From the NCBI RefSeq assembly GCF_038443385.1, contig NZ_CP151726.1, positions 4,526,001 through 4,590,000 on the forward strand: a stretch of DNA of 64,000 nucleotides. The letters run 5' to 3'. The position numbers and the translations under genes were made by a program. Position 1 is the stretch's first letter. Every line of letters starts with the position of its first letter. Shown in pieces: positions 1 to 64,000 of the stretch. The notes beneath the pieces were generated by a model. That model saw only the letters and a list, made by a program, of their open reading frames with translations. It did not search any database and was not told the DNA's origin. The DNA comes from Stieleria varia (GTDB lineage Bacteria; Planctomycetota; Planctomycetia; Pirellulales; Pirellulaceae).

Positions 1-1162
1 ACAGCGTGCTCTCGTGAGCTTTCTGGATGTCCGCGTTGGGGAGTCTGGCGGTGCGGACGGCATCGAGGAAATCGGCAAAGTGATCGGCGTCGCCTCCTCG
101 ATCGTCGACGGTCTCAATCTCTTTGCCACGCATGTCCAATTCGACGTGTCCGTTTCCGCGAACCACAATCGAACCTTCGGTGCCGTGAAAGCTGATCCCA
201 AAGCCGGTGTCGTGCGGTCCCAGGGGTGACCACGAGAGTCCTTCCCAAGTGATGGTTTTGCCGCCAGGGAAATCGTAGGTGACCATCATCGTGTCTGGCG
301 TTTCTTGGTCGTCCTCATGACGGTACTTGCCACCGCCCGCGGTCACGCGTGTGGGATACTGAACTTGCATTCCCCATCGTGCGACATCCAAACCGTGAAC
401 GCCGTTGTTGCCCAGTTCACCGTTGCCCCAGTGCCAATGCCAATGCCAGTTGTAGTGCAGCACGTTGTCCTTGAAGGGCTGACGAGTGCAAGGTCCTTGC
501 CACAGCTCCCAGTCAAGCCACTGCGGAGGATCAGTTTGTTTACCGGTGCCGATCGGGCCGCGTCGGTTGTTGTACCAAGTACGAGCGTAGTGAACGGTAC
601 CGATCTTGCCTTGATGGATCTTGTCGATCGCGCTGATGATCCCTCGCCAACTGCGGCGTTGGGTCCCCATTTGAACGATCTTGTTTGCTTTGCGTGCCGC
701 TGCGACCGCCAATTCGCCTTCGTGAGGCGTGTGGCTGCACGGCTTTTCGACGTAGACATGTTTGTCCGCGGCGCAGCCCAAGATTGTGGCGGGTGCGTGC
801 CAATGATTGGGGGCGCTGCACACGAACGCGTCAACACGTTTGTCGTCCAAGATCTTGCGAAAGTCGCCGACCAACTCGGGCGAGGGAGTCTGTCCGTCGC
901 GAACAAACTCACCGACACGCCCCCGAGCACGCTCGTCGACGTCACAGATGTACGCGATTTCGACTTGGCCGGTCGCCAGCATGCCTTTTGCGATCGCGGC
1001 TCCGCGACCGTTGACGCCCATGATACCCAGCGTGATCTTATCGTTGGGTGCGACCGGTTTGGTGTCTTCTGCGGATGACGATTGGGCAGACGTGGCGAGG
1101 CCGAGAGACGACATCGCCACTCCGGCTTTGAGAAACAACCTGCGATCCAGTTCACGGTTCAT
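1..1162 (-). CDS. Gfo/Idh/MocA family exported oxidoreductase (3' end outside window)
   Basis: I translated this frame directly from the minus strand; it starts at the ATG at 1162 and is still open at base 2, so the C-terminus lies outside the window. The N-terminus MNRELDRRLFLKAG has a twin-arginine signal followed by a hydrophobic stretch, so the protein is probably exported by Tat. A Rossmann NAD(P) loop follows (GVNGRG, about residues 48-53), then the family's EKP motif (VYVEKPCSH) carrying the catalytic lysine, and WHWHWGNGELGNNGVHGLD, typical of the planctomycete exported branch. Family members oxidise or reduce sugars and sugar alcohols using NAD(P); the substrate cannot be told from sequence. 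The gene lies downstream of the DUF1501 gene on the same strand, separated by 137 bases that hold a short palindromic repeat. Confidence 0.9.
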   Translation of the reverse strand, partial: MNRELDRRLFLKAGVAMSSLGLATSAQSSSAEDTKPVAPNDKITLGIMGVNGRGAAIAKGMLATGQVEIAYICDVDERARGRVGEFVRDGQTPSPELVGDFRKILDDKRVDAFVCSAPNHWHAPATILGCAADKHVYVEKPCSHTPHEGELAVAAARKANKIVQMGTQRRSWRGIISAIDKIHQGKIGTVHYARTWYNNRRGPIGTGKQTDPPQWLDWELWQGPCTRQPFKDNVLHYNWHWHWHWGNGELGNNGVHGLDVARWGMQVQYPTRVTAGGGKYRHEDDQETPDTMMVTYDFPGGKTITWEGLSWSPLGPHDTGFGISFHGTEGSIVVRGNGHVELDMRGKEIETVDDRGGDADHFADFLDAVRTARLPNADIQKAHESTL

Positions 1163-1208
1163 CAATACGTCTCCGGAGTAAAAAGGCGGGTAAAAAAATT
1201 CGTAATGA

Positions 1209-1250
1209 GATTCGCCAGAATTCCCTCACACAGGATTTCTGGCGAAATCC
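1209..1250. repeat. Short palindromic intergenic repeat, copy 1 (GATTCGCCAGAATTCC family)
   Basis: Inverted repeat GATTCGCCAGAATTCC ... GGATTTCTGGCGAAATC lying between two genes. The same element recurs at 30322-30366, 44401-44445 and as a half copy at 63016-63034, always between genes and usually preceded by a TAATGG-like sequence. It could fold into a hairpin of about 16 bp in RNA. Confidence 0.8.
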
Positions 1251-1299
1251 ACGACGTGCATGACTGGCAAGCGTTTCACGTGCAGAAACGGCATTCCCA

Positions 1300-2793
1300 T
1301 CACGCGAGCAATGGCTTGACCACGTGACCGTGGACATCCGTCAGTCGAAAGTCTCGGCCTTGGAATCGATACGTCAGACGCTCGTGATCGAATCCCAATT
1401 GATGCAAGATGGTGGCTTGCAAGTCATGCACGTGGACCGGGTTCTCGGCGACGCCGAAGCCCAGTTCATCGGTCACTCCGTACTCGAATCCACCTTTCAT
1501 TCCGCCGCCCGCCATCCACATGGTGAAAGCGTCTGGGAAGTGGTCGCGGCCCAAGATCTTGCTCTTCGCTGTTCGGCCTTCGCGAAACGGCGTGCGTCCA
1601 AACTCGCCGCCCCAAATCACCAGCGTCTCGTCGAGCATGCCGCGTTGTTTCAAATCACGAATCAGCGCTGCAACGGGTTTGTCCATCGACGCGCACTTAT
1701 TGGTTAGTCCGTCGGTCAAACCCGTGTCGGCGCCCGTACCATGGAAATCCCATCCCCAATCGAACAGTTGGACGAAGCGAACGCCGGACTCGACCAACCG
1801 GCGAGCGAGCAAGCAGTTGTTGGCCAGCGAGGACTCGCCCGGTTGCGCGCCGTAGTCGGCTAAGGTCTCGGCTGATTCACGAGTGATGTCCATCACTTCG
1901 GGTACCGACATCTGCATGCGAAAGGCCAGCTCGTACTGCGCGATCCGCGTCATCGTTTCGGGGTGTCCCATCTCACCGGCTTGGATACGATTGAGGTCAC
2001 TCAGTGCGTCCAAGGTTGCGCGACGCAGATCACGATCCATTCCCGGTGGATCGGACGAGTACAGTACCGGGTCACCTTTGGAGCGACACTGGACTCCTTG
2101 ATAGACCGAGGGCAAGAATCCGCTGCCGAAAGAATTCTTGCCGCCGTTGGGTTGCACGCCACTGGAAATCAGCACGACGAAGCCGGGCAGGTTTTCGTTT
2201 TCACTGCCCAGTCCATAGGTGACCCAGGAACCCATCGATGGCCGACCGCTGCGAGGCGATCCGGTGTAGACCAACAGCTCGGCAGGCGCGTGGTTGAACT
2301 GATCGGTGTACATCGAGTGCACGACACACATCTCGTCCGCGACGGTGTGCAAGTTCGGAATGGCATCGGACATCCACATTCCCGATTGACCGACCTGCTG
2401 CCACTGGCGTGGCGAGCCCATCAGTTTGGGGACGCCCGAAGTGAACGCAAATTCTCGACCGGCGAGGAATTGGTCCGGGCAATCCTGATCGCTACGTTTG
2501 CTCAGCTCCGGCTTGTAGTCGAACAAGTCCAGGTTGGGCGGCGAACCGGTCAGGTGGATGTAGATGACTTGTTTGGCCCGCGCGGGAAAGTGAGGTTGGC
2601 GGGGTGCCAACGGGTTGACGATGCCTTGGCTGCCGCCGACGTTCTTACCTCGTGACCCGGCTGAGTCGACCGATTCAGCCGCATGCGTGGTAAGCCCCAT
2701 CGCGGCCAACGCAGCTGAGCCGATGCCGGCAGTGGAGTGCTGCAGGAAGTGACGGCGAGTGTTCAGGGCGAGCCGTTGGATGTCCGGGTCCAT
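1300..2793 (-). CDS. DUF1501 family Tat-exported protein
   Basis: A 497-residue protein. The N-terminus contains [10 protein letters not shown], a twin-arginine motif followed by a hydrophobic alanine-rich segment, so Tat export is likely. The body is the DUF1501 (sulfatase-like fold) family: [21 protein letters not shown], the [24 protein letters not shown] region, [10 protein letters not shown] and [11 protein letters not shown] are all typical. In planctomycetes DUF1501 genes usually sit beside a DUF1549/DUF1553 (PSCyt1/PSD1) cytochrome gene, and the pair is thought to act outside the cytoplasm on complex polymers; no such partner is adjacent here. Start: ATG at 2793 is preferred; an in-frame GTG at 2802 would add three residues. 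Biochemical activity is unknown. Confidence 0.9.
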
Positions 2794-3153
2794 CAGAATC
2801 ACATTCGGTGGGAGGGAGGATTCAGGCGGGGGAAGGGATTTTTCAGGTAAAGATTGCGGGCAATGAATTCACCCACGCAAGCCTTTGCCAAAAATCACTC
2901 AACCATCATTTTGGTCGAAATCCGCGCAGCGTGCCACGCAAGTTGGCGTTTTTCGCCGGAACCTTGCCCAAGTTGTCGGTGGAACCCGCCACCCCAATGC
3001 TGTGTCTTGGCAGGATCAAGCCGTATATTCGGAGCGATCATTGCCGATCACGTCCCCGCTGGCATCGCTCCCCCTTGGGGCGACAATCACTCCTGATTTA
3101 GACTGTGTCAGTCGGTTTTGCGAAAAACGCTCCCCACCTGAGTTTTCAGACAG
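2794..3153. other. Intergenic region between divergent genes, no gene seen
   Basis: Region of 360 bases between the DUF1501 gene (minus) and the PIN-TRAM gene (plus). It must hold promoters for both. I see no convincing ORF, RNA gene or repeat in it; short open frames on both strands lack start signals and family resemblance. Confidence 0.5.
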
Positions 3154-4164
3154 ATGTCCCTGATCATATTGCGATGCATGTTCCTCCTGTGTGCTGGCGG
3201 TATCTCCGCCATCATCAACACTGGATTGCCCAGCGATGCCGGAGCACTGACTCCCTGGCTGATCTTTGCCGGATTGATGGGCACGGCGTTGGCTGTCGTG
3301 GTCGGCGACATTTACATCCCGCAAAAACGCATCGATACGATCTCGGCGGTCTATTTCGGTGTGCTCATCGGGATTCTGCTGACGTACATTCTGATCACGG
3401 CGATCGAACCGTTCTTCGGTGACAGCAACAATCTTGCCAAAGCCGTGCAGCTGATCGTTGCGCTGCTGTTGTGTTATATCTGCGTGAGTGTGCTGCTGCA
3501 GACCAAGGACGACTTTCGGTTTTTGATCCCCTACGTGGAGTTTGTCCGGGAGGTCAAAGGGTTCAAGCCCTTGGTCTTGGACACCAGCGTGGTCATCGAC
3601 GGACGCATCGCGGACATGGTCCACACGGGCGTCTTTGACAACCAATTGATCATGCCCCGGTTCGCGTTGACGGAGCTGCAAGCCATAGCGGACAGTAGCG
3701 ACAAGCTCCGGCGGACACGTGGTCGCCGCGGCCTGGACGTGCTCAACCGCATGCGTGCAGACAACAACGTGGACCTGATCATCTTTGACCGCGAGCTGCC
3801 CGAGCTGGCCGGCCAGACTGTGGATTTGAAGCTCGTGTTGTTGGCAAAACACCTAGAGGGCAAAGTCGTCACGGGAGACTACAACCTGAACAAAGTCGCC
3901 AAGTTGCACAACGTTCCGGTCATCAATCTCAACGAAATCAGCAACGCCTTGCGTCCGGCCTACCTGCCCGACGAAACCTTTCGCGTCAAAATCATCAAAG
4001 CGGGCGAGGGCCCCGAGCAGGGCGTCGGCTACCTCGATGATGGCACGATGGTGGTGGTGGAGGGTGCCCGGAACAAGATCGGCCAGGACTTGGACGTCCG
4101 CGTGACGAGCACCTTGCAGACCAACGCCGGAAAAATGATTTTTACGAAAGTCGAAAGCCGCTAG
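3154..4164 (+). CDS. PIN and TRAM domain membrane protein (YacL-like)
   Basis: A 336-residue protein. Four hydrophobic segments fill residues 1-115 and should anchor it in the membrane. A PIN nuclease domain follows at about residues 138-255: VLDTSVVIDGR supplies the first acidic residue (D143), TELQ the second (E174), and the GDYN stretch near residue 242 a third. The C-terminus (about 275-336) is a TRAM domain (VGYLDDGTMVVVEGARN) expected to bind RNA. This order is that of the YacL family, suspected membrane-attached RNases of unknown target. It is a single gene, read away from the DUF1501 gene and towards the tRNA gene. Start chosen at the first ATG, directly before the hydrophobic segment. 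Confidence 0.88.
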   Translation: MSLIILRCMFLLCAGGISAIINTGLPSDAGALTPWLIFAGLMGTALAVVVGDIYIPQKRIDTISAVYFGVLIGILLTYILITAIEPFFGDSNNLAKAVQLIVALLLCYICVSVLLQTKDDFRFLIPYVEFVREVKGFKPLVLDTSVVIDGRIADMVHTGVFDNQLIMPRFALTELQAIADSSDKLRRTRGRRGLDVLNRMRADNNVDLIIFDRELPELAGQTVDLKLVLLAKHLEGKVVTGDYNLNKVAKLHNVPVINLNEISNALRPAYLPDETFRVKIIKAGEGPEQGVGYLDDGTMVVVEGARNKIGQDLDVRVTSTLQTNAGKMIFTKVESR

Positions 4165-4228
4165 GCTGCTTGGGAACCCGCTCCCGAACGGTACAATACT
4201 GTTTCAACACAAAAACCAACCCACACCC

Positions 4229-4302
4229 GCGCCCATAGCTCAGCTGGATAGAGCATCGGACTTCTAATCCGACGGTCGGAGGTTCGAATCCTCCTGGGCG
4301 TA
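4229..4302 (+). tRNA. tRNA-Arg (anticodon TCT)
   Basis: A 74-base cloverleaf can be drawn by hand. The acceptor stem GCGCCCA pairs with TGGGCGT (one G-U pair at the first position). The D arm is GCTC/GAGC, and the anticodon stem TCGGA/TCCGA closes the loop CTTCTAA, giving anticodon TCT (reads AGA). The T arm is GGAGG TTCGAAT CCTCC, and the discriminator base is A. The 3' CCA is not encoded; the next bases are CTG. Confidence 0.97.
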
Positions 4303-4437
4303 CTGAAGACTCGTTTGCTACGCCTAAGTTTTAGGATAGCGAAACGCGTCAAGAGTTTCGGCTGTATGCGAAAAAGGGCCGAAGGTCTTGGCGACTTCCG
4401 CTCCGGACCAACACTGATTTTCAGACGGCGCAGACCA

Positions 4438-4570
4438 CTAGTGCATCGTCCGGTCTTGATTTTGGGGTTAGCCGTTTTGGCGATAGCCACGGTTGTGTCA
4501 CGAAAACCGTGGCTAACGCCAAAACGGCTCATCTACCGAACCCACGTTCTAAGACTGGACGATGCACTAG
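4438..4570. mobile_element. MITE-like palindromic element, copy A (133 bp, CTAG-flanked)
   Basis: The element begins and ends with CTAG. Inside these are near-perfect terminal inverted repeats (AGTGCATCGTCC ... GGACGATGCACT). Within them a second long stem, from AGCCGTTTTGGCG to CGCCAAAACGGCT with ACCGTGG-type arms, leaves a short loop. There is no coding capacity. Copy B is at 44219-44351 and an expanded copy C is at 56518-57294. TA duplication inside CTAG is the known target habit of IS630-type elements, so this may be a non-autonomous derivative of that family; no IS630 transposase is present in the window. Confidence 0.8.
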
Positions 4571-4581
4571 TGCGGATTATT

Positions 4582-4642
4582 CATAACCCGACGCGTAAGC
4601 GAGGGATACTCGGTAAATCCCTCGCTTACGCGTCGGGTTATG
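4582..4642. repeat. Long hairpin repeat (25-bp arms)
   Basis: An inverted repeat whose arms start CATAACCCGACGCGTAAGC and end with the exact complement, separated by about 11 bases. It lies 12 bases after MITE copy A and before the phosphatidylserine decarboxylase gene. Together with the tRNA and the MITE it accounts for most of the 590 bases between genes here; an open frame crossing the MITE (4315-4668) is not a gene. Confidence 0.75.
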
Positions 4643-4754
4643 AAAAACTATCAGCCGCCACGCGATAGCGTCCGGGCTGAAGTCAGTTTGCGGAGCTTCT
4701 GGCCCCCTCGCGTCTCCTCCTGTTCTCACCCGCCTGCCCCGTCGATTCCGCCGC

Positions 4755-5654
4755 ATGGATTCCGAACCGATCTATTACTTCGATCGATACCGCAAGGAAA
4801 TCTGTGAGGAGAAGATCTACGGCGAAGGATTCCTGCGTTGGACTTACGAATCGCTCGGCGGGAAGCTAGCACTCGCCGCGATGGTCAAACATGCGTGGTT
4901 CTCACGCTGGTACGGTTGGCGGATGGATCGTCCCAAATCACGCGCCAAGGTCGCTCCGTTCATCCGCGACTATCTGCTCGATCCGAACGAGTTTGTGCGT
5001 TCGCCAGACGAGTTCGAACACTTCAACGCGTTCTTTTATCGCGAGTTGAAACCGTCCGCGCGACCGGTGGATGACGATCCCCAATCAGTGGTCTTCCCCG
5101 CCGATGGGCGACATCTGTGCGTGCCCGATCTGTCGCGATGCGAAGGGCTGTTTGTCAAAGGCGAGATGTTTGACTTGAGGACTCTGGTCGGTGACTCGCA
5201 ATTGGCTGATCGGTACGCCAATGGCAGCCTGCTGCTGTCGCGGCTCTGTCCGGTCGACTATCACCGGTTTCATTTTCCCACCGCCGGTATTCCCGGTCCG
5301 GCTCGATTGATTCCCGGCCCCCTATTGTCGGTCAACCCGATCGCCTTGCGTCAGAACATCCAGATACTGGCGACCAACAAACGTGCGTTGACCGTTTTGC
5401 AGACGGAGCGCTTGGGCGATGTGTTGGTGATGGAGATCGGCGCGACGTGTGTCGGCAGCATCTGCCAGACTTATGAGCCGGGACAATCGGTGGCGAAAGG
5501 TGACGAGAAAGGCTTTTTTCGATTCGGCGGTTCGTCCACGATCATGATCTTTGAACCCGACCGAATCGTGTTCGATGAGGACTTGCGAGAACACTCGGCG
5601 AATCAAGTCGAGCTGTTCGCCAAAGTTGGCGACTCGATGGGGAAGGTTCAATAG
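4755..5654 (+). CDS. psd: Phosphatidylserine decarboxylase proenzyme
   Basis: A 299-residue protein matching the Psd family along its length: FNAFFYRELKP near residue 95, VFPADGR, FVKGEMFDLRTLVG, the conserved LSRLCPVDYHRFHFPTAG, and the C-terminal FGGSSTIMIFEP. The family cleaves itself at the serine of a GST-type motif, here GSS near residue 260, giving a pyruvoyl group that decarboxylates phosphatidylserine to phosphatidylethanolamine at the membrane. The serine is kept although the motif reads GGSST rather than LGST. Length is normal for the bacterial short form. It stands alone, convergent with the next gene 57 bases downstream. Start: ATG at 4755; no strong ribosome binding site is visible. 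Confidence 0.92.
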   Translation: MDSEPIYYFDRYRKEICEEKIYGEGFLRWTYESLGGKLALAAMVKHAWFSRWYGWRMDRPKSRAKVAPFIRDYLLDPNEFVRSPDEFEHFNAFFYRELKPSARPVDDDPQSVVFPADGRHLCVPDLSRCEGLFVKGEMFDLRTLVGDSQLADRYANGSLLLSRLCPVDYHRFHFPTAGIPGPARLIPGPLLSVNPIALRQNIQILATNKRALTVLQTERLGDVLVMEIGATCVGSICQTYEPGQSVAKGDEKGFFRFGGSSTIMIFEPDRIVFDEDLREHSANQVELFAKVGDSMGKVQ

Positions 5655-5711
5655 TACAAGACCCGGCCGCTCACGCGATCACGGCTCACGGCGTTTTGTT
5701 GGGTCGACAAC

Positions 5712-6932
5712 TCACAGGTCTCGGTTCAAGCCGCCGTTGTAGCTTGTCAGTTGCTCGGCAAAGTAATCCAGCCAAGCTTGTTTGTTGTAGCCAAAGTCCG
5801 CCCCCGGCGCGATCTCTCGCAGCAAGAGCAACGCATCAGGATTCTTGAAGTCCTCCTTGATCACGACTTTTTTGCTGCCCGTTGAGAACGAACCGTTACC
5901 GTTCTGAGAAAACCCGGCGTTTGTCCCAGCACCCGCCGGGATCTCCGTTTCGTGTGTCGTTACCAATGCGTCAGCGTACACCCGCCAAAGCTCCGGATCG
6001 GGCGCCCGTAACAAAGCGGCCAACGCATTTTTGACATCGCGATTGCTGCTCTTTTTTGGGTCCAGCATCTGCACGTACAGCCCGGCGGCCGATCGCCAGC
6101 CGAATTGTGTCAGTTGATTCAACGCTTCGTCGCGGACATCTGGATCGGCATCGTTCACACCGGCTAACGTCAACGCTTGTACTGCGGGACCGTTGCGAAA
6201 CTGGCCGAGTTTTTGAACCCACAGCAACCGCATTGCTTTGGGCTGTTTACCGCCAGCAGATTTCGCAAGCTCATCGGCAATCGCCTCGGCCGCCAGTGGG
6301 TCCTCGATCGCTTGCAGCGCCGCCAACGATTCGGCCGCGTTCTTGTTGTTGGATAAAGCCGCTTTTCGCAGCGAGGCAACTTCCCTGTGCCAGCGTTTCG
6401 CCGTGAGCGCCGCCTCGTCTTTCGCCTCTTCCAACGCAATCGCCTCTGGCAGTTTCCATCCGCCCGAATTGATCAGCCCCCGATTACGTTGTTGCTCCTC
6501 AAACAGAATCCATCCCTTGCCACTTTGGACGTAGCCCAGCGCCGATCTTGCTTTGGAGTGATCCGGATCCAATTCGATTGCGCGCTGCATGTGGTAGTTT
6601 CGGTGAGCCGTCAGCTCTTGGGTGGCGCATAGCCTCGCCAGCTCATAGTGTTTCTCCGGATCGTCGCCCGCTGCTGCGGCGGCTTTCGAATAGCCAGCGA
6701 ACTCGCTGTCCAGCAGCAATTTGGAAACCTTGGCCATCGGGACCGCCAATTTCATTTGATCGTTGATCGCGATGATCACCGTTCCCGTGTCGTTGGATCC
6801 CTTCTTTTCAAGTATTCGACCGCTGATCTGACCACCGCCGACGAGATCGATCGTATCAGCGGGCACGGTGGGGGCTGCAGCCACGCCGACCAGCAGAAAC
6901 CCGGCAATCAACAGAAAAGAGCGGCAAGTCAT
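5712..6932 (-). CDS. Exported HEAT-like repeat protein
   Basis: A 406-residue protein from the ATG at 6932, chosen because it directly begins a signal peptide (MTCRSFLLIAGFLLVGVAAAP, with cleavage likely near PAD). An upstream in-frame start would add 33 residues of unlikely composition. After the signal there is a short beta domain (DTIDLVGGGQISGRI), a TPR/HEAT-like helical stretch (YELARLCATQELTAHRNYHMQRAIELDPDHSKARSALGYV) and alpha-helical repeats with PDVRDEALNQL, typical of HEAT repeats. The function is unknown; such proteins are abundant in planctomycetes and probably act as scaffolds in the periplasm. A similar beta-domain opening occurs in the FMN-binding protein at 45453. Confidence 0.8.
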   Translation of the reverse strand: MTCRSFLLIAGFLLVGVAAAPTVPADTIDLVGGGQISGRILEKKGSNDTGTVIIAINDQMKLAVPMAKVSKLLLDSEFAGYSKAAAAAGDDPEKHYELARLCATQELTAHRNYHMQRAIELDPDHSKARSALGYVQSGKGWILFEEQQRNRGLINSGGWKLPEAIALEEAKDEAALTAKRWHREVASLRKAALSNNKNAAESLAALQAIEDPLAAEAIADELAKSAGGKQPKAMRLLWVQKLGQFRNGPAVQALTLAGVNDADPDVRDEALNQLTQFGWRSAAGLYVQMLDPKKSSNRDVKNALAALLRAPDPELWRVYADALVTTHETEIPAGAGTNAGFSQNGNGSFSTGSKKVVIKEDFKNPDALLLLREIAPGADFGYNKQAWLDYFAEQLTSYNGGLNRDL

Positions 6933-7151
6933 CACAGGTCCAAGACAAGAGGTGTACAGTGTCGATCCGACGCCTTCATTGTAGGCCTGAAGGCGGACGA
7001 GTGCCCAAGCGAAAAAATCTGGTCTGGCCAATTGATACCGCCCACCGTCAAAATCCGCTCATGAATCAACACCCCGTTTGCCGAAACCATACTTGACTAA
7101 ACGGATCAACTTTATACCATTTGGCAATCACTCCCAGGGCGAGCCGCCAAA

Positions 7152-8021
7152 ATGTCGAATCAGCAAGTTCTAGAAACACCAGAATCCACGCAAAATCAGA
7201 TGAATCAGCCTTCTGGCGAGCAGCCGTCACCGGGCAACGGGTCGCCACCGAAGTTGCCCATTTTGTCGCAATCGTCGCCTGCCGATGATGGGCCGCAGGG
7301 TGCGTTGGCTGCCGATCCGCCGTTGAAACCCGACGAGGATTTCTTGGCCGAGTTGGCCCAGCAGAGTGAAAAGCTTGAGACCGCGACCCCGCAAGAAATT
7401 TTGCGGTGGGCGGTGGACCGCTACGGCGACAAGTTTTCGATGGCGACGGCGTTCGGCCCCGAAGGCATGACGATCATCCACATGCTCAGTGAGATCGCGC
7501 CGCAAACACCGATCTTTAATCTCGACACCGGCTACCAGTTTCAGGAGACGCTGGATTTGCGTGAGCGAATCATCGATCGTTACGGGATCACGGTCGAGTT
7601 CAAGCAGCCTGAGTTGACGGTGGAGCAGTACGAAGCGGCCCACGGTGGGCCGGTCTACAAAACGAACCCGAATCAATGCTGCTTTGACCGTAAACTCAAA
7701 GTCCTGCATCAAGCCGCCAAGGGCTTGCATGCTTGGGCCAGCGCGATTCGGCGAGATCAGAGTCCCGACCGCGCCAAGGCGCCGATCGTGGGTTGGGACC
7801 GCAAGTTTCAATTGGTCAAGGTCAGTCCGCTGGCGAATTGGACCAAGAAGGACGTGTGGTCGATGATCACAAAGAATGACATTCCGTACAACGAGCTGCA
7901 TGACAAAGGATACCCGAGTGTCGGATGCCAGCCGTGTACGAGGTCCGTTTTGCTGGGGGAGGATGAGCGTGCGGGACGTTGGTCGGGATTTCAAAAGACC
8001 GAGTGCGGACTGCACGATTGA
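7152..8021 (+). CDS. cysH: Phosphoadenylyl/adenylyl-sulfate reductase
   Basis: A 289-residue protein of the CysH family, which reduces APS or PAPS to sulfite in assimilatory sulfate reduction. The nucleotide-binding motif is SMATAFGPEGMTI (about 96-108). CC at 176-177 and CQPC at 259-262 form the iron-sulfur cysteine set typical of the bacterial APS-reducing branch, so APS is the likelier substrate. The C-terminal ECGLH (C285) is the catalytic cysteine motif. The first 60 residues are a proline- and glutamine-rich extension not needed by the family, so a start further inside is possible. An Rrf2-type regulator gene starts 12 bases downstream, followed by lpxK, which suggests a single transcript. 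Confidence 0.95.
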   Translation: MSNQQVLETPESTQNQMNQPSGEQPSPGNGSPPKLPILSQSSPADDGPQGALAADPPLKPDEDFLAELAQQSEKLETATPQEILRWAVDRYGDKFSMATAFGPEGMTIIHMLSEIAPQTPIFNLDTGYQFQETLDLRERIIDRYGITVEFKQPELTVEQYEAAHGGPVYKTNPNQCCFDRKLKVLHQAAKGLHAWASAIRRDQSPDRAKAPIVGWDRKFQLVKVSPLANWTKKDVWSMITKNDIPYNELHDKGYPSVGCQPCTRSVLLGEDERAGRWSGFQKTECGLHD

Positions 8022-8033
8022 CGAGGTGTTGTG

Positions 8034-8459
8034 ATGCTGATTTCTGCGCGTGTCCATTATGCTTCGCTGGCGATGATCGAGCTGGCGGCAAACCGTTCTC
8101 GTAAAGCGCCGGTGACTGCGGGCGAGATCACGGATCGTCAGGGGATCCCCGGTCCGTTCTTGGTCCAGATCCTGCGAACGCTTCGTTCGGCCGGTTGGGT
8201 GCGTAGCACGCGAGGCAGCAACGGCGGTTATCGATTGGCGGTGGAACCGGAGGATGTCACACTGTTGGACATTGTCGATGCGGTCGGTTGCCAGGACGCG
8301 GCGTGTCAAACGGAGAGTAAACCGACGCCGGCGGATGAGGCCTTGCGTGTGGCGTGGGACGAAGCGACCGAGGCGTCGCGATCGGTTCTCGCCAAAACCC
8401 GCTTGATCGATCTCGTGCAAGCCAGCAATCGTGACGACGCAGTCATGTTCTATATCTGA
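8034..8459 (+). CDS. Rrf2 family transcriptional regulator
   Basis: A 141-residue winged-helix protein. MLISARVHYASLAMIELA, the recognition region GPFLVQILRTLRSAGWVRSTRGSNGGYRLA (about 40-70) and VTLLDIVDAV are typical of Rrf2. Only two cysteines lie in the region where IscR or NsrR hold three cluster ligands (GCQDAACQ), so binding of an iron-sulfur cluster is doubtful. By position, 12 bases after cysH and 11 before lpxK, it is a good candidate for a regulator of sulfur assimilation like CymR, and it may control its own operon. That is inference from context. ATG at 8034 is chosen; a GTG three bases earlier is also possible. Confidence 0.9.
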   Translation: MLISARVHYASLAMIELAANRSRKAPVTAGEITDRQGIPGPFLVQILRTLRSAGWVRSTRGSNGGYRLAVEPEDVTLLDIVDAVGCQDAACQTESKPTPADEALRVAWDEATEASRSVLAKTRLIDLVQASNRDDAVMFYI

Positions 8460-8470
8460 AGGAATGATCG

Positions 8471-9547
8471 TTGCCCAATAAGTGGATGGCCATTGACCAT
8501 CGAACGATCATGTCCGGCCAGCGCCGCGGACCGGCGGCGATGATGTTGCGCGCCGTCTTGAGATGCGCAAGCGTCCCCTACGGGATCGCAGTCCGACGAC
8601 GCAATCGCGGCTACGACTCTGGCAAAGCAGAAATCCATCACGCAGGTGTCCCAGTGATCAGCGTTGGCAATTTGACCACCGGCGGCACGGGCAAGACGCC
8701 GATCGTCTGTTATCTGGCCAAGCTGCTGCGTGAAGAAAACTTGCGTGTGTCCATTGTCAGTCGTGGTTACGGACGAGGCGAAGCCGACCAGAACGACGAA
8801 GCTGCCGAGTTGGCCGAGCGTTTGCCCGATGTGCCGCATGTCCAAGATCCCGATCGGGTGGCAGCCGCTCGAATCGCTGTGGAAGAATTGGAAAGCGAAG
8901 TCATCTTGATGGACGATGGATTTCAGCACCGACGTTTGCATCGCGATTTGGACATCGTGGTGATCGACATGACGTGTCCCTTCGGATTCGACGCCTTGCT
9001 GCCTCGCGGCCTGTTGCGTGAGCCCGTCACCGGACTGCGACGCGCCGGTATGGTGATGCTGTCGCGATGCGACCAAGTCGATGCGGGTGATATCGATCGC
9101 GTGCTCACGGTGATCCGGCAGCATGCGCCGGATGTCGCGGTGATTCGGACCCAGCATCGTCCGGAATGCATGTTGGAGTATCCCAGCGAGACCTTGCCAT
9201 TGAGCGAGCTGATCGATTGTCCGGTTGCGTTGATCAGTGCGATCGGAAATCCGATGGCGTTTGAACGAACGGTTCAGTCGTGCGGAGCAAGAATCGTCGC
9301 GTCCAAGCAATTGCCCGACCACGATCCCTATTCACCCGAGTGTGTCGCTGAGCTGGATCGGTGGCTCCGATCGCTTGATGGGGTTGCGAAGGTTTTGTGT
9401 ACCCACAAGGACTTGGTGAAACTGCAAACCGATCGATTGGGCGGCTTGCCGCTTTCGGCGATGTTGATCGGATTATCGGTGGATCAACCGGAGCTTGTGC
9501 GCGACACGGTGATGCAAGTGATCTGTCGCCGCTCCGCTGCTGAATAG
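8471..9547 (+). CDS. lpxK: Tetraacyldisaccharide 4'-kinase (lipid A)
   Basis: A 358-residue protein. VPVISVGNLTTGGTGKTPIV holds the Walker A loop (71-77); SIVSRGYGR, DEAAELAERLP and ILMDDGFQHRRLHRDLDIVVID are all LpxK signatures. The enzyme phosphorylates the 4' position of the lipid A disaccharide at the inner membrane, so this organism makes lipid A. No other lpx gene is near. The start used is TTG at 8471; ATG at 8486 would drop five residues. The last residues (VICRRSAAE) and the stop are encoded by the beginning of the repeat island that follows, so the native C-terminus was probably replaced when the repeats arrived. Confidence 0.93.
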   Translation: MPNKWMAIDHRTIMSGQRRGPAAMMLRAVLRCASVPYGIAVRRRNRGYDSGKAEIHHAGVPVISVGNLTTGGTGKTPIVCYLAKLLREENLRVSIVSRGYGRGEADQNDEAAELAERLPDVPHVQDPDRVAAARIAVEELESEVILMDDGFQHRRLHRDLDIVVIDMTCPFGFDALLPRGLLREPVTGLRRAGMVMLSRCDQVDAGDIDRVLTVIRQHAPDVAVIRTQHRPECMLEYPSETLPLSELIDCPVALISAIGNPMAFERTVQSCGARIVASKQLPDHDPYSPECVAELDRWLRSLDGVAKVLCTHKDLVKLQTDRLGGLPLSAMLIGLSVDQPELVRDTVMQVICRRSAAE

Positions 9548-10197
9548 CTGCGGAGCAGCGACAGCGTCATGCGTTTGGTGCAATCCACATGCACGGTGTT
9601 TCCCCGTGCAATCTGTCGCCGCTCCGCGGCTTGATGGGGTGTGTGGGGTGGCAGTAACCTGGGGCTCACGCCCCAGGCTATGTGCTGTCGTCGCATCCGC
9701 GACTGAATAGCTGCGGAGCAGCGAAAGCATAAAGCATGGGGTGTAAACCCCATGTTTTGTGCAACCCGTTCACCCAGCCAGCTGCGGAGCAGCGACAGCG
9801 TAATGCGTTTGGTGCAACCCATAGGCACGACGTTCCCGGATGCAATCTGTCGCCGCTCCGCGGCTTGTTGGCGGCGTCTGGCGGCGTTCACCTGGGGCTC
9901 GCGCCCCAGGCTGTATGCTGTCGTCGCGTCCGCGACTGAATAGCTGCGGAGCAGCGAAAGCATAAAGCATGGGGTGCCAACCCCATGTTTTGGAAAGCCC
10001 GTCAGACCAGCCAGCTGCGGAGCAGCGACAGCGTCATGCGTTTGGTGCAATCCACATGCACGGTGTTTCCGCATGCAATCTGTCGCCGCTCCGCGGCTTG
10101 ATGGGGTGTGTGGGGTGGCATTAACCTGGGGCTCACGCCCCAGGCTATGTGCTGTCGTCGCATCCGCGACTGAATAGCTAACCTGGGGTTCACGCCC
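9523..10197. repeat. REP-like tandem array, part 1 (about 3 units of 233-234 bp)
   Basis: Successive units start with AATCTGTCGCCGCTCCGCGG at about 9610, 9844 and 10077, a spacing of 234 and 233. Each unit carries four small hairpins of one design: CTGTC, a 5-bp stem, and a TCC or ATCC loop. The forms are CTGTC-GCCGC-TCC-GCGGC, CTGTC-GTCGC-ATCC-GCGAC, and two copies of (CTGTC or CTTTC)-GCTGC-TCC-GCAGC on the opposite strand. Two perfect or near-perfect 20-bp palindromes complete the unit: CCTGGGGCTCGCGCCCCAGG and CATGGGGTGTAAACCCCATG. The array starts inside the 3' end of lpxK and ends at an IS4-type element. Open frames running through it are not regarded as genes. Confidence 0.92.
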
Positions 10198-11814
10198 TTG
10201 TCTTTACCCACAAGTCGTCACGCCTTTTTTGTATCAGCAAGTTCCATTCCGGCAACTAGGAGCTGAAGTTTCTGGAATCCGTACCAGATGGTGTGCCAGC
10301 CTGGCTCGCCGTCGCTTTTTCGCCCAATGAATCCACCCAGGTTGGCAACTTGACGAAAAAATTCGTAAACCGTTAGCTTAGTGAGTTTCAACTTGGGGCG
10401 GTACACGGCAAGACAACGCAGCCAAGCGTGCGGAATTCGATTTCTGGCCTTGGCGGTCTGGTCGTTGCGTCCAACAAGTTTCAACTGAAACAAGCGGACA
10501 CCTATCACACTGGTCAATGCGATCTGAGCTTCCAGACGATCCGCCGAACGCAACGAGTGGCCTTCAAGATTACATCCGGATTTAAGTACTTTGTGGTACT
10601 CCTCGATCAGCCAACGATTTTCATAATCCGAGACGACCTGCCAAGCATCTTCCAGTGTCGCCGCTGGAAGACTTGTCAATAAGACCCACTCAATAGATGA
10701 GACTCCCTTTGGTGCATTGACTTCTCGTACAACCACCACATTCATCGTGATTTCTTCGATCCCAAAGCTCCGAATCTTCGGGCTCACCTGTGACGGACGA
10801 GGAAAGGTTACTTCGGCAACGAGTATCTCCATCGTTGCCGTTCTTGCCTTCACTCCTGGGCGGCTGCGCAAAGATAATTCATAAGTGCCAACGCGCATTG
10901 CATTGCCCACAGCCTGCCTAAGGCTCACCTTTTCTCCGCGATTATCGATGACTTTACGCGAAAGCCTCGAAGCACGAATTACCCAGTCATCCCCAGTCCT
11001 AACGATATGGCACATGGTTTCGAAGCTATCGCCACCACGATCAAAAACGTGGACCCACTGGCTACCCTCCGGGGAAGGCCCGATGCGATCGACAAGATCT
11101 CCCCACAAGCTGCTTTCGCGATAACGTTTCAGGCGTTGTGTCCGAGTTTCATCTTTTGGGACATGTTTTCGTTTGAATAGAATTGCCCCCGCTTCGCCGA
11201 CAATTTGCTCGTTATCACAATCGTACATCAAGCAATTGTGCAATTGAAACCCGCGACCGACGCCACTGCCCAACATCCCAAGGCCTGTGGTCGCCTTGTG
11301 AGAGAAGTGGTCGATGTCGGTTGTATCGCTGATTAACAAATACCGACCGGGCTTTGTATCGCGAGTCTTATTCCAATGTGATGAAGCGATCGAATCCAAT
11401 GTCGCTTCGGGTCGATTGAACAACCCGTACGCGGCCTTCAGATCGGACCATTTTGTGTTCTGTTTGCACAAAGACTGATCCGGAGCGTCGAGCATATTTT
11501 TAGCGACGGTCTGTAATCGTTTATTCCGTCGAGGGTCCCCCAAATCGCAATTGGAGAAATGTTCCTCAACCCACTGCGCATTGTCGAGCACTTTCATCAC
11601 AATCCATTCCCTCAAAAAAATCTGTGACTAGGCCGACACCTCCTTGCCGGCGCTTCTTGGTAGCTTCCAAATCATCCTGGCCACAACGCAATCTTTGCGA
11701 TTGACAACGACCAATTCACCTTCATCGTGTTTCACGCGATCACTCACACGGACAAAAACGACGTGAAAATCCCTCGCGTTTCACGCCGATTGGTAGACTT
11801 GTGGGTAAAGACAA
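10198..11814 (-). mobile_element. Complete IS4-type insertion sequence (1617 bp)
   Basis: It is bounded by perfect 19-bp terminal inverted repeats, TTGTCTTTACCCACAAGTC at 10198-10216 and the exact complement at 11796-11814. The terminal sequence resembles the IS50 outer end. It sits inside the CCTGGGG..CCCCAGG palindrome of the repeat array: the flanks are GGGTTCACGCCC (10186-10197) and GGGCTCACGCCC (11815-11826), a 12-bp repeat with one mismatch. Both flanks extend into a perfect 69-bp direct repeat (10129-10197 and 11815-11883). One transposase gene fills the element. Confidence 0.92.
10218..11597 (-). CDS. IS4 family transposase (IS50-like group)
   Basis: A 459-residue DDE transposase. 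The N-terminal DLGDPRRNKRLQTVAKNM domain is typical of IS4/Tn5-type enzymes. Catalytic residues can be placed at LLISDTTDIDH (first D), HVFDRGGDSFE (second D) and YENRWLIEEYHKVLKSG (E), the last fitting the IS4 signature Y-(2)-R-(3)-E-(6)-K. Length is usual and no frameshift is seen, so the element may still be active. ATG at 11597 is preferred over a TTG 18 bases upstream. The stop codon lies close to the left terminal repeat, and the gene is read leftwards. Confidence 0.93.
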   Translation of the reverse strand: MKVLDNAQWVEEHFSNCDLGDPRRNKRLQTVAKNMLDAPDQSLCKQNTKWSDLKAAYGLFNRPEATLDSIASSHWNKTRDTKPGRYLLISDTTDIDHFSHKATTGLGMLGSGVGRGFQLHNCLMYDCDNEQIVGEAGAILFKRKHVPKDETRTQRLKRYRESSLWGDLVDRIGPSPEGSQWVHVFDRGGDSFETMCHIVRTGDDWVIRASRLSRKVIDNRGEKVSLRQAVGNAMRVGTYELSLRSRPGVKARTATMEILVAEVTFPRPSQVSPKIRSFGIEEITMNVVVVREVNAPKGVSSIEWVLLTSLPAATLEDAWQVVSDYENRWLIEEYHKVLKSGCNLEGHSLRSADRLEAQIALTSVIGVRLFQLKLVGRNDQTAKARNRIPHAWLRCLAVYRPKLKLTKLTVYEFFRQVANLGGFIGRKSDGEPGWHTIWYGFQKLQLLVAGMELADTKKA

Positions 11815-12009
11815 GGGCTCACGCCCCAGGCTATGTGCTGTCGTCGCATCCGCGACTGAATAGCTAACCTGGGGTTCACGCCCCAGGCTGTATGCTGTCG
11901 TCGCGTCTGCGACTGAATAGCTGCGGAGCAGCGAAAGCATAAAGCATGGGGTGTAAACCCCATGTTTTGGAAAGCCCGTCAGACCAGCCAGCTGCGGAGC
12001 AGCGACAGA
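11815..12009. repeat. REP-like array, part 2
   Basis: Continuation of the array on the far side of the IS4-type element. It holds the second 69-bp copy (11815-11883), a CCTGGGGTTCACGCCCCAGG palindrome, the CTGTC-GTCGC hairpin, the CATGGGGTGTAAACCCCATG palindrome and finally GCTGCGGAGCAGCGACAG. Right after this last hairpin the usual spacer is replaced by the Y1 transposase gene. Confidence 0.9.
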
Positions 12010-12027
12010 CCCGAGGAGGTAGAGCAC

Positions 12028-12495
12028 GTGTCCAGCACCCACACAAACCTTTTGTTTCATATCGTTTTCAGCACCAAATATCGTCGCGATTTGATCACAC
12101 CGGAGATTCAACCTCGTCTCTATGAGTACATCGGCGGCATAGTCCGGGATCAGCACGGTTCATTGCTGGAAATCGGTGGCATTGCCAATCACGTTCATTT
12201 ACTCGCAAAGCTCAGTCCTCGAATAGCATTCTCTGACGCAATACGTGTTGTGAAAGCAAACTCAAGCAAGTGGCTGAATGAAACCTTTCAACCGAAGCAC
12301 ACTTTTCGATGGCAGCGCGGCTACGGCGCTTTTTCGGTAAGCCTTTCGTCCGTTCCAGCAGTCACGCAGTACATACAAAATCAAGAGAGTCACCACACCA
12401 AGCGGACTTTTGAAGATGAGTACCGCGCGATGTTGATACGCCACGGCATCCAGTTTGAGGAGCGGTACCTGTTTGAAGACGAGCACTTTCAGTGA
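12028..12495 (+). CDS. HUH (Y1) transposase, IS200/REP-associated type
   Basis: A 155-residue single-strand DNA transposase. HTNLLFHIVFSTKYRR is the usual opening of this family, NHVHLL (H55, H57) is the metal-binding HUH motif, and Y115 in VTQYIQNQESHH is the likely nucleophile. WQRGYGAFSVS and QNQESHHTKRTFEDEY are also typical. The start is GTG at 12028 because GAGGAGGT lies 8 bases upstream; an earlier ATG in frame is inside repeat sequence. The gene is embedded in the array: GCTGCGGAGCAGCGACAG ends 19 bases before the start, and TCTGTCGCCGCTCCGCGGC begins at the base after the stop. These two hairpins are inverted copies of each other (two mismatches), so the gene takes the place of the normal spacer. 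This resembles a RAYT with its REP sequences. Confidence 0.9.
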   Translation: MSSTHTNLLFHIVFSTKYRRDLITPEIQPRLYEYIGGIVRDQHGSLLEIGGIANHVHLLAKLSPRIAFSDAIRVVKANSSKWLNETFQPKHTFRWQRGYGAFSVSLSSVPAVTQYIQNQESHHTKRTFEDEYRAMLIRHGIQFEERYLFEDEHFQ

Positions 12496-13635
12496 TCTGT
12501 CGCCGCTCCGCGGCTTGATGGTGTGTGTCGGGCGGCGTTCACCTGGGGCTCGCGTCCCAGGCTGTATGCTGCCGTCGCATCCGCGACTAAATAGCTGCGG
12601 AGCAGCGAAAGCATAAAGCATGGGGTGTAAACCCTATGTTTTGTGCAACCCGTTCACCCAGCCAGCTGCGGAGCAGCGACAGCGTAATACGTTTGGTGCA
12701 ACCCATAGGCACGACGTTCCCGGATGCAATCTGTCGCCGCTCCGCGGCTTGATGGTGTGTGTCGGGCGTTCACCTGGGGCTCGCGCCCCAGGCTGTATGC
12801 TGCCGTCGCGTCCGCGACTGAATAGCTGCGGAGCAGCGAAAGCATAAAGCATGGGGTGTAAACCCCATGTTTTGTGCAACCCGTTCACCCAGCCAGCTGC
12901 GGAGCAGCGACAGCGTAATGCGTTTGGTGCAACCCATAGGCACGACGTTCCCGGATGCAATCTGTCGCCGCTCCGCGGCTTGTTGGTGGACGTCGGGCGT
13001 TCACCTGGGGCTCGCGTCCCAGGCTGTATGCTGTCGTCGCATCCGCGACTAAATAGCTGCGGAGCAGCGAAAGCATAAAGCATGGGGTGCCAACCCCATG
13101 TTTTGGAAAGCCCGTCTGACCAGCCAGCTGCGGAGCAGTGACAGCGTAATACGTTTGGTGCAACCCATAGGCACGACGTTCCCGGATGCAATCTGTCGCC
13201 GCTCCGCGGCTTGATGGTGTGTGTCGGGCGTTCACCTGGGGCTCGCGCCCCAGGCTGTATGCTGCCGTCGCATCCGCGACTAAATAGCTGCGGAGCAGCG
13301 AAAGCATAAAGCATGGGGTGCCAACCCCATGTTTTGGAAAGCCCGTCTGACCAGCCAGCTGCGGAGCAGCGACAGCGTAATACGTTTGGTGCAACCCATA
13401 GGCACGACGTTCCCGGATGCAATCTGTCGCCGCTCCGCGGCTTGTTGGTGGACGTCGGGCGTTCACCTGGGGCTCGCGCCCCAGGCTGTATGCTGTCGTC
13501 GCGTCCGCGACTAAGGCGGTTGCTGCGCAATCCAGAATCGTCGTTGGATAGCTGCGGATCGTTCACCTGGGGCTCGCGCCCCAGGCTGTATGCTGTCGTC
13601 GCGTCCGCGACTGAATAGCTGCGGAGTAGCGGTCG
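12496..13635. repeat. REP-like tandem array, part 3 (about 5 units of 231 bp)
   Basis: Unit starts AATCTGTCGCCG lie at 12728, 12959, 13190 and 13421, exactly 231 bases apart, with a further unit beginning right after the transposase gene at 12496. Units differ by a few substitutions, so the array grew recently. Because 231 is 3 x 77, long open frames with 77-residue repeats cross it (for example minus strand 12634-13566); they contain no recognisable domain and follow the palindromes, so I treat them as non-coding. The last unit is altered after 13514 and ends a few bases from the aspS stop codon at 13638. Confidence 0.92.
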
Positions 13636-13637
13636 CT

Positions 13638-15419
13638 TTATGCCTTCGGTTTTGGCAGCACCGTACGTAAATGCAGCTCGGCCAGCTGGGCGTCGTCCAC
13701 GTTGCCGGGGGCTTCGGTCATCAAATCCGATGCCTTTTGCGTCTTGGGGAACGCGATGACTTCGCGGATGTTGTCCAAGCCGGCGAAGAGCATTACCCAG
13801 CGGTCGATTCCCAGGGCGATACCGCCGTGTGGTGGCGCTCCGAATCGTAATGCGTTGAGCAAGAACCCGAAGCGATCTTCCGCGGTCGCTTCGTCGATTC
13901 CCAGCAACCCGAACACTTGCGACTGGGTGGCTTGATCGTGAATCCGGATCGTGCCCCCGCCGGCTTCGCTACCGTTGATGACCAAGTCATAGGCTTGGGC
14001 GCGACAGGCTTGCGGCTCGCTGCCCAACTTTTCCAGATCGCTTTTCAGCGGCGCGGTGAAGGGATGGTGCATGGCGTTCCAGCGTCCCGACTCTTCGTCC
14101 TTTTCGAACATCGGGAACTCAGTCACCCAACTGCAGTGCAGTGCGTCGTCGTCGTAAAGTTTCAGTTCAGCACCGAGCCGTTTGCGCAGTGCGTTCAGTC
14201 CTTTACAGGTAACTTCCCACGTATCGGCCAGGAACATCAGCAAGTCGCCTGGTTGGCCGCCCATCAGGGATTTGATTTCGTCCAAGTGTTCTGCTTCAAA
14301 GTTCTTTGCCACGGGGCTCCACAGCGACCCATCGGCTTCGACGCGGAACCAAGCGAGTCCCTTTGCTCCGAAATCTTTGACGAAGTTCGTCAGTTCATCG
14401 ATCTGGCGACGCGAGTACTGTTCGGCTGCGTTTTCGACTCGGAGGCCGCGGACGAAGTTGCCCGCATCGGCGGTGGCGCGGAAGACGCGGAACTCGGTCT
14501 TCTTTGCGACTTCGGTCACGTCGGTGATCTCCATGCCGAATCGCAAGTCCGGCGCGTCGTGCCCGAATCGCCGCATGGCTTCGTCGTACGTCATGCGAGG
14601 TAGCGGCAGTTGGATGTCCTTGCCGTGGACTTCCTTGGCCGTGCGTGCGACCAGCCCATCGATCAAGCCCATGATGTCATCAGAATCGACGAACGACATT
14701 TCCAAGTCGAGTTGGGTGAACTCGGGTTGGCGGTCGGCCCGCAGGTCTTCGTCGCGAAAACACTTGGCGACTTGGACATAGCGGTCGAAACCGGCGACCA
14801 TCAGGATCTGTTTGTAGAGCTGGGGCGACTGGGGCAGCGCGTAGAAGCTGCCGGGGTGAACGCGGCTGGGAACCAAATAGTCGCGGGCGCCTTCTGGAGT
14901 GCTGCGTCCGAGAATCGGCGTTTCGACATCGACGAAATCGTGTTCGGCGAAGTAGTCCCGCATGATCTTGATGATCTTGCTGCGAAGAAACAGGGACCGC
15001 TGCATGTCGCTGCGACGCAGGTCCAGGAAGCGGTATTTCAACCGCAGGTCTTCGCCGGGCAGCTCGGATTGGCCGGGGGTGAAGGGAGGGGTTTGGCAGG
15101 TGTTCAGGATCTCGAACTCGTTGCAACGGACTTCGATATCCCCGGTGGCAAGTTTCGCGTTGGATTTGCCTTCCAAGCGATCGGAGACGGTGCCGCGGAT
15201 CAGAATCACGCTTTCGGCGGGGACGCGACCGACGTTTTCGATTTGCGCCGCGGTGGCTTCGGGCGGCCCGATGACGACTTGGGTCAAGCCGTAGCGGTCG
15301 CGAAGGTCGATGAAGACCGCGCCGCCGTGGTCGCGTTTGTTCTCGACCCAGCCGCAAAGGGTGACTTCGGTTCCGACGTCGGATTTACGGAGTTGTCCGC
15401 AGGTATGAGTGCGTAGCAC
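13638..15419 (-). CDS. aspS: Aspartyl-tRNA synthetase
   Basis: A class II synthetase of 593 residues from the GTG at 15419. That start gives VLRTHTCGQLR, the standard beginning of bacterial AspRS; an ATG at 15491 would add 24 unrelated residues. The anticodon-binding OB fold comes first (GWVENKRDHGGAVFIDLRDRYG). Motif 2 is CFRDEDLRADRQPEFTQLD, the bacterial GAD insertion region is present, and motif 3 is GIALGIDRWVMLF. It charges tRNA-Asp (and in some bacteria tRNA-Asn) with aspartate. The stop codon directly abuts the repeat island, and the upstream gene on the same strand is an MFS transporter with its own terminator. Confidence 0.96.
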   Translation of the reverse strand: MLRTHTCGQLRKSDVGTEVTLCGWVENKRDHGGAVFIDLRDRYGLTQVVIGPPEATAAQIENVGRVPAESVILIRGTVSDRLEGKSNAKLATGDIEVRCNEFEILNTCQTPPFTPGQSELPGEDLRLKYRFLDLRRSDMQRSLFLRSKIIKIMRDYFAEHDFVDVETPILGRSTPEGARDYLVPSRVHPGSFYALPQSPQLYKQILMVAGFDRYVQVAKCFRDEDLRADRQPEFTQLDLEMSFVDSDDIMGLIDGLVARTAKEVHGKDIQLPLPRMTYDEAMRRFGHDAPDLRFGMEITDVTEVAKKTEFRVFRATADAGNFVRGLRVENAAEQYSRRQIDELTNFVKDFGAKGLAWFRVEADGSLWSPVAKNFEAEHLDEIKSLMGGQPGDLLMFLADTWEVTCKGLNALRKRLGAELKLYDDDALHCSWVTEFPMFEKDEESGRWNAMHHPFTAPLKSDLEKLGSEPQACRAQAYDLVINGSEAGGGTIRIHDQATQSQVFGLLGIDEATAEDRFGFLLNALRFGAPPHGGIALGIDRWVMLFAGLDNIREVIAFPKTQKASDLMTEAPGNVDDAQLAELHLRTVLPKPKA

Positions 15420-15529
15420 GGATTCTGGATCTGATGGAGGAAAGAAGCGGGAGGGGTCAAGGCGACGAATTCTAAACGCTGCAGCCGCCATTGCTCAGGG
15501 GCTGCACAGCAAGGAAATCGGTGGTTCGC

Positions 15530-15568
15530 AAAAAAAGAACGCCCCGGTCCGATAGGAAAGAGGCGTTC
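15530..15568 (-). terminator. Rho-independent terminator of the MFS gene
   Basis: On the minus strand GAACGCC...GGCGTTC forms a stem followed by a run of seven T. It lies about 85 bases after the MFS transporter stop and before aspS, so the two genes are probably separate transcripts. Confidence 0.75.
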
Positions 15569-15650
15569 TCAGGTGCAGTGTCGGATCGGTCAATCAAGAG
15601 AGACTGGGTCTCCGGGGTGATGACCGATCATTCTTGTCCGATGCCCGGCA

Positions 15651-17171
15651 TCAATACTCCGCAGGGCCGGTTTGGGCGATTTCCTCGGCTTCCTCGGTGT
15701 GCCCGTCCTTGGGAGCTTTGAATCCCAGCAGTAGGATCAGGTAGAGAATCGCCATGGCGGCCGGTACCAAGGCAGTCACGCGAATCGCCATCCTGCTACC
15801 GTGCAAGGTTGCTTCGGCAACGGGTCCCGCATCGACATCGGCGAACTCTTTGTTTGCTTCCCACCACTCAGCTTGGGCTCGCAAACCTTTGAATTCGTCC
15901 TCTTGAATGCGATCGCCGGCGATTTCAACGTCGGAAAGTACCGCTTCGCCGTTGTCGCTCAACATCCCAGCCTTGGAGCCATCGATGCCGGTGATTTCCG
16001 GAAAGAACAAGAACTGATTGGCATTGGGAGCTTTAACTCGCTCATAAGTTTCCTTGGCGTTTTCCTGGATGTACTGAGAAGCAAAGTAGTCTTGCTTGTA
16101 ACCGATACCAGGTCCGCCCAACAATCCGGCAGATGTCATTCCGACAAAGCCCATCAAGGCCATTGCCACGGTGGCACTTTGAGGGAAACGTTCGCCAACC
16201 ACACCGAGCATGGTCGGCCACAGGAATGTCTTGCCCAGTGCGTAGACCGTAGCGGCAAAGAACATGAACGGTGTGCTGTCGCCGATGCTGATCAGGTACA
16301 GACCGACGGCACCGGTAACGGCACTGATAAGCAGCAGCCCGAGTGAGCTGATCTTGTGGACGATCGGACCGGCAAAGAAACGCAGTGCGGTCATCAACAG
16401 AGACGTGTAAATGAACAGGGCTGTTCCCAGTTCAACGCTCTTGAGAATTCCGCCTGTGATTTTGTTGATCCAGCTATCGGTTCCCAGCTCCACATAACCG
16501 ACGCATGCGTGAGCAAGCAACAAGATAATAAAGAACGGCCCGATCAGGTTGGAGAACATGCCCGCGTAGGAAATCGAACCCTGTTGGGCATCCGTTTGCG
16601 GGAACGCTTCCTTGAGCGAGATGAACCCGTACATCGCGACGGGAATCAAGTAAGTCGCCAGCAGGATTTCCCAGCCGATGCTGCCCTTAAGAAAAACGAT
16701 CAGACCACCGATGACCAGACCGGCGGGCCATCCTGCGTGCAGAATGTTCAGATAGTGAGTCTTCTGAGCGGGAAACAAGGTCGCGGTCAAAGGGTTGATC
16801 ACGGCTTCGCAGATCCCGTTACCGACTGCGAAAATGAACGCCGACCAAAATAGAATGCTGTAAACCGCGTCCTTGCCCAGTGCATTGAAGACGGGAGTCG
16901 CCGAGAAAAGCATCACGGCTGAAATCAGGTGACAGGCAAACGCGATCACAAGAAGGGGTTTGTATCCGATCTTGTCGACCAACAATCCGGCGGCCAGGAT
17001 CACCAGGCCGAAACCGAGCAACCCCCCACCGGTGATTTGGCCCAGCTCAGTCATTGTGAAGCCGTACTGTTTGGACCAGATGTCCAACAAACCCGCACGG
17101 ACGGCAAATCCGATCCCTGCAGCAATCAGGGTCAGGAACCCTGCGGTAAGAAGCTTTTTCCGGTTTTCCAT
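15651..17171 (-). CDS. MFS transporter
   Basis: A 506-residue inner membrane protein with about 12 hydrophobic segments. ATG at 17171 (MENRKKLLTAGFLTLIAAGIGFAVRAG) starts directly before the first segment; the frame is open 19 residues further upstream, but that part has no support. Between the last two helices is a soluble insert of about 100 residues (QENAKETYERVKAPNANQFLFFPEITG...), unusual for MFS. The VDKIGYKP stretch matches the loop 2-3 signature. The substrate cannot be read from sequence; sugar or nucleoside transport is possible. Divergent from the glutathione peroxidase gene, with 223 bases between starts. Confidence 0.85.
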   Translation of the reverse strand: MENRKKLLTAGFLTLIAAGIGFAVRAGLLDIWSKQYGFTMTELGQITGGGLLGFGLVILAAGLLVDKIGYKPLLVIAFACHLISAVMLFSATPVFNALGKDAVYSILFWSAFIFAVGNGICEAVINPLTATLFPAQKTHYLNILHAGWPAGLVIGGLIVFLKGSIGWEILLATYLIPVAMYGFISLKEAFPQTDAQQGSISYAGMFSNLIGPFFIILLLAHACVGYVELGTDSWINKITGGILKSVELGTALFIYTSLLMTALRFFAGPIVHKISSLGLLLISAVTGAVGLYLISIGDSTPFMFFAATVYALGKTFLWPTMLGVVGERFPQSATVAMALMGFVGMTSAGLLGGPGIGYKQDYFASQYIQENAKETYERVKAPNANQFLFFPEITGIDGSKAGMLSDNGEAVLSDVEIAGDRIQEDEFKGLRAQAEWWEANKEFADVDAGPVAEATLHGSRMAIRVTALVPAAMAILYLILLLGFKAPKDGHTEEAEEIAQTGPAEY

Positions 17172-17394
17172 CTTCAATAATCTGTGCGGAGGAGGGACAA
17201 AATTCCAAGTTGGCGGAGATGCTGCCACTAACGCCCGATGGTGTCAAGCATTGAGAGCATTAAAACGACAGCCAAGAACCTAATTCCTAGCGGCTCTCCA
17301 TGCCACTAGCACGCTCGCTATAGTTGACGCAGAAGTCAAAAATTGTCGCCTTGGGCGAAATTCCCCTCTGTCCCCCATCCCTGGAGCACCCAAA

Positions 17395-17976
17395 ATGCGT
17401 CTGATTCTTTCCGCTTTCCTTTGCCTCGGATTGCTCGCCACGATGACCCAAGCCGAACCGCACGCCAAGCCGCACGAGGGGGAGCACGAGTGCGCCCTGG
17501 ATTTCAAAGCCAAGAACATCGACGGCAAAGAAGTCGATCTGGAGGACTATGAGGGCAAAGTCGTCTTGATCGTCAACACGGCCAGCAAGTGCGGCTTGAC
17601 CCCTCAATACGCCGGTCTGCAAAAGATGTATGAGAAGTATGAGGACAAGGGCTTCGTCATCCTCGGCTTCCCCTGCAACCAGTTCGGTCGCCAAGAACCC
17701 GGCTCGGCCAACGACATCAAGGAATTCTGCTCCAGCAATTACAGTGTCACCTTTCCCATGTTTGACAAAGTAGACGTCAACGGTGACGAAGCCGCACCGA
17801 TCTACAAGTACTTGACCAGCAAGGACGTCAAGCCAAAGGGCAAAGGCACCGTGACCTGGAACTTTGAAAAATTCCTCATCGACCGCGAAGGAAACTTGAT
17901 CGCTCGATTCGAGCCACGGACCGCTCCCGATGATGCGGAGTTGGTGAAAGCCGTCGAAGCCGAATTGGGTAAGTAA
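17395..17976 (+). CDS. Exported glutathione peroxidase
   Basis: A 193-residue thiol peroxidase. Residues 1-20 are a clear signal peptide ending TQA, so the enzyme works in the periplasm. The catalytic tetrad of the Gpx family is complete: C66 in NTASKCG (cysteine, not selenocysteine), Q100 in CNQFGRQEPG, and W155 and N156 in TWNFEKFL. C94 could act as the resolving cysteine, as in thioredoxin-dependent members. It reduces peroxides. Single gene with no obvious partner; downstream lies a run of palindromic repeats. Confidence 0.93.
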   Translation: MRLILSAFLCLGLLATMTQAEPHAKPHEGEHECALDFKAKNIDGKEVDLEDYEGKVVLIVNTASKCGLTPQYAGLQKMYEKYEDKGFVILGFPCNQFGRQEPGSANDIKEFCSSNYSVTFPMFDKVDVNGDEAAPIYKYLTSKDVKPKGKGTVTWNFEKFLIDREGNLIARFEPRTAPDDAELVKAVEAELGK

Positions 17977-18047
17977 AAGGTTGTTCCACTCGCCGAGTGT
18001 TACCACGTAGCCGCGTCTCTCGGGAGGTGCGGTAAATAAAAGTAGGA

Positions 18048-18091
18048 TGGGCACTCTTGCCCGTCCGTGATCTCTCGGGCAAGAGTGCCCA
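18048..18091. repeat. Hairpin repeat (16-bp arms)
   Basis: TGGGCACTCTTGCCCG at 18048-18063 and its exact complement at 18076-18091, separated by 12 bases. It lies 71 bases after the peroxidase gene and could act as a transcript end, although no T run follows. Confidence 0.75.
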
Positions 18092-18138
18092 AGCTACATG
18101 AGTTAATTTCCACACGTCCCGAAGGGACAGAAATAAGT

Positions 18139-18292
18139 AGCCCAGGGCAGAGCGCAGCGTCGCCCTGGGGTGCGGTGCGTCGTTACCATCCTCAAGCCCC
18201 GACGTGGGCGTTACAGTGTTTTGCCCCTTCAGGGCGAAGGTATTCGGCGGGTGTTCGATTACCCAGGGCGGCGCTGCGCTCTGCCCTGGGCT
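18139..18292. repeat. Palindromic element with 31-bp arms
   Basis: Arms at 18139-18169 and 18262-18292 (AGCCCAGGGCAGAGCGCAGC...) match as inverted repeats with one mismatch, around about 92 bases of centre. Smaller palindromes (CCCGAAGGGAC, CCCCTTTGGGGC) lie just outside. There is no coding capacity. Together with the neighbouring repeats it explains the 460 bases between the peroxidase gene and the second IS. Confidence 0.75.
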
Positions 18293-18391
18293 TTCATGTT
18301 CGGCCCCTTTGGGGCGTGGCGACAACAAGCGTCCTGGCTCTTTGCAAGAATCACCCGGATCAATGATTGCTATGTGGATTCAGTAATCCCC

Positions 18392-18436
18392 TCAGTCGCG
18401 GATGCGACGACGGCATACAGCCTGGGGCGCGAGCCC
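18392..18436. repeat. REP-like repeat fragment, left of second IS
   Basis: Inverted copy of the array unit seen at 9.5-13.6 kb: GTCGCGGATGCGACGACGG, then CATACAG and CCTGGGGCGCGAGCCC, where the IS begins. It continues after the IS at 19955. Confidence 0.85.
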
Positions 18437-19954
18437 TCTTTATCCTACACATCTCCGATGAGCCTTTTGTAGGCGAGGAAAGCTTCGTGGTACGACTCGA
18501 TTTTCCGCATTCCTCGCCAGATCGTTGTGGAGCCGGGCGGGCCTTGGCCTTTCTTGTCCAGATAGCCGCCAAGCTTGGCGACCACCAGCATCCATTCGCC
18601 GATCGTGGGAGGTGTTTCGGGAACCTCACGTCCGGCAAAGACCACGAGGTACGTCGCCTTCCAAAAACTGGCATCGTAGAAACGCTCGCAACTGACTTGC
18701 GGACAAACTCGATTGGCGGTCTTGAGTTGCTCGACTCGAAACCCAGTGATCATCAAAAGCGTCACCGCACGCACGTATGTATCGATCTGCTCGTACTTCA
18801 GCTTCTCAATCTTCATGCCGCTCTTGAGCGTCTTGAAATACAGTTCGATGTCCCAGCGGCGACAATAAGAACCAATGACTCGTTCGATTTCCGAGATCGT
18901 CGAAATGGGGAGCGATGTAAAAAGTAACCAGCGGATCGGCTCTTCGCCTTCGGGTGCGTCCGTTTCGACGGCCTCGACAACATTGATCGTCACGTCGGGA
19001 GCACGACCACCAGGGCGTGCCGGGCCGCGTAAAGTGACCTGCCGGGCACGAATCGAAATCGATGCTACCCGGGCACTGCGACTCATCCGACGAGCACGCG
19101 TTTCTCCGATAATTAATGACTTTCGCTCGCTTAAATCGATTTCACGCTGAAACTGAAACTCCGTCTCCTGCATCACTTCGGAGATCGTCCTGGTTTCACC
19201 TTGATCGAGCACTGTGCGATCTTGGCAACCACGAATGACGTAGTCATAGTTGGCCGCCAGATCATCGGTTTGCGCTAGCAATTCATAAATATCAGACTCG
19301 CTGTCCGAGACGCCAATGTAGTGCGTCTGGGGATGAGCCAGTGCGATTTGCTCGCCACTTTGAAACATCTCCAGCCAACGGTAGCTTTCTTTTTCTTCAA
19401 AGGCTTGCTGGCGTCGCAGGTTGACTTTTTCTGTTTTGTTCAGATCCGTCTTGATGTCATCACGCGTCCAAATGCACTGATCGACCGTGCCCAGAACAAG
19501 TCCATCCTCGGTGATCGCATAGAGTGGGTGCAGAAAGAAACCGAATTTGTCCCGACTCTCCAACGGCCCGGCCCCGCGGACTTGCCGCTGTGGTTTGGTG
19601 AGATCACAGACGGTGGTATCCTGGGATAGGATGACGACCGGTTGCTCGGCGGTGCGAGCGATTGAAGCATCATTGTGGGCTTTGAGAATGCCGTCCACAG
19701 GGATATTTCGATTGTTTACCAAACGGTAGGTTGCCTCAAGTTTCGCGTTGTCCTTACACGCACTGGGCGTAGATTCGGCAATCTCGGACTGTTGCTCAAG
19801 AATCAGGGCGACACGTCGCTCCCGCCGCTTATCACCTAAATCCAAAGTCCGAAGCTCATCTTTTATCCAGCTTGCCATTGTCCCGATCCCTGGGGAAGTG
19901 TTTTGTCGACTCCAACCGACCAAAGGGTAGAAAAAAAGATGTGTAGGATAAAGA
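18437..19954 (-). mobile_element. Second complete IS4-type insertion sequence (1518 bp)
   Basis: It is bounded by 18-bp perfect inverted repeats, TCTTTATCCTACACATCT at 18437-18454 and the complement at 19937-19954, and flanked by an exact 12-bp target duplication GGGCGCGAGCCC (18425-18436 and 19955-19966). The target is the CCTGGGG..CCCCAGG palindrome of the REP-like unit, the same palindrome in which the first IS sits. The element encodes one transposase. Confidence 0.94.
18445..19878 (-). CDS. IS4 family transposase (second type)
   Basis: A 477-residue DDE transposase, only distantly similar to the enzyme at 10218. ATG at 19878 (MASWIKDELRTLDLGDKRRERR) is chosen because the frame upstream of it runs out of the IS into repeat sequence. 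Catalytic residues: D in VILSQDTTVCD, D in IGVSDSESDIYE, and E in YCRRWDIELYFKTLKSG, matching the IS4 signature Y-(2)-R-(3)-E-(6)-K. The gene is intact and the terminal repeats and target duplication are perfect, so the insertion is recent. The stop codon is within the left terminal repeat. Confidence 0.93.
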   Translation of the reverse strand: MASWIKDELRTLDLGDKRRERRVALILEQQSEIAESTPSACKDNAKLEATYRLVNNRNIPVDGILKAHNDASIARTAEQPVVILSQDTTVCDLTKPQRQVRGAGPLESRDKFGFFLHPLYAITEDGLVLGTVDQCIWTRDDIKTDLNKTEKVNLRRQQAFEEKESYRWLEMFQSGEQIALAHPQTHYIGVSDSESDIYELLAQTDDLAANYDYVIRGCQDRTVLDQGETRTISEVMQETEFQFQREIDLSERKSLIIGETRARRMSRSARVASISIRARQVTLRGPARPGGRAPDVTINVVEAVETDAPEGEEPIRWLLFTSLPISTISEIERVIGSYCRRWDIELYFKTLKSGMKIEKLKYEQIDTYVRAVTLLMITGFRVEQLKTANRVCPQVSCERFYDASFWKATYLVVFAGREVPETPPTIGEWMLVVAKLGGYLDKKGQGPPGSTTIWRGMRKIESYHEAFLAYKRLIGDV

Positions 19955-20155
19955 GGGCGCGAGCCCCAGGTGAACACCCGACGCCGCCAACAAGCCGCGG
20001 AGCGGCGACAGATTGCATCCGGACCACCGCGTGCTGTGGGCTACACCAAACGTTTTATGCTGTCGCTGCTCCGCAGCTTCTGGGCGGACTCGCTTGCAGA
20101 AACATGGGGTTGGCACCCCATGCTGTATGCTGTCGCTGCTCCGCAGCTATCGGAG
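19955..20155. repeat. REP-like repeat fragment, right of second IS
   Basis: The inverted array unit continues: GGGCGCGAGCCCCAGG, GCCGCGGAGCGGCGACAG, then two CTGTC-GCTGC-TCC-GCAGC hairpins and CATGGGGTTGGCACCCCATG. Between 20156 and 20354 are only small degenerate hairpins, including a GAATAAGTGTC / GACACTTATTTTC pair and a CGACTTAGAAAGTCG hairpin near 20328 that also recurs near 30450 and 47935. No gene is seen in this stretch. Confidence 0.85.
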
Positions 20156-20354
20156 CTAAACCGGGGTGCGCTGGCTTCGCCGCGACCCCAGGCTATGTTG
20201 TTTAACCACTTCGTGGTCGGTTTGGAGAATAAGTGTCCACTCTCGTTACCAAAATCACGCGGAGAGATGATTGCTAATTGGATTTCGCGACACTTATTTT
20301 CCGCACGTTCTCCGAGACGCGAAACATCGACTTAGAAAGTCGAGCGACGATCGG

Positions 20355-20966
20355 CTAATCGTTCCACAGCGGGAGTTCGTCGCGGGCTCGTTCGGACATT
20401 CCGTCTTTGAAATGTTTGCGGCATACCGACACGTAGCGTTCGTTGCCGCCGATTTGAATCTGTTGGCCGTCTTTGATTGGGCGGCCGCGGTCATCGATCC
20501 GCAGCACCATTGTGGCTTTGCGGCCGCAGTGGCAGATCGTTTTGATCTCCGACAAAGTGTCCGCCCAAGCCAACAGATTCTCGCTTCCCTCGAACAGGTT
20601 GCCTTGGAAGTCCGTTCGCAGCCCGTAGGCCATCACCGGGATGTCCAGCAAGTCACAGACATCGCTCAATTGTCGCACTTGCTGGCGGGTCAAAAACTGG
20701 GCTTCGTCCACCAGCACACAGTTCAAGGAACCTTTGGAGCGTAGATCGGTGATCAAAGACAGCAGATTGTCCGCCGTGTTGAACGTCACCGCGTCGGCTT
20801 GTAGCCCGATTCGCGAAGTCACCTTGCCGGCGGCCACCCGGGTGTCGATTTCCGGCAGCAGAATCAGCGTGTTCATCCCGCGTTCGCGGTAATTGTGGCT
20901 GCACTGCAGCAGCACGGTTGACTTCCCCGCGTTCATGGCGGAGTAATAGAAATAGAGCTTGGCCAT
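20355..20966 (-). CDS. tdk: Thymidine kinase
   Basis: A 203-residue type II thymidine kinase. The P-loop is SAMNAGKST (9-17), LVDEAQFL is the Walker B region with the catalytic glutamate, and the lasso loop region follows [13 protein letters not shown]. Zinc ligands are seen in CHCGRKA and in VCRKHF. It phosphorylates thymidine in nucleotide salvage. Length is normal. It starts with ATG and is divergent from the HMA-like gene. Confidence 0.96.
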
Positions 20967-21126
20967 TGCGTCCGAGCGAATTCACGGGTCAAAATCACGA
21001 ATCAAATCGCGGTTGCGGCAATTTGACGCCAGAGGATAACGATCGGTTGATCGGCTATCATTATGGGACAGATCCACGTCAGTGGATACGCCCGCCAACA
21101 TCACACCACCTGCCTCGGAGTTACTC

Positions 21127-21519
21127 ATGCGTTCGGTCGTCTACGGAGTCGCCATCTTGGCTGCAGCCGGAATCATGTATGTCGTCGCCCAAACACCCTC
21201 TGACCCGGCTACCAACCAGGAAACCGCGGTCGCAACGAGCGTGACCCAGCCCGCGACGGTGGAGCCATCCGCCGAACAACTCACCAAGGTCACCTTGAGC
21301 GTCCCCGACATGATGTGCCCACATGGTTGCTACCCGTCGATCAAGGAACGATTGGAGTCCTCCGATGACATCGTGTCCGTCGAACTGGGGCCACAGAAGG
21401 TCGAGGGTGAGATCGACAATCGTCAAATCATCGTGACGCACAAAGAGAGCTTCAACGTCGACGACGCGATCGCCCAGTTGGAGACGATCGGATTCAAGAA
21501 CGCGAGCGTCGTGCAGTGA
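21127..21519 (+). CDS. Exported HMA-like domain protein with CxxxC motif
   Basis: A 130-residue protein from the ATG at 21127, which begins a signal peptide or single membrane anchor (MRSVVYGVAILAAAGIMYVVAQ). An in-frame GTG at 21082 would add 15 residues. After a linker, residues about 58-130 read like a heavy-metal-associated ferredoxin fold: VTLSVPDMMCPHGCYPSIKERLES ... VSVELGPQKVEGEI ... FNVDDAIAQLETIGFKNASV. The usual MxCxxC copper loop is replaced by MMCPHGC, with three residues between the cysteines. It may bind a metal in the periplasm. It overlaps the next gene by four bases (GTGA), so the two are co-translated; the partner is a chelatase-like protein. Confidence 0.8.
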   Translation: MRSVVYGVAILAAAGIMYVVAQTPSDPATNQETAVATSVTQPATVEPSAEQLTKVTLSVPDMMCPHGCYPSIKERLESSDDIVSVELGPQKVEGEIDNRQIIVTHKESFNVDDAIAQLETIGFKNASVVQ

Positions 21520-22325
21520 ACCACGACGCGGCCCCGTCGATGGCTGAGCCCGCTCCGGCGGGCGTGATGCTGATCGGCCACGGGACGCGTGACACAGAGG
21601 GCACGGAGCAGTTCTTTCAATTGGCTTGCCAGCTTGATGCGGTGCTGGGCCGGCGTGATGTTCCGTTGCCTCTGGCGGCTTGTTTGTTGGAGTTTCAAGA
21701 ACCCACGATCAGCCAAGCCTGGGATGCCCTCGTTGCTCGGGGTGTGAAACACATCCACGTGGCGCCGCTGCTGTTGTTTGCCGCGGGACATGCTCGCGAC
21801 GACATCCCAAAGGCATTGGCTACGTGCCAGCAACGCAACCCCGACGTGACTTGGGATCAAGCAGGCCCGATCTCGCGTCACGGTGCGATCCTGGATCTGT
21901 TGGAAAGACGGATCGGTGAAGTCACCGGTCGGTTGGACGGTTTGGAACTTGATCGGACCGCATTGGTGATGGTCGGCCGAGGCAGCTTTCACCCCTGTGC
22001 CCAAGCCGACATGCGAGTGCTGACGGAAGTGCTGGCTCGCCGTATGAACTTTGCCGTCCATCGAACGGCTTTTTACGCGATGGCCGAGCCGAAGCTGCCG
22101 GAAGTGCTCAGCGCGGTGGCGACGGACGACATCACGGATGTGATCGTTCAACCGCACCTGCTATTTCAAGGGCGTTTGTTCGACGCAATTGCTGAGCAAG
22201 TAGCCGAAGCGGGGCAGAGGTACCGCGGTGTCCGTTTCCACGTGGCGGGGTACTTGGGGCCAGAGCGAGCGATCGCGCAAGCCATCCATGATCGTGTTTT
22301 ATGTACGTTAGGCTTTCTAGCCTGA
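21516..22325 (+). CDS. CbiX/SirB-like chelatase
   Basis: A 269-residue protein with two related halves. The first holds LIGHGTRDTEGTEQFF, with the metal-binding histidine at HGTRD, and HVAPLLLFAAGHARDDIP; the second holds VMVGRGSFHPCAQAD and VIVQPHLLFQGRLFD. Such two-domain proteins insert cobalt, nickel or iron into sirohydrochlorin or related tetrapyrroles. The GTG start overlaps the TGA of the HMA-like gene; ATG at 21540 is an alternative. Its last residues (CTLGFLA) and the stop are encoded by the left arm of a long hairpin repeat. The coupling to an HMA-like protein suggests metal supply, but this is inference. Confidence 0.87.
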   Translation: MNHDAAPSMAEPAPAGVMLIGHGTRDTEGTEQFFQLACQLDAVLGRRDVPLPLAACLLEFQEPTISQAWDALVARGVKHIHVAPLLLFAAGHARDDIPKALATCQQRNPDVTWDQAGPISRHGAILDLLERRIGEVTGRLDGLELDRTALVMVGRGSFHPCAQADMRVLTEVLARRMNFAVHRTAFYAMAEPKLPEVLSAVATDDITDVIVQPHLLFQGRLFDAIAEQVAEAGQRYRGVRFHVAGYLGPERAIAQAIHDRVLCTLGFLA

Positions 22326-22366
22326 CATGTCTGCGCGTAGGTCAGGCTAGAAAGCCTGACGTACAT
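22301..22366. repeat. Long hairpin repeat overlapping a gene end (26-bp arms)
   Basis: Arms at 22301-22326 (ATGTACGTTAGGCTTTC...) and 22341-22366 pair with a single mismatch across a 14-base centre. The left arm contains the last codons of the CbiX-like gene. A related smaller hairpin (GTCAGCCTTTCCAGGCTGAC) is at 45323-45342. Confidence 0.8.
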
Positions 22367-22382
22367 TCAGCCTGACCTGCGA

Positions 22383-23732
<1,350 letters not shown>

Positions 23733-23788
23733 GGTTCGTTTTCTGTTGAGGCGGGGTGAATGAGGTGGGCGAGTCAGGCGGATGGCAG

Positions 23789-23830
23789 GTCAGGTCGATC
23801 GCGAGTCAGGTCGATCGCGGGTCAGGTCGA
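23789..23830. repeat. Short direct repeat, 16 bp x 2.6
   Basis: GTCAGGTCGATCGCGA at 23789-23804, GTCAGGTCGATCGCGG at 23805-23820, then a partial third copy that covers the stop codon of the DUF1592-type gene (23822). It lies between the two coupled genes. Confidence 0.8.
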
Positions 23831-26164
23831 TGGTGTCGATTCGTCGGGGACCATCGCAGCGATGACCGCGATTTCAACGATCAGTATCCTGATGTTGTAA
23901 CCGCTGTCCTGGAAAGATTTTAACAGTTTCTGCGGCGTCTCGGGGCCATAGGCTAGGATCGGCTGTTTGGTGAAAAACTCAAACGCATTTTCGACGAATG
24001 CGGATTGGGCGTCCGTGCTGTTGGCGAAAAACTCCGCAAGCTCTCTGGGACCGTCAAAGCTTACCTGCTCGCCTCCGCGGGTCACGTAGCTACCACTCGC
24101 GTCGATCGGCTTTTCCTTTTCCATCGCTCTGAATCGTCCCACGGTGTCGAAATTTTCCAGGGTGAAGCCCAGCGAATTGATCTTCTGGTGGCAAACCTGA
24201 CACTTTGCTTCGCCTGTCTGCAGTTCAACGCGTTCACGCGTGGTCAGCATCGGGTGCAAGTCTGGATCTGTCGGTGTGAAGGCGGCGTTGGGTGGACGAA
24301 GGGTTCGTCCCAAAGCGTGGCGGATCAAGTAGACGCCGCGATGAATGGGGGACGTCGTGTCGTAGTACGCCAAGTGGCTCATCAGTAGCGGGTGGCTCAG
24401 CACTCCAATTCGGCTTTCGGGGGCCGAGACGCTACGGACCACTTCGCCCGGTACGGCATCAGATGCCGGTTTCCAGGTCTCGCCATAGAACTCGTGCAAG
24501 CGTTCGTTGGTGAACGTCCAATCGGCGAGGAACAGTTGACGGTAATCGCTCGAATCACTCCAAGTGACTTCGTCCAAGAAAGCATCAAGTGAAAGCCTCA
24601 AGTCGAGCAGCAGCTGTTTATCAAATCCCGCGAACTGTTCTTGGTTCTTGGTGACTTCCGCCGTCGGGTCCAATTTCAACCATGTGTAGAACATCTCGTG
24701 CAGTTTGCCGCGTGCACGAGGGTCGCCGATCATCCGCTCGGCGGCCTGCCGCACTCGGTCTTCTTTTTCCAAAGCGTTCTTTTCAGCGTCTTTGATCAGC
24801 CAATCCGATGTCGGCAGCGAGTCAAAGAGAACCAGCGCCAGCCGGTTTGCCACGCGACGCGATCGCGACTGGGTGTTGTCGAGCGTCGGATACAGAAATC
24901 GAGGTGACTTGATCGCCAGCAAACAAACACGTCGAATCGCCATGGCATTGTCTGGTTCGGCATCCAGTTGTCGATCGATGTACAGTTGGCGAGTTTCCTC
25001 GTCGACCTCGCCACGAAATGCGACTTCCAACAGTTCTGTCAGGAAGCCCCGGAGTCGACCGCGATTCTCGTCGGAATCCTTCTTGTGCTTGCGCTCGTAG
25101 TCTGGCCAGAGTTCTGTCGTGGCGATCTCGGCAAACTCAAGCGCCGCTCGCGTGGTGGATTCGTCCCATTGGCGATTGATGTCGGTGCCACGCTGGTAGC
25201 CGTAGCTTTCATCGTCCGGTGGCAACTTGGTTTCGATCGCAAACGTTGCGGGCAAAGTATTGACTGAGAGATTGCGGGTCGGGATCAACTGCTCGGTGCC
25301 GCCCGGTGGGACCCAGGAAAGCGAGAACTTCGCTGGCGGCAACTCGGTCTTACGCTTTCGCTGTTTGAACTCGATCCACAATGGATATTGTCGGCCGGCC
25401 AACAACGTAACGTAGCGTCGGAATTCCTCCTTGCCTTCGGACTGAACATGGTTGTCGATGAGCAGGCGTTCCCAATTGCCGAAACGGAACTGCATCGAGC
25501 AGCTTGAGCGGACCACCAACTCGTAACGACCGGTGTGTTCCGCTGTGAGCGTTCCACGCCAATCGATACGGAATTCTTGGGGGTCGATTCCGTTACCTGG
25601 ACCGTCGTTGCCGAAGTCAAAATCGATCACGGCGTCTGTCCGCTCGATCTTGAGATTTTCCTTCTTGCCGCTCGTGGTGGTGTAGTATGAGCCCTTCAGG
25701 CCGTGCTCTTTCTCCACCCAGGGATCGCCGCCGAAGGAACCGTAGAGGTCGGCAAGACTTTGCTGCAACTGGCTGCCGGTCAGGCGGGCAAAGTGATGCG
25801 TGGCAGGCCGGTTTCTCAACCGGGCGGCTTCGCCATAGAAGGCCTCGTGGATGTACGCCGCCACGGCTTGAGCGTCATCGCCGACACAGCTCTCCGGCTT
25901 TTCCTCTGGCATCGTTTCAGCGATCACCGTTGTCAACTCGCCGATGGAGGAGTCGCCGATCAACGGATCCGCGTAATGATCCTTGACGCCTTGACCGGAC
26001 TCGCCGTGGCAACTGGCGCACTTGGACTCATAGATCACTTGTCCTTTGGCGATCAGAAAATCGTCGACTTCTGCAGCGCGTACGCTCCATCCGAGCGTGG
26101 TGCAAAGAGTGGCCAGTCCGACCGCCAATGCAGCGGACGACCTGATCTGGCTGAAATTTCGCAT
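23822..26164 (-). CDS. DUF1592/DUF1588/DUF1585 exported cytochrome c protein
   Basis: A 780-residue protein from the ATG at 26164, which begins MRNFSQIRSSAALAVGLATLC, a signal peptide; the open frame continues 56 residues further upstream through a 16-bp tandem repeat and is not credible there. A class I cytochrome c domain follows with CASCHG, then a DUF1587/DUF1595-like linker, a PA14-like beta domain (DWRGTLTAEHTGRYELVVRSSCSMQFRFGNWERLLID), and DUF1592, DUF1588 and DUF1585 segments. A second haem motif is in CQVCHQKINSLGFTLENFD. It is probably an electron-transferring partner of the DUF1552 protein. No substrate is known; a role in polymer breakdown is suspected for the family. Confidence 0.92.
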   Translation of the reverse strand: MRNFSQIRSSAALAVGLATLCTTLGWSVRAAEVDDFLIAKGQVIYESKCASCHGESGQGVKDHYADPLIGDSSIGELTTVIAETMPEEKPESCVGDDAQAVAAYIHEAFYGEAARLRNRPATHHFARLTGSQLQQSLADLYGSFGGDPWVEKEHGLKGSYYTTTSGKKENLKIERTDAVIDFDFGNDGPGNGIDPQEFRIDWRGTLTAEHTGRYELVVRSSCSMQFRFGNWERLLIDNHVQSEGKEEFRRYVTLLAGRQYPLWIEFKQRKRKTELPPAKFSLSWVPPGGTEQLIPTRNLSVNTLPATFAIETKLPPDDESYGYQRGTDINRQWDESTTRAALEFAEIATTELWPDYERKHKKDSDENRGRLRGFLTELLEVAFRGEVDEETRQLYIDRQLDAEPDNAMAIRRVCLLAIKSPRFLYPTLDNTQSRSRRVANRLALVLFDSLPTSDWLIKDAEKNALEKEDRVRQAAERMIGDPRARGKLHEMFYTWLKLDPTAEVTKNQEQFAGFDKQLLLDLRLSLDAFLDEVTWSDSSDYRQLFLADWTFTNERLHEFYGETWKPASDAVPGEVVRSVSAPESRIGVLSHPLLMSHLAYYDTTSPIHRGVYLIRHALGRTLRPPNAAFTPTDPDLHPMLTTRERVELQTGEAKCQVCHQKINSLGFTLENFDTVGRFRAMEKEKPIDASGSYVTRGGEQVSFDGPRELAEFFANSTDAQSAFVENAFEFFTKQPILAYGPETPQKLLKSFQDSGYNIRILIVEIAVIAAMVPDESTPST

Positions 26165-26515
26165 GGATCGTTCTTGGTGGGATGCAGTCTGCGGGCGGGG
26201 TGGCACGTGCCGGTCGGTGTAAGGGCCGGTCGGGGTAAGGGCCGGTCGGTGTAAGGAACGACTCTGGTACCACAGAAGACTGTATTTGGGCGGGAATCGG
26301 CCTTCGCCGACACCCTCCATTCTAGCCATCACGCCTGTTTTTGCACAGTCTTGATCTTTGCAGGCGATCTGCGGCAGAAAGCCCCTTGGACCAAACGGGG
26401 TGATTCTGCGATACTACGCCCTCACCACTCAATTAAACGTCCATTTACCTCTTTTTTTAACAGTCCATGCACCCCCACCGGATGGCGGGGTTGAGAAGGA
26501 TTGACAGGAAACAGA
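26165..26515. promoter_or_regulatory. Divergent intergenic region with a 16-bp tandem repeat
   Basis: Region of 351 bases between the DUF1592-type gene and the TIM-barrel gene. At 26209-26256 three 16-bp copies of GCCGGTCGGTGTAAGG lie head to tail (the middle one has one change) in the leader of the DUF1592-type gene. Near 26470 CCCCACCGGATGGCGGGG can form a hairpin in the leader of the TIM-barrel gene. No gene is seen. Confidence 0.6.
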
Positions 26516-27436
26516 ATGCTGAAGAACTTTTCACCCCAATCGCTCGGTCTCAACGGTCGCCAAAGTGAGTTGATTGAGTTGGCGTTGACCTATGCCTTCC
26601 GCGGGATGGACGTCGACATGTACGAGATGCTTCGTCGCAGTCAACGAACGAGTCTCGACGATGCTGCCAAGTACTTGCGTTCGGCATCGATTGCTCTGGG
26701 CGGATTCAACTTGGAAGTCAACTTGGACGCAGACGACGATGCGTTCACCAGTCAGTTGGGTGCCGTGCATCCGGTGGCTGAGCTGGCAAAGGAACTGGGA
26801 GCCACGCGTGCTTATACGGTTCTGCCGGCGGCGACCGATCGGTTGCCCTACCACGAGTACTTCCAGACTCAAACGGGACGACTTGGGCAGATCGCAGACG
26901 TACTGGGCGCTCAAGGCATCAAGCTCGGTGTGACTTTCCAAGCTGCCGCTGGTCTGGCTGACGGCAAACAGTTTGAATTCATGCGTAAAGTGGAAGGCCT
27001 CGTTGCCTTGGTCCGCAGCGCCGGCAACTCGAATGTCGGTTTGGTGATCGATACGTGGGATTGGGCCGTCGGCGATGGTGCGATGGATCAAGTCAGTGAG
27101 TTGAAGGCCGGCGAGATCGTCGCGGTCCGGCTCGGATCGTTGCCAGCCGACGTTGATGCGTCAAAGGCCAAGGTGTCTGATCGTATCCTGCCGACGTTGC
27201 AAGGCACGATCAATCACGTCAACTTGATCAAGCATCTGGAGTCCATCGGGTTCGATGGCCCCGTCAGTCCGTCGGCATCGCCTCTGCAGTACAAGAATCA
27301 GACGCGTGAAAAGACGGTGCAAGACGCCCAAGAAGCGATCGATGCGATTTTCCGTGAAGCAGGACTGCACGTTCCCGCATTGCCGATGGATACGATCGAA
27401 GACATCGTGTATGAACCGACTCCGATCATCAACTGA
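26516..27436 (+). CDS. Xylose isomerase-like TIM-barrel protein
   Basis: A 306-residue protein from ATG at 26516; AGGAAACAG just upstream is a fair ribosome binding site, and a TTG 15 bases earlier is possible. The sequence has the rhythm of AP endonuclease 2/xylose isomerase barrels: LTYAFRGMDVDMYEML, LGATRAYTVLPAATDRLPYHEYF, GIKLGVTFQAAAG, VGLVIDTWDWAVG, IVAVRLGSLP, HLESIGFDGPVSPSASP. Members bind metals and isomerise or epimerise sugars, but here one or more usual metal ligands look altered (GVTFQ where GLE is common), so catalysis is uncertain. A clear terminator follows. Confidence 0.78.
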   Translation: MLKNFSPQSLGLNGRQSELIELALTYAFRGMDVDMYEMLRRSQRTSLDDAAKYLRSASIALGGFNLEVNLDADDDAFTSQLGAVHPVAELAKELGATRAYTVLPAATDRLPYHEYFQTQTGRLGQIADVLGAQGIKLGVTFQAAAGLADGKQFEFMRKVEGLVALVRSAGNSNVGLVIDTWDWAVGDGAMDQVSELKAGEIVAVRLGSLPADVDASKAKVSDRILPTLQGTINHVNLIKHLESIGFDGPVSPSASPLQYKNQTREKTVQDAQEAIDAIFREAGLHVPALPMDTIEDIVYEPTPIIN

Positions 27437-27462
27437 TCGTTGTCCGAGACGAGAGTCATTCG

Positions 27463-27497
27463 AAAAGGCGTGATGATTTTTTCATCACGCCTTTTTT
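27463..27497 (+). terminator. Rho-independent terminator
   Basis: AAAGGCGTGATGA pairs with TCATCACGCCTTT over a T-rich loop and is followed by a T run, 27 bases after the TIM-barrel gene stop. Confidence 0.9.
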
Positions 27498-27570
27498 GTT
27501 TCCCGTGGCCTGACGGCCAGCGGTTCAGGGCATATGGCACCATCATACGCCCTGAGCCGCGATGCGTGAG

Positions 27571-27740
27571 CAATCTGTCGCCGCTCCGCGGCTCGTTGGC
27601 GGCGTCGGGCGGCGTTCACCTGGGGCTCGCGCCCCAGGCTGTATGCTGTCGTCGCATCCGCGACTGAGGCGGTGGTTGCGCAATCCAAAATCGGCGTCGG
27701 ATAGCTGCGGAGCAGCGACAGTGCTAACCCCATGTTTTGG
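27571..27740. repeat. REP-like repeat, solitary unit
   Basis: One altered unit of the family at 9.5-13.6 kb: CTGTC-GCCGC-TCC-GCGGC, CCTGGGGCTCGCGCCCCAGG, CTGTC-GTCGC-ATCC-GCGAC, a GCGGTGGTTGCGCAATCC segment shared with the last unit near 13515-13550, then GCTGCGGAGCAGCGACAG and CCCCATGTTTTGGG. It runs into the 3' end of a decayed gene. Confidence 0.88.
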
Positions 27741-27999
27741 GCTGGGCTCGCGGCCTTTGCGAATTGTTCTGAGCAATCCAACGCAAATCGTCTCAATGCC
27801 CTGTCAACCTCCTCTAACCAATCGGACGCGAGTGAGCGGACCTGCACAAGTGGCACATTCCCAACCTTCTTGGTCAAACGCCATGTTTTTCCGGATCCGA
27901 AAGGAAAGCCCAGGCGGCAAAGTCACCGATAGCTTCCCATGTTCCGCTGACGGGCTCACAACTCGCCTCGCGTCGGAGCAGAACAAATTCCCGCCTCAC
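27735..27999 (-). pseudogene. Decayed small gene, frameshifted and cut by a repeat
   Basis: On the minus strand from GTG at 27999 the frame reads RREFVLLRREASCEPVSGTWEAIGDFAAWAFLSDPEK and then stops (27874). Adding one A to the run of five A near 27887 restores TWRLTKKVGNVPLVQVRSLASDWLEEVDRALRRFALDCSEQFAKAA, which then enters the REP-like unit. Codon use of both parts is like neighbouring genes. I read this as one small gene of about 90 codons, frameshifted and with its end replaced by repeat DNA. The family is not recognised. From here to 28218 I see no other gene. Confidence 0.45.
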
Positions 28000-28218
28000 T
28001 CACCACTCAACCGTCTCAGAAAGGACTGCCGCACTGCCCAGACAAATCATGATCAATGAACCAACGTCGCGCAGGATGGTGCGTGAGTGTCTCGGTGATT
28101 TGCCATGAACCCACCGGAAAAATGCTGAATCGTCAACGGATGGATTTTCCGCACGACGCGAAACGACGATCAGCCAGGGACGGCATTAGCGGATGGCTTT
28201 CAGGAGGAAACCTATATC

Positions 28219-30135
28219 ATGAAAATGACTCGTCGAATTTCGAAGCGGCTCCGCCGTTTTGCACTTTTCTGTTTCATGGCCACTGGCTCATCCGGCTTCT
28301 TGACGCCATTTCCTCTCGCCGCCGCTGAACCAGGAAAAGCGATCACGCCGACTCCGGTCGAGTACCGTGTCGATGATCCGTCGCAATGGTGCGGTTGGAT
28401 CATGGAAGAAGCCATTCCTAGCGACACGTGCAACTACGACACGTGGTCTCAGTACGAAGACGAGTTGGTCGCCAAGGCAAAGCGGACCGATCGCAGCGAA
28501 AAACAGATTGACAAACAAATCACAGAGCAAGACTCAGAGGCTCTCGCCGACGCAGAAGCCGTCACGGAATGCTCCGAAGAACACTTCGCGGAGTACCTTG
28601 GTCCGGCCACGCACGATTCACTGCCGCAACCGGCATTGTCGACCCAGCCCACCATCTCTCGCACTTCATCTCAATTCGACTCATCGATCGCCGCCGTTGC
28701 CGCGACCGCCTGTGCCAGTGCCGGGATTCCTTTTGAGCAAATGGTCGAGCCCTTCGCGATGGTAGGAACTCGCTTTGGTGGCTCCGGTGATCAAATCGAT
28801 CGCTTTCAACAGTGGTGGATCGAAGCCGCGGAGAAGCACGCAGCGGCACAGGCCGCGGAGCAGATCGCGGCTTTGGCGGCGGACGTCACCGCAGAGAGTG
28901 ACGACAGCGAACAGTCTGTCACAGATGAATCTTTTCTTGATGAGGGCGACGCTGACTCGGCCTCCAGCGCGATTGCACAAAAATCGGACGCTGAAAACGA
29001 AGAGGTCAGCAACATGGTGCCAGTAGTGGACTTCGATAGCGAGATTGCAGGCGACGAACTGTGGGCCAACGAGAGTGAGGCAGAGGTTGCCCAAGAAACC
29101 GCCGAGGTTGTCGAAGAGATCACGGAAGTCGATGAGGCGTTGATTGCAGCCCAAGATGAGGTGGAGATCAAAGCCGAGTTGGATCGACTTGCTGGCGAAG
29201 AGCCCGTGGACGCAGACGAAAAACTGGATCGCACGCTTGGCAAGAGCGTGTTGGCCATGGATTCCATTCCTGCCGAGCCTGAGGAGACGACGGAGTCCGT
29301 CATAACGGAGTCGTTGTCCGCAGAAGTCCAGTCAGAATCGTCATCAGAAACGTCTCCTGAAACGTCCCCTGAAACGTCCACGGGCAGTGTGGCAACGGCA
29401 GAAAACGCCGAGGTGAGTGAGCCGACTGCGGAAGCGTCGGTCGCCCGTGCCGCCATCTCGGAAGGGCAGCAGGTCGATGAAATCTTGATCGGCAGCTCGC
29501 CCGTTATCTGCACGATCCCCGAAGCCTACTTGCCGTACGACTTGGCCGCTCGTGACTTGCCACACAACGGTCTGTTTTCCTTTTCCAAGCAACCGTTTTG
29601 TGTTCTGACACAAGACTTGATCGCGGACGTCAAGCAAGAACCGGCTCAAAGCGGTGACTGGAGTCCGCTGGACCCCAACGCAGTGCCGGTGGCTGAGTTG
29701 ACAGAAGAAATCGGCGCGGAGGACGTCCGGTATCTGGAGCATTTGTTGGATGAAGTTGTATCGAACGCCTCCGAGGTCATCACGGAAAATGATCTCGCGG
29801 GCAAACGGCTCTCGGCCGACCAAATCGGGCAAGACTTCGCCGCACTCGTGGTGAGCGGAGAAGGCTTGGTCCAGAATGTTGCACGGCAACTGGCTCTCGT
29901 ATGGCCAGCCCAACCGCAGCAGGTCGGTAACGCGGGAGCCGAATTGTTGGCGCGTGCTCAGGCTGTGGAGCAGATTGAACCGGTCCAGTCCGATCAGCTC
30001 GCCGAAGCAACCGCCACTGTTTTGCAGTGGGTTGACGCCGCCCAGAGGGTCGCAGATTCCGTTGGTCAGAGATGGCAGGAAATCACTGAGGTTGCCCGAA
30101 ATCGTGGAACTCAGTCCCAGCCGACTCGGCGATAA
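28219..30135 (+). CDS. Acidic exported protein of unknown function
   Basis: A 638-residue protein. AGGAGG lies 13 bases before the ATG. Residues 1-36 look like a signal peptide (RRFALFCFMATGSSGFLTPFPLAAA). A short conserved-looking part follows (VDDPSQWCGWIMEEAIPSDTCNYDTWSQYEDELV), then a long low-complexity middle rich in Glu, Asp, Ser and Ala (about residues 85-400), including the small repeat SPETSPETS. A more ordered C-terminal part, about 420-638, begins VICTIPEAYLPYDLAARDLPHNGLFSFSKQPFCVL and ends in helices. I recognise no family. It is probably a periplasmic or surface protein. It is a single gene with its own terminator. Confidence 0.75.
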   Translation: MKMTRRISKRLRRFALFCFMATGSSGFLTPFPLAAAEPGKAITPTPVEYRVDDPSQWCGWIMEEAIPSDTCNYDTWSQYEDELVAKAKRTDRSEKQIDKQITEQDSEALADAEAVTECSEEHFAEYLGPATHDSLPQPALSTQPTISRTSSQFDSSIAAVAATACASAGIPFEQMVEPFAMVGTRFGGSGDQIDRFQQWWIEAAEKHAAAQAAEQIAALAADVTAESDDSEQSVTDESFLDEGDADSASSAIAQKSDAENEEVSNMVPVVDFDSEIAGDELWANESEAEVAQETAEVVEEITEVDEALIAAQDEVEIKAELDRLAGEEPVDADEKLDRTLGKSVLAMDSIPAEPEETTESVITESLSAEVQSESSSETSPETSPETSTGSVATAENAEVSEPTAEASVARAAISEGQQVDEILIGSSPVICTIPEAYLPYDLAARDLPHNGLFSFSKQPFCVLTQDLIADVKQEPAQSGDWSPLDPNAVPVAELTEEIGAEDVRYLEHLLDEVVSNASEVITENDLAGKRLSADQIGQDFAALVVSGEGLVQNVARQLALVWPAQPQQVGNAGAELLARAQAVEQIEPVQSDQLAEATATVLQWVDAAQRVADSVGQRWQEITEVARNRGTQSQPTRR

Positions 30136-30220
30136 CGCCTGTGAACGTCTGAAAGGTTGAAAACAGATTCGCCGGTCTCGTCCATCCTGCCGGCTCCCCA
30201 AAATCTGGATTCACTGCACA

Positions 30221-30273
30221 ATCCGCTCGTTCTCTCAACGCCCTCCCTTGTTGAGAACGGGCGGATTTTTTTT
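30221..30273 (+). terminator. Rho-independent terminator
   Basis: ATCCGCTCGTTCTC pairs with GAGAACGGGCGGAT (one mismatch) and runs into eight T, 86 bases after the acidic protein gene. Confidence 0.85.
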
Positions 30274-30321
30274 GCTTGCCGTTCGGTCACTTCCTCCCAA
30301 GGAACTTGGCATACCCGTAAT

Positions 30322-30366
30322 GGGATTCGCCAGAATTCCTTCCTGCTGGGATTTCTGGCGAAACCC
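30322..30366. repeat. Short palindromic intergenic repeat, copy 2
   Basis: GGGATTCGCCAGAATTCC ... GGGATTTCTGGCGAAACCC, same family as 1209-1250. A further short hairpin, CGACTTGGAAAGTCG with flanks CGCTAT and TGCGACGATCG, is at 30447-30477; related copies are near 20328 and 47861/47935. The rest of 30136-30767 has no gene; the promoter of the alpha-CTD-like gene must lie in its right part. Confidence 0.75.
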
Positions 30367-30767
30367 ACTACGACAACGACTGAAGATGCATCCCTCAGCC
30401 GTACAGACGCTTGCGTTTCGAATTCGCAACACGCTTGGCGGGGCACGCTATCGACTTGGAAAGTCGTGCGACGATCGTTCGGCTCTCCGAGTCGAAAACG
30501 AACACTATCGTGAGCCCAAACAAAAACCAAACGCTAGCGTTTGAAAGTTCGAAAACTCGAGTCAATCTTACCCAGTTTGCCAGCTCGGCTCTTTGCCGTT
30601 CTTGTTCGACGTTTTCATGTTGAAAACTTGTCCGTCATCCTTTGCCAAATCGTTACAGATCGCTTACTCTTTGCGGCCAATACGTTCACGTCGCTGGCGT
30701 TGAACGATGCATCGCATTAGACAGCGATGTGTGGCTGCATTTGTAGGAATCCAAAAGGAGTTTGGCG

Positions 30768-31034
30768 ATGAGCACGCGAATCAAAATCAGTCAGGCGGAA
30801 GAAGACGCTCGTTTGCGTAACGAGCGATTGGACCTCAGTATCGCTGAGATGGGTTTGTCCGTACGGACGACCAATTGTTTGGAGGAAACGGGCATTCTGA
30901 CCGTCCGTGACCTGTTGCATGCGACGCCAAAACGTTTGCTGGGGATCAGCAATTTTGGCGAAAAGACTCTCGGCGAAGTCTACGGAGCCTTGGAAGAGCT
31001 GGGGTTCTATCGCCCCAGCCGCCAACCACGTTGA
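30768..31034 (+). CDS. Free-standing RNA polymerase alpha C-terminal-domain-like protein
   Basis: An 88-residue protein from ATG at 30768, with AAAAGGAG 7 bases upstream. After about 20 charged residues the rest matches the C-terminal domain of RpoA: LSIAEMGLSVRTTNCLEETGILTVRDLLHATPKRLLGISNFGEKTLGEVYGALEELG. The residues that in E. coli alpha-CTD contact UP-element DNA (R265, N268, G296, K298) have exact counterparts in SVRTTNC and NFGEKT, with threonine for S299. The N-terminal assembly domain of alpha is absent, so it cannot replace RpoA. It may bind AT-rich promoter DNA or activators on its own. It stands alone between hairpin repeats. Confidence 0.85.
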   Translation: MSTRIKISQAEEDARLRNERLDLSIAEMGLSVRTTNCLEETGILTVRDLLHATPKRLLGISNFGEKTLGEVYGALEELGFYRPSRQPR

Positions 31035-31075
31035 GCCTAGCAGGCGACGCTGCGTAGCATTTTGACAGTCCAAAA

Positions 31076-31137
31076 TACCAGCACGAAACGCAAGCGAGTG
31101 AATTTTGCGAGTCACTCGCTTGCGCTTCGTGCTGGTA
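31076..31137. repeat. Long hairpin repeat (26-bp arms)
   Basis: Arms at 31076-31101 (TACCAGCACGAAACGCAAG...) and 31112-31137 pair with one mismatch around a 10-base centre. It follows the alpha-CTD-like gene by 41 bases and may serve as its transcript end. Otherwise 31035-31366 shows no gene. Confidence 0.75.
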
Positions 31138-31366
31138 AGTGCCGCGTTTGAGCATATGAATGCTTCACAGCGTTGCCGATAGGGGGCAAGGGGCGTGTCG
31201 GCCGCGATTCGGCTGACGTAGAATCTGAGGCGTCCAGACGGCGTCTTTCCCCAATGCTTGGGCGCCATCGTCATGGACCCAACGCCCCCTGCACAAAGAT
31301 GTGCGAAACGCCTCTGCACAACGATGTGCGATCCCTCACTGCCGAATTCCTCCCCCGTCGTCGATC

Positions 31367-32431
31367 ATGTTTCGTTTTCCCCGTCCATGGAGCAAGAAGC
31401 GGGGTAAGCGATTTGTGGGAACGCAGCTGCGCAGCATCCTTTGGGAGGTCGCGTTCTACTCCGGCGTATTCATGCTCGGCGTGTTTGTTCTCTCGCTGGT
31501 ATTGCTGAACCGGTTTTCTCCTGAGACCACCCAAGACCTGAGCGTCGATGCATTAGAGGACAATAGTCTGAGCGTGTGGGTGTTTAGCATCCTGGCCCTG
31601 GCGGCGATGGGCAGCGGTGCGGGCGGCATGCTGTATCGATTGATGAGCGTGGGTGCCAGCAGTGAACGACGCTCGGCGATGGCCAACCGAGCCGGATCGA
31701 TTGAGTTGATCGTTCCCAGCAGCGATGACATCGCACGGCTGCCAAGTGTCCCGCGTGGCGCGGCGTTGACGGACAGTCCTGGCGAGCGTTTGACCTATCG
31801 CTTGGCGTCAGAGAATTCGCAAGCCGGAGAGTTGATGGGACCGGCAATTCTGGCCCTATTGTGGAACACCGTTTGGTTCATTTTGTTGGCCGTCGTGGTG
31901 TTGGGATTTTGGTACGGAAGTCCTCGGTACATTTTGGCCGGACTGTTGGTGCCCTTTGGCACGATCGGCTACTGGTCCTTTCGCTATTTTCTTTCTCATC
32001 TACGGCGATTCGCTGGGATTGGTCCCACAATCGTCGAGATCAGCGACCATCCGTTCTACGCGGGCCACAAGTATCGCGTGCATGTTTCACAGGCCGGTCG
32101 GCTGAAATTCAGGTCGCTGTCGGTGCGTTTTGTGTGCGAAGAAGAAACGATTTTTGCGCAGGGAACGGACGTTCGGGTCGAGCGCCATGAGGTTTTTACC
32201 CAAGAACTGTGCGATGAAAAGAATGTACGAGTTGACCCGGAGGTGCCTTGGGAACAACAATTCACCTTGGATCTACCTCGCAACGCCATGCATTCGTTTG
32301 TGGGGGCTCACAACGCGATCCGCTGGAAAATCATTGTCACTGGAGAAGCACGGCCGTGGCCATCGTTCTGCCGAAACTTTCTCGTCGTCGTTCACCCTCC
32401 GGGCTTACCGCTGAGACGCAGCCCGCGGTGA
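31367..32431 (+). CDS. Membrane protein with C-terminal arrestin-like domain, unknown function
   Basis: A 354-residue protein from the ATG at 31367 (MFRFPRPWSKKRGKRFVG); 22 upstream in-frame residues look non-coding. Two hydrophobic segments lie near residues 25-48 and 70-90, and two more near 160-205. The C-terminal third (IVEISDHPFYAGHKYRVHVSQAGRLKFRSLSVRFVCEEET...) is beta-rich and similar in character to arrestin-like folds. The next gene starts 76 bases before this one ends, in another frame. No function is known; position suggests it works with the three following genes. Confidence 0.7.
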   Translation: MFRFPRPWSKKRGKRFVGTQLRSILWEVAFYSGVFMLGVFVLSLVLLNRFSPETTQDLSVDALEDNSLSVWVFSILALAAMGSGAGGMLYRLMSVGASSERRSAMANRAGSIELIVPSSDDIARLPSVPRGAALTDSPGERLTYRLASENSQAGELMGPAILALLWNTVWFILLAVVVLGFWYGSPRYILAGLLVPFGTIGYWSFRYFLSHLRRFAGIGPTIVEISDHPFYAGHKYRVHVSQAGRLKFRSLSVRFVCEEETIFAQGTDVRVERHEVFTQELCDEKNVRVDPEVPWEQQFTLDLPRNAMHSFVGAHNAIRWKIIVTGEARPWPSFCRNFLVVVHPPGLPLRRSPR

Positions 32432-32808
32432 ACGTTGCGCTGTGTCGCGCCGACGGGATTTACCAAGGCGGCACGAACCTCGCGGCACGCTGGCGAGTCA
32501 GCCGCGTGACCCTGGATCAGCTGCAGGCGATCGAGATCTCTGTGCTGTGGTACACCGATGGCAAAGGGGACCAGGATCTACACGTCCATCACTTTGAGCG
32601 TCTGGATGAAAGCCAGATTCAACGGACCGGTCTGGCCGACGAGCACCGACTGACCTGTGAACTGCCGGCCACCCCGTTGAGTTATCATGGGCATCTGATC
32701 TCGGTTCGATGGTGTATCCGCATGCGTCTGTTCCTTTCGGACGGTCGTGAGATCGTCACAGAACAGCCTTTCTATTTGGCCGCGAGTTCGCCCTCGACGC
32801 TCGTTTGA
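32356..32808 (+). CDS. Small beta-rich (arrestin-like) protein, unknown function
   Basis: A 150-residue protein. The GTG at 32356 is my best start, 76 bases inside the preceding gene; the frame is open 36 codons further back, but there it only shadows that gene. From ETQPAVNVALCRADGIYQGGTNLAARWRVSRV onwards the sequence is strand-rich with VSVLWYTDGKGDQDLHVHHFE and LISVRWCIRMRLFLSDGREIVTEQPFYL, like half of an arrestin-like sandwich. It may pair with the C-terminal part of the upstream protein. Unknown family; the true start could be later, near the end of the upstream gene. Confidence 0.65.
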   Translation: MAIVLPKLSRRRSPSGLTAETQPAVNVALCRADGIYQGGTNLAARWRVSRVTLDQLQAIEISVLWYTDGKGDQDLHVHHFERLDESQIQRTGLADEHRLTCELPATPLSYHGHLISVRWCIRMRLFLSDGREIVTEQPFYLAASSPSTLV

Positions 32809-32854
32809 GCATCGATTGTCCCCTACCGTTTGATTGCTCGACGGAGATTCCGGC

Positions 32855-33565
32855 GTGACGGATCGGTTCACCCCTCAGCCCACCAATCCGTTCGCGACTT
32901 CTCGCACAAGTCCAGGCGTCGTGCCGTACCGTTTTGCGCCCGGTCGTCGCGGCGGGAATCCGCAAGCCGCCAACATGCACCTGGAAACGTTGCTGGCGGC
33001 ATTGAAGGAATGTCGGCGTGGTTTGATCGTCGGCCCCCACGGCACCGGCAAGACGACCCTGGTGCACAGCTTGCTGCCCAAATTGCAGCGGGCCTACCCG
33101 ATGGTCTCGTTCAACCATCTGTCGTCAGACCCGAGTGATGGCTGGTTCAAACGCTTCATCGCGCGGCTGAAACACTATCGAAAGATACGGGGCGAAATGC
33201 TCCGACTGCCAGGCGACGGATTGTTGGTGGTTGACGGCTGGGAACAACTCAGTCGCTATTCCCGTTATCGTCTCGCTCGCTCCGCTTTTTTGCGAAACAT
33301 CAATCTGCTGGCAACCGCGCACCGACGCATCACAGGCTGGACCGTTGTCGCCGAGACATCCACATCTCCGGAAATGATTCAGTCACTCGCCGGAGACTTG
33401 TTGGCGGAAACACCCCACGAAATCAAAAAACTGGTCGCCGACCAAATCAAATCCCGGCGAGTCAGTGAGCGAACCAACGTCCGTGAACTTTGGTTCGACA
33501 TGTATGATGTTGTCGCGAAAGCACAAACCGAATCCCGACGCGACAAATCTTTTGGAGAGCTGTAA
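32855..33565 (+). CDS. P-loop ATPase (AAA/TniB-like)
   Basis: A 236-residue protein from GTG at 32855, with GGAG 8 bases upstream; a TTG at 32834 would add seven residues. Walker A is GPHGTGKTTLVHSLL and Walker B is GLLVVDGWEQL. The layout resembles small AAA ATPases that switch other proteins, such as TniB or ExeA, but no target-binding domain is recognised. The C-terminal region (ETPHEIKKLVADQIKSRRVSERTNVRELWFDMYDVVAK) is helical. Three bases separate it from the next gene, so they are surely co-transcribed. Confidence 0.78.
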   Translation: MTDRFTPQPTNPFATSRTSPGVVPYRFAPGRRGGNPQAANMHLETLLAALKECRRGLIVGPHGTGKTTLVHSLLPKLQRAYPMVSFNHLSSDPSDGWFKRFIARLKHYRKIRGEMLRLPGDGLLVVDGWEQLSRYSRYRLARSAFLRNINLLATAHRRITGWTVVAETSTSPEMIQSLAGDLLAETPHEIKKLVADQIKSRRVSERTNVRELWFDMYDVVAKAQTESRRDKSFGEL

Positions 33566-33568
33566 ACC

Positions 33569-34237
33569 ATGGCGGTACGTTTGAATGTGGTCATGGTGCA
33601 AAGCCCACCTCCCCTACCCGGCGCATCCGTGATCGCGGAAACGTTGGTCGGCGAACTGATCGGACGCCCAGGCATCGATCTGATTCTGGTGGAACGTCTG
33701 GACCGAATCACAGAGTCCTCCACCGACCATCTGACCCTCCATTCTTTGCAAGGAGACGTGGCGGTGTTGGATTGGTCGTCCGCCGCAGAACAACAAACGG
33801 CACTCGCCCAAATCGGGATCCCGTTGCGAGTGGCACCACATTCCCTGGCTTCAGATTCCCCGGAGCCTGATTCGAACCGGTCCGTCCCTGCCACGGTCAA
33901 CGGTTCGCGTCGCCTCTACGGGTTTGACTTGTCCACTGTCCAGAACGCCGACCGCGTGATCAAGGCACTGCTGGAGTTACAGCAAACACGCTCGGTGAAA
34001 ACGTTCTCACTGGGAAACATTCCAGTGATTCAGAAAACAGCGCCGCAGAAAACATCGGACGCGACAGCGAACACGTCACCCGCGTCTTCCAAGATTTCCG
34101 CGGCCACGACTCAGTCGCCCCACTCGCCATCCAATCGCAAGTCAAACGCCAATCACCCAACGAGCACCAGTCGTCCTTCAAACGACGACGAGTCCTTGGA
34201 TCGGCTCTTGGATGAACTGGATGAGCTTGACGTCTGA
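33569..34237 (+). CDS. Protein of unknown function in ATPase cluster
   Basis: A 222-residue protein starting three bases after the ATPase gene. The first 150 residues look folded (VVMVQSPPPLPGASVIAETLVGELIGRPGIDLILVERLDRI ... VAVLDWSSAAEQQTALAQIGIPLRVAP ... VIKALLELQQTRSVKTFSLGNIPVI); the rest is a Ser/Thr/Asn-rich tail ending in an acidic helix, SLDRLLDELDELDV. The first part alternates strands and helices, as in response-regulator or Rossmann-like folds, but no motif is decisive. No signal peptide. Role unknown; probably a partner of the ATPase. Confidence 0.7.
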   Translation: MAVRLNVVMVQSPPPLPGASVIAETLVGELIGRPGIDLILVERLDRITESSTDHLTLHSLQGDVAVLDWSSAAEQQTALAQIGIPLRVAPHSLASDSPEPDSNRSVPATVNGSRRLYGFDLSTVQNADRVIKALLELQQTRSVKTFSLGNIPVIQKTAPQKTSDATANTSPASSKISAATTQSPHSPSNRKSNANHPTSTSRPSNDDESLDRLLDELDELDV

Positions 34238-34295
34238 CCGGCGTAGTGGACGAGGTCACGAGTCCCGACCAGCGTCACGGATTGATCGTGAGTTG

Positions 34296-35249
34296 CTATC
34301 GAGGGAACTTGGGCGAATCAAACCCCTGCGCGCTCAATCCGCTGTCGGCGACAAACAATCGGCCCGCATTGGGGCATGCCTGTTGATCCGCGGGGCTCAT
34401 GTTTTCCACCGCCGTGGTGATCACGAGTTGCAAACTGCCGTCATGTTTCACCAGCGCCGGACAAGTGTTTTGAGGTGACCCTGCGGTACGCCACGTCGCC
34501 CGCAATTCACCGCTGGCCAAGTCATACAACCGTGTTTCGCCGTGATCGGCAACGGACGGCAGGAACATGGACACGATCAATCCTGCTGCATCGGGGGTCA
34601 AGATCGCACCGTCTGGGACCGCCGGATCGTCGGTCAAGTCCAGCACAACGACCGCGTCAGTCAGTGTGCCCGCGTCGATGTCCAACTCGTATCGAACGAC
34701 CGTTCGTGTCGGCGAATCGATGTCGATCAAGTTCAGCTTTCCGTCGATCATCATCGTCGCCTTTCCGTTGCTGCAAATCTGATCATCGCGCAAGCGGATC
34801 AGCTTCGCGTCTCGGCCGCGATACAGATACAAACCGGCTTTCTTCGTTGCGAACTCGAGGTCTTTGGTGCCAAAGACCAGATTGTCTTCGATCATCAGGC
34901 CATCGTTGATGATCGTATTCTCGACGTCGGCATCGACTCCTTCGCAAAAGACATCCCAACTGCCATCCGCCGTGTCAAAGATTCCCAGGGATCGCTCGCA
35001 ACCGACAACGAACTTGCCATTGGATTGACAGGGAAACGCAAACCCTGGGCGTCCGGGCAACTCAAACGACCGGTTTTCGCCCGTCCGCAGATCCAGCAGG
35101 TTGACGCTGCCGTGTCGGGCGTTGGCGCCGTGTTGGATGCCGACCCAGGACAAGACGCTCTCGGAGTACTGGTACGGGCCTTCCGGCAGGAATCGCAATT
35201 CGCTGGTTGCAGGGACGTCCAACGGGCGGGCTTCGTAGGTCTGGCTCAC
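34296..35249 (-). CDS. SMP-30/gluconolactonase-like protein
   Basis: A 317-residue six-bladed propeller protein from GTG at 35249 (VSQTYEARPLDVPATSELRFLPEGPYQY); an ATG at 35393 would add 48 residues without a credible signal. SMP-30 traits are LRFLPEGPYQYSESVLSWVGIQHG, the metal-site region LMIEDNLVFGTKDLEF, and MMIDGKLNLIDID. Family members hydrolyse lactones using a calcium or zinc ion. The exact substrate is unknown. It stands alone and is divergent from queD. Confidence 0.75.
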   Translation of the reverse strand: MSQTYEARPLDVPATSELRFLPEGPYQYSESVLSWVGIQHGANARHGSVNLLDLRTGENRSFELPGRPGFAFPCQSNGKFVVGCERSLGIFDTADGSWDVFCEGVDADVENTIINDGLMIEDNLVFGTKDLEFATKKAGLYLYRGRDAKLIRLRDDQICSNGKATMMIDGKLNLIDIDSPTRTVVRYELDIDAGTLTDAVVVLDLTDDPAVPDGAILTPDAAGLIVSMFLPSVADHGETRLYDLASGELRATWRTAGSPQNTCPALVKHDGSLQLVITTAVENMSPADQQACPNAGRLFVADSGLSAQGFDSPKFPR

Positions 35250-35435
35250 GTGAGCATGCTCCAATAAAACGGTGAAAACGGACAGGCAACCGACAGTGTA
35301 GAAGCCACGGCTTTTTGCTGAAACCGGGTGCCGATGCGAGCCCTCGTCCGTCGTGACGGAGGGCTGCCCAGTGGTTGACGATCGATCTATCATGACCGAG
35401 TTGAATATCGCTACCCGAGCCCCGAGAGCCGTTTC

Positions 35436-35894
35436 GTGTCATTGAGCATCATGCGTCGTTTTGTCTTCTGCGCCGGTCATCGCCTGGTGGGACACGAAGG
35501 CAAATGCCAGAATTTGCACGGTCACAACTACGTCGTGGAAGTCTATGTGACAGGAGCAGAGCAAGACGCGGTGGGGCGGATCTTGGATTTCAAATTGCTC
35601 AAGCAACGCGTCAACGGTTGGCTGGACGACCACTGGGACCACACCTTCATTTTGTGGGACCAAGACGAAAACGGTCTGGCCGCGATCCGCTCATCGCAAC
35701 CCCACCGGATCTATGAGCTTGATTGCAACCCGACAGCCGAAAACATGGCGATCCATTTCTTGGAAAAAATCTGCCCCGTGATCCTCGACGGCACCGGAGC
35801 AACTGCTTTCAAGGTGCGGTTATGGGAAAGCGAAGAAACCTGCGCAGAGGTCGAACTGAATCGCCAAAAACCGACCAACCCGGTAACCCCGTAA
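35436..35894 (+). CDS. queD: 6-carboxy-tetrahydropterin synthase / 6-pyruvoyl-tetrahydropterin synthase family
   Basis: A 152-residue protein. The zinc-binding histidines are in FCAGHRL and HGHNY, and the catalytic cysteine is in GKCQNLHGHNY, the pattern of QueD. Residues later in the chain (NPTAENMAIHFLEKI, VRLWESEETCAEVE) also fit. QueD makes the pterin intermediate of queuosine and 7-deazaguanine synthesis from 7,8-dihydroneopterin triphosphate. No other que gene is near. Start GTG at 35436; ATG at 35451 is possible. Confidence 0.88.
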   Translation: MSLSIMRRFVFCAGHRLVGHEGKCQNLHGHNYVVEVYVTGAEQDAVGRILDFKLLKQRVNGWLDDHWDHTFILWDQDENGLAAIRSSQPHRIYELDCNPTAENMAIHFLEKICPVILDGTGATAFKVRLWESEETCAEVELNRQKPTNPVTP

Positions 35895-35990
35895 CCCGAT
35901 CGTTTAACGACAAGCCGCAGGCGCAATCGCCACCACCAACCGTCCCACACCGCACGTATCCCCACCGTAGGAGCCAACGCCGCAATCCCA

Positions 35991-38555
35991 TCAGGGGCTG
36001 ACAAAGTTGTACAGTTCGATGTCGGCTTCACCGCTGCCACTGAGGTATCCACTCGGTCCGACGGAGATCAATTCACGGGTCTTGAACTCATCGTAATCCT
36101 TGCCCGACTCTTTGCCTTGTGCCCAAATAGAGAACCGATCGCCATGGATTTGCTTGCCGTCGAACGTCAGCAATGACGCTTCACCGGGCGCGAATTCAAA
36201 TACCGCTGCTTGACCCGCCGGCGGATACCAGCGTGTTTGGCCATCGGATCCTTTGACGCGATAGCGAACCATCACTTGCAAATCTTCACCGGTTCGATTG
36301 GCAATCTTCAACAGCTTGGAAGAGTATTTGACAAAGGCGTCCGGCAGCAACTCTTTGGCTTTCCTGAAGTCGCTTTCTGCTTCGTTTGACCTGTCCAATG
36401 CCGAACGGGCCTGACCACGAATCGAGTAGCAATCCGCATCGTCGTCAACAAGGCTTATCGACTGAGTGAGATGAGCAACAGCATCGTCAAACTTACGCAG
36501 CTTCAGACTTGCGTGTCCCCGATTGAGCCAATAAATGTAGTTGCCGGGATCAACTTGCGTTGCGATGGCAAACTGTGCTTCGGCAAGCGGGTAGTTTCCC
36601 AGATCAAAACCGACCAATCCGACTTCGTTGTAAACCCGATGGTCGGTTTCATCGATCTCGATCGCGGAGATCAAGTTTTCCGTTGCTTGCTGAATGTCAC
36701 CCGTGGCGATCAGGCAACGAGCTTTTGAAATCCAATAGTCGGCGTTCGTGCCGTCCAACGCGGTGGCGATGTCAAAAAGTTTCAGTGCGCCATCCAGATT
36801 GTCGACCGCTTGTGCTGATTTTCCCATCAGCCAATAAAAATGGGGTTCTTTCGATTCCAAGTCCACCGCGGTTTTGATCGCATCGATTGCTTTCAAGTGC
36901 TGATCAGATTTGGCCAGCATGTCACCGCGATTGGCATGCGCCCAAGCGTTGCTGGAATCGGCTGCGACTGCTCGATCAAAATCCGCCAACGCCTTATCCA
37001 ACTCATCGATGTGAGAATAGACAATGCCGCGTTCGTTGTAGAACTCGGAGGATTGTTTGGGGTCCACCGCGTTCTTGATCGCATAGGTCAAATCCACCAA
37101 CGCTTTGTCGAACTCACCCAGGTCAAACTGAACGTTCGCGCGTCCATGGTAGGCATACAGCATCGTCTTGTCCGCTGCGATTGCATCGTCAAACTCCGTC
37201 AGCGCCGTGTCCAAATCGTCACGTTCATAGAACACCCAACCCCGCAGGGCCATCACCTCCGCATTGTTCGGATCCAGACGCAGTGCTTGCGTGAAATCCG
37301 CAAGCGCCTGGTCGGTTCGTCCCGCCGCACGATGATGCTTGGCTCGCGCCATGAATTGTTCCGCCGTGGCCGGCTGCACCAACGGCAACGCGTCTTTGAG
37401 GAACGCTTGGACTTCTGACAACGCGATGTAGAGGCTGACCGAACGCGCCGTTGTGCTGTGGCCTTCGACCACGGCGACCAATTCTCCGGAGTCGTTCACG
37501 ACCGGCCCGCCGCTGTTTCCTTTGTTGGTCTGCATGTCGGCTTCCACCACATCTGCGTTGTAGCCGTTGGCCATCGATCGCGAGTACACCGCACGGACAT
37601 CGCCCGAAGTGTAGATCCAGTATCCTTCGCTGCCCGCTGGAATGCCGCCGAGCGAGTGGAGCCGTTGACCGAGTGACGGAGCGTCGGATCCGAGTTTCAA
37701 TGCACTTGTTTGGTCTGTCGGCAATCGATCCGCCTGAATGATCGCCAAGTCTCGCGCTTTGTCGCCATAGATCACCGTCGCATTGATCGCCTCAGCGTTC
37801 CTCGCATAATGCCCAGCATCGTGGATCACTCGCCCGTCACGGTACTCGGGGAAATACAGTTTCATGCTGGTCACATTGCCGATCTTCTTGTCATGCGCAC
37901 CGGCGTTTGCGACGTGATCGTTGGTGACCAGCAACCGTTTCTCGTAATCCAGAATCCAAGCCGTTCCGGTCCAGTGGTAATCGCGGTCATCGCTGCAAGT
38001 CACATTCGCCGTGGCGTGCAACAGCTTGGCCACAATGTCTGTAGGCCCCGCTGAAACGACCGGGGCGGCATCCGTCAGTTTCATTGCAGGTTGATCGGAA
38101 TCCTTGCGATCGCCCTTTTCACCGATGATCTGAAAAGGGTACGTGCCGAGCTTTTTTTCGTCGTAAAAGATCTCCGCGCGATACTGGTCGCTGATGGGAA
38201 AGGGCGCCGTGGGATGCAGGCTGAATACGCCGTAGGCGTTGGCGTCCTTGGCAACTCCCGTGGCGTCCAATCGCGAGAGGTCGGCCGAGGCGACTGTGAT
38301 CTCTTGCTTGTCCAGGTAAAACTTGCAAGACAACACGCCGGTCTTCGGACGCGAGTTCAGCGATACCTTCAAGTAAACCGTGTCCGTCGGCGCAAAACGG
38401 GTGCCCGTTTCGCTCACTTGGTCTGCGTCCGATATCGATTTCCCAAACTCCGCTCTCGCGACCTCAATGTCTTGAACGACCGAATCCTGCGCCTTGCAGG
38501 GAGCCAGAGCAAGCAAACCGGCAAACACTGCTGCCGGTACAAGGGATTTGGCCAT
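35991..38555 (-). CDS. Exported trypsin-like serine protease with TPR repeats
   Basis: An 854-residue protein from ATG at 38555, which opens a signal peptide (MAKSLVPAAVFAGLLALAPCKA). An N-terminal domain of about 150 residues is followed by a trypsin-like fold: histidine in LLVTNDHVANAG, aspartate in RDLAIIQADRL, and serine in MQTNKGNSGGPVVND, so the triad is complete. About nine TPR units follow (ADFTQALRLDPNNAEVMALRGWVFYERDDLDTALTEFDDAI and similar), then a beta-rich end of about 100 residues. There is no PDZ domain, unlike HtrA. It probably acts in the periplasm on partners held by the TPRs. Confidence 0.88.
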   Translation of the reverse strand: MAKSLVPAAVFAGLLALAPCKAQDSVVQDIEVARAEFGKSISDADQVSETGTRFAPTDTVYLKVSLNSRPKTGVLSCKFYLDKQEITVASADLSRLDATGVAKDANAYGVFSLHPTAPFPISDQYRAEIFYDEKKLGTYPFQIIGEKGDRKDSDQPAMKLTDAAPVVSAGPTDIVAKLLHATANVTCSDDRDYHWTGTAWILDYEKRLLVTNDHVANAGAHDKKIGNVTSMKLYFPEYRDGRVIHDAGHYARNAEAINATVIYGDKARDLAIIQADRLPTDQTSALKLGSDAPSLGQRLHSLGGIPAGSEGYWIYTSGDVRAVYSRSMANGYNADVVEADMQTNKGNSGGPVVNDSGELVAVVEGHSTTARSVSLYIALSEVQAFLKDALPLVQPATAEQFMARAKHHRAAGRTDQALADFTQALRLDPNNAEVMALRGWVFYERDDLDTALTEFDDAIAADKTMLYAYHGRANVQFDLGEFDKALVDLTYAIKNAVDPKQSSEFYNERGIVYSHIDELDKALADFDRAVAADSSNAWAHANRGDMLAKSDQHLKAIDAIKTAVDLESKEPHFYWLMGKSAQAVDNLDGALKLFDIATALDGTNADYWISKARCLIATGDIQQATENLISAIEIDETDHRVYNEVGLVGFDLGNYPLAEAQFAIATQVDPGNYIYWLNRGHASLKLRKFDDAVAHLTQSISLVDDDADCYSIRGQARSALDRSNEAESDFRKAKELLPDAFVKYSSKLLKIANRTGEDLQVMVRYRVKGSDGQTRWYPPAGQAAVFEFAPGEASLLTFDGKQIHGDRFSIWAQGKESGKDYDEFKTRELISVGPSGYLSGSGEADIELYNFVSP

Positions 38556-38668
38556 ATGGAAACTCGGCAAAAGGAGAACGACAAGCATTTCAGAACAAGA
38601 AGTGTCAGTTTACTTCCCCTGCAGCCTTCCCACCTGCTGGACATGCGATCATTAGCGATAATCGTTGA

Positions 38669-38890
38669 TCACTTCATCGCGATCCAGCGGTATCCGTTGA
38701 ACTGTTTGACGTCTCGGATCTTGACTCGGATCAGCCAACGGCCCGAGCGAAACGTGACCGAAATCCTTGAGCGGCTGACCGGCTCCGAGAAACAATTCAA
38801 CTTCGTCGTTTGGTAGGGGCGCCAGTGCTGGCGGTCATTCTGTTTGCAGATCTCGCAGGGCACTCCCGGTTCGATTCGAAACGACTGCAT
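38669..38890 (-). CDS. Small CxxC protein, unknown function
   Basis: A 73-residue protein. GGAGG sits 7 bases before the ATG at 38890, and codon use has the strong G/C third-position bias of neighbouring genes, so I take it as real. The sequence begins MQSFRIEPGVPCEICKQNDRQHW and ends strand-rich (RISVTFRSGRWLIRVKIRDVKQFNGYRWIAM). CEIC could be half of a metal site. It lies between rex and the protease gene, all on the minus strand. Family not recognised. Confidence 0.55.
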   Translation of the reverse strand: MQSFRIEPGVPCEICKQNDRQHWRPYQTTKLNCFSEPVSRSRISVTFRSGRWLIRVKIRDVKQFNGYRWIAMK

Positions 38891-38990
38891 CTCGCGTCCT
38901 CCATGGCTCGGCGGTGTTGGAAAAAAACACTGCCACAGAAGATGCCCAGAACGCCGACACCATCGGTCATGAGTACTCGCCCGGGCGTCG

Positions 38991-39671
38991 CTATCGAGCC
39001 GAGTTCTGGACGCTAAAGGCGAGCCGTTGCAATTCGCTGGCCAAGTCGACATTCACAACGGCCGTCGTCCCAGGCAGCTTCAGCATCGTGGGTGCAAAGT
39101 TCAGAATACCGCTGACTCCCGCACCGACCAAAACAGCAGCTACCTGTGGCGCCTGGTCGGCAGGCACGGCCAAGATCGCCAATTCCGGCCGAGTCTCCAT
39201 CAGCCGTCCCGCCATGACCGATGCATCACTGACCAGCACGCCGCCGACCTGTCGCCCCCATTTCGCGGGATCGGAATCAAACGCATCCGTCAAACGAAAG
39301 CCCAGTCGTTCAAATCCTCGGTAGCGTAGCAAGGCGTCTCCAAGAGATCCGACCCCGACCAACACGACTCGCCACTGCACACCACTGCCCAGCAATTGGC
39401 CGATTGCATCGATCAACTTCACCACCTCGTAGCCCACACCGCGGCGACCGATTGTGCCCATTGCACTGAGGTCTCGGCGAACCACGGCGGGCGAAACGTC
39501 CACCAGTTGCCCCAGTTCGCGACTGCTGGTGTGGGAGGTGCCCCCGTCATTGAGTCGATGCAGCTCTCGAAAGTAGAGACTCAGTCGCCCCACCGCCGGC
39601 TGAGGCAACCTGCCCGACGGCTCGTGCGGCATACGGCCGTCCACTGGTCCCTCGTCAGGTTCTTTTGACAC
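38991..39671 (-). CDS. rex: Redox-sensing transcriptional repressor Rex
   Basis: A 226-residue protein. The N-terminal winged helix reads PQPAVGRLSLYFRELHRL ... TSSRELGQLVDVSPAVVRRDLSAMG, and the C-terminal Rossmann domain has VVLVGVGSLGDALLRY (GxGxxG), LTDAFDSDP and ILNFAPTML. Rex senses the NADH/NAD ratio and represses genes of fermentation and respiration when NADH is low. The first 20 residues are an extra proline-rich extension; the start used is GTG at 39671, and ATG at 39632 would remove 13 residues. No clear Rex operator was found in the flanking regions by eye. Confidence 0.9.
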   Translation of the reverse strand: MSKEPDEGPVDGRMPHEPSGRLPQPAVGRLSLYFRELHRLNDGGTSHTSSRELGQLVDVSPAVVRRDLSAMGTIGRRGVGYEVVKLIDAIGQLLGSGVQWRVVLVGVGSLGDALLRYRGFERLGFRLTDAFDSDPAKWGRQVGGVLVSDASVMAGRLMETRPELAILAVPADQAPQVAAVLVGAGVSGILNFAPTMLKLPGTTAVVNVDLASELQRLAFSVQNSAR

Positions 39672-40274
39672 TGTGAATCACCTTGGGCGACCGGTTCGGC
39701 TTGAGAAAGGCATCATCAGATGCCTCAAAAATCACTTCGTCATCCAACAAATCGATGGCGCGACTCAACGTCGAGGGGCTGTCGGATTCACAATCATAAC
39801 GGTTGTAACAACGTTGCGTGCAATCATCGTGACGCGAGTCAGCGGCGTGCGGCTTTTGGCGACGCGTGTGGTGTTTTCACGACGCGGAATCACCCGCCAG
39901 CGGACGTCAAAATCGATACCATCGATAAGCTCGATATTGGCAGCAGTTCAGGATGACGCAACCCTCCTAAATTCGCTTGGCTGCCCCCTTTGTTTGTTCC
40001 AACTTTCTTACGCAGTCGATGTAGAGATTGCATCGGAACCCAATTCCAGATTTCGCAAGGTTTGCGTGATCGCTCCATCTTCCTCCCGCCATATGCGTCG
40101 GGCTGATGGGGTCGAGTTGATGGCCTAAGCACTTGTACTGCGTACAAGTGCCGGGCAACTCATCTTGGACGGGGGGGTTCTCTTTGTCGCAGAGTCGCTT
40201 GAGCAAGGTGCTCCGGGTGACGTCGCATGCTGCGTTCTTGCAACCCACAAGTTGTTTAACTGGAGAGAGTAAAG
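39672..40274. promoter_or_regulatory. Upstream region of the YTV gene with a 23-bp palindrome
   Basis: Region of 603 bases between rex and the YTV protein gene. At 40129-40151 lies a perfect palindrome with 10-bp arms, GCACTTGTAC and GTACAAGTGC, around TGC, some 124 bases before the YTV start. It could be a protein binding site or a leader hairpin. Open frames on both strands (for example 39673-40128) have no ribosome binding site, family or codon bias, so I see no gene here. Confidence 0.5.
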
Positions 40275-42125
40275 ATGAAAAGGCTGTGGTTAATGCCTGC
40301 CCTTGCGATCATCGCGATCGTTTCGGGTGCAAAATCCTCAAGCGCTGCTTATTGCGGCGCGATCAGCTACCAAGGCTGTAGCGGATGTGGAAGTTCGGTC
40401 GTCGCCGAAGGTGCTGCTGCTGATGCAGTGGTTTCCGAAGGCGCTATCGTGGACGAAGCTGCTGGTGCAGCCGTCGGCGGTGGCAGCTACACCGTGATGC
40501 GTAACGTTCAGGAAACGGTTTACGAGCAAGTTCAAGAAACTCGTTATCGTACCCGCAACGAAACGTACTACGAAGACCAAGAAGTCCAAGCGACTCGCAT
40601 GGTTCCCTACACGGAACAACGCGAAGTCCAGTACACGGTCATGGTTCCAACCTATGAAACCAAGACCCGCACGATCAACTACACGGTCAACAAGCCCGTG
40701 TATGAAACTCACTCACGAGTGATCAACTACACGGTCAAAAAACCCGTGTACGAGACCAAGACCCGTACGATCAACTACACGGTTCAAAAGCCCGTGTACG
40801 AAACGCACGAGCGAGTGATCAACTACACCGTCAAGAAGCCCGTTTACGAGACCAAGACTCGTACGATCAACTACACGGTCAACAAGCCGGTTTACGAAAC
40901 TCACAGCAAGACCATCAACTACACCGTGATGGTTCCTGTTCAAGAGCAAAAGAGCCGCACGATCAACTACACGGTCTACAACACCGTGCAAGAGCAAAAG
41001 GTCCGCACAGAGAACTACAGCGTTGTTGTTCCTGAGCAATACACCAAGACGGTAACCGTCAACGGTGGACATTGGGAAACGCAAACCGAAACCGTTCCTG
41101 GCCCGATGATGCGTCGCACCGTTCGTGAGCCTGGCACGTGGACGTTTGATCCGTCGACCTGCCGCAACGTATACTGCCCAGGCGCTTGCCGAGTAGAATG
41201 CGTTCAAGGTTGCCCGAAGACCATCTGCAAGAAGGTTTGGGTCCCAACCTGCGAGCAAAAGGAAGTCACCTGCACCCGCTATCGTCGTGAGTGCCGAACT
41301 CGTGAAATCCCTTACACCGTGTGCCGCAAGGTAGCCGAGTGCCGCTCGAAGGTTGAAAACTACACCGTCTGCAAGATGGTCCCAGAATGCCGCACCAAGG
41401 TTTGCAACTACACCGTTTGCAAAATGGTTCCTGAGTGCCGCACCAAGACCTGCAACTACACCGTTTGCAGCTACGTCTGCGAGCCTCGCACCAAAGTTTG
41501 CAAGTACACGACTTGCAAAATGGTTTCCGAGTGCCGCACCAAGACTTGCAACTACACCGTTTGCAGCTATGTCTGCGAACAACGTAGCAAGACTTGCAAC
41601 TACACCGTCTGCAAGATGGTCCCAGAATGCCGCACGAAGACCTGCAACTACACCGTTTGCAAAATGGTTCCTGAGTGCCGCACCAAGACCGTTTGCGTCA
41701 ACAAGTGCCGTCAAGAGTGCTACACCAAGACGATCAAAGTCGCCAAGTGCCGCAAGGTTTGCGAACCTTACACGGTCACCAAGTGCGTCCCACGAGTCGT
41801 CTGCAAGCAAGTTCCTGTGACCGTCTGCTGCCCAGCTCCCGCTTGCGGATCAGCTTGTGGTGACGGTTCAGATTGCGGATGTGGTGCTGCAGCCGGTAGC
41901 GACTGCGGATGTGGCGCTGCCAGCAGCGACTGCGGATGTGCAGCTGCTCCAGCTTGCGGTTGCGAAGCTCCCGCTTGCGGCGGTTGCTCGGCTCCCAAGT
42001 CCTGCTTCGGCGGTGGCTTGCTGAAGAAGTTGTTCGGCGGTTGCAACAAAGGTTGCAGCAGCAGCTGCTGCGACGTTGTCGAACCAGCTTGCGGTTGCGA
42101 AGCTGCTCCCTCCTGCGGATGCTAG
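40275..42125 (+). CDS. YTV-domain cysteine-rich cell-wall protein
   Basis: A 616-residue exported protein; GGAGAG lies 9 bases before the ATG, and residues 1-24 are a signal peptide ending SSA. The first half is built from units around NYTVxKPVYETKTRTI (about ten copies, residues 115-270). The second half is built from cysteine-rich units around CNYTVCKMVPECRTKT (about eight, residues 340-490), and the C-terminus is very rich in Cys, Gly and Ala (SDCGCGAAAG). These are YTV domains, which belong to proteins of the protein-rich planctomycete wall; the many cysteines should crosslink. Strong codon regularity suggests high expression. A terminator follows, so it is a single transcript. Confidence 0.93.
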   Translation: MKRLWLMPALAIIAIVSGAKSSSAAYCGAISYQGCSGCGSSVVAEGAAADAVVSEGAIVDEAAGAAVGGGSYTVMRNVQETVYEQVQETRYRTRNETYYEDQEVQATRMVPYTEQREVQYTVMVPTYETKTRTINYTVNKPVYETHSRVINYTVKKPVYETKTRTINYTVQKPVYETHERVINYTVKKPVYETKTRTINYTVNKPVYETHSKTINYTVMVPVQEQKSRTINYTVYNTVQEQKVRTENYSVVVPEQYTKTVTVNGGHWETQTETVPGPMMRRTVREPGTWTFDPSTCRNVYCPGACRVECVQGCPKTICKKVWVPTCEQKEVTCTRYRRECRTREIPYTVCRKVAECRSKVENYTVCKMVPECRTKVCNYTVCKMVPECRTKTCNYTVCSYVCEPRTKVCKYTTCKMVSECRTKTCNYTVCSYVCEQRSKTCNYTVCKMVPECRTKTCNYTVCKMVPECRTKTVCVNKCRQECYTKTIKVAKCRKVCEPYTVTKCVPRVVCKQVPVTVCCPAPACGSACGDGSDCGCGAAAGSDCGCGAASSDCGCAAAPACGCEAPACGGCSAPKSCFGGGLLKKLFGGCNKGCSSSCCDVVEPACGCEAAPSCGC

Positions 42126-42193
42126 TTTCAAACAACTTGAGCGGCCCGACGCATAAGGACGCTTAAGTATCGCAGAATGCACGCGACACCATA

Positions 42194-42230
42194 GCGGGGT
42201 GGATTGCCAGAGGCGGTCCACCCCGTTTTT
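42194..42230 (+). terminator. Rho-independent terminator of the YTV gene
   Basis: GCGGGGTGGA ... TCCACCCCG followed by TTTTT, 69 bases after the YTV stop codon. Confidence 0.9.
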
Positions 42231-42371
42231 CGTTTATTATCGCGCATTCGAATCTCGCCGAGCCGATGCAAAGTCGACTCACCGGGCGGACTTGGCTACA
42301 CTGAATCTGTCGGTCGGACCACTTTTAGCGTCCCCGCCGTCTCTCTCGTCTTCATCACACGGTCTGCAACG

Positions 42372-44222
42372 ATGTCCCGAGCGGATGCCCCTAGCGACTC
42401 TTCCACCAGCTCGGAAACGAGACCCGTCGTGGGACCGTTGCAGCCCCCACGGACTCCGCCGCCGCAACTTGGCCCCCCCGTGGCCCCACCCACAGCTGTG
42501 CCACCCACAGCAGTCCCACCTACAGCTGTGCCACATACAACCTCGCCCCCCACTGGTGCGTCGAAGGCTCCGCTGGTCGTGGCGACATCTTCCAAGCCCA
42601 ACAAGGCCGCGCCGCCCAAGCGAGACGCCAGCCAGTTGCCTCCTCCGCCGCCGCCTCGCAGCAAACCGGCCCCGTTGCGACCGGCACCCGAAATTGCTCC
42701 CCGAGTCAGTGGAGTTGGTACCGCTCGTGTTCGCTGGCGTGGAGAATTGGAAAGCATCAATCGTGAAGCGGAAGCTCGTGAGCGAGCCGAAAAAAGGCTC
42801 GCGGCGGGACTGCCGGTCGATGACCCGGACGCACTGGCGGACGACTCAGAAAATCCGGTTGAAACGGTCACCCGTTCGGCACCACCCTGGTTGGTCAGCA
42901 TGGTGGTCCACTTGTTGGCCCTGCTGATCTTGGCTTTGGTGACGACACCGGCCGGTCAAGGAATCACGAGGATCATGCTGGAGTTCGGAACCAGCGAAAC
43001 GCCAGCGCCGGCACTGGATCTGGAAGTCTTTTCCGTCGACACCGAGATCACGACCAATCAGATGACCGAGCAGACGGAGGACTCGCTCGTCGATGCTCCC
43101 GTCCCTGAGATCTTTGAAAACGTCGAGACGCTGGAGATGTCGCCGATCGACAAAGTCGAAATCGGTGAGACTTCACTCAAAGTGTCCAAGCCGATGTTCA
43201 ACGGTCGGACCGGGGCGATGAAAAACGCTTTGCTGGCCGTCTATGGAGGCACCAAAGAAACTCAAGACGCAGTTCAGCTTGGCCTGCAATGGCTGAAACG
43301 GCAGCAAAGGTCCAACGGCAGTTGGAGCATGCGAGGGCCGTACAGCGACGGCGGCTTTACCGAAAATCAAACCGCAGCGACCGCGATGGCGCTGTTGGCA
43401 TTCCTGGGCGACGGCAACACGCACAAAAGTGGACCGTATGCCGGTGTCGTCGACAAAGGTGTCAAGTTCTTGTTGTCTCAGCAAGACCGCAACGGCTTCA
43501 TGGCCGCCAACGCACGCGATCACGAACGAATGTACGCCCAAGCACAAGCGACGATCGTGCTGTGTGAACTCTACGCGATGACCAACGATTCCTGGCTCCG
43601 ACCACGCGCCCAGTTGGCTGTCGAGTTTGCCCAAGACGCCCAGGCTCAAGAAGGCGGTTGGCGGTATCGCCCACGCGAGGATTCTGATACCTCCGTGACC
43701 GGTTGGTTCGTGATGGCGTTGCAAAGCGCGATCGCGGGCGGACTGGAAGTACACGAGTCGAAACTCGATCGCGTGAACCTGTATCTCGATTCGGCCAGCA
43801 GCTTTGAAGGCGCGGGCTACTCCTACCAACCTCGCGGGGCACCCTCCCCGGCGATGACCGCGGAAGGAATCCTGTGCCGGCAATACCTCAAATGGACTCG
43901 TGACTCACCGCCACAGAAACGCGGTATCGATGCGTTGCTGTTGGATGCACCGTTCACAATCAAAGACCACGATGTCTATTACTGGTACTACGCCACGCAA
44001 GTCATGCATCACTACGGCGGCCAACCTTGGCAAGAGTGGAACGGGGCAATGCGTGTGCAGCTGCCCGCGGCTCAAGTCAAGTCGGGTGGCGAAGCCGGCA
44101 GTTGGGCTCCCCAACAAGACCAATGGGGCCGCAACTCGGGACGCCTCTACACGACTTGCTTGTCCATCTTCTGCCTCGAAGTCTACTACCGGCACATGCC
44201 GCTCTACAAAGACGTCCACTAG
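42372..44222 (+). CDS. Membrane-anchored protein with prenyltransferase/squalene-cyclase-like barrel
   Basis: A 616-residue protein from the ATG at 42372; the 56 in-frame residues before it cover the terminator region and are unlikely. Residues 1-110 are a proline-rich tail with APPTAVPPTAVPPTAV repeats; a single hydrophobic segment follows near 175-192 (LVSMVVHLLALLILALVTTPAG). About 280-600 form alpha-alpha barrel repeats: LGLQWLKRQQRSNGSWSM, VKFLLSQQDRNGFM, QDAQAQEGGWRYRPREDSDTSVTGWFVMALQSA, with QxxGxW-like motifs. Planctomycetes have many such proteins; they are not shown to be cyclases. The stop TAG is part of the CTAG at the left end of MITE copy B. Confidence 0.85.
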   Translation: MSRADAPSDSSTSSETRPVVGPLQPPRTPPPQLGPPVAPPTAVPPTAVPPTAVPHTTSPPTGASKAPLVVATSSKPNKAAPPKRDASQLPPPPPPRSKPAPLRPAPEIAPRVSGVGTARVRWRGELESINREAEARERAEKRLAAGLPVDDPDALADDSENPVETVTRSAPPWLVSMVVHLLALLILALVTTPAGQGITRIMLEFGTSETPAPALDLEVFSVDTEITTNQMTEQTEDSLVDAPVPEIFENVETLEMSPIDKVEIGETSLKVSKPMFNGRTGAMKNALLAVYGGTKETQDAVQLGLQWLKRQQRSNGSWSMRGPYSDGGFTENQTAATAMALLAFLGDGNTHKSGPYAGVVDKGVKFLLSQQDRNGFMAANARDHERMYAQAQATIVLCELYAMTNDSWLRPRAQLAVEFAQDAQAQEGGWRYRPREDSDTSVTGWFVMALQSAIAGGLEVHESKLDRVNLYLDSASSFEGAGYSYQPRGAPSPAMTAEGILCRQYLKWTRDSPPQKRGIDALLLDAPFTIKDHDVYYWYYATQVMHHYGGQPWQEWNGAMRVQLPAAQVKSGGEAGSWAPQQDQWGRNSGRLYTTCLSIFCLEVYYRHMPLYKDVH

Positions 44223-44351
44223 TGCATCGTCCGGTCTTGATTTTGGGGTTCGCCGTCTTGGCGTTAGCCACGGTTGTGTCACGAAAACCGTGGCTAACGC
44301 CAAAACGGCTCATCTACCGAACCCACGTTCTAGGACTGGACGATGCACTAG
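44219..44351. mobile_element. MITE-like palindromic element, copy B (133 bp, CTAG-flanked)
   Basis: Same length and layout as copy A (4438-4570), differing at a handful of positions. The left CTAG supplies the stop codon of the preceding gene; because the right CTAG would restore the same bases, insertion left the protein unchanged. After it, 44352-44731 holds a short palindromic repeat and no convincing gene. Confidence 0.85.
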
Positions 44352-44400
44352 TCTGTTGCTGATTCAGGAACGATCGTCCATTCACCGCGCAATTGGTAGT

Positions 44401-44445
44401 GGGATTCGCCAGAATTCCTCTCGCCCAGGATTTCCGGCAAAACCC
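44401..44445. repeat. Short palindromic intergenic repeat, copy 3
   Basis: GGGATTCGCCAGAATTCC ... GGATTTCCGGCAAAACCC, a slightly decayed copy of the element at 1209-1250. A minus-strand open frame (44348-44575) runs through it but has no supporting signal except fair codon use in its first 40 codons. Confidence 0.75.
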
Positions 44446-44731
44446 ATTTCTCCATCGATTGATGCTGCGTTTCTATGCGGCCGACGGCGATCACGGCGGG
44501 CGTGTTGGTCAGGATGCAACCCTTCCAAGCCCGTGGTGAACGCCATCGGCTCATAAGAATTCTGTAACGGATCAAATCGTCAGTCCACAGGGGAATTTTT
44601 GCAAATCCGCGTCGTCAAACTATAATCAGGCGACTCGGATTCTGTCTTGACACCACCGGTGGAGCATCTCTACCAGTGAATTTCAGGAATCGGATTCCCT
44701 GTTGTCTTCGCGATTGCTACGGAGGTCCAAC

Positions 44732-45289
44732 ATGGCATCAAACAACGACGACAGTGTTGATCGAAACGACGAAGCGGCGAATTCAGGTTCGGCGATCGAG
44801 CGTTTCTTCCGCGGACTCAATGAGTTCATCTTTCACTCCAAGCTCGGAGTGGCTGACGTGCAGTTGGTCGACTACGTCAGCGAAATGATGTTACGCTTCG
44901 TTCGCATGGACTCGCTCTATTCCCTGCGACGCTCCGACGGCCAACGAGCCAAGCACGTCTTTCAGATGATCTGCGACTCGCAGAAACGCAAAGGTTTGGC
45001 TCGGCGTGAGGTCAATCGTCAGATCGGTGACTTTACCCTTTTTTGGTCCGGGATGTTCCCCGAAAGCTTGGAACGCCAGAACCGCAGTCCCGACGGGTTG
45101 CTCGACTATCGACGCCAGGGGAAACGCGCCTACGCGATCGCCGCTGAGATCCAAGGCGGCGACGAGAGACCGCCCGCTGAACTGCTTTTCCGACTCAGCG
45201 AACAATTCGAAATGTGCGCCTACGGATTGCGTGAAGTTCGCCGTCAATGGGAAGAAGGCGACCATGGAAACGACCTCCTGATCAACTAG
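44732..45289 (+). CDS. Conserved-looking soluble protein, unknown function
   Basis: A 185-residue protein from ATG at 44732, with GGAGG 6 bases upstream; an earlier TTG start is not needed. The sequence is helical and charged: IERFFRGLNEFIFHSKLGVADVQLVDYVSEMMLRFVRMDSLYSLR, RREVNRQIGDFTLFWSGMFPESLE, and ELLFRLSEQFEMCAYGLREVRRQWEE. No signal peptide, membrane segment or known motif. I do not recognise the family. Single gene. Confidence 0.72.
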   Translation: MASNNDDSVDRNDEAANSGSAIERFFRGLNEFIFHSKLGVADVQLVDYVSEMMLRFVRMDSLYSLRRSDGQRAKHVFQMICDSQKRKGLARREVNRQIGDFTLFWSGMFPESLERQNRSPDGLLDYRRQGKRAYAIAAEIQGGDERPPAELLFRLSEQFEMCAYGLREVRRQWEEGDHGNDLLIN

Positions 45290-45310
45290 TCTCCGAGTCA
45301 CCCGTACGTC

Positions 45311-45345
45311 AGCTACCCGTACGTCAGCCTTTCCAGGCTGACTTA
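45311..45345. repeat. Short hairpin repeat
   Basis: GTCAGCCTTTCCAGGCTGAC at 45323-45342, preceded by a duplicated CCCGTACGTCAGC. Related in sequence to the hairpin at 22301-22366. Confidence 0.6.
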
Positions 45346-45452
45346 CTCCCCAACGTAAACCGAAGTCCACCGCCCTCGAAAAAAACGATCCCAAACAGTT
45401 CCCGCCGTCGGTTACAATTCGGTTCCCCAACCGACCATCTATCGGGATCGAC

Positions 45453-46757
45453 ATGATGAAGCTCCGCGACACTCGAATCCTATTACTGCTGCTGACCATC
45501 ACACTGTTTGCATTCTTGCAGTCTGCTGCTGCCCAAGACTCCGTCGAATTCCTTAACGGCGTCAACATGCAAGGCAAGATCATCGAGATCCGCAAGGACG
45601 CAAAAGAGTTCGATTTCGAAACCAAGATCGCCAGTCGTTCCATTACCAAGACCTATCCCTACTCCACCGTTCACGCGGTGACGATCAAGGGCAAGCGGTT
45701 CGTGCTGACGCCGAAAGTCGAAACGGCTGCCAACAAAGATTCAAGTTCCGACTCCAATGGTGGCCCCAGCCGCAGTCGCGCCGAAGTCTTGGCGTTGATC
45801 GAGTCCGTCGGCAGCCAGCCGCCCGACTGGCTCGAATCGACGCCGTTGAATCATCCGCCGACACTCGAATTGGATTGGCCCCTCAATGCAGACGGGCCAT
45901 GGGACGAATCTCGCAACGTTGGTCAGTACATCTGGGGACGCGTCAACCCGAACGAATCTCGCTGGCGATCTGGAATTAAACTTGTTCATCAGTGTATAGA
46001 TTTGCATGCCACCAACCCCAGCTTGCTCAACCGCGACATGGAAAAGCTCGGCGACATGTACTTCACGTTGCTGCAAGATTATCCTCGCGCCGCTTACTGG
46101 CTACAAAAAAAGGGTGCGACCGTCAGCAATCGCACCGGTATCTACTTGGCCGAATGCTACTGGCGTCTGGGCAACAAAGACATGGCGCTCGGGCTGTTGA
46201 AAGCACCGCAGTTACATCTTGATGCGATCAAGTTGCTCGGAGACATGGGGGAAATCGACTCGGCGTTGCGTGTGACCCAATCGTACAAGAACACCGGACT
46301 GTTCAACGAAGCCTTTCTGAACGCGGGCGACGCCTTGCGAGGCGCTGGACGTTTGGAAGAGGCCATCGAGTACTATCAAGCGATCTTGGATCGCAACCAA
46401 GCTCGAAACGAAGAGTATCGCAAGCGATACACGGCACGCGCCGCTGGGGCAATCGAAGCCATCAAGTTGTTTGACCAAGCTGACGTGGCCAAAGTGAAAG
46501 ACGGAACGTATACCGATTCCAGCACCGGGTACAACGGACCGGTGAAAGTTCAAGTGACGGTGGCCGACAGCAAGATCACGGACGTGCGGGTGACGAAGCA
46601 TACGGAGAAACAATTCTACGCAGCGATCTCGGACACGACCGGGCAGATCAAACGCACGCAAGGTGTCCGGAAAATCGACGGGACCAGCGGCGCAACGATC
46701 ACGTCCCAGGCCATCATTCACGCGTCTGCTCGCGCGCTGGCTCAAGGAGCCCGCTGA
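45453..46757 (+). CDS. Exported TPR protein with FMN-binding domain
   Basis: A 434-residue protein with a signal peptide (LRDTRILLLLLTITLFAFLQSAAA, residues 4-27). A small beta domain comes first (VEFLNGVNMQGKIIEIRKD), then a helical TPR-like part (about 180-330: GDMYFTLLQDYPRAAYWLQKKGATVSNRTGIYLAECYWRLGNKDMALGLL; DALRGAGRLEEAIEYYQAILD). The C-terminal 90 residues are an FMN-binding domain like that of RnfG/NqrC: DGTYTDSSTGYNGPVKVQVTVADSKITDVRVTKH and DGTSGATITSQAI, where the threonine of SGAT would carry FMN covalently. An exported electron-transfer role is likely. Its stop overlaps the next ATG. Confidence 0.85.
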   Translation: MMKLRDTRILLLLLTITLFAFLQSAAAQDSVEFLNGVNMQGKIIEIRKDAKEFDFETKIASRSITKTYPYSTVHAVTIKGKRFVLTPKVETAANKDSSSDSNGGPSRSRAEVLALIESVGSQPPDWLESTPLNHPPTLELDWPLNADGPWDESRNVGQYIWGRVNPNESRWRSGIKLVHQCIDLHATNPSLLNRDMEKLGDMYFTLLQDYPRAAYWLQKKGATVSNRTGIYLAECYWRLGNKDMALGLLKAPQLHLDAIKLLGDMGEIDSALRVTQSYKNTGLFNEAFLNAGDALRGAGRLEEAIEYYQAILDRNQARNEEYRKRYTARAAGAIEAIKLFDQADVAKVKDGTYTDSSTGYNGPVKVQVTVADSKITDVRVTKHTEKQFYAAISDTTGQIKRTQGVRKIDGTSGATITSQAIIHASARALAQGAR

Positions 46758-47833
46758 TGAACTGGCTCACCTGTCTCGTCGCCCTGACATCCGTATTCAC
46801 ATGGTTTGCGACAACGACACATCATGCAGGAGCGCAACAGAAATCGACTCAGATCACCGAGGACGGTCCATGGACGACCGGATCGTTTCGTTGGCGAGTT
46901 GGACCACCGATCTTGGGTATCGACGCAAATCGGCTGCCGGCGTCGGAGGCACATCCGTGGATCGCGGTCAAGGATCCCAGTGTTGTCCGATACAACGATC
47001 GCTGGCATCTGTTTTGCACGTTACGAAAAGCGAAGTCAGGTGACGGACGCATCCGAATCGGCTACTTGTCCTTCACCGATTGGGCTCAAGCCGACCAAGC
47101 GGATTGGAGCGTTTTGGACCTGACGCTTGGCTATCACGGTGCGCCACAGATCTTTTATTTCACGCCGCAGCGGAAGTGGTATTTGATCTATCAAGCCGCT
47201 GATGAAACTCGAGGGTTGCGGTACGGTCCGTGCTTTTCGACGACGGATGATTTGAGCGACCCCAAGAGTTGGACGCTGCCAGAACCTCTGTACGTGGTCC
47301 CCGAGGGCACCAAGGCGGGGCTGGACTACTGGGTGATCTGCGACGAACAGTCCGCATTTCTGTTTTTCACGACCCTGGATGGTCGGATGTGGCGGTCGCA
47401 AACCCGATTGGATCAGTTCCCCGATCAAGGCTGGACGGATCCGGTGGTGGCACTACAAGGGGACATCTTCGAAGCCAGTCATACGTATGCATTGAGTGGG
47501 CGATCGCAGTATTTGACGATCGTGGAAGCCCAAGCAGGCAAGCGTCGATATTTCAAAGGGTACGTGGCCGACCGTCTGGACGGCAAATGGAAACCGCTAG
47601 CGGACAGCAAAGTAAAACCACTGGTTTCACCGATCAACGTGATCAATCAAAACGAATCGTGGGCGACGTCCTACAGTCACGGCGAGTTCATTCGCACCGG
47701 TTTCGATGAACATTTGCAGATTGATCCACACGAAACACGATTGTTGTTTCAAGGTGCAGACGACGAGGAATATCAGCGAGGTGACTACGGCCAAATCCCA
47801 TGGCGTTTGGGTTTATTGGACTTGGTCCGCTAG
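46757..47833 (+). CDS. GH62-like alpha-L-arabinofuranosidase, exported
   Basis: A 358-residue protein with a signal peptide (to about HAGAQ). The body follows glycoside hydrolase family 62, a five-bladed propeller: WIAVKDPSVVRYNDRWHLFCTLR (catalytic base aspartate at KDPS), LGYHGAPQIFYFTPQRKWYLIYQ, LDYWVICDEQSAFLFFT (second aspartate), GDIFEASHTYAL (acid glutamate) and NQNESWATSYSHGEFIR. GH62 enzymes remove arabinose side chains from xylan. The ATG shares one base with the stop of the FMN-binding gene (TGATG), so they are translated together, an unusual pairing. Confidence 0.88.
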   Translation: MNWLTCLVALTSVFTWFATTTHHAGAQQKSTQITEDGPWTTGSFRWRVGPPILGIDANRLPASEAHPWIAVKDPSVVRYNDRWHLFCTLRKAKSGDGRIRIGYLSFTDWAQADQADWSVLDLTLGYHGAPQIFYFTPQRKWYLIYQAADETRGLRYGPCFSTTDDLSDPKSWTLPEPLYVVPEGTKAGLDYWVICDEQSAFLFFTTLDGRMWRSQTRLDQFPDQGWTDPVVALQGDIFEASHTYALSGRSQYLTIVEAQAGKRRYFKGYVADRLDGKWKPLADSKVKPLVSPINVINQNESWATSYSHGEFIRTGFDEHLQIDPHETRLLFQGADDEEYQRGDYGQIPWRLGLLDLVR

Positions 47834-47842
47834 CCCGGGGAA

Positions 47843-47963
47843 TCGTCGCTCGACGTTCCACGTCGATAGCGTGCTCCCCATTGAGCTTCCATCACACGAT
47901 GCGTTGAGTGGCACAACACGGATGGCGATTCACGCTATCGATCTGGAAGATCGAGCGACTTTG
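47843..47963. repeat. Palindromic element between convergent genes
   Basis: A copy of the CGCTATCGAC..GTCGAGCGAC hairpin at 47843-47873 in reverse orientation and another at 47931-47963 in forward orientation, about 57 bases apart, giving a 120-bp palindrome. Single hairpins of the same family are near 20328 and 30450. Confidence 0.65.
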
Positions 47964-47982
47964 GCTTGTCGTTCGCCGTCGA

Positions 47983-49074
47983 TCAATCCCTCGGCACTTC
48001 GATACCTCGGATCATTGCTGACAGTTCTTCGTCGGAACTTCGACCTTCGATCTCCGCTTCCGCTGTCAACTGCACTCGGTGACGAAGCGCCGGAATCGCG
48101 ACTTCGACCACATCGTCAGGGATCGAATAATCACGCCCGGCAAACCCTGCCAAGGTTCGTGCCGATTGCATTAACGCCAATCCCGCCCGAGGCGATGCTC
48201 CGATGTGAAATGCGGGCCATGATCGTGTTGCTCGCACGATGGAGTTGATGTAATTGACCAGTGAATCCGTGATGCGAACCGTACCGCATAGCTGGATCAT
48301 CTGTTGGACCAACTCTGGGTTGGTCAATACTCTGATCTCATCACGCAAACGCTGGTTCAGATCGATTTGGCGGCTGTGCATCCGCAAAATGTCGGCTTCT
48401 TGTTCGGCGGTCGGGTAGTCCACCCGCAGCTTGAACATGAATCGATCCAACTGGGCTTCGGGCAAGTTGTACGTGCCCTCGCTCTCGAGCGGGTTTTGCG
48501 TCGCGAGCACCAGGAACGGCTTGGGAACCTTGTGGCTCGTACCGTCGATCGTCACACGGTACTCCTGCATGATCTCCAGCAAGGCCGCGTGAGTCTTTGC
48601 GGGCGACCGGTTGATCTCGTCCGCCAGCAAGAGCTGAGTGAAAACCGGACCTGGGCGAAAACGAAATTCGCTCTGTTGCATGTCGAACACGGGAGCGCCG
48701 GTGATGTCCGACGGCATCAAGTCGGCAGTGAACTGGATGCGACCAAACTCACACCCGAGGACTTGACCCAAGGTCCGTACGAACAGCGTCTTGCCAAGAC
48801 CTGGAACCGACTCGATCAACACGTGACCACCGGAGAACAGAGCGGTCAAGGTTCCCAGCACCAATTCGTCCTGGCCGACAAAGAGCTTTGCGACTTCGGA
48901 CGAAACGGCTTCGTAAAGTTTCTTGACCGGCGCAAACTTTTCACTCAGACCTGATGGCGGAGCAGTGGGCGGCGTCATGTGTTCTGCAGCGGCGACCGGT
49001 GGAGGTTGCTGTGGTGTAGCCGGCGGGGTGACTTGTGGCTGATTGGATTCTGGGGGGACGTTACTCAAGTTCAT
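47983..49074 (-). CDS. MoxR family AAA+ ATPase
   Basis: A 363-residue protein. After a proline-rich start, the AAA core has Walker A SVPGLGKT, Walker B LLLADEINRSPAK, the MoxR signature LLEIMQEYRVTIDGTSHKVPKPFLVLATQNPLESEGTYNLPEAQLDRFMFK, and the C-terminal lid with IGASPRAGLALMQSARTLA. MoxR ATPases act as chaperones that assemble or insert metal or other cofactors, usually with a DUF58 partner. Here it is the last gene of a six-gene overlapping operon, and no DUF58 gene follows. Its ATG overlaps the stop of the DUF4350 gene by four bases. Confidence 0.93.
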   Translation of the reverse strand: MNLSNVPPESNQPQVTPPATPQQPPPVAAAEHMTPPTAPPSGLSEKFAPVKKLYEAVSSEVAKLFVGQDELVLGTLTALFSGGHVLIESVPGLGKTLFVRTLGQVLGCEFGRIQFTADLMPSDITGAPVFDMQQSEFRFRPGPVFTQLLLADEINRSPAKTHAALLEIMQEYRVTIDGTSHKVPKPFLVLATQNPLESEGTYNLPEAQLDRFMFKLRVDYPTAEQEADILRMHSRQIDLNQRLRDEIRVLTNPELVQQMIQLCGTVRITDSLVNYINSIVRATRSWPAFHIGASPRAGLALMQSARTLAGFAGRDYSIPDDVVEVAIPALRHRVQLTAEAEIEGRSSDEELSAMIRGIEVPRD

Positions 49075-50393
49075 TTCCTCGGGGACTCAATGATTTGCGT
49101 CTTGTGTAGTGATTCGGGCATTACCCATGATCCAACCGTTTCGCCGCGGACACGGACCATGTAGTCACTGATCTGTCGATGGGCAAATTGGGCACCCCCG
49201 TTTTTTCGCATCAGTTGTGCAACGGCGTCCAGGTGATCTCCAAAATCATTTTGGCTGCCCCGGTCGATTTTTTTGGCGCGTCCAAATATCGGCAACATCA
49301 TCAGACAGGCGATCAATCCGAGCAAGGCGGCGTGGACGGTCACGAGACTGATCGGATAGACCGTCAACAGTTCCATGCCCGCCGATTTCTCAACCGTGTT
49401 CGATGTTTCACTGATCGGCAGGTCGCCAGGTGCATTGCAAAAGCCTGCGATCGGATCGGTCTGCGTGGGGCTCGATTGTGAAATCAGAGTGCCCAACAAT
49501 TGACGATTTGACGGCCGCGTCATCGCAAAGTTGGTCAGCAGCGATCCGCCAGCGACCACCAAAATTCGTGAGTTCGGCCAATTCGTACTGGTGATTTTTG
49601 CGACGATGGAATCGGAGTCCGCGTTTGTGATTTCGCTATCGAAGTCGACTTCTGTGTTCGACTCCTGCAATTCGACGTAACCGCCCCAGGATGGAGCGTT
49701 GGGGCCGGTGGGGCCGATGGAGAATCCTGAATAGGCCGTTGAACCGGTCTGATTGCCGGTATTCGAATCATGCGGCTGGATGATCCATTCCAGTCGCACT
49801 GAACTTTCATCGCTCTCGCTGCTCTCTGCGTTTGATGCGTCAGAGTCACCTTGTCCACGACCCTCTGCGATCAAGTCACGCGCGACGGAGTCCTGGAGTT
49901 TTGGCTTCAGATCAAACCATCCATTGGACGTGATGCTGCTGCGATTGAGTTGCCACCGTTGCTGCTGATTCAACGCTTTGGCATATCGTCGTCGGTACTC
50001 CAGTCGCTCGCTCGGCGCTGCCCCTGGTCTTGCTTGCCGCCAATAGTCGGCTTCGCTGCCACTGTCGGGAACGATATAAACGAGCGTCCGATTTCCCTGA
50101 GCCAGCCAACTCTCCATCCAGTTCGTCACCGGTCCTGAGATCGGCGAAAGATAGACGGGCGTCCAAACGATCGTGTCAATCTTTCGGATCCGATTGGAAA
50201 GCCTCGTCACATCGCGGTCCTGGAACCCCGCTTTCACGTAGGCGCCACGCATCGCCGTAAATCCGTTCACGCTGGAACGACCGCTGAATCCCTTGGACGA
50301 TCCATACTGAGTGGAGATCCCTTCGCTGCCGCATCCCGAGAAGACGCATAAAATCAGTGCTGTCAACAGCAGCACCGCGTGCGACGTACGCAT
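49071..50393 (-). CDS. DUF4350-like lipoprotein
   Basis: A 440-residue protein from ATG at 50393, with AGGAGG 6 bases upstream; an upstream open frame is a shadow of the previous gene. MRTSHAVLLLTALILCVFSGCGSE is a lipoprotein signal with lipobox FSGC. The body has DUF4350 features: a short first strand and RIRKIDTIVWTPVY, RILVVAGGSLLTNFAMTRPSNRQLLGTL near residue 340, and one membrane segment close to the C-terminus (LVTVHAALLGLIACLMMLPIFGRAKKID). Such proteins belong to MoxR operons. Start and stop overlap both neighbours, so translation is coupled. Confidence 0.8.
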   Translation of the reverse strand: MRTSHAVLLLTALILCVFSGCGSEGISTQYGSSKGFSGRSSVNGFTAMRGAYVKAGFQDRDVTRLSNRIRKIDTIVWTPVYLSPISGPVTNWMESWLAQGNRTLVYIVPDSGSEADYWRQARPGAAPSERLEYRRRYAKALNQQQRWQLNRSSITSNGWFDLKPKLQDSVARDLIAEGRGQGDSDASNAESSESDESSVRLEWIIQPHDSNTGNQTGSTAYSGFSIGPTGPNAPSWGGYVELQESNTEVDFDSEITNADSDSIVAKITSTNWPNSRILVVAGGSLLTNFAMTRPSNRQLLGTLISQSSPTQTDPIAGFCNAPGDLPISETSNTVEKSAGMELLTVYPISLVTVHAALLGLIACLMMLPIFGRAKKIDRGSQNDFGDHLDAVAQLMRKNGGAQFAHRQISDYMVRVRGETVGSWVMPESLHKTQIIESPRK

Positions 50394-51259
50394 CAGGCTG
50401 CCTCCTTTGTACGAGACACGGCGGTTTCCATCATCTGGTTCTGCTGCCAAAGCTGTCGGAACTCGGCTGATGTCAGCGAATGGTTTCCGAAGAAGGATCT
50501 CTCGAACGCGGTTGCGGTCTGACGAAGCCAGTTTCCACAATCCGCGTTGGCCATTCTGGTCTCTCGAACGTATTTTCCGTTGGTTTTGCCACGACTGAGT
50601 CTCAGCAAGCCGTGCCCATCCAGCAACAGCAACTGATGTCCGAAAAGCAAGATGATGGCTTGATCAAACTGTCCGGCGTTCATCAAACGCTCCGCTTCAC
50701 TACGTGGATTGACATCCGTCCGTCGCAATTCAGCAGGCAGCTCTTCGATCCGTCGCAGCATCTGCTCGTCGGGGGTGTGCTTGCCAGTCTTGCTGGCATT
50801 GGCGTTTGCCGAGCCCATCTCAAATTCCGTCTTGCTGAGTGCGAACAGGATCAGGGCGACCAAACCGGCGATGATCAAGGCGACCAAGACCCAAGCCCAA
50901 GCATTGCCGACAGTGAACCAGCCTGTTCCTGCTCCGGCGCCGGGCGCGGCGGCGGGTGTAGCAGCCGAGCTTGCCGGCGCGGCCTTTACTTTCTTGGGCT
51001 TGGGCAGCCAGCGACTGCCACGGTTGATCGAATCGTCCGATTGAGTTCGCACGGGCACAGACTTTATTTCACCTTGATCGGCATCAAACCAAGGTGCACC
51101 GCTGAGCATCTCCTGGACCGGCGGAACCGAAACTTCGCTTGGTGGGGACAGCGGATCCTGCGCGATTGCTGGAATTGAAAATAGGGCGAATATCGCGATA
51201 GCCATGATGAGAGGGACGCAGTTCCCTTTTCGCGATCGCGATTCAAAAGCGACGGTCAT
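50393..51259 (-). CDS. DUF4129 membrane protein of the MoxR operon
   Basis: A 288-residue protein from the ATG at 51259, which overlaps the stop of the upstream gene (ATGA); a much longer open frame upstream is a shadow. A signal peptide (VPLIMAIAIFALFSIPAIAQD) is followed by a disordered Ala/Pro stretch, one membrane segment (AWAWVLVALIIAGLVALILFAL, about 148-170), and a C-terminal DUF4129 domain: AERLMNAGQFDQAIILLFGHQLLLLDGHGLLRLSRGKTNGKYVRE ... FRQLWQQNQMME. DUF4129 proteins accompany MoxR and transglutaminase-like proteins. Function unknown. Confidence 0.85.
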   Translation of the reverse strand: MTVAFESRSRKGNCVPLIMAIAIFALFSIPAIAQDPLSPPSEVSVPPVQEMLSGAPWFDADQGEIKSVPVRTQSDDSINRGSRWLPKPKKVKAAPASSAATPAAAPGAGAGTGWFTVGNAWAWVLVALIIAGLVALILFALSKTEFEMGSANANASKTGKHTPDEQMLRRIEELPAELRRTDVNPRSEAERLMNAGQFDQAIILLFGHQLLLLDGHGLLRLSRGKTNGKYVRETRMANADCGNWLRQTATAFERSFFGNHSLTSAEFRQLWQQNQMMETAVSRTKEAA

Positions 51260-52254
51260 GACCCCACCCCCGCTGTTTGGTCTTGTTTGACCGTCGTCTG
51301 AGCAACACGCTTGGCATTGATAGAGCGAGGATCTTGTGCGATCGGTGAATCTTCGTCGCCAAACTGTCGCATCGCTTCGGCACGCAACGCCAACTCCACA
51401 TCCCAGCCTTCGAATCGAATGCGAGTGTCGAGGTAGGCCAACAAACGCACCAGAACAGCAATTCCAGAGATCAGCCAGAGCGACAGTGGAAAATAGACCA
51501 GCAACGTCATCAGTCCCAGTTTCCATTTGCCCGTGATCACACCTTGAACCCAAGTCATACCGTACAGAAAACTGGCGCCGATCACGATCAGGGTCATGCC
51601 GATGACAATGAACCGGCTGCCGACATCGCCGCCCCCGGGACCATGCAAAGCCTTGGACCGACGTCTCAACGTGATCGCGGCTGGATCTTTGGATCGTACC
51701 GGACACATTTCCAGGACGATCATCTCGGGCAAGAACGGGCGTGCACCGCGGACGATCAACGCCCAAACCAACAGCATTCCCAGCAAGAACACATCGACTG
51801 CCGCATCACCATCGCTGCCCCACATCATTGCGGCAAGCACCATTGCCGGAACTGCCATGCGATAGATCGCCAATCGTGGAAACCATCTCCAGAACTGCGA
51901 ACGAGCCTTCTTGATTGCGCTGCGAACCGTCGGTCGTTGTTCAAAGACGGCTTCGCCAAGGTAGATCGTCGTCACGATTCCCGCCGCAGGCGTTTGCAGA
52001 AACACCAACACGCACATCCACCATCCGTATCTCAGCAACTGAGCCCTCGCCTCTTCGTCCTCCAGTCCATAGCTGGCTTCGCGAATGGGCAACCAGTACA
52101 GCAACAATGCATTGAGTAGCACCCATGGCGCGGCGCCGATTGCAAACGCCCCGAAGATCGCCCGTGGATAATGCCGTAACATGATCAGCGACAAATCGCC
52201 GATCTCGGACAGCGTTCGCACACGGACTTTGACATGAGTCTGATCAAGTTGCAT
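51256..52254 (-). CDS. Multi-pass membrane protein of the MoxR operon
   Basis: A 332-residue protein from ATG at 52254 (MQLDQTHVKVRVRTLSEIGDLSLIML), which is 11 bases inside the upstream gene. About six hydrophobic segments can be seen, for example near residues 33-52, 78-98, 130-150 and 165-185. The arrangement resembles the glycerophosphoryl-diester-like or DUF975-type membrane proteins of such operons, but I cannot name the family. Overlap with both neighbours points to an assembled complex. Confidence 0.75.
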   Translation of the reverse strand: MQLDQTHVKVRVRTLSEIGDLSLIMLRHYPRAIFGAFAIGAAPWVLLNALLLYWLPIREASYGLEDEEARAQLLRYGWWMCVLVFLQTPAAGIVTTIYLGEAVFEQRPTVRSAIKKARSQFWRWFPRLAIYRMAVPAMVLAAMMWGSDGDAAVDVFLLGMLLVWALIVRGARPFLPEMIVLEMCPVRSKDPAAITLRRRSKALHGPGGGDVGSRFIVIGMTLIVIGASFLYGMTWVQGVITGKWKLGLMTLLVYFPLSLWLISGIAVLVRLLAYLDTRIRFEGWDVELALRAEAMRQFGDEDSPIAQDPRSINAKRVAQTTVKQDQTAGVGS

Positions 52255-53371
52255 GGCGACCTCCGGAAATGAATCCGGCCGGTGGCGTCGCATCAACAGC
52301 ATTGAATGTTGGCCCGTGCTCGCTGCCATCCATCAATTCGTCGTACGACACGGCTCGGATCGGCGACTCGCTGGCGGCACTTTGACTGGGGAAGCCAAGG
52401 ATGACGAAATAGAAACTGATCAACCCGGACGTGACCACCGACCAAGTGACTTTGAAAAGATAGGGTGCCGCGCTGGGCGACAGGAACCCTTCCGTGAAAG
52501 CCGCCAAGATGAACATCACGGCCGACGCCGTCATGATGGGAACGGCCCGACGACCACTTTCACGCACCGATTCTGATCGTGTCAAACCGCGAGTGCGAAA
52601 CAAGCCCATGCCGATTCGCAAACCCGCGCCGGCGGACAGTGCAATCGCCGTCAGTTCCAACGGACCATGGGCGGTCACGAAATTAAAGAAATTGTCCGCG
52701 CCGTCGATGCCTTCGCGAGACATGTACCCAAAGGTGGAGCCAAGCACGATGGCATTGAAAGCCAACGTGAAGATACACGGTATCAACAAAATGCCGCCGG
52801 CGAAACACTTCAGGCCGATGCTCGTGTTGTGCTGAATGTAGAACGCCGCCCGAGGCGCATACTCCATCGAATTCACGCCGAGCGAATTGGTAAAGGATTC
52901 ACTGGTCTGCTCCAACGTCTCGGTCCCACAGATCGCCTCGGCCACACCTGGAAACGTCGACTCGGCAGCGCCGATGTACATCGAGAGAGCAAACAGGCCA
53001 AAAAACACGATCGTCGCCACTCGGACGCATCCATCGGCAAAGATCTGCTGCGGGGCTTCCTCGAAAAACATTTTCAGCCAACTCGTCGGCTGGAATGATC
53101 CGACGCGATAGAGTTGGTTGTGGGCTCGGGCGACCAAGCGGTGCAAGTAAGACACCGTGCTGGGAGGCAACTGATATGCGTCTGCCAAGGCCAGATCGGC
53201 GCATGCGGAGCGGTACAGCGTCGCAAAACGGGCCACTCCCGTCGCTCCCTGATGATTTGGATGCAAACGAGCCGATTTACTGGTCTTGCCACGTACTTCC
53301 ATCGACTCGCACAGTTGCTCCAACTCCGCCCACTGCTCTCGACGTTTTTCCAACAGCAGGGCAACATTCAT
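52244..53371 (-). CDS. SpoIIM-like membrane protein
   Basis: A 375-residue protein. The N-terminus (MNVALLLEKRREQWAELEQLCESM ... RFATLYRSACADLALADAYQLPPSTVSYLHRLVARAHNQLY) and the later membrane segments with FFNFVTAHGPLELTAIALSAGAGLRIG are typical of the stage II sporulation M family as found in non-sporulating bacteria. In Bacillus SpoIIM is part of the engulfment complex; in MoxR operons its role is unknown. It overlaps the RDD gene by four bases and the following gene by 11. Confidence 0.9.
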   Translation of the reverse strand: MNVALLLEKRREQWAELEQLCESMEVRGKTSKSARLHPNHQGATGVARFATLYRSACADLALADAYQLPPSTVSYLHRLVARAHNQLYRVGSFQPTSWLKMFFEEAPQQIFADGCVRVATIVFFGLFALSMYIGAAESTFPGVAEAICGTETLEQTSESFTNSLGVNSMEYAPRAAFYIQHNTSIGLKCFAGGILLIPCIFTLAFNAIVLGSTFGYMSREGIDGADNFFNFVTAHGPLELTAIALSAGAGLRIGMGLFRTRGLTRSESVRESGRRAVPIMTASAVMFILAAFTEGFLSPSAAPYLFKVTWSVVTSGLISFYFVILGFPSQSAASESPIRAVSYDELMDGSEHGPTFNAVDATPPAGFISGGRHAT

Positions 53372-54507
53372 GACGTCTGCTCCGTTGATCGGCTCGCATC
53401 CGCGACATTCGGTTTGTCCGCATCGGTGATATTGCTGGAAACAATCGGAGGCGGCTCGATGACTGCAGCTCCATTGTTGTCGGTGATCTCCTGCGCTGGC
53501 AGGACGGGCGAGTGCGGATCGATCTTGGTTGCTTCGGACGCGATGATCGGTTGGATCGTTTCTCGTTGGGATCGTAAACCCATCGTCAACGGTGTCTTTC
53601 CATTGTCTGCGGAGGGCAATTGTTTCGCTGCGTCTCGTAGCAGCGGACTGTAGCCGGCGAGGGGACCAAGGTCGGCGGGTTCTGCGGACGAGTCCGCCAG
53701 GAACGTTTTATAATACAACGCATAGAGCAACAGGTCGGGATCGATGTCACGCTGAAACTCGAATCGTTCGATCAGTTTATCGGTCAAATGTCGCGCGACC
53801 TCACGACGTCTCGCCGGTGTGAGATAGTGGCGTCGCTCGGCGTACGTCGCCAGAGCCCTCGCCATGCTGCGGGTCACGCGGTAGTCGCCGGGAACAAAAG
53901 CTGCCAAGGCAGGAACACGCGCGTCGTCGACTTTGGCAACCGGCAGCCGCCAACTGCGTTCATCCACCACCACCATCGTACCGGCCGCGAGGTCGCCCAA
54001 ACGCTGCAGACGTTTGGTGGAAACCATGCATGCCAAGCCGATCACGCCGGTCGCCAAGATCGGCACGGGCGCCGCGTCGACGAACAACAACGTCAGCGGG
54101 GCGATCGGCATCAAGTCAGCGACACGCAGCAGATTTCGCAGAATCGCGCTGCGACCATTGACCGGTCGCCCGTCGACATCAATCACGCGGATGCCGCACA
54201 TCCATTTTCCCACAGTGCGACCATTGAAACGTGCTTCCATGAAGCTGCCGTAGAACCAGCTCACCAGGAAATACATGATCACACCGATCGCCATTGCGAA
54301 CGTGCCGAAGAACCCCGAAAAGAAACTCATCATGCCGCCCACAATCAAAATCAACACGCCCGCGACGATGATGATCGCCCATCGCACGACCAAATCGACC
54401 AAGTAAGCAGGCAGGCGACGAAACGGACCCGCCAACTGATACTCAAAGGCGATGTTCTCGGGTGTCACCACGCCGATCGTCGTGTCGAGCGGTTGATTGG
54501 CAGCCAT
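53368..54507 (-). CDS. RDD family membrane protein, first gene of MoxR operon
   Basis: A 379-residue protein. The RDD domain fills residues about 15-160: VTPENIAFEYQLAGPFRRLPAYLVDLVVRW (R and D), then two hydrophobic helices and FMEARFNGRTVGKWMCGIRVIDVDGRPVN, typical of RDD. The C-terminal 200 residues are soluble (YRVTRSMARALATYAERRHYLTPARRREVARHLTDKLIERF...) and end in a disordered tail. As the first gene of the operon RDD / SpoIIM / membrane / DUF4129 / DUF4350 / MoxR, it marks the promoter side; all junctions overlap by 1 to 11 bases. Confidence 0.9.
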   Translation of the reverse strand: MAANQPLDTTIGVVTPENIAFEYQLAGPFRRLPAYLVDLVVRWAIIIVAGVLILIVGGMMSFFSGFFGTFAMAIGVIMYFLVSWFYGSFMEARFNGRTVGKWMCGIRVIDVDGRPVNGRSAILRNLLRVADLMPIAPLTLLFVDAAPVPILATGVIGLACMVSTKRLQRLGDLAAGTMVVVDERSWRLPVAKVDDARVPALAAFVPGDYRVTRSMARALATYAERRHYLTPARRREVARHLTDKLIERFEFQRDIDPDLLLYALYYKTFLADSSAEPADLGPLAGYSPLLRDAAKQLPSADNGKTPLTMGLRSQRETIQPIIASEATKIDPHSPVLPAQEITDNNGAAVIEPPPIVSSNITDADKPNVADASRSTEQTS

Positions 54508-54832
54508 GCAATCCGGAAAAGGTCGAGAAGCGTTGGTGTGGCGAATGATTCTCGCCTGTCCGCTCGGCGAAACGATCTTGCGGGACTGGTTGAATCGGAT
54601 CGATCAGCCTCAGTCCAACAGTGATCCTCAGATTATCGCCCCGCCGGGGGACGCATTGCAACCTGCCACGACGGCTTCCTACAAGATCTTTCGTGATCCG
54701 CACACGTCGGTTGTTCTGCCGCAACATCACTTGAATTCCGTTTTGGTCACAAAATGTCGGCCGCCGAAGCACAATGGCGGACTCCGTTTCGGCTATCATC
54801 CTGCCAACACCTCCCCCCTACGGTGACAGCAC
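54508..54832. promoter_or_regulatory. Divergent intergenic region
   Basis: Region of 325 bases between the RDD gene (minus) and the Nramp-like gene (plus). It must contain both promoters. Open frames on both strands here have no family resemblance or ribosome binding site, and I see no repeat. Confidence 0.5.
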
Positions 54833-56521
54833 ATGCCCGAATCGCCATCCCCTGGCCAGAACTCGGACGACTTGCCGATCAACCAGCAGCCCCCAGAGGG
54901 CGATGCTCTCGATCCGTCGTCACAAGACCCAGTGTCACAAAGCGTCGATCCGCCCACCACCTTGTTTCGCATGCTGGCCTGCGTCGGCCCGGGACTCATC
55001 GTGGCCGGCTCGATCGTGGGCAGCGGTGAGCTGATTGCGACGACCAAGACGGGCGCCGAAGCAGGTTTCAGCTTGCTGTGGCTGATCCTGCTGGGATGTG
55101 TCATCAAAGTCTTTGCACAGATTGAGTTTGGACGTTACGCGATCACGAGCGGCAAAACGACCCTCCAAGCATTGGACGAGGTTCCCGGGCCACGTTTGGC
55201 CGGTCGCGGAAATTGGCTGGTCTGGTATTGGGTGTTGATGTGGTTGGCCAGTATTTCCCAGCTCGGTGGAATCGTAGGCGGAGTGGGTCAAGCCCTTGCG
55301 ATCAGCGCGCCGATCACTCAAGCCGGCCAGGAGTACAACGTTACCGCTGATGACATTCACATGCGACGCTACGAAGAGTATCGCAGCCAAGTCGTCCGGG
55401 ATGGCGGCGCCGAGTCGACGGCGGTCATCGAGCCTGTTGAATCAGTCGATGCTGAGCTGATGGATGCAACCAAGGACGTTGTCGAAACAGAAGCATCTCG
55501 ATGGAGCGAGTACAACGCCAAGCACGGCGTTGACTCCGATGGAAACCCCAGCGTGCCGCACGACGCAGCGATCTGGGCTGCGATCGTTGCCGTCCTGACC
55601 AGTTTGGTCCTGGTGTGGGGACGCTACGGCCTGATCCAATCGCTCTCCACCATCCTTGTCGCTTCGTTCACGTTGCTGACCGTTTTCAACTTGTTCCTCT
55701 TGCAAGGCCAACCAGAGTTCAGTGTTCGATGGTCCGAGTTTTGGTCTGGCTTGATGCCGTCATTGCCAGAACGCACCGCCGGGATCAACCCGATCGGCAC
55801 CGCGCTCGCCACCTTCGGAATCATCGGCGTGGGGGCCGCCGAGCTGGTCGTCTATCCGTATTGGTGTTTGGAAAAAGGGTACGGCAAATTCACCGGAGTC
55901 AACGACGGCAGTCCCGCGTGGCGTGAACGTGCCGCCGGTTGGATGCGAGTCATGCACATCGATGCGTGGGGATCGATGATCGTCTACACTTTTGCCACCA
56001 TCGCGTTTTACTTACTCGGTGCGGCAGTCTTGCACCGCTTGGGATTGAACCCGGAAAAGAACGACATGGTGCGAACGCTGGCGGTCATGTTCCGTCCGGT
56101 TTTTAGCGAGTGGGCGGCGATGGTGTTTCTCTTCGGTGCATTTGCCGTGCTCTACTCGACATTCTTTGTCGCCAACGCCAGCCACGCCAGGACATTCTCC
56201 GACGCCTTGCGTGTGGTCGGGCTGATCGCGGAGGATGAAGTCACCCGGGAGCGTTGGATCCGTATCCTCAGCGGCGTTTTTCCGATTCTGTGTCTGGTGA
56301 TTTTCTTGGCCTTTCAAGCACCCGCGCAACTGGTACTGCTGAGCGGGGTGGCACAAGGAATCATGCTGCCGATGCTCGCCGGCGCGGCGTTGTTCTTTCG
56401 GTACAAACGTGTCACCGAAGGCCTGACGCCGGGACGCTGGTGGGACCTGATGCTCTGGCTCTCCGCCGCCGCCATGCTGGTCACCGGCGTCTGGACCGTA
56501 GTGGACAAGTTCTTGAACTAG
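54833..56521 (+). CDS. Nramp-like metal transporter homologue with altered metal site
   Basis: A 562-residue inner membrane protein with about 11 hydrophobic segments after a 45-residue soluble start. The first helix (LACVGPGLIVAGSIVGSGELIATTKTGAEAGFSLLW) aligns with Nramp helix 1, but the metal-binding DPGN is replaced by GSGE. The helix 6 region reads GAAELVVYPYWCLEKG where Nramp has MPH. Between helices 4 and 5 is a hydrophilic insert of about 75 residues (about 165-240). The family moves Mn2+ or Fe2+ with protons; with both ligand sets changed the substrate here is uncertain. The TAG stop is the left CTAG of MITE copy C. Confidence 0.82.
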   Translation: MPESPSPGQNSDDLPINQQPPEGDALDPSSQDPVSQSVDPPTTLFRMLACVGPGLIVAGSIVGSGELIATTKTGAEAGFSLLWLILLGCVIKVFAQIEFGRYAITSGKTTLQALDEVPGPRLAGRGNWLVWYWVLMWLASISQLGGIVGGVGQALAISAPITQAGQEYNVTADDIHMRRYEEYRSQVVRDGGAESTAVIEPVESVDAELMDATKDVVETEASRWSEYNAKHGVDSDGNPSVPHDAAIWAAIVAVLTSLVLVWGRYGLIQSLSTILVASFTLLTVFNLFLLQGQPEFSVRWSEFWSGLMPSLPERTAGINPIGTALATFGIIGVGAAELVVYPYWCLEKGYGKFTGVNDGSPAWRERAAGWMRVMHIDAWGSMIVYTFATIAFYLLGAAVLHRLGLNPEKNDMVRTLAVMFRPVFSEWAAMVFLFGAFAVLYSTFFVANASHARTFSDALRVVGLIAEDEVTRERWIRILSGVFPILCLVIFLAFQAPAQLVLLSGVAQGIMLPMLAGAALFFRYKRVTEGLTPGRWWDLMLWLSAAAMLVTGVWTVVDKFLN

Positions 56522-57294
56522 TGCGTCGTCCAGTCTTAGAACGCGGGGTCCGATCAATGAGCCGTTTTGGCGTTAGCCACGGTTTTCGCGACTCTTAGAA
56601 CGCGGGGTTCGATCAATGAGCCGTTTTGGCGTTAGCCACGGTTTTCGCGACTCTTAGAACGCGGGGTTCGATCAATGAGCCGTTTTGGCGTTAGCCACGG
56701 TTTTCGCGACTCTTAGAACGCGGGTTTGATCAATGAGCCGTTTTGGCGTTAGCCACGGTTTTCGCGACTCTTAGAACGCGGGTTTGATCAATGAGCCGTT
56801 TTGGCGTTAGCCACGGTTTTCGCGACTCTTAGAACGCGGGTTTGATCAATGAGCCGTTTTGGCGTTAGCCACGGTTTTCGCGACTCTTAGAACGCGGGTT
56901 TGATCAATGAGCCGTTTTGGCGTTAGCCACGGTTTTCGCGACTCTTAGAACGCGGGTCCGATCAATGAGCTGTTTTGGCGTTAGCCACGGTTCTCGCGAC
57001 TCTTAGAACGCGGGTCCGATCAATGAGCCGTTTTGGCGTTAGCCACGGTTTTCGCGACTCTTAGAACGCGGGGTTCGATCAATGAGCCGTTTTGGCGTTA
57101 GCCACGGTTTTCGCGACTCTTAGAACGCGGGGTTCGATCAATGAGCTGTTTTGGCGTTAGCCACGGTTTTCGCGACTCTTAGAACGCGGGGTCCGATCAA
57201 TGAGCCGTTTTGGCGTTAGCCAAGGTTTTCGCGACTCAACCGTGGCTAACGCCAAAACGGCTAACCCCAAAATCAAGTCTGGACGATGCACTAG
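56518..57294. mobile_element. MITE-like element, expanded copy C (777 bp, 12 tandem units)
   Basis: The ends match copies A and B (CTAG plus TGCRTCGTCC terminal repeats), in the opposite orientation. Inside, the stem sequence around ATCAATGAGCCGTTTTGGCG followed by TTAGCCACGGTTTTCGCGAC is present twelve times head to tail with period 59 (58 in units carrying GGGTTTGATC). It then closes with one inverted arm, CCGTGGCTAACGCCAAAACGG. The units are almost identical, so the expansion is recent and may vary between strains. There is no coding capacity. Confidence 0.92.
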
Positions 57295-57771
57295 AGCCCC
57301 AGACGGACTAAAGCGGGACTGCTCAAAGTTTGGGGTTGTCACGTTTTTTTGATGCCACCGTCTTATTCCTCGTGGCACCTCCCCCAAGGAACTTGGGGGA
57401 GGTCGAGCAGAGCCGTTCAGGCGAATGCGAGGGAGGGGGCATGCGCGCCGGTTAAACACATCAATGCGCATTGCCCAGCGCAGGCCCCCTCCCGGATCTT
57501 GCTTCGCTCGATCCGACCTCCCCCAAATTCTTTGGTGGAGGTGACAGCAGACCCGCGCAAACACAAAATTCCACAACATAAAACTTTGAACGGTCCAGCC
57601 CAATGCCGCCATCCGCATCGCTAACGCGTCAATTCGCCCGCTGACGATTCGGGAAAACCGCTCTATACTGAGTGGACCGCATCAAGAATCGATTTGAGTA
57701 CCGATTGGTTCTCACTGCGCAGTCCCACCTTTTGCCGAACGATCGGCCTCTCTTTCTAATTCAACCATTTG
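57295..57771. repeat. Intergenic region with paired ACCTCCCCCAA hairpins
   Basis: Two hairpins, ACCTCCCCCAAGGAACTTGG... at 57377-57403 and a similar one at 57516-57542 (arms of 12 bp, the second with one mismatch), border about 110 bases, a layout typical of a non-coding repeat element. The remaining bases up to the SGNH fusion gene show no gene and must hold its promoter. Confidence 0.65.
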
Positions 57772-60700
57772 ATGAACCCGGATCGTCTGATGAAATCCTG
57801 CCCGTCGTTGCTCCCACTCTACGCCCTCTCGCTGATTTTCGTTCTGGTCCCGATTGCGTCCGCCGACTCGGCTAAGTTGTCCCTGTCGCCCGAACAAAAG
57901 GTCGCCGTGATCGGCAACTCTCTCGCCGAGCGGATGAATCTTTTCGGCGATTTTGAAACACGCTTCCAGCTTCGCAACGCCGGAAAGAAAATTCAGTTTC
58001 GTAATTTCGGCTGGCCGGCCGACGAAGTGGCTAATCGGCAACGCCCCAACAGCTACACGACGATCGACGATCCCCTGAAGATCTACTCGCCGAACGTTTT
58101 CTTGTGCTTCTACGGTTTCAACGAGTCGTTCGCCGGGACATCACCAGAAACGCTCGCCGCTTTCCGTGACGCTTATCGCCAAAACATTGCCAACATGGCA
58201 TCGACCTACGGCGCGGACGGCAAAGCTCAATTTGTCCTGATCAGCCCCACCGCTTTCGAAAAGTCAGACAACCCGCTCGCGCCTGACGCGGATCAGATCA
58301 ACGCAGCACTGGCAGCGTACACCCAAGCCATCCAGGAGGTCGCACAGTCAGACGGGCATCTGTTTGTGGACTTGTTCACTCCCACATCTGAACTGTTCAA
58401 CGCAACCATCGGAGCTCAGTTCACGATCAACGGTGTCCATCTCAACGAGGCGGGCGACCGAGTTCTGGGGCGACTGCTCGATGCCGCATTGTTTGGCAGC
58501 GAAGCCACTGCAGATTCTGAAAGCGACCTGTTCAAACGCATCAATCGCTGGGTGAACGACAAGTCCTGGTATCACTTGCAAGACTACCGCATGCTCAATG
58601 GTTGGTACGTCTACGGTGGACGCCGAACGTGGGACACCGAAACGTTCCCGACCGAATATCGCAAGATCCGCAATATGGTCCAGGTGCGTGATCAGTACAT
58701 CTGGGACTTGGTAGCCGGTCGACCGGTACCCGACGAGCCCGACGATTCGAACACCGGCAGCGTCTTCACCCCCGAAACCATGTTCGGCACACGCGACGAA
58801 AACTTTCGCCAAATGCGTGAGCCCAAAGAATTGCGTTACCCGTCGCCGGAGGAATCGATCGAGATGATGTCGATCCCCGAGGGTTTCAAAGTTGAGTTGT
58901 TCGCGTCGGAACGAGAGTTTCCCGAACTGGCCAACCCCAATCAAATTGCGTTCGACTCGAAAGGACGCCTGTGGGTTTCTTGCATGGCCAATTATCCCCA
59001 GTGGCAACCCGGGGCCGCCAAACCGAACGATCGCTTGCTGATCTTGGAGGACACGGACAACGACGGCAAAGCGGACACTTGCAAGACGTTTTATGACAAG
59101 CTCATCTGTCCCACCGGATTCGAGTTCTACAACGGCGGCGTGCTGGTGGTCGATGAACCACGTATCCTGTTCATCAAGGATACCGACGGGGACGACGTGG
59201 CTGATGAAGTCACCCATTTGATCGACGGGATCGCTACCGATGACACTCACCATACCGTCGGTGCTTGGGAGTTCTCGCACGGCGGCCAACTGCACATGCT
59301 GGAGGGCGTTTCTCTGTCAACAACGATGGAGACTCCCTGGGGACCCGTCCGCAATCGCAATACCGGAGGCGTCTACACGCTTGACCCGGTGACGCTGCAA
59401 ATGAGCCACTATCGAACGCCGGGATACGGCAACCCTTGGTGCATGGTGTTCGATCCATGGGGCAACGGAATCGTCGGTGACGGCACCAACGCAAAACAAC
59501 ACTGGATCGCTCCGCTGGCGGGCAAAGAAGTCCCGTCGCGGAAAACGCTGACACCGGTGTTCGACAACGAAGGCATGCGTCCTGCGGTGGGCAACGAGTT
59601 CTTGCTCTCCCGGCACTTGCCTGACGAAATGCAAGGCCAATTCATCTACGCATGCGTGATCAACATGCACGGTATGCCCCGGTTCAACTTGCGTTACGAG
59701 TCCAACGGGGCGGGCTACCAAGGAGAACGGGTCGACGATTTGCTCTCCTCCACCGACATGATCTTTCGCCCTGTCGATCCCAAGATCGGACCCGACGGAG
59801 CGATCTGGTTTGGCGATTGGTGCAATGCACTGATCGGTCACATGCAGTACTCGCAACGTGACCCCAATCGCGACCATACCCACGGTCGTGTCTACCGCAT
59901 GATCAACACCAAGAAGCCATTGTTGCCCGTGGTGGACTACAGCAATGCATCGATTCGCATGATGTTGGACGATCTGCGCGTTCCTGAGTTGCGAACCCGC
60001 TATCGCATCCGTCGAGAGTTGCGAGCGCGTGACCGCGCTGAGGTTTTGGCCACGGTGCGACGCTGGGCGGCGGAACAGACCGACGCGCTGCAACTTTGTG
60101 AAGCCATGTGGATTCAAGAGAGTTTTCGTGAACTCGATCCGTCATTGTTGGCACGGATCCTATCGGAGTCGGACTACCGGGCGCGAGCCGCAGCGATCAA
60201 CGCGATCACCAACGAACGCGATCGCGTGGACGGGTTTCACGATTATCTGGCGGCTGCCGTGAAAGACCCGCACCCGCGGGTTCGACTGGAAGCCCTTCGT
60301 GGAATCAGTTTTTTGGAAACGCCCGACGCAACCGAACTTGCGTTGGCCGTCAGCGACCAGCCGATGGACCATTGGCTGGAATACACGATGGAACACACGC
60401 TGCAGGCCTTGGAGCCACAATGGTCTGAGCAGCAGAAGAATGAAAACTTCCTTGCCAACAGCAGCGAGCAAGCGAAGAAGTATTTTCAACGCTACGTCCG
60501 CATGTCCGGCCCGGGCGGAGACGCTGTCATTCCACTGGAAATCGCGGAGAACGTAGACGGTGACATGAGGGGTCGCTATCAAGCCGTCCGCATGCTAGCG
60601 GGCATCCGCGGCGGCAACGCTGATCGCGGTGCCAATGTTTTCAAACAAGTCTGTTCGGCTTGCCACATGATCGGTGATCTCGGCAAAAAGTTCGGCCCTG

Positions 60701-61515
60701 AACTTTCTGACATCGGACAACGCATGGACACGGAGAAACTGATCCGGTCCATCTTGATGCCCAATGATGAGATCGCAAAAGGATACGAGACGGTTCAAGT
60801 GCTGGATGTCGACGGTAAAGTCACCAACGGTTTTGTCTTGGCCGAAACCGATGAGAAGTTGACGTTGGGGGTCGCAAACGGAAAAACGGAAGAGATCTTG
60901 AAGGACGACATCGAGCTGACCAAGCCGATGAAAGCAAGTTCGATGCCCGAAGGTTTGATCACGCAAATCGCGCCGATTGAGTTTTTGGATTTGGTTGAGT
61001 TCCTCAAACGGCAGCGGGCAATCGGCAAGTCAACTCAGCGGGGATGGATCTCGCCGACATACCGAACCGCTCCCAAACTGCGAGAACACAACGGCGTCAA
61101 AGAAATCGCGTATGATGCAGCCTTGAAATTCGGACCCCATTTTGCCGACGGTGGATACAACGAAAACGCCCACCTCTTTCTGACGACAGTCGAGCCCGAT
61201 GGTTGGCGATTCTCGTTTCACAGCGTCGAGAATGTTGACGATCCGTACATCACGATCCGGCTCAAGAAATCCTCGACGTTGAAACACATGTGGCTTCGCA
61301 ACCGCGCCGAACCCCAGTTCTATCAGCGGGCCAAAGGACTCACCGTCTGGGTCAGCCAGGACGATGAGAACTACACGAAAGTATGGTCAGCGGAGAATCT
61401 CGGCGCGGAATGGATGATTGATTTCCCGCCGGATACCCAAGCCCGCTACATCCGAATCGGAATCGAGGGAAATGGGATCTTTCACCTTTTGCAAGGCGCG
61501 GTCTACGGTGAGTAA
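57772..61515 (+). CDS. SGNH - PVC-type dehydrogenase - HEAT - cytochrome c fusion protein
   Basis: A 1247-residue exported protein. The third in-frame Met (MKSCPSLLPLYALSLIFVLVPIASAD) best begins the signal peptide, so translation may start at 57790. Domains in order: SGNH/GDSL-like hydrolase, about 40-240 (VAVIGNSLAERM, FYGFNESF, GVHLNEAGDRVLG); PVC-type propeller dehydrogenase, about 360-720 (PEGFKVELFASEREFPELANPNQIAFDSKGRLWVSC, DTDNDGKADTCKTF, KIGPDGAIWFGDWCN); HEAT-like helices, about 730-930; a cytochrome c with CSACH near 961 (VFKQVCSACHMIGDLGKKFGPELSDIG); and a discoidin-like beta domain at the end. Probably oxidises or cleaves complex glycans outside the cell membrane; the substrate is unknown. 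Confidence 0.93.
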   Translation: MNPDRLMKSCPSLLPLYALSLIFVLVPIASADSAKLSLSPEQKVAVIGNSLAERMNLFGDFETRFQLRNAGKKIQFRNFGWPADEVANRQRPNSYTTIDDPLKIYSPNVFLCFYGFNESFAGTSPETLAAFRDAYRQNIANMASTYGADGKAQFVLISPTAFEKSDNPLAPDADQINAALAAYTQAIQEVAQSDGHLFVDLFTPTSELFNATIGAQFTINGVHLNEAGDRVLGRLLDAALFGSEATADSESDLFKRINRWVNDKSWYHLQDYRMLNGWYVYGGRRTWDTETFPTEYRKIRNMVQVRDQYIWDLVAGRPVPDEPDDSNTGSVFTPETMFGTRDENFRQMREPKELRYPSPEESIEMMSIPEGFKVELFASEREFPELANPNQIAFDSKGRLWVSCMANYPQWQPGAAKPNDRLLILEDTDNDGKADTCKTFYDKLICPTGFEFYNGGVLVVDEPRILFIKDTDGDDVADEVTHLIDGIATDDTHHTVGAWEFSHGGQLHMLEGVSLSTTMETPWGPVRNRNTGGVYTLDPVTLQMSHYRTPGYGNPWCMVFDPWGNGIVGDGTNAKQHWIAPLAGKEVPSRKTLTPVFDNEGMRPAVGNEFLLSRHLPDEMQGQFIYACVINMHGMPRFNLRYESNGAGYQGERVDDLLSSTDMIFRPVDPKIGPDGAIWFGDWCNALIGHMQYSQRDPNRDHTHGRVYRMINTKKPLLPVVDYSNASIRMMLDDLRVPELRTRYRIRRELRARDRAEVLATVRRWAAEQTDALQLCEAMWIQESFRELDPSLLARILSESDYRARAAAINAITNERDRVDGFHDYLAAAVKDPHPRVRLEALRGISFLETPDATELALAVSDQPMDHWLEYTMEHTLQALEPQWSEQQKNENFLANSSEQAKKYFQRYVRMSGPGGDAVIPLEIAENVDGDMRGRYQAVRMLAGIRGGNADRGANVFKQVCSACHMIGDLGKKFGPELSDIGQRMDTEKLIRSILMPNDEIAKGYETVQVLDVDGKVTNGFVLAETDEKLTLGVANGKTEEILKDDIELTKPMKASSMPEGLITQIAPIEFLDLVEFLKRQRAIGKSTQRGWISPTYRTAPKLREHNGVKEIAYDAALKFGPHFADGGYNENAHLFLTTVEPDGWRFSFHSVENVDDPYITIRLKKSSTLKHMWLRNRAEPQFYQRAKGLTVWVSQDDENYTKVWSAENLGAEWMIDFPPDTQARYIRIGIEGNGIFHLLQGAVYGE

Positions 61516-61551
61516 TCCGATGGACCGAACTCAATCAAGGCAGCGACGGAC

Positions 61552-62991
61552 GTGAATGCCATTCGCGACCATTTGGCGTTGCCGTTGATCTCGCCGGCAA
61601 GACTCGGCTCTTCGACTTGGCTGCTGTACTTGCGATCCTTTGCGGTCGTCGGGCAGTTGATGACCATCCTGATGGCAGGCTGGATCTCGGACATCGACTT
61701 GCCCTACGTGCCGCTGCTGGTTCTCGTCGGACTGACCGCCACGACCAACTTGATTTACGGCATTTGGTTACGACGTTGGAGTCCCACGGCGGAGCACGCG
61801 AGGATCGCTGAAGCGTCACCGCTTTCCAGCGTCGCGGACGTGGATGAAAACACGCCGGTGATCCGAAACGTTTCGCTGGCGTTGATGCTGTTGGACTTGG
61901 TCACCCTGACCGCGATGCTGTATTTCAGCGGTGGCGCAGAAAATCCCTTCAGCTTCTTTTACTTTGTCAATCTCGCCGTCGGTGGTGTGATGATCCATCC
62001 ACGGGCGGCTTGGTCTTTGACGCTGACCGCGATCCTCGGGTACGCCTTCATTCTGCACTACTCGGTTCCGATCGACCTGTTTCAACGTTACAACGTCGCG
62101 CCGTCGGGAGTGGATGGGCTGGCGGCGGACGCATCATCCAATGGAATGATGGACATTCATCGTGTCGGATTGATGCTCGCCTTTTCAACCTGTGCCTCGG
62201 TCGTCACCTACTTCGTCACCCGTACCGCCGGTCTGCTACGTGACCGTGAACAACAGTTGCGTCGAACGGAGGCCGAGAAAGCAGCAAACCGACGGCTAGA
62301 AAGCTTGACGACGCTCGCTGCCGGGGCGGCGCACGAATTGGCGACCCCGCTGTCCACGATCGATGTCATCGCCCGAGAACTCACACGTCACCTGGACGAT
62401 GTTCCCAAGCCGGTTTCGGTCGACAACGACCTGCAACTCATCGACCAGCAACTGGAGATCTGCCGCAACATCTTGGAACGCATGCGAGGTGCAGCCGGTG
62501 ACTCAATGGCTCAGCGTTGGTACCGAACCACCGTCGGCGATTTGATCGACGCAAGCCTCGATGGCGTACGTGATCCGCATCGAGTGAACGTGGTGGACGG
62601 GCCAGATGATGTGGAGGGCCAGACGTTGTGGATGCCCGAGGAAGCAGTCGCGCAGGCGATTCGAAACCTGATTCATAACGGACTCGATGCCAGCGGCCCC
62701 AGTGGTCAAGTCACCTTGGAGTCGCGATTGGACACCGCAGCGCAACGCGTCGACATTCTGGTGACCGATCAAGGACAAGGGATGACCGAGGAAGTGCTCG
62801 GGCGTATCGGCGACCCGTTCTTTACCACCAAAGAACCCGGTCGCGGCATCGGGCTCGGTTTGTACTTGACCCGGAACGTCGTTTCACAACTCGGTGGCGA
62901 ACTCCAATTCAGCAGCGAACCGGGTAGAGGCACCACCGCGATCGCTTCCCTGCCATTGGGAAAACAGGACGCGTCGACCAACCAAACCTGA
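61552..62991 (+). CDS. RegB/PrrB-like sensor histidine kinase
   Basis: A 479-residue protein with six hydrophobic segments in residues 20-225. The GGAENPFSFFYFVNLAVG stretch (127-144) is the motif that in RegB/PrrB binds ubiquinone. The H-box is LAAGAAHELATPLSTI with H261, and the ATPase part has NLIHNGLDAS (N-box), DQGQGM, DPFFTTKEPGRGIGLGLYL (G-boxes). In RegB kinases a conserved cysteine near the H-box also senses redox state; I do not see it here. No response regulator gene lies next to it. The start is GTG at 61552, 36 bases after the fusion gene, so co-transcription is possible. Confidence 0.88.
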   Translation: MNAIRDHLALPLISPARLGSSTWLLYLRSFAVVGQLMTILMAGWISDIDLPYVPLLVLVGLTATTNLIYGIWLRRWSPTAEHARIAEASPLSSVADVDENTPVIRNVSLALMLLDLVTLTAMLYFSGGAENPFSFFYFVNLAVGGVMIHPRAAWSLTLTAILGYAFILHYSVPIDLFQRYNVAPSGVDGLAADASSNGMMDIHRVGLMLAFSTCASVVTYFVTRTAGLLRDREQQLRRTEAEKAANRRLESLTTLAAGAAHELATPLSTIDVIARELTRHLDDVPKPVSVDNDLQLIDQQLEICRNILERMRGAAGDSMAQRWYRTTVGDLIDASLDGVRDPHRVNVVDGPDDVEGQTLWMPEEAVAQAIRNLIHNGLDASGPSGQVTLESRLDTAAQRVDILVTDQGQGMTEEVLGRIGDPFFTTKEPGRGIGLGLYLTRNVVSQLGGELQFSSEPGRGTTAIASLPLGKQDASTNQT

Positions 62992-63015
62992 ATCGCCCCG
63001 TAACAACCCCGTCAT

Positions 63016-63034
63016 GGGATTCGCCAGAATTCCC
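63016..63034. repeat. Short palindromic intergenic repeat, half copy 4
   Basis: GGGATTCGCCAGAATTCCC, the left arm of the element at 1209-1250, preceded by CCGTCAT; the right arm is missing. It lies between the kinase gene and the convergent CvpA-like gene. Confidence 0.65.
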
Positions 63035-63112
63035 TCACGCCTTTGCATCCCCGCTCCAATCCCGTTTTCAATTTCGCCAGCAAAAAGTTCGTTGCACTTA
63101 AGCTGTCCACCC

Positions 63113-64000
63113 TTAAGCAGCCGGGCGATTGCGATCCATGGATTCGATTTGATTCATCAGCAACTGCTTTGCGCGCTTCATGAAGTCCTTTTGATCGACC
63201 ATGTCTTTGATCGCAGGATTGCTCATCAAACGCAGTGCCGTTGCTCGGTCGATCGGCTGCCCCGACTGCAGGATCTCTTTGATCTCGGGATCGGCGAGCA
63301 AGTTCTGCATTGCGAGCTGAAACTCGGGTTCCTCTTGCAACTGCCTGATCGATGGATCGTCGATCATTCGTCTCAGGTTCTGTGGATCACTCAAAACACG
63401 AACCGCCTTCTGAGTGGTACCGACTTGGCGCAGGACGTCAAAGTACTCGAACGGATTGTACTGCTTGACGATCGGACCCACTTTACTGGTGCGGGTATTG
63501 TCGGCCAAATTGACCACCCATCGATTCGCTGCATTGGGCTCAACACCGTCCGCTTGCGTGGGCATCATGGGCTCTAGGTACAAGATACCGCCGAGCAGCA
63601 GCAAAGTCGCAAAAGCGGCTTGTCCCAAACCCGTGATGCACCCGACATATCGGTCCGCCACCGCCCAATTGCGTCGACGCTCCATGAAACGAGTGATGAT
63701 CTTGTGGCTGAGAAAACAGACGAGTGCAGAAATCACGATCCCGATGACGGCGATCGACAGAAAACGATTGGTCAGACCGCTTGTTTCCAATACTCGTGAA
63801 AACTGATACTCGTACGTGGTGCCCAGTCCGGGGGCAAATCGGTACGCCAACGCAAACCCCAAAACGCACGAGAACAGCCTCGCCACACCGACGCGAAACC
63901 CGCTCAAGGCACTCAGGCCTGTGACCGCAATGAACGTTGCGGTCACAAAGTCACGTTGGTAGGCAAAGCAGGCGAACCCTCCCAGGGCTCCGATGACCAA
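63113..64000 (-). CDS. CvpA-like membrane protein (5' end may lie outside window)
   Basis: At least 295 residues; the frame is open up to the last base of the window, so the start is not certain. Four hydrophobic segments in the first 145 residues and FRVGVARLFSCVLGFALAYRFAP fit the CvpA (colicin V production) family. The C-terminal half is soluble and contains short helical repeats, DPQNLRRMIDDPSIRQL, EPEFQLAMQNLLADPEIKEIL and LMSNPAIKDMVDQKDFM, like those seen at the end of some chaperone-binding proteins. Function unknown. Confidence 0.8.
   Translation of the reverse strand: MVIGALGGFACFAYQRDFVTATFIAVTGLSALSGFRVGVARLFSCVLGFALAYRFAPGLGTTYEYQFSRVLETSGLTNRFLSIAVIGIVISALVCFLSHKIITRFMERRRNWAVADRYVGCITGLGQAAFATLLLLGGILYLEPMMPTQADGVEPNAANRWVVNLADNTRTSKVGPIVKQYNPFEYFDVLRQVGTTQKAVRVLSDPQNLRRMIDDPSIRQLQEEPEFQLAMQNLLADPEIKEILQSGQPIDRATALRLMSNPAIKDMVDQKDFMKRAKQLLMNQIESMDRNRPAA

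Follow-up and report, generated by a model that had tools for sequence, protein, structure and literature searches.

Composition of the array

The window, a stretch of 64,000 nucleotides from Stieleria varia, holds at 9523-13635 a tandem array of units of 231-234 bp, each with hairpins of one plan (CTGTC, 5-bp stem, (A)TCC loop; order + + - -) and two 20-nt palindromes, as a preceding sequence-only reading had described; one hairpin of each unit has the foot CTTTC, not CTGTC. We place the unit boundaries at H1-P-H2-spacer-H3-P-H4 because complete dispersed copies show four hairpins in that order. Each unit of the array is a whole small element, hairpin-palindrome-hairpin, a spacer, then the same inverted, and in one of them a transposase gene stands in the spacer's place. 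With up to 3 mismatches allowed, the hairpin pattern is matched 29 times in the window, where shuffled sequence gives 0.37 on average, and is therefore not a product of chance; exact matches in the 9.72-Mb genome number 100, and 0 for the pattern read backwards. The features are as follows (R1, a model of the compound end, and Rfam family RF01687, Acido-Lenti-1, are taken up in a later section).

9523-9705: array left margin; chimeric first hairpin, then H2, 48-bp spacer and full right end (9613-9705)
9708-9938: gene-less element 1; left end 9708-9798 (-), spacer of 48, right end 9847-9938 (+), by R1
9941-10172: gene-less element 2; ends 9941-10031 (-) and 10080-10172 (+), by R1
10197-11815: IS4-family insertion sequence; exact 20-bp inverted ends, transposase 10218-11615 (-)
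11816-11914 (+): two palindrome-plus-H4 pieces, between the insertion sequence and the gene-bearing unit; RF01687 30.2 and 35.5 bits, below gathering score
11918-12008 (-): left compound end (H1-palindrome-H2) of the gene-bearing unit; R1 72.5 bits
12013-12020 (+): ribosome-binding-site-like GAGGAGGT, read from the sequence, in the 19-nt gap from hairpin H2 to the start codon
12028-12495 (+): TnpA_Y1 transposase gene; GTG start, 155 aa, Pfam Y1_Tnp E 1e-27
12497-12589 (+): right compound end (H3-palindrome-H4) of the gene-bearing unit; R1 65.7 bits
12592-12820: gene-less element 3; ends 12592-12682 (-) and 12731-12820 (+), by R1
12823-13051: gene-less element 4; ends 12823-12913 (-) and 12962-13051 (+), by R1
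13054-13282: gene-less element 5; ends 13054-13144 (-) and 13193-13282 (+), by R1
13285-13513: gene-less element 6; ends 13285-13375 (-) and 13424-13513 (+), by R1
13514-13635: array right margin; linker, partial right end (R1 match 13535-13613), half a hairpin
18393-20149: dispersed copy, split in the same palindrome by a second IS4-family element (transposase 18445-19977, -)
27575-27721: partial dispersed copy; right end 27575-27666 (+), then one more hairpin 27704-27721 (-)

The array of the sequence-only reading is thus real, with corrections to its unit boundaries, to its spacer, given as about 64 bp and measured as 48 bp between the inner hairpins of gene-less units (66 is the distance from start to start), and to its continuity: the IS4-family element, which that reading omitted, sits within a palindrome and splits the array. 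The placing of the gene stands as reported, its start codon 19 nt past GCTGCGGAGCAGCGACAG (11991-12008) and its stop one nt ahead of the inverted copy CTGTCGCCGCTCCGCGGC (12497-12514). At the left margin the chimeric first hairpin lies within the 3' end of the ORF that comes before the array (8471-9547). Linkers are of 6 bp between the other units of the window and of 39 bp in a second array of this genome (L073), which the linker of the right margin resembles by eye. RF01687 matches the outer part of the gene-bearing unit's left end (11919-11964) at 39.7 bits and its right end at 33.3 bits, under the gathering score of 37 bits, above which there are 11 matches in window positions 9000-14000. 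Two other Rfam hits, one to a microRNA and one to a CRISPR repeat, fall below gathering score and were ignored.

Class of the transposase

Fold family and putative catalytic residues of the transposase are clear from its sequence: it matches the NCBIfam IS200/IS605 model at 2.3e-22, its HUH motif is NHVH, W-Q is present and the catalytic-type Y lies in YIQNQESHH, with H55, H57, Y115, Q119, H122 and H123 invariant in a 20-row alignment. Judged by the motif Y---Q--HH, the predicted protein is a TnpA_Y1 of subclass 1.2, a group described as having this motif, DH[IV]H, WQ, about 150 aa and low copy number (PMC6006769). The motif recurs in 82 of 83 near-complete homologs, the window copy counted; the HUH variant is NHVH in 12 of the 83 and DHVH or DHIH in 60. 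Copy number is low as well, the protein having 4 matches in its own genome, with 39% identity to the best full-length match apart from itself.

Three neighbouring groups invite comparison. The IS200/IS605 elements of subclass 1.1 (IS608, ISDra2) share the fold (PDB 2a6m and 2vhg, 3e-11), the Y---Q motif and hairpins near the ends; here, unlike there, this genome holds no near-identical further copies of the gene, the ends are mirrored as inverted compound hairpins and no second gene lies between the ends of the gene-bearing unit. Subclass 1.1 is also marked by excision of single-stranded DNA in a strand-specific manner and by guide-directed target choice. The RAYT/REPtron enzymes with their REPINs or BIMEs (class 2, PMC6006769; E. 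coli, Pseudomonas, Stenotrophomonas) resemble our system in the low-copy Y1 HUH enzyme, in the inverted footed hairpins that flank its gene and recur in many copies, and in the many-copy non-autonomous inverted pairs. The sequence-only reading had pointed to RAYT proteins; that the enzyme is a classical RAYT we reject, since the Y motif is YIQNQ (Y---Q--HH), not the Y---NP of class 2 TnpA_REP (PMC6006769, Table 1), and there is no GTAG foot. A further difference is that in each end a palindrome separates two footed hairpins. Among the best 150 of 240 R1 matches the inner foot is TGTC or TGCC in 67, and the RAYT feet GTAG and GTGG are absent from the 12 commonest. Class 3 TnpA_Y1 genes (PMC6006769) also occur in planctomycetes and acidobacteria with many-copy hairpins, but have the motif Y----Q, atypical hairpins and the foot CnGA.

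Subclass 1.2 itself has been reported as lacking REP and, generally, IS-type end structure (PMC6006769). Compound hairpin ends are nevertheless present in the window and at most homologs (64 of 81, see below); what they contradict is the published description of the subclass, not the assignment of the protein to it.

Compound ends and RF01687 in other genomes

The compound end, of about 86-93 nt, consists of an inner hairpin with the foot T-G-Y-C, then a linker of 21-26 nt, a palindrome with an 8-bp stem followed by CTA, and an outer hairpin whose foot is of the same kind. A pair of these ends, facing one another, encloses the transposase gene or a short spacer. Model R1 was trained on 16 end halves from five genomes, the window's and four others. 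Requiring matches to span residue 12 to 140 left 83 near-complete homologs of 94 loci (L088-L181), of which 81 genes remained once the window copy and L098, the training locus, were set aside. Outward-facing ends lie upstream of 50 of these, downstream of 48, on both sides of 34 and on at least one side of 64, leaving 17 with none; inward-facing ends (16 and 18 by side) occur on at least one side of 28. For 31 of 52 upstream ends the distance to the start codon is at most 29 nt, and for 36 of 50 downstream ends the distance from the stop codon is at most 17 nt. Genes with such ends come from several bacterial phyla. With mismatched locus pairs as the reference, inverted similarity of the flanks lies above the 99th percentile in 39 of 83 loci and above the 95th in 53, against 26 above the 95th in a direct-repeat control. 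Searched with R1, 26 other Y1 loci of this genome, some of them overlapping, gave matches only at L025, a stray copy of the element, at L015, weakly (E 0.003), and at L017/L019, a single place where a frame-broken subclass 1.2 gene lies between outward ends.

The outer half of the compound end, palindrome, CTA and outer hairpin, matches RF01687 above gathering score in many ends, the Acido-Lenti-1 segment being the 46-nt palindrome plus outer hairpin. A family filed as a small RNA thus appears here as part of a larger repeated DNA end. It has at least 65 matches at E <= 0.001 in this genome (84 candidates scored). The gathering score is reached anywhere in the locus at only 19 of 60 homologous loci (60 of 93, L089-L181), which speaks against the family being a constant part of the ends. 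At other Y1 loci of this genome it is reached at 1 of 20 (20 of 26 searched).

Co-occurrence was surveyed in 294 planctomycete genomes, with 20 RNA candidates scored in each. RF01687 is present in 60 of 64 genomes with a full subclass 1.2 gene and in 18 of 230 without one (both, gene only, RF01687 only, neither: 60/4/18/212 at gene E <= 1e-30; 63/12/15/204 at 1e-10), and among 60 relatives the corresponding counts are 29/3/7/21 at 1e-20 and 35/8/1/16 at 1e-3; Fisher tests on this co-occurrence ignore kinship. Other Y1 genes do not predict RF01687, which is found in 11 of 121 genomes that have them but no full subclass 1.2 gene, and in 7 of 109 with no Y1 gene; 14 well-known genomes had none. 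Together with the outward ends at the independent homologs, these counts uphold the proposed tie between hairpins and transposase, tempered by the 18 genomes noted above: hairpin-rich genomes without a transposase, named beforehand as evidence against the tie, do occur in part, G070 being richly endowed.

Proposed mobility of the elements and competing explanations

Four other genomes contain 31 gene-less elements of the same plan (median 198 bp, median spacer 20), which supports the earlier suggestion that the spacer form is the non-autonomous version. The 40 stretches examined were chosen for a high-scoring RF01687 match or a transposase gene; 19 had already shown themselves as inverted pairs and were taken for that reason, so the share of pairs is not a frequency. 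In G029 the flanks of 16 gene-less elements are no more alike than shuffled sequence (median 8 and 8, 120 pairs), apart from one pair scoring 73 and three scoring 15-19, where the largest shuffled score is 13.

The locus is very probably a member of a REPIN-like family of mobile elements with compound ends, served by a TnpA_Y1 of subclass 1.2, RF01687 being at least mainly the outer part of its ends. It is likely, too, that this family, with ends of two hairpins plus a palindrome and mobilised by subclass 1.2 enzymes, extends over several phyla, and that Acido-Lenti-1, rather than being an RNA, forms the outer half of its DNA ends. Anatomy, conservation, co-occurrence, dispersal and Watson-Crick covariation are matters of observation; for enzyme binding, cleavage and movement of the elements we infer the following course. 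The enzyme would bind the footed hairpins in single-stranded DNA, at the replication fork or in extruded hairpins, cut beside them via a 5'-phosphotyrosine and join the ends, serving its own gene-bearing copy in cis and the gene-less copies in trans.

The sequence-only reading held the arrays to be the product of the transposase, a part of its interpretation that fared less well than the hairpin-transposase link and the non-autonomous form: tandem duplication fits equally well, and the arrays are probably secondary duplications, for which recombination or slippage is the likeliest origin. REP pairs in tandem copies (BIMEs) have already been described (PMC8266576). A broader version, in which recombination or replication slippage on the palindromes made the arrays and perhaps most copies, the gene being a passenger and its enzyme without role in their spread, is unlikely. 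It would account for linkers that are constant within arrays, as after deletion then duplication, and for the flanks of gene-less elements in G228 and G070, which are partly shared (median 54 and 14.5 against 7.5 shuffled), so that duplication took part there. It would also suit the dispersed copies of the present genome, which have long flanks in common and seem to have been amplified as composites; many lie within a larger composite of about 500 bp, so another enzyme may have moved them. Left unexplained are the subclass 1.2 genes of several phyla between the same compound ends, the genome-level co-occurrence, and the single elements of G029 with unrelated flanks.

A clean empty site was sought in two settings. 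The left flank of the dispersed composite has at least 44 matching places in the genome (40 of 94 candidates scored), and seven of these comprised complete composites (L184, L189), shortened copies (L201, L204, L205, L207) and a tandem array of a second family (L206), with no clean uninserted site among them. The aspS-side loci of nine genomes of the same genus have no array; the gene across the array from the aspS-like gene has no match within the compared stretch, so the neighbourhood differs and these loci offer no clean empty site either (the names lpxK-like and aspS-like come from reading the ORFs, not from a family search).

Base pairing bears on whether the hairpins act as DNA or RNA. 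Among the best 150 of 240 R1 matches, 98.1% of stem cells are paired and changes on both sides are seen in all 18 of 18 pairs, with 2547 Watson-Crick, 15 G-T and 50 other combinations, counts to be read knowing that the training halves were perfectly paired, which raises pairing and may lower G-T. Watson-Crick compensation almost without G-T fits DNA hairpins; G-T pairs rarer than broken ones speak against RNA, since an RNA helix should tolerate G-U. A true structured RNA (sRNA, attenuator or terminator), placed by the gene for regulation or read-through control rather than for transposition, is quite unlikely for Acido-Lenti-1, even though a 2010 prediction counts it as a probable RNA (PMC2864571, Table 1), a role in regulation near proteases was suggested in 2026 (PMC13298647), and hairpins directly past a stop codon can act as terminators. 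The inverted ends on both sides of 34 of the 81 genes, and the unrelated flanks of the G029 copies, also tell against it. The "RNA" is most likely, at least mainly, the outer part of mobile DNA ends.

Least probable of all is an ordinary insertion sequence with long terminal inverted repeats, of the TIRtron/TIRYT kind, in which the hairpins are incidental symmetry: the ends are mutually inverted, as around the TIRYT genes of PMC3733652, but stem sequences vary whereas foot, CTA, spacing and the length of the stems are largely constant, hairpins and palindrome are separate short palindromes with inner and outer hairpins repeating one plan, and plain inverted repeats have no need of internal palindromes.

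The REPIN-like reading would supply a substrate for a class of HUH transposase described as lacking one, and an explanation for RF01687, an RNA family with no known function since 2010, which a 2026 paper still took for a possible regulator. If it is true, a genome annotation of RF01687 is best taken to mark an end of mobile DNA, and there is a REP-type system beyond the classes in which RAYTs were studied; the ends would also offer varied natural material for studying how hairpin, foot and spacing are recognised by Y1 enzymes.

A second subclass 1.2 gene of this genome (L002), the one 39% identical to that of the window, has no R1 match; judged by eye, its ends follow the order described above, the loops of the palindromes being longer and the hairpins of GACC type.

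Anatomy of the array and its transposase

Units of 231-234 bp, repeated in tandem, form an array between two convergent genes; each unit comprises four short hairpins with a foot (H1-H4) and two 20-nt palindromes (P) in the plan H1-P-H2-spacer-H3-P-H4.

Features of the array region (window positions unless stated)
8471-9547, +: putative lpxK-like ORF left of the array (our own reading)
10197-11815: IS4-family element splitting the array, with exact 20-bp inverted ends
12028-12495: transposase gene, occupying the place of the 48-bp spacer of other units
13638-15491, -: putative aspS-like ORF right of the array (our own reading)
4.301 Mb of the genome: second array, 6 complete units plus partial ones, period 266-267 bp

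The array unit is one whole element and no arbitrary slice, since complete dispersed copies show the order H1-, H2-, H3+, H4+. By matches to R1, our model of the whole compound end (hairpin, palindrome, hairpin), the window array holds six complete gene-less units and one gene-bearing unit; hairpin CTGTCGCYGCTCCGCRGC has 100 exact occurrences in the 9.72-Mb genome, its sequence read backwards none. The sequence-only reading had the gene starting 19 nt past one inner hairpin and ending 1 nt before the other, as the sequence confirms; the spacer it put at about 64 bp in gene-less units measures 48 bp. Linkers are 39 bp in the second array and 6 bp in the window array, except at the latter's right margin, where one resembles the 39-bp linker; this pattern looks like duplication plus deletion. 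A further inverted pair of R1 matches, 3 nt apart, is present at 18114-18214 (-) and 18218-18317 (+).

The window protein matches Y1_Tnp of Pfam (1e-27), the NCBIfam IS200/IS605 model (2.3e-22) and solved IS608-type transposases (3e-11). Its Y motif, YIQNQESHH, fits the subclass 1.2 mark Y---Q--HH (PMC6006769) and thus differs from that of class 2 RAYTs; Y---Q--HH is common to 82 of 83 near-complete homologs. Subclass 1.2 has been described with no REP, at low copy number and generally without IS200-type ends (PMC6006769).

Compound ends beside homologous genes

When the flanks of homologs were read, the same end plan was visible in many records. R1 was built by aligning 16 end halves, taken from the window itself and from four further genomes, and its search of 92 homolog loci, training locus excluded, gave 240 matches. 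Among 81 near-complete genes, an outward-facing end lies just upstream of 50, just downstream of 48, on both sides of 34 and on at least one side of 64; inward-facing ends lie upstream of 16, downstream of 18 and on at least one side of 28. No outward end was found by R1 at 17 of the 81. Outward ends on both sides occur in records labelled Planctomycetota, Acidobacteriota groups, Verrucomicrobia, Bacteroidetes and Magasanikbacteria, and on at least one side in Chlamydiae records L134, L136 and L138, though these labels may err because most of the records are metagenome-assembled.

As a control, R1 was run on 26 further Y1 loci of this genome, where it matched only at L025 (a stray element copy), L015 (one weak place) and L017/L019 (genome about 8559698-8560128), the site of a frame-broken subclass 1.2 gene flanked by two outward ends of another hairpin type. 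As a second control, it matched nowhere in 13 aspS loci from other genomes. In a model-free test, inverted flank similarity exceeded the 95th percentile of mismatched locus pairs at 53 of 83 loci and the 99th at 39; the direct-repeat control exceeded the 95th at 26 of 83.

Locus L002 (genome 3215164-3218505) encodes, at 1492-1936, another subclass 1.2 transposase, which shares 39% identity with the window protein. By eye its ends are ordered like those of the window's element, but their hairpins are GACC-type and their palindrome loops longer. Sequences like these ends form the outer parts of composites of about 500 bp that carry the window's element, so the two families look nested. The tandem array at genome 4283364-4284265 (L203, L206, L208-L210) is related to the composite's left part, that is, to the second family.

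RF01687 and the transposase across genomes

On palindrome plus outer hairpin, Rfam reports 11 matches to RF01687 (Acido-Lenti-1) above gathering score in window 9000-14000. Acido-Lenti-1 was predicted in 2010 as a probable RNA (PMC2864571, Table 1), and a 2026 paper states that little is known about it and suggests a regulatory role (PMC13298647). Judged by these matches, the orphan RNA family is part of these ends; in the parts of the open-licence literature that were covered, no paper was found to connect such elements with Acido-Lenti-1 or with subclass 1.2.

Having been made without the present selection of loci, RF01687 serves as an independent probe: 19 of 60 homologous loci reach its own threshold, versus 1 of 20 other Y1 loci. 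Of 60 relatives, 32 match the transposase strongly (E <= 1e-20), and RF01687 is present in 29 of these and in 7 of the remaining 28; minus the own genus, the counts are 20 with both, 1 gene only, 6 RF01687 only and 19 neither. The proposal that hairpins follow the transposase held largely, as seen through RF01687 in 294 planctomycete genomes: 60 of 64 with a full subclass 1.2 gene (E <= 1e-30) have it, but so do 18 of 230 without (11 of 121 with other Y1 genes only, 7 of 109 with no Y1). With a gene threshold of E <= 1e-10 these 294 divide, in the same order, into 63, 12, 15 and 204. Fisher values, both ignoring kinship, are 2e-7 (60 relatives) and 4e-41 (294 genomes). Among 14 well-known control genomes RF01687 was found in none, Y1_Tnp in five. 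Hairpin-rich genomes lacking a related transposase had been named as counter-evidence, and G070 is partly such a case: it is element-rich, and its assembly, 93% complete, yielded no subclass 1.2 gene. In G021 (contigs C591, C12, C91, C549) RF01687 matches follow one another in direct tandem roughly every 73-94 bp, in some cases at double that spacing, and so form a different kind of array.

Gene-less elements were compared in 40 stretches of four genomes, chosen for a strong RF01687 match or a transposase gene, and in many cases because an inverted pair was already visible; the 31 inverted pairs from these chosen stretches have a median length of 198 bp and a median spacer of 20 nt (range 5-31). 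Flanks of 16 gene-less elements in G029 are alike only at the shuffled level (median 8 vs 8, 120 pairs), except for one pair scoring 73 and three scoring 15-19 (shuffled maximum 13), and those of the three in G262 are unrelated. Flanks are shared in part among the elements of G228 and of G070 (medians 54 and 14.5 vs 7.5 shuffled), so duplication took part there. At L265 of G262 the gene takes the spacer's place between H2 and H3, as in the window; at L246 of G228 an outward end lies downstream of the gene and a whole inverted pair upstream.

Pairing, proposed processing and other repeats

In the best 150 of 240 R1 matches 98.1% of cells pair, with changes on both sides in 18 of 18 pairs. An RNA helix tolerates G-U, so under an RNA reading such pairs should outnumber broken ones; the opposite is observed, with 15 G-T and 50 broken cells beside 2547 Watson-Crick, a count to be taken with caution since R1 was trained on perfect stems. 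This balance speaks for ends that act as DNA rather than RNA.

TnpA_REP acts on REPs in single-stranded form, binding them and cutting at an adjacent C|T; the REP foot may work like an IS605 guide (PMC8266576). By analogy, the subclass 1.2 enzyme would recognise the footed hairpins and cut beside them; as the ends mirror each other, each strand presents correctly oriented footed hairpins in one half. The inner foot is TGTC or TGCC in 67 of the best 150 of 240 R1 matches. The inner stem ends in C, then T, in 16 of 16 training halves, but T follows it in only 70% of those 150 matches, so the cut site is a guess.

Two different IS4-family elements (10197-11815 and 18393-20011) are inserted into the same CCTGGGGCTCRCGCCCCAGG palindrome at almost identical points; the second has entered this palindrome at the window copy, where GGGCTCGCGCCC flanks it on both sides, and at four other loci (L058, L063, L067, L084). 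Some ISs target REPs, and both of these seem likewise to target the element's palindrome. Elsewhere in the window, at 56534-57237, a 58-bp unit is repeated in tandem 12 times, the copies being 97% alike, and an inverted piece of it comes next; by eye it does not resemble the hairpins. Tandem repeats at 40656-41689 recur with periods of 48 and of 96 bp, both divisible by three, and perhaps encode a repetitive protein.
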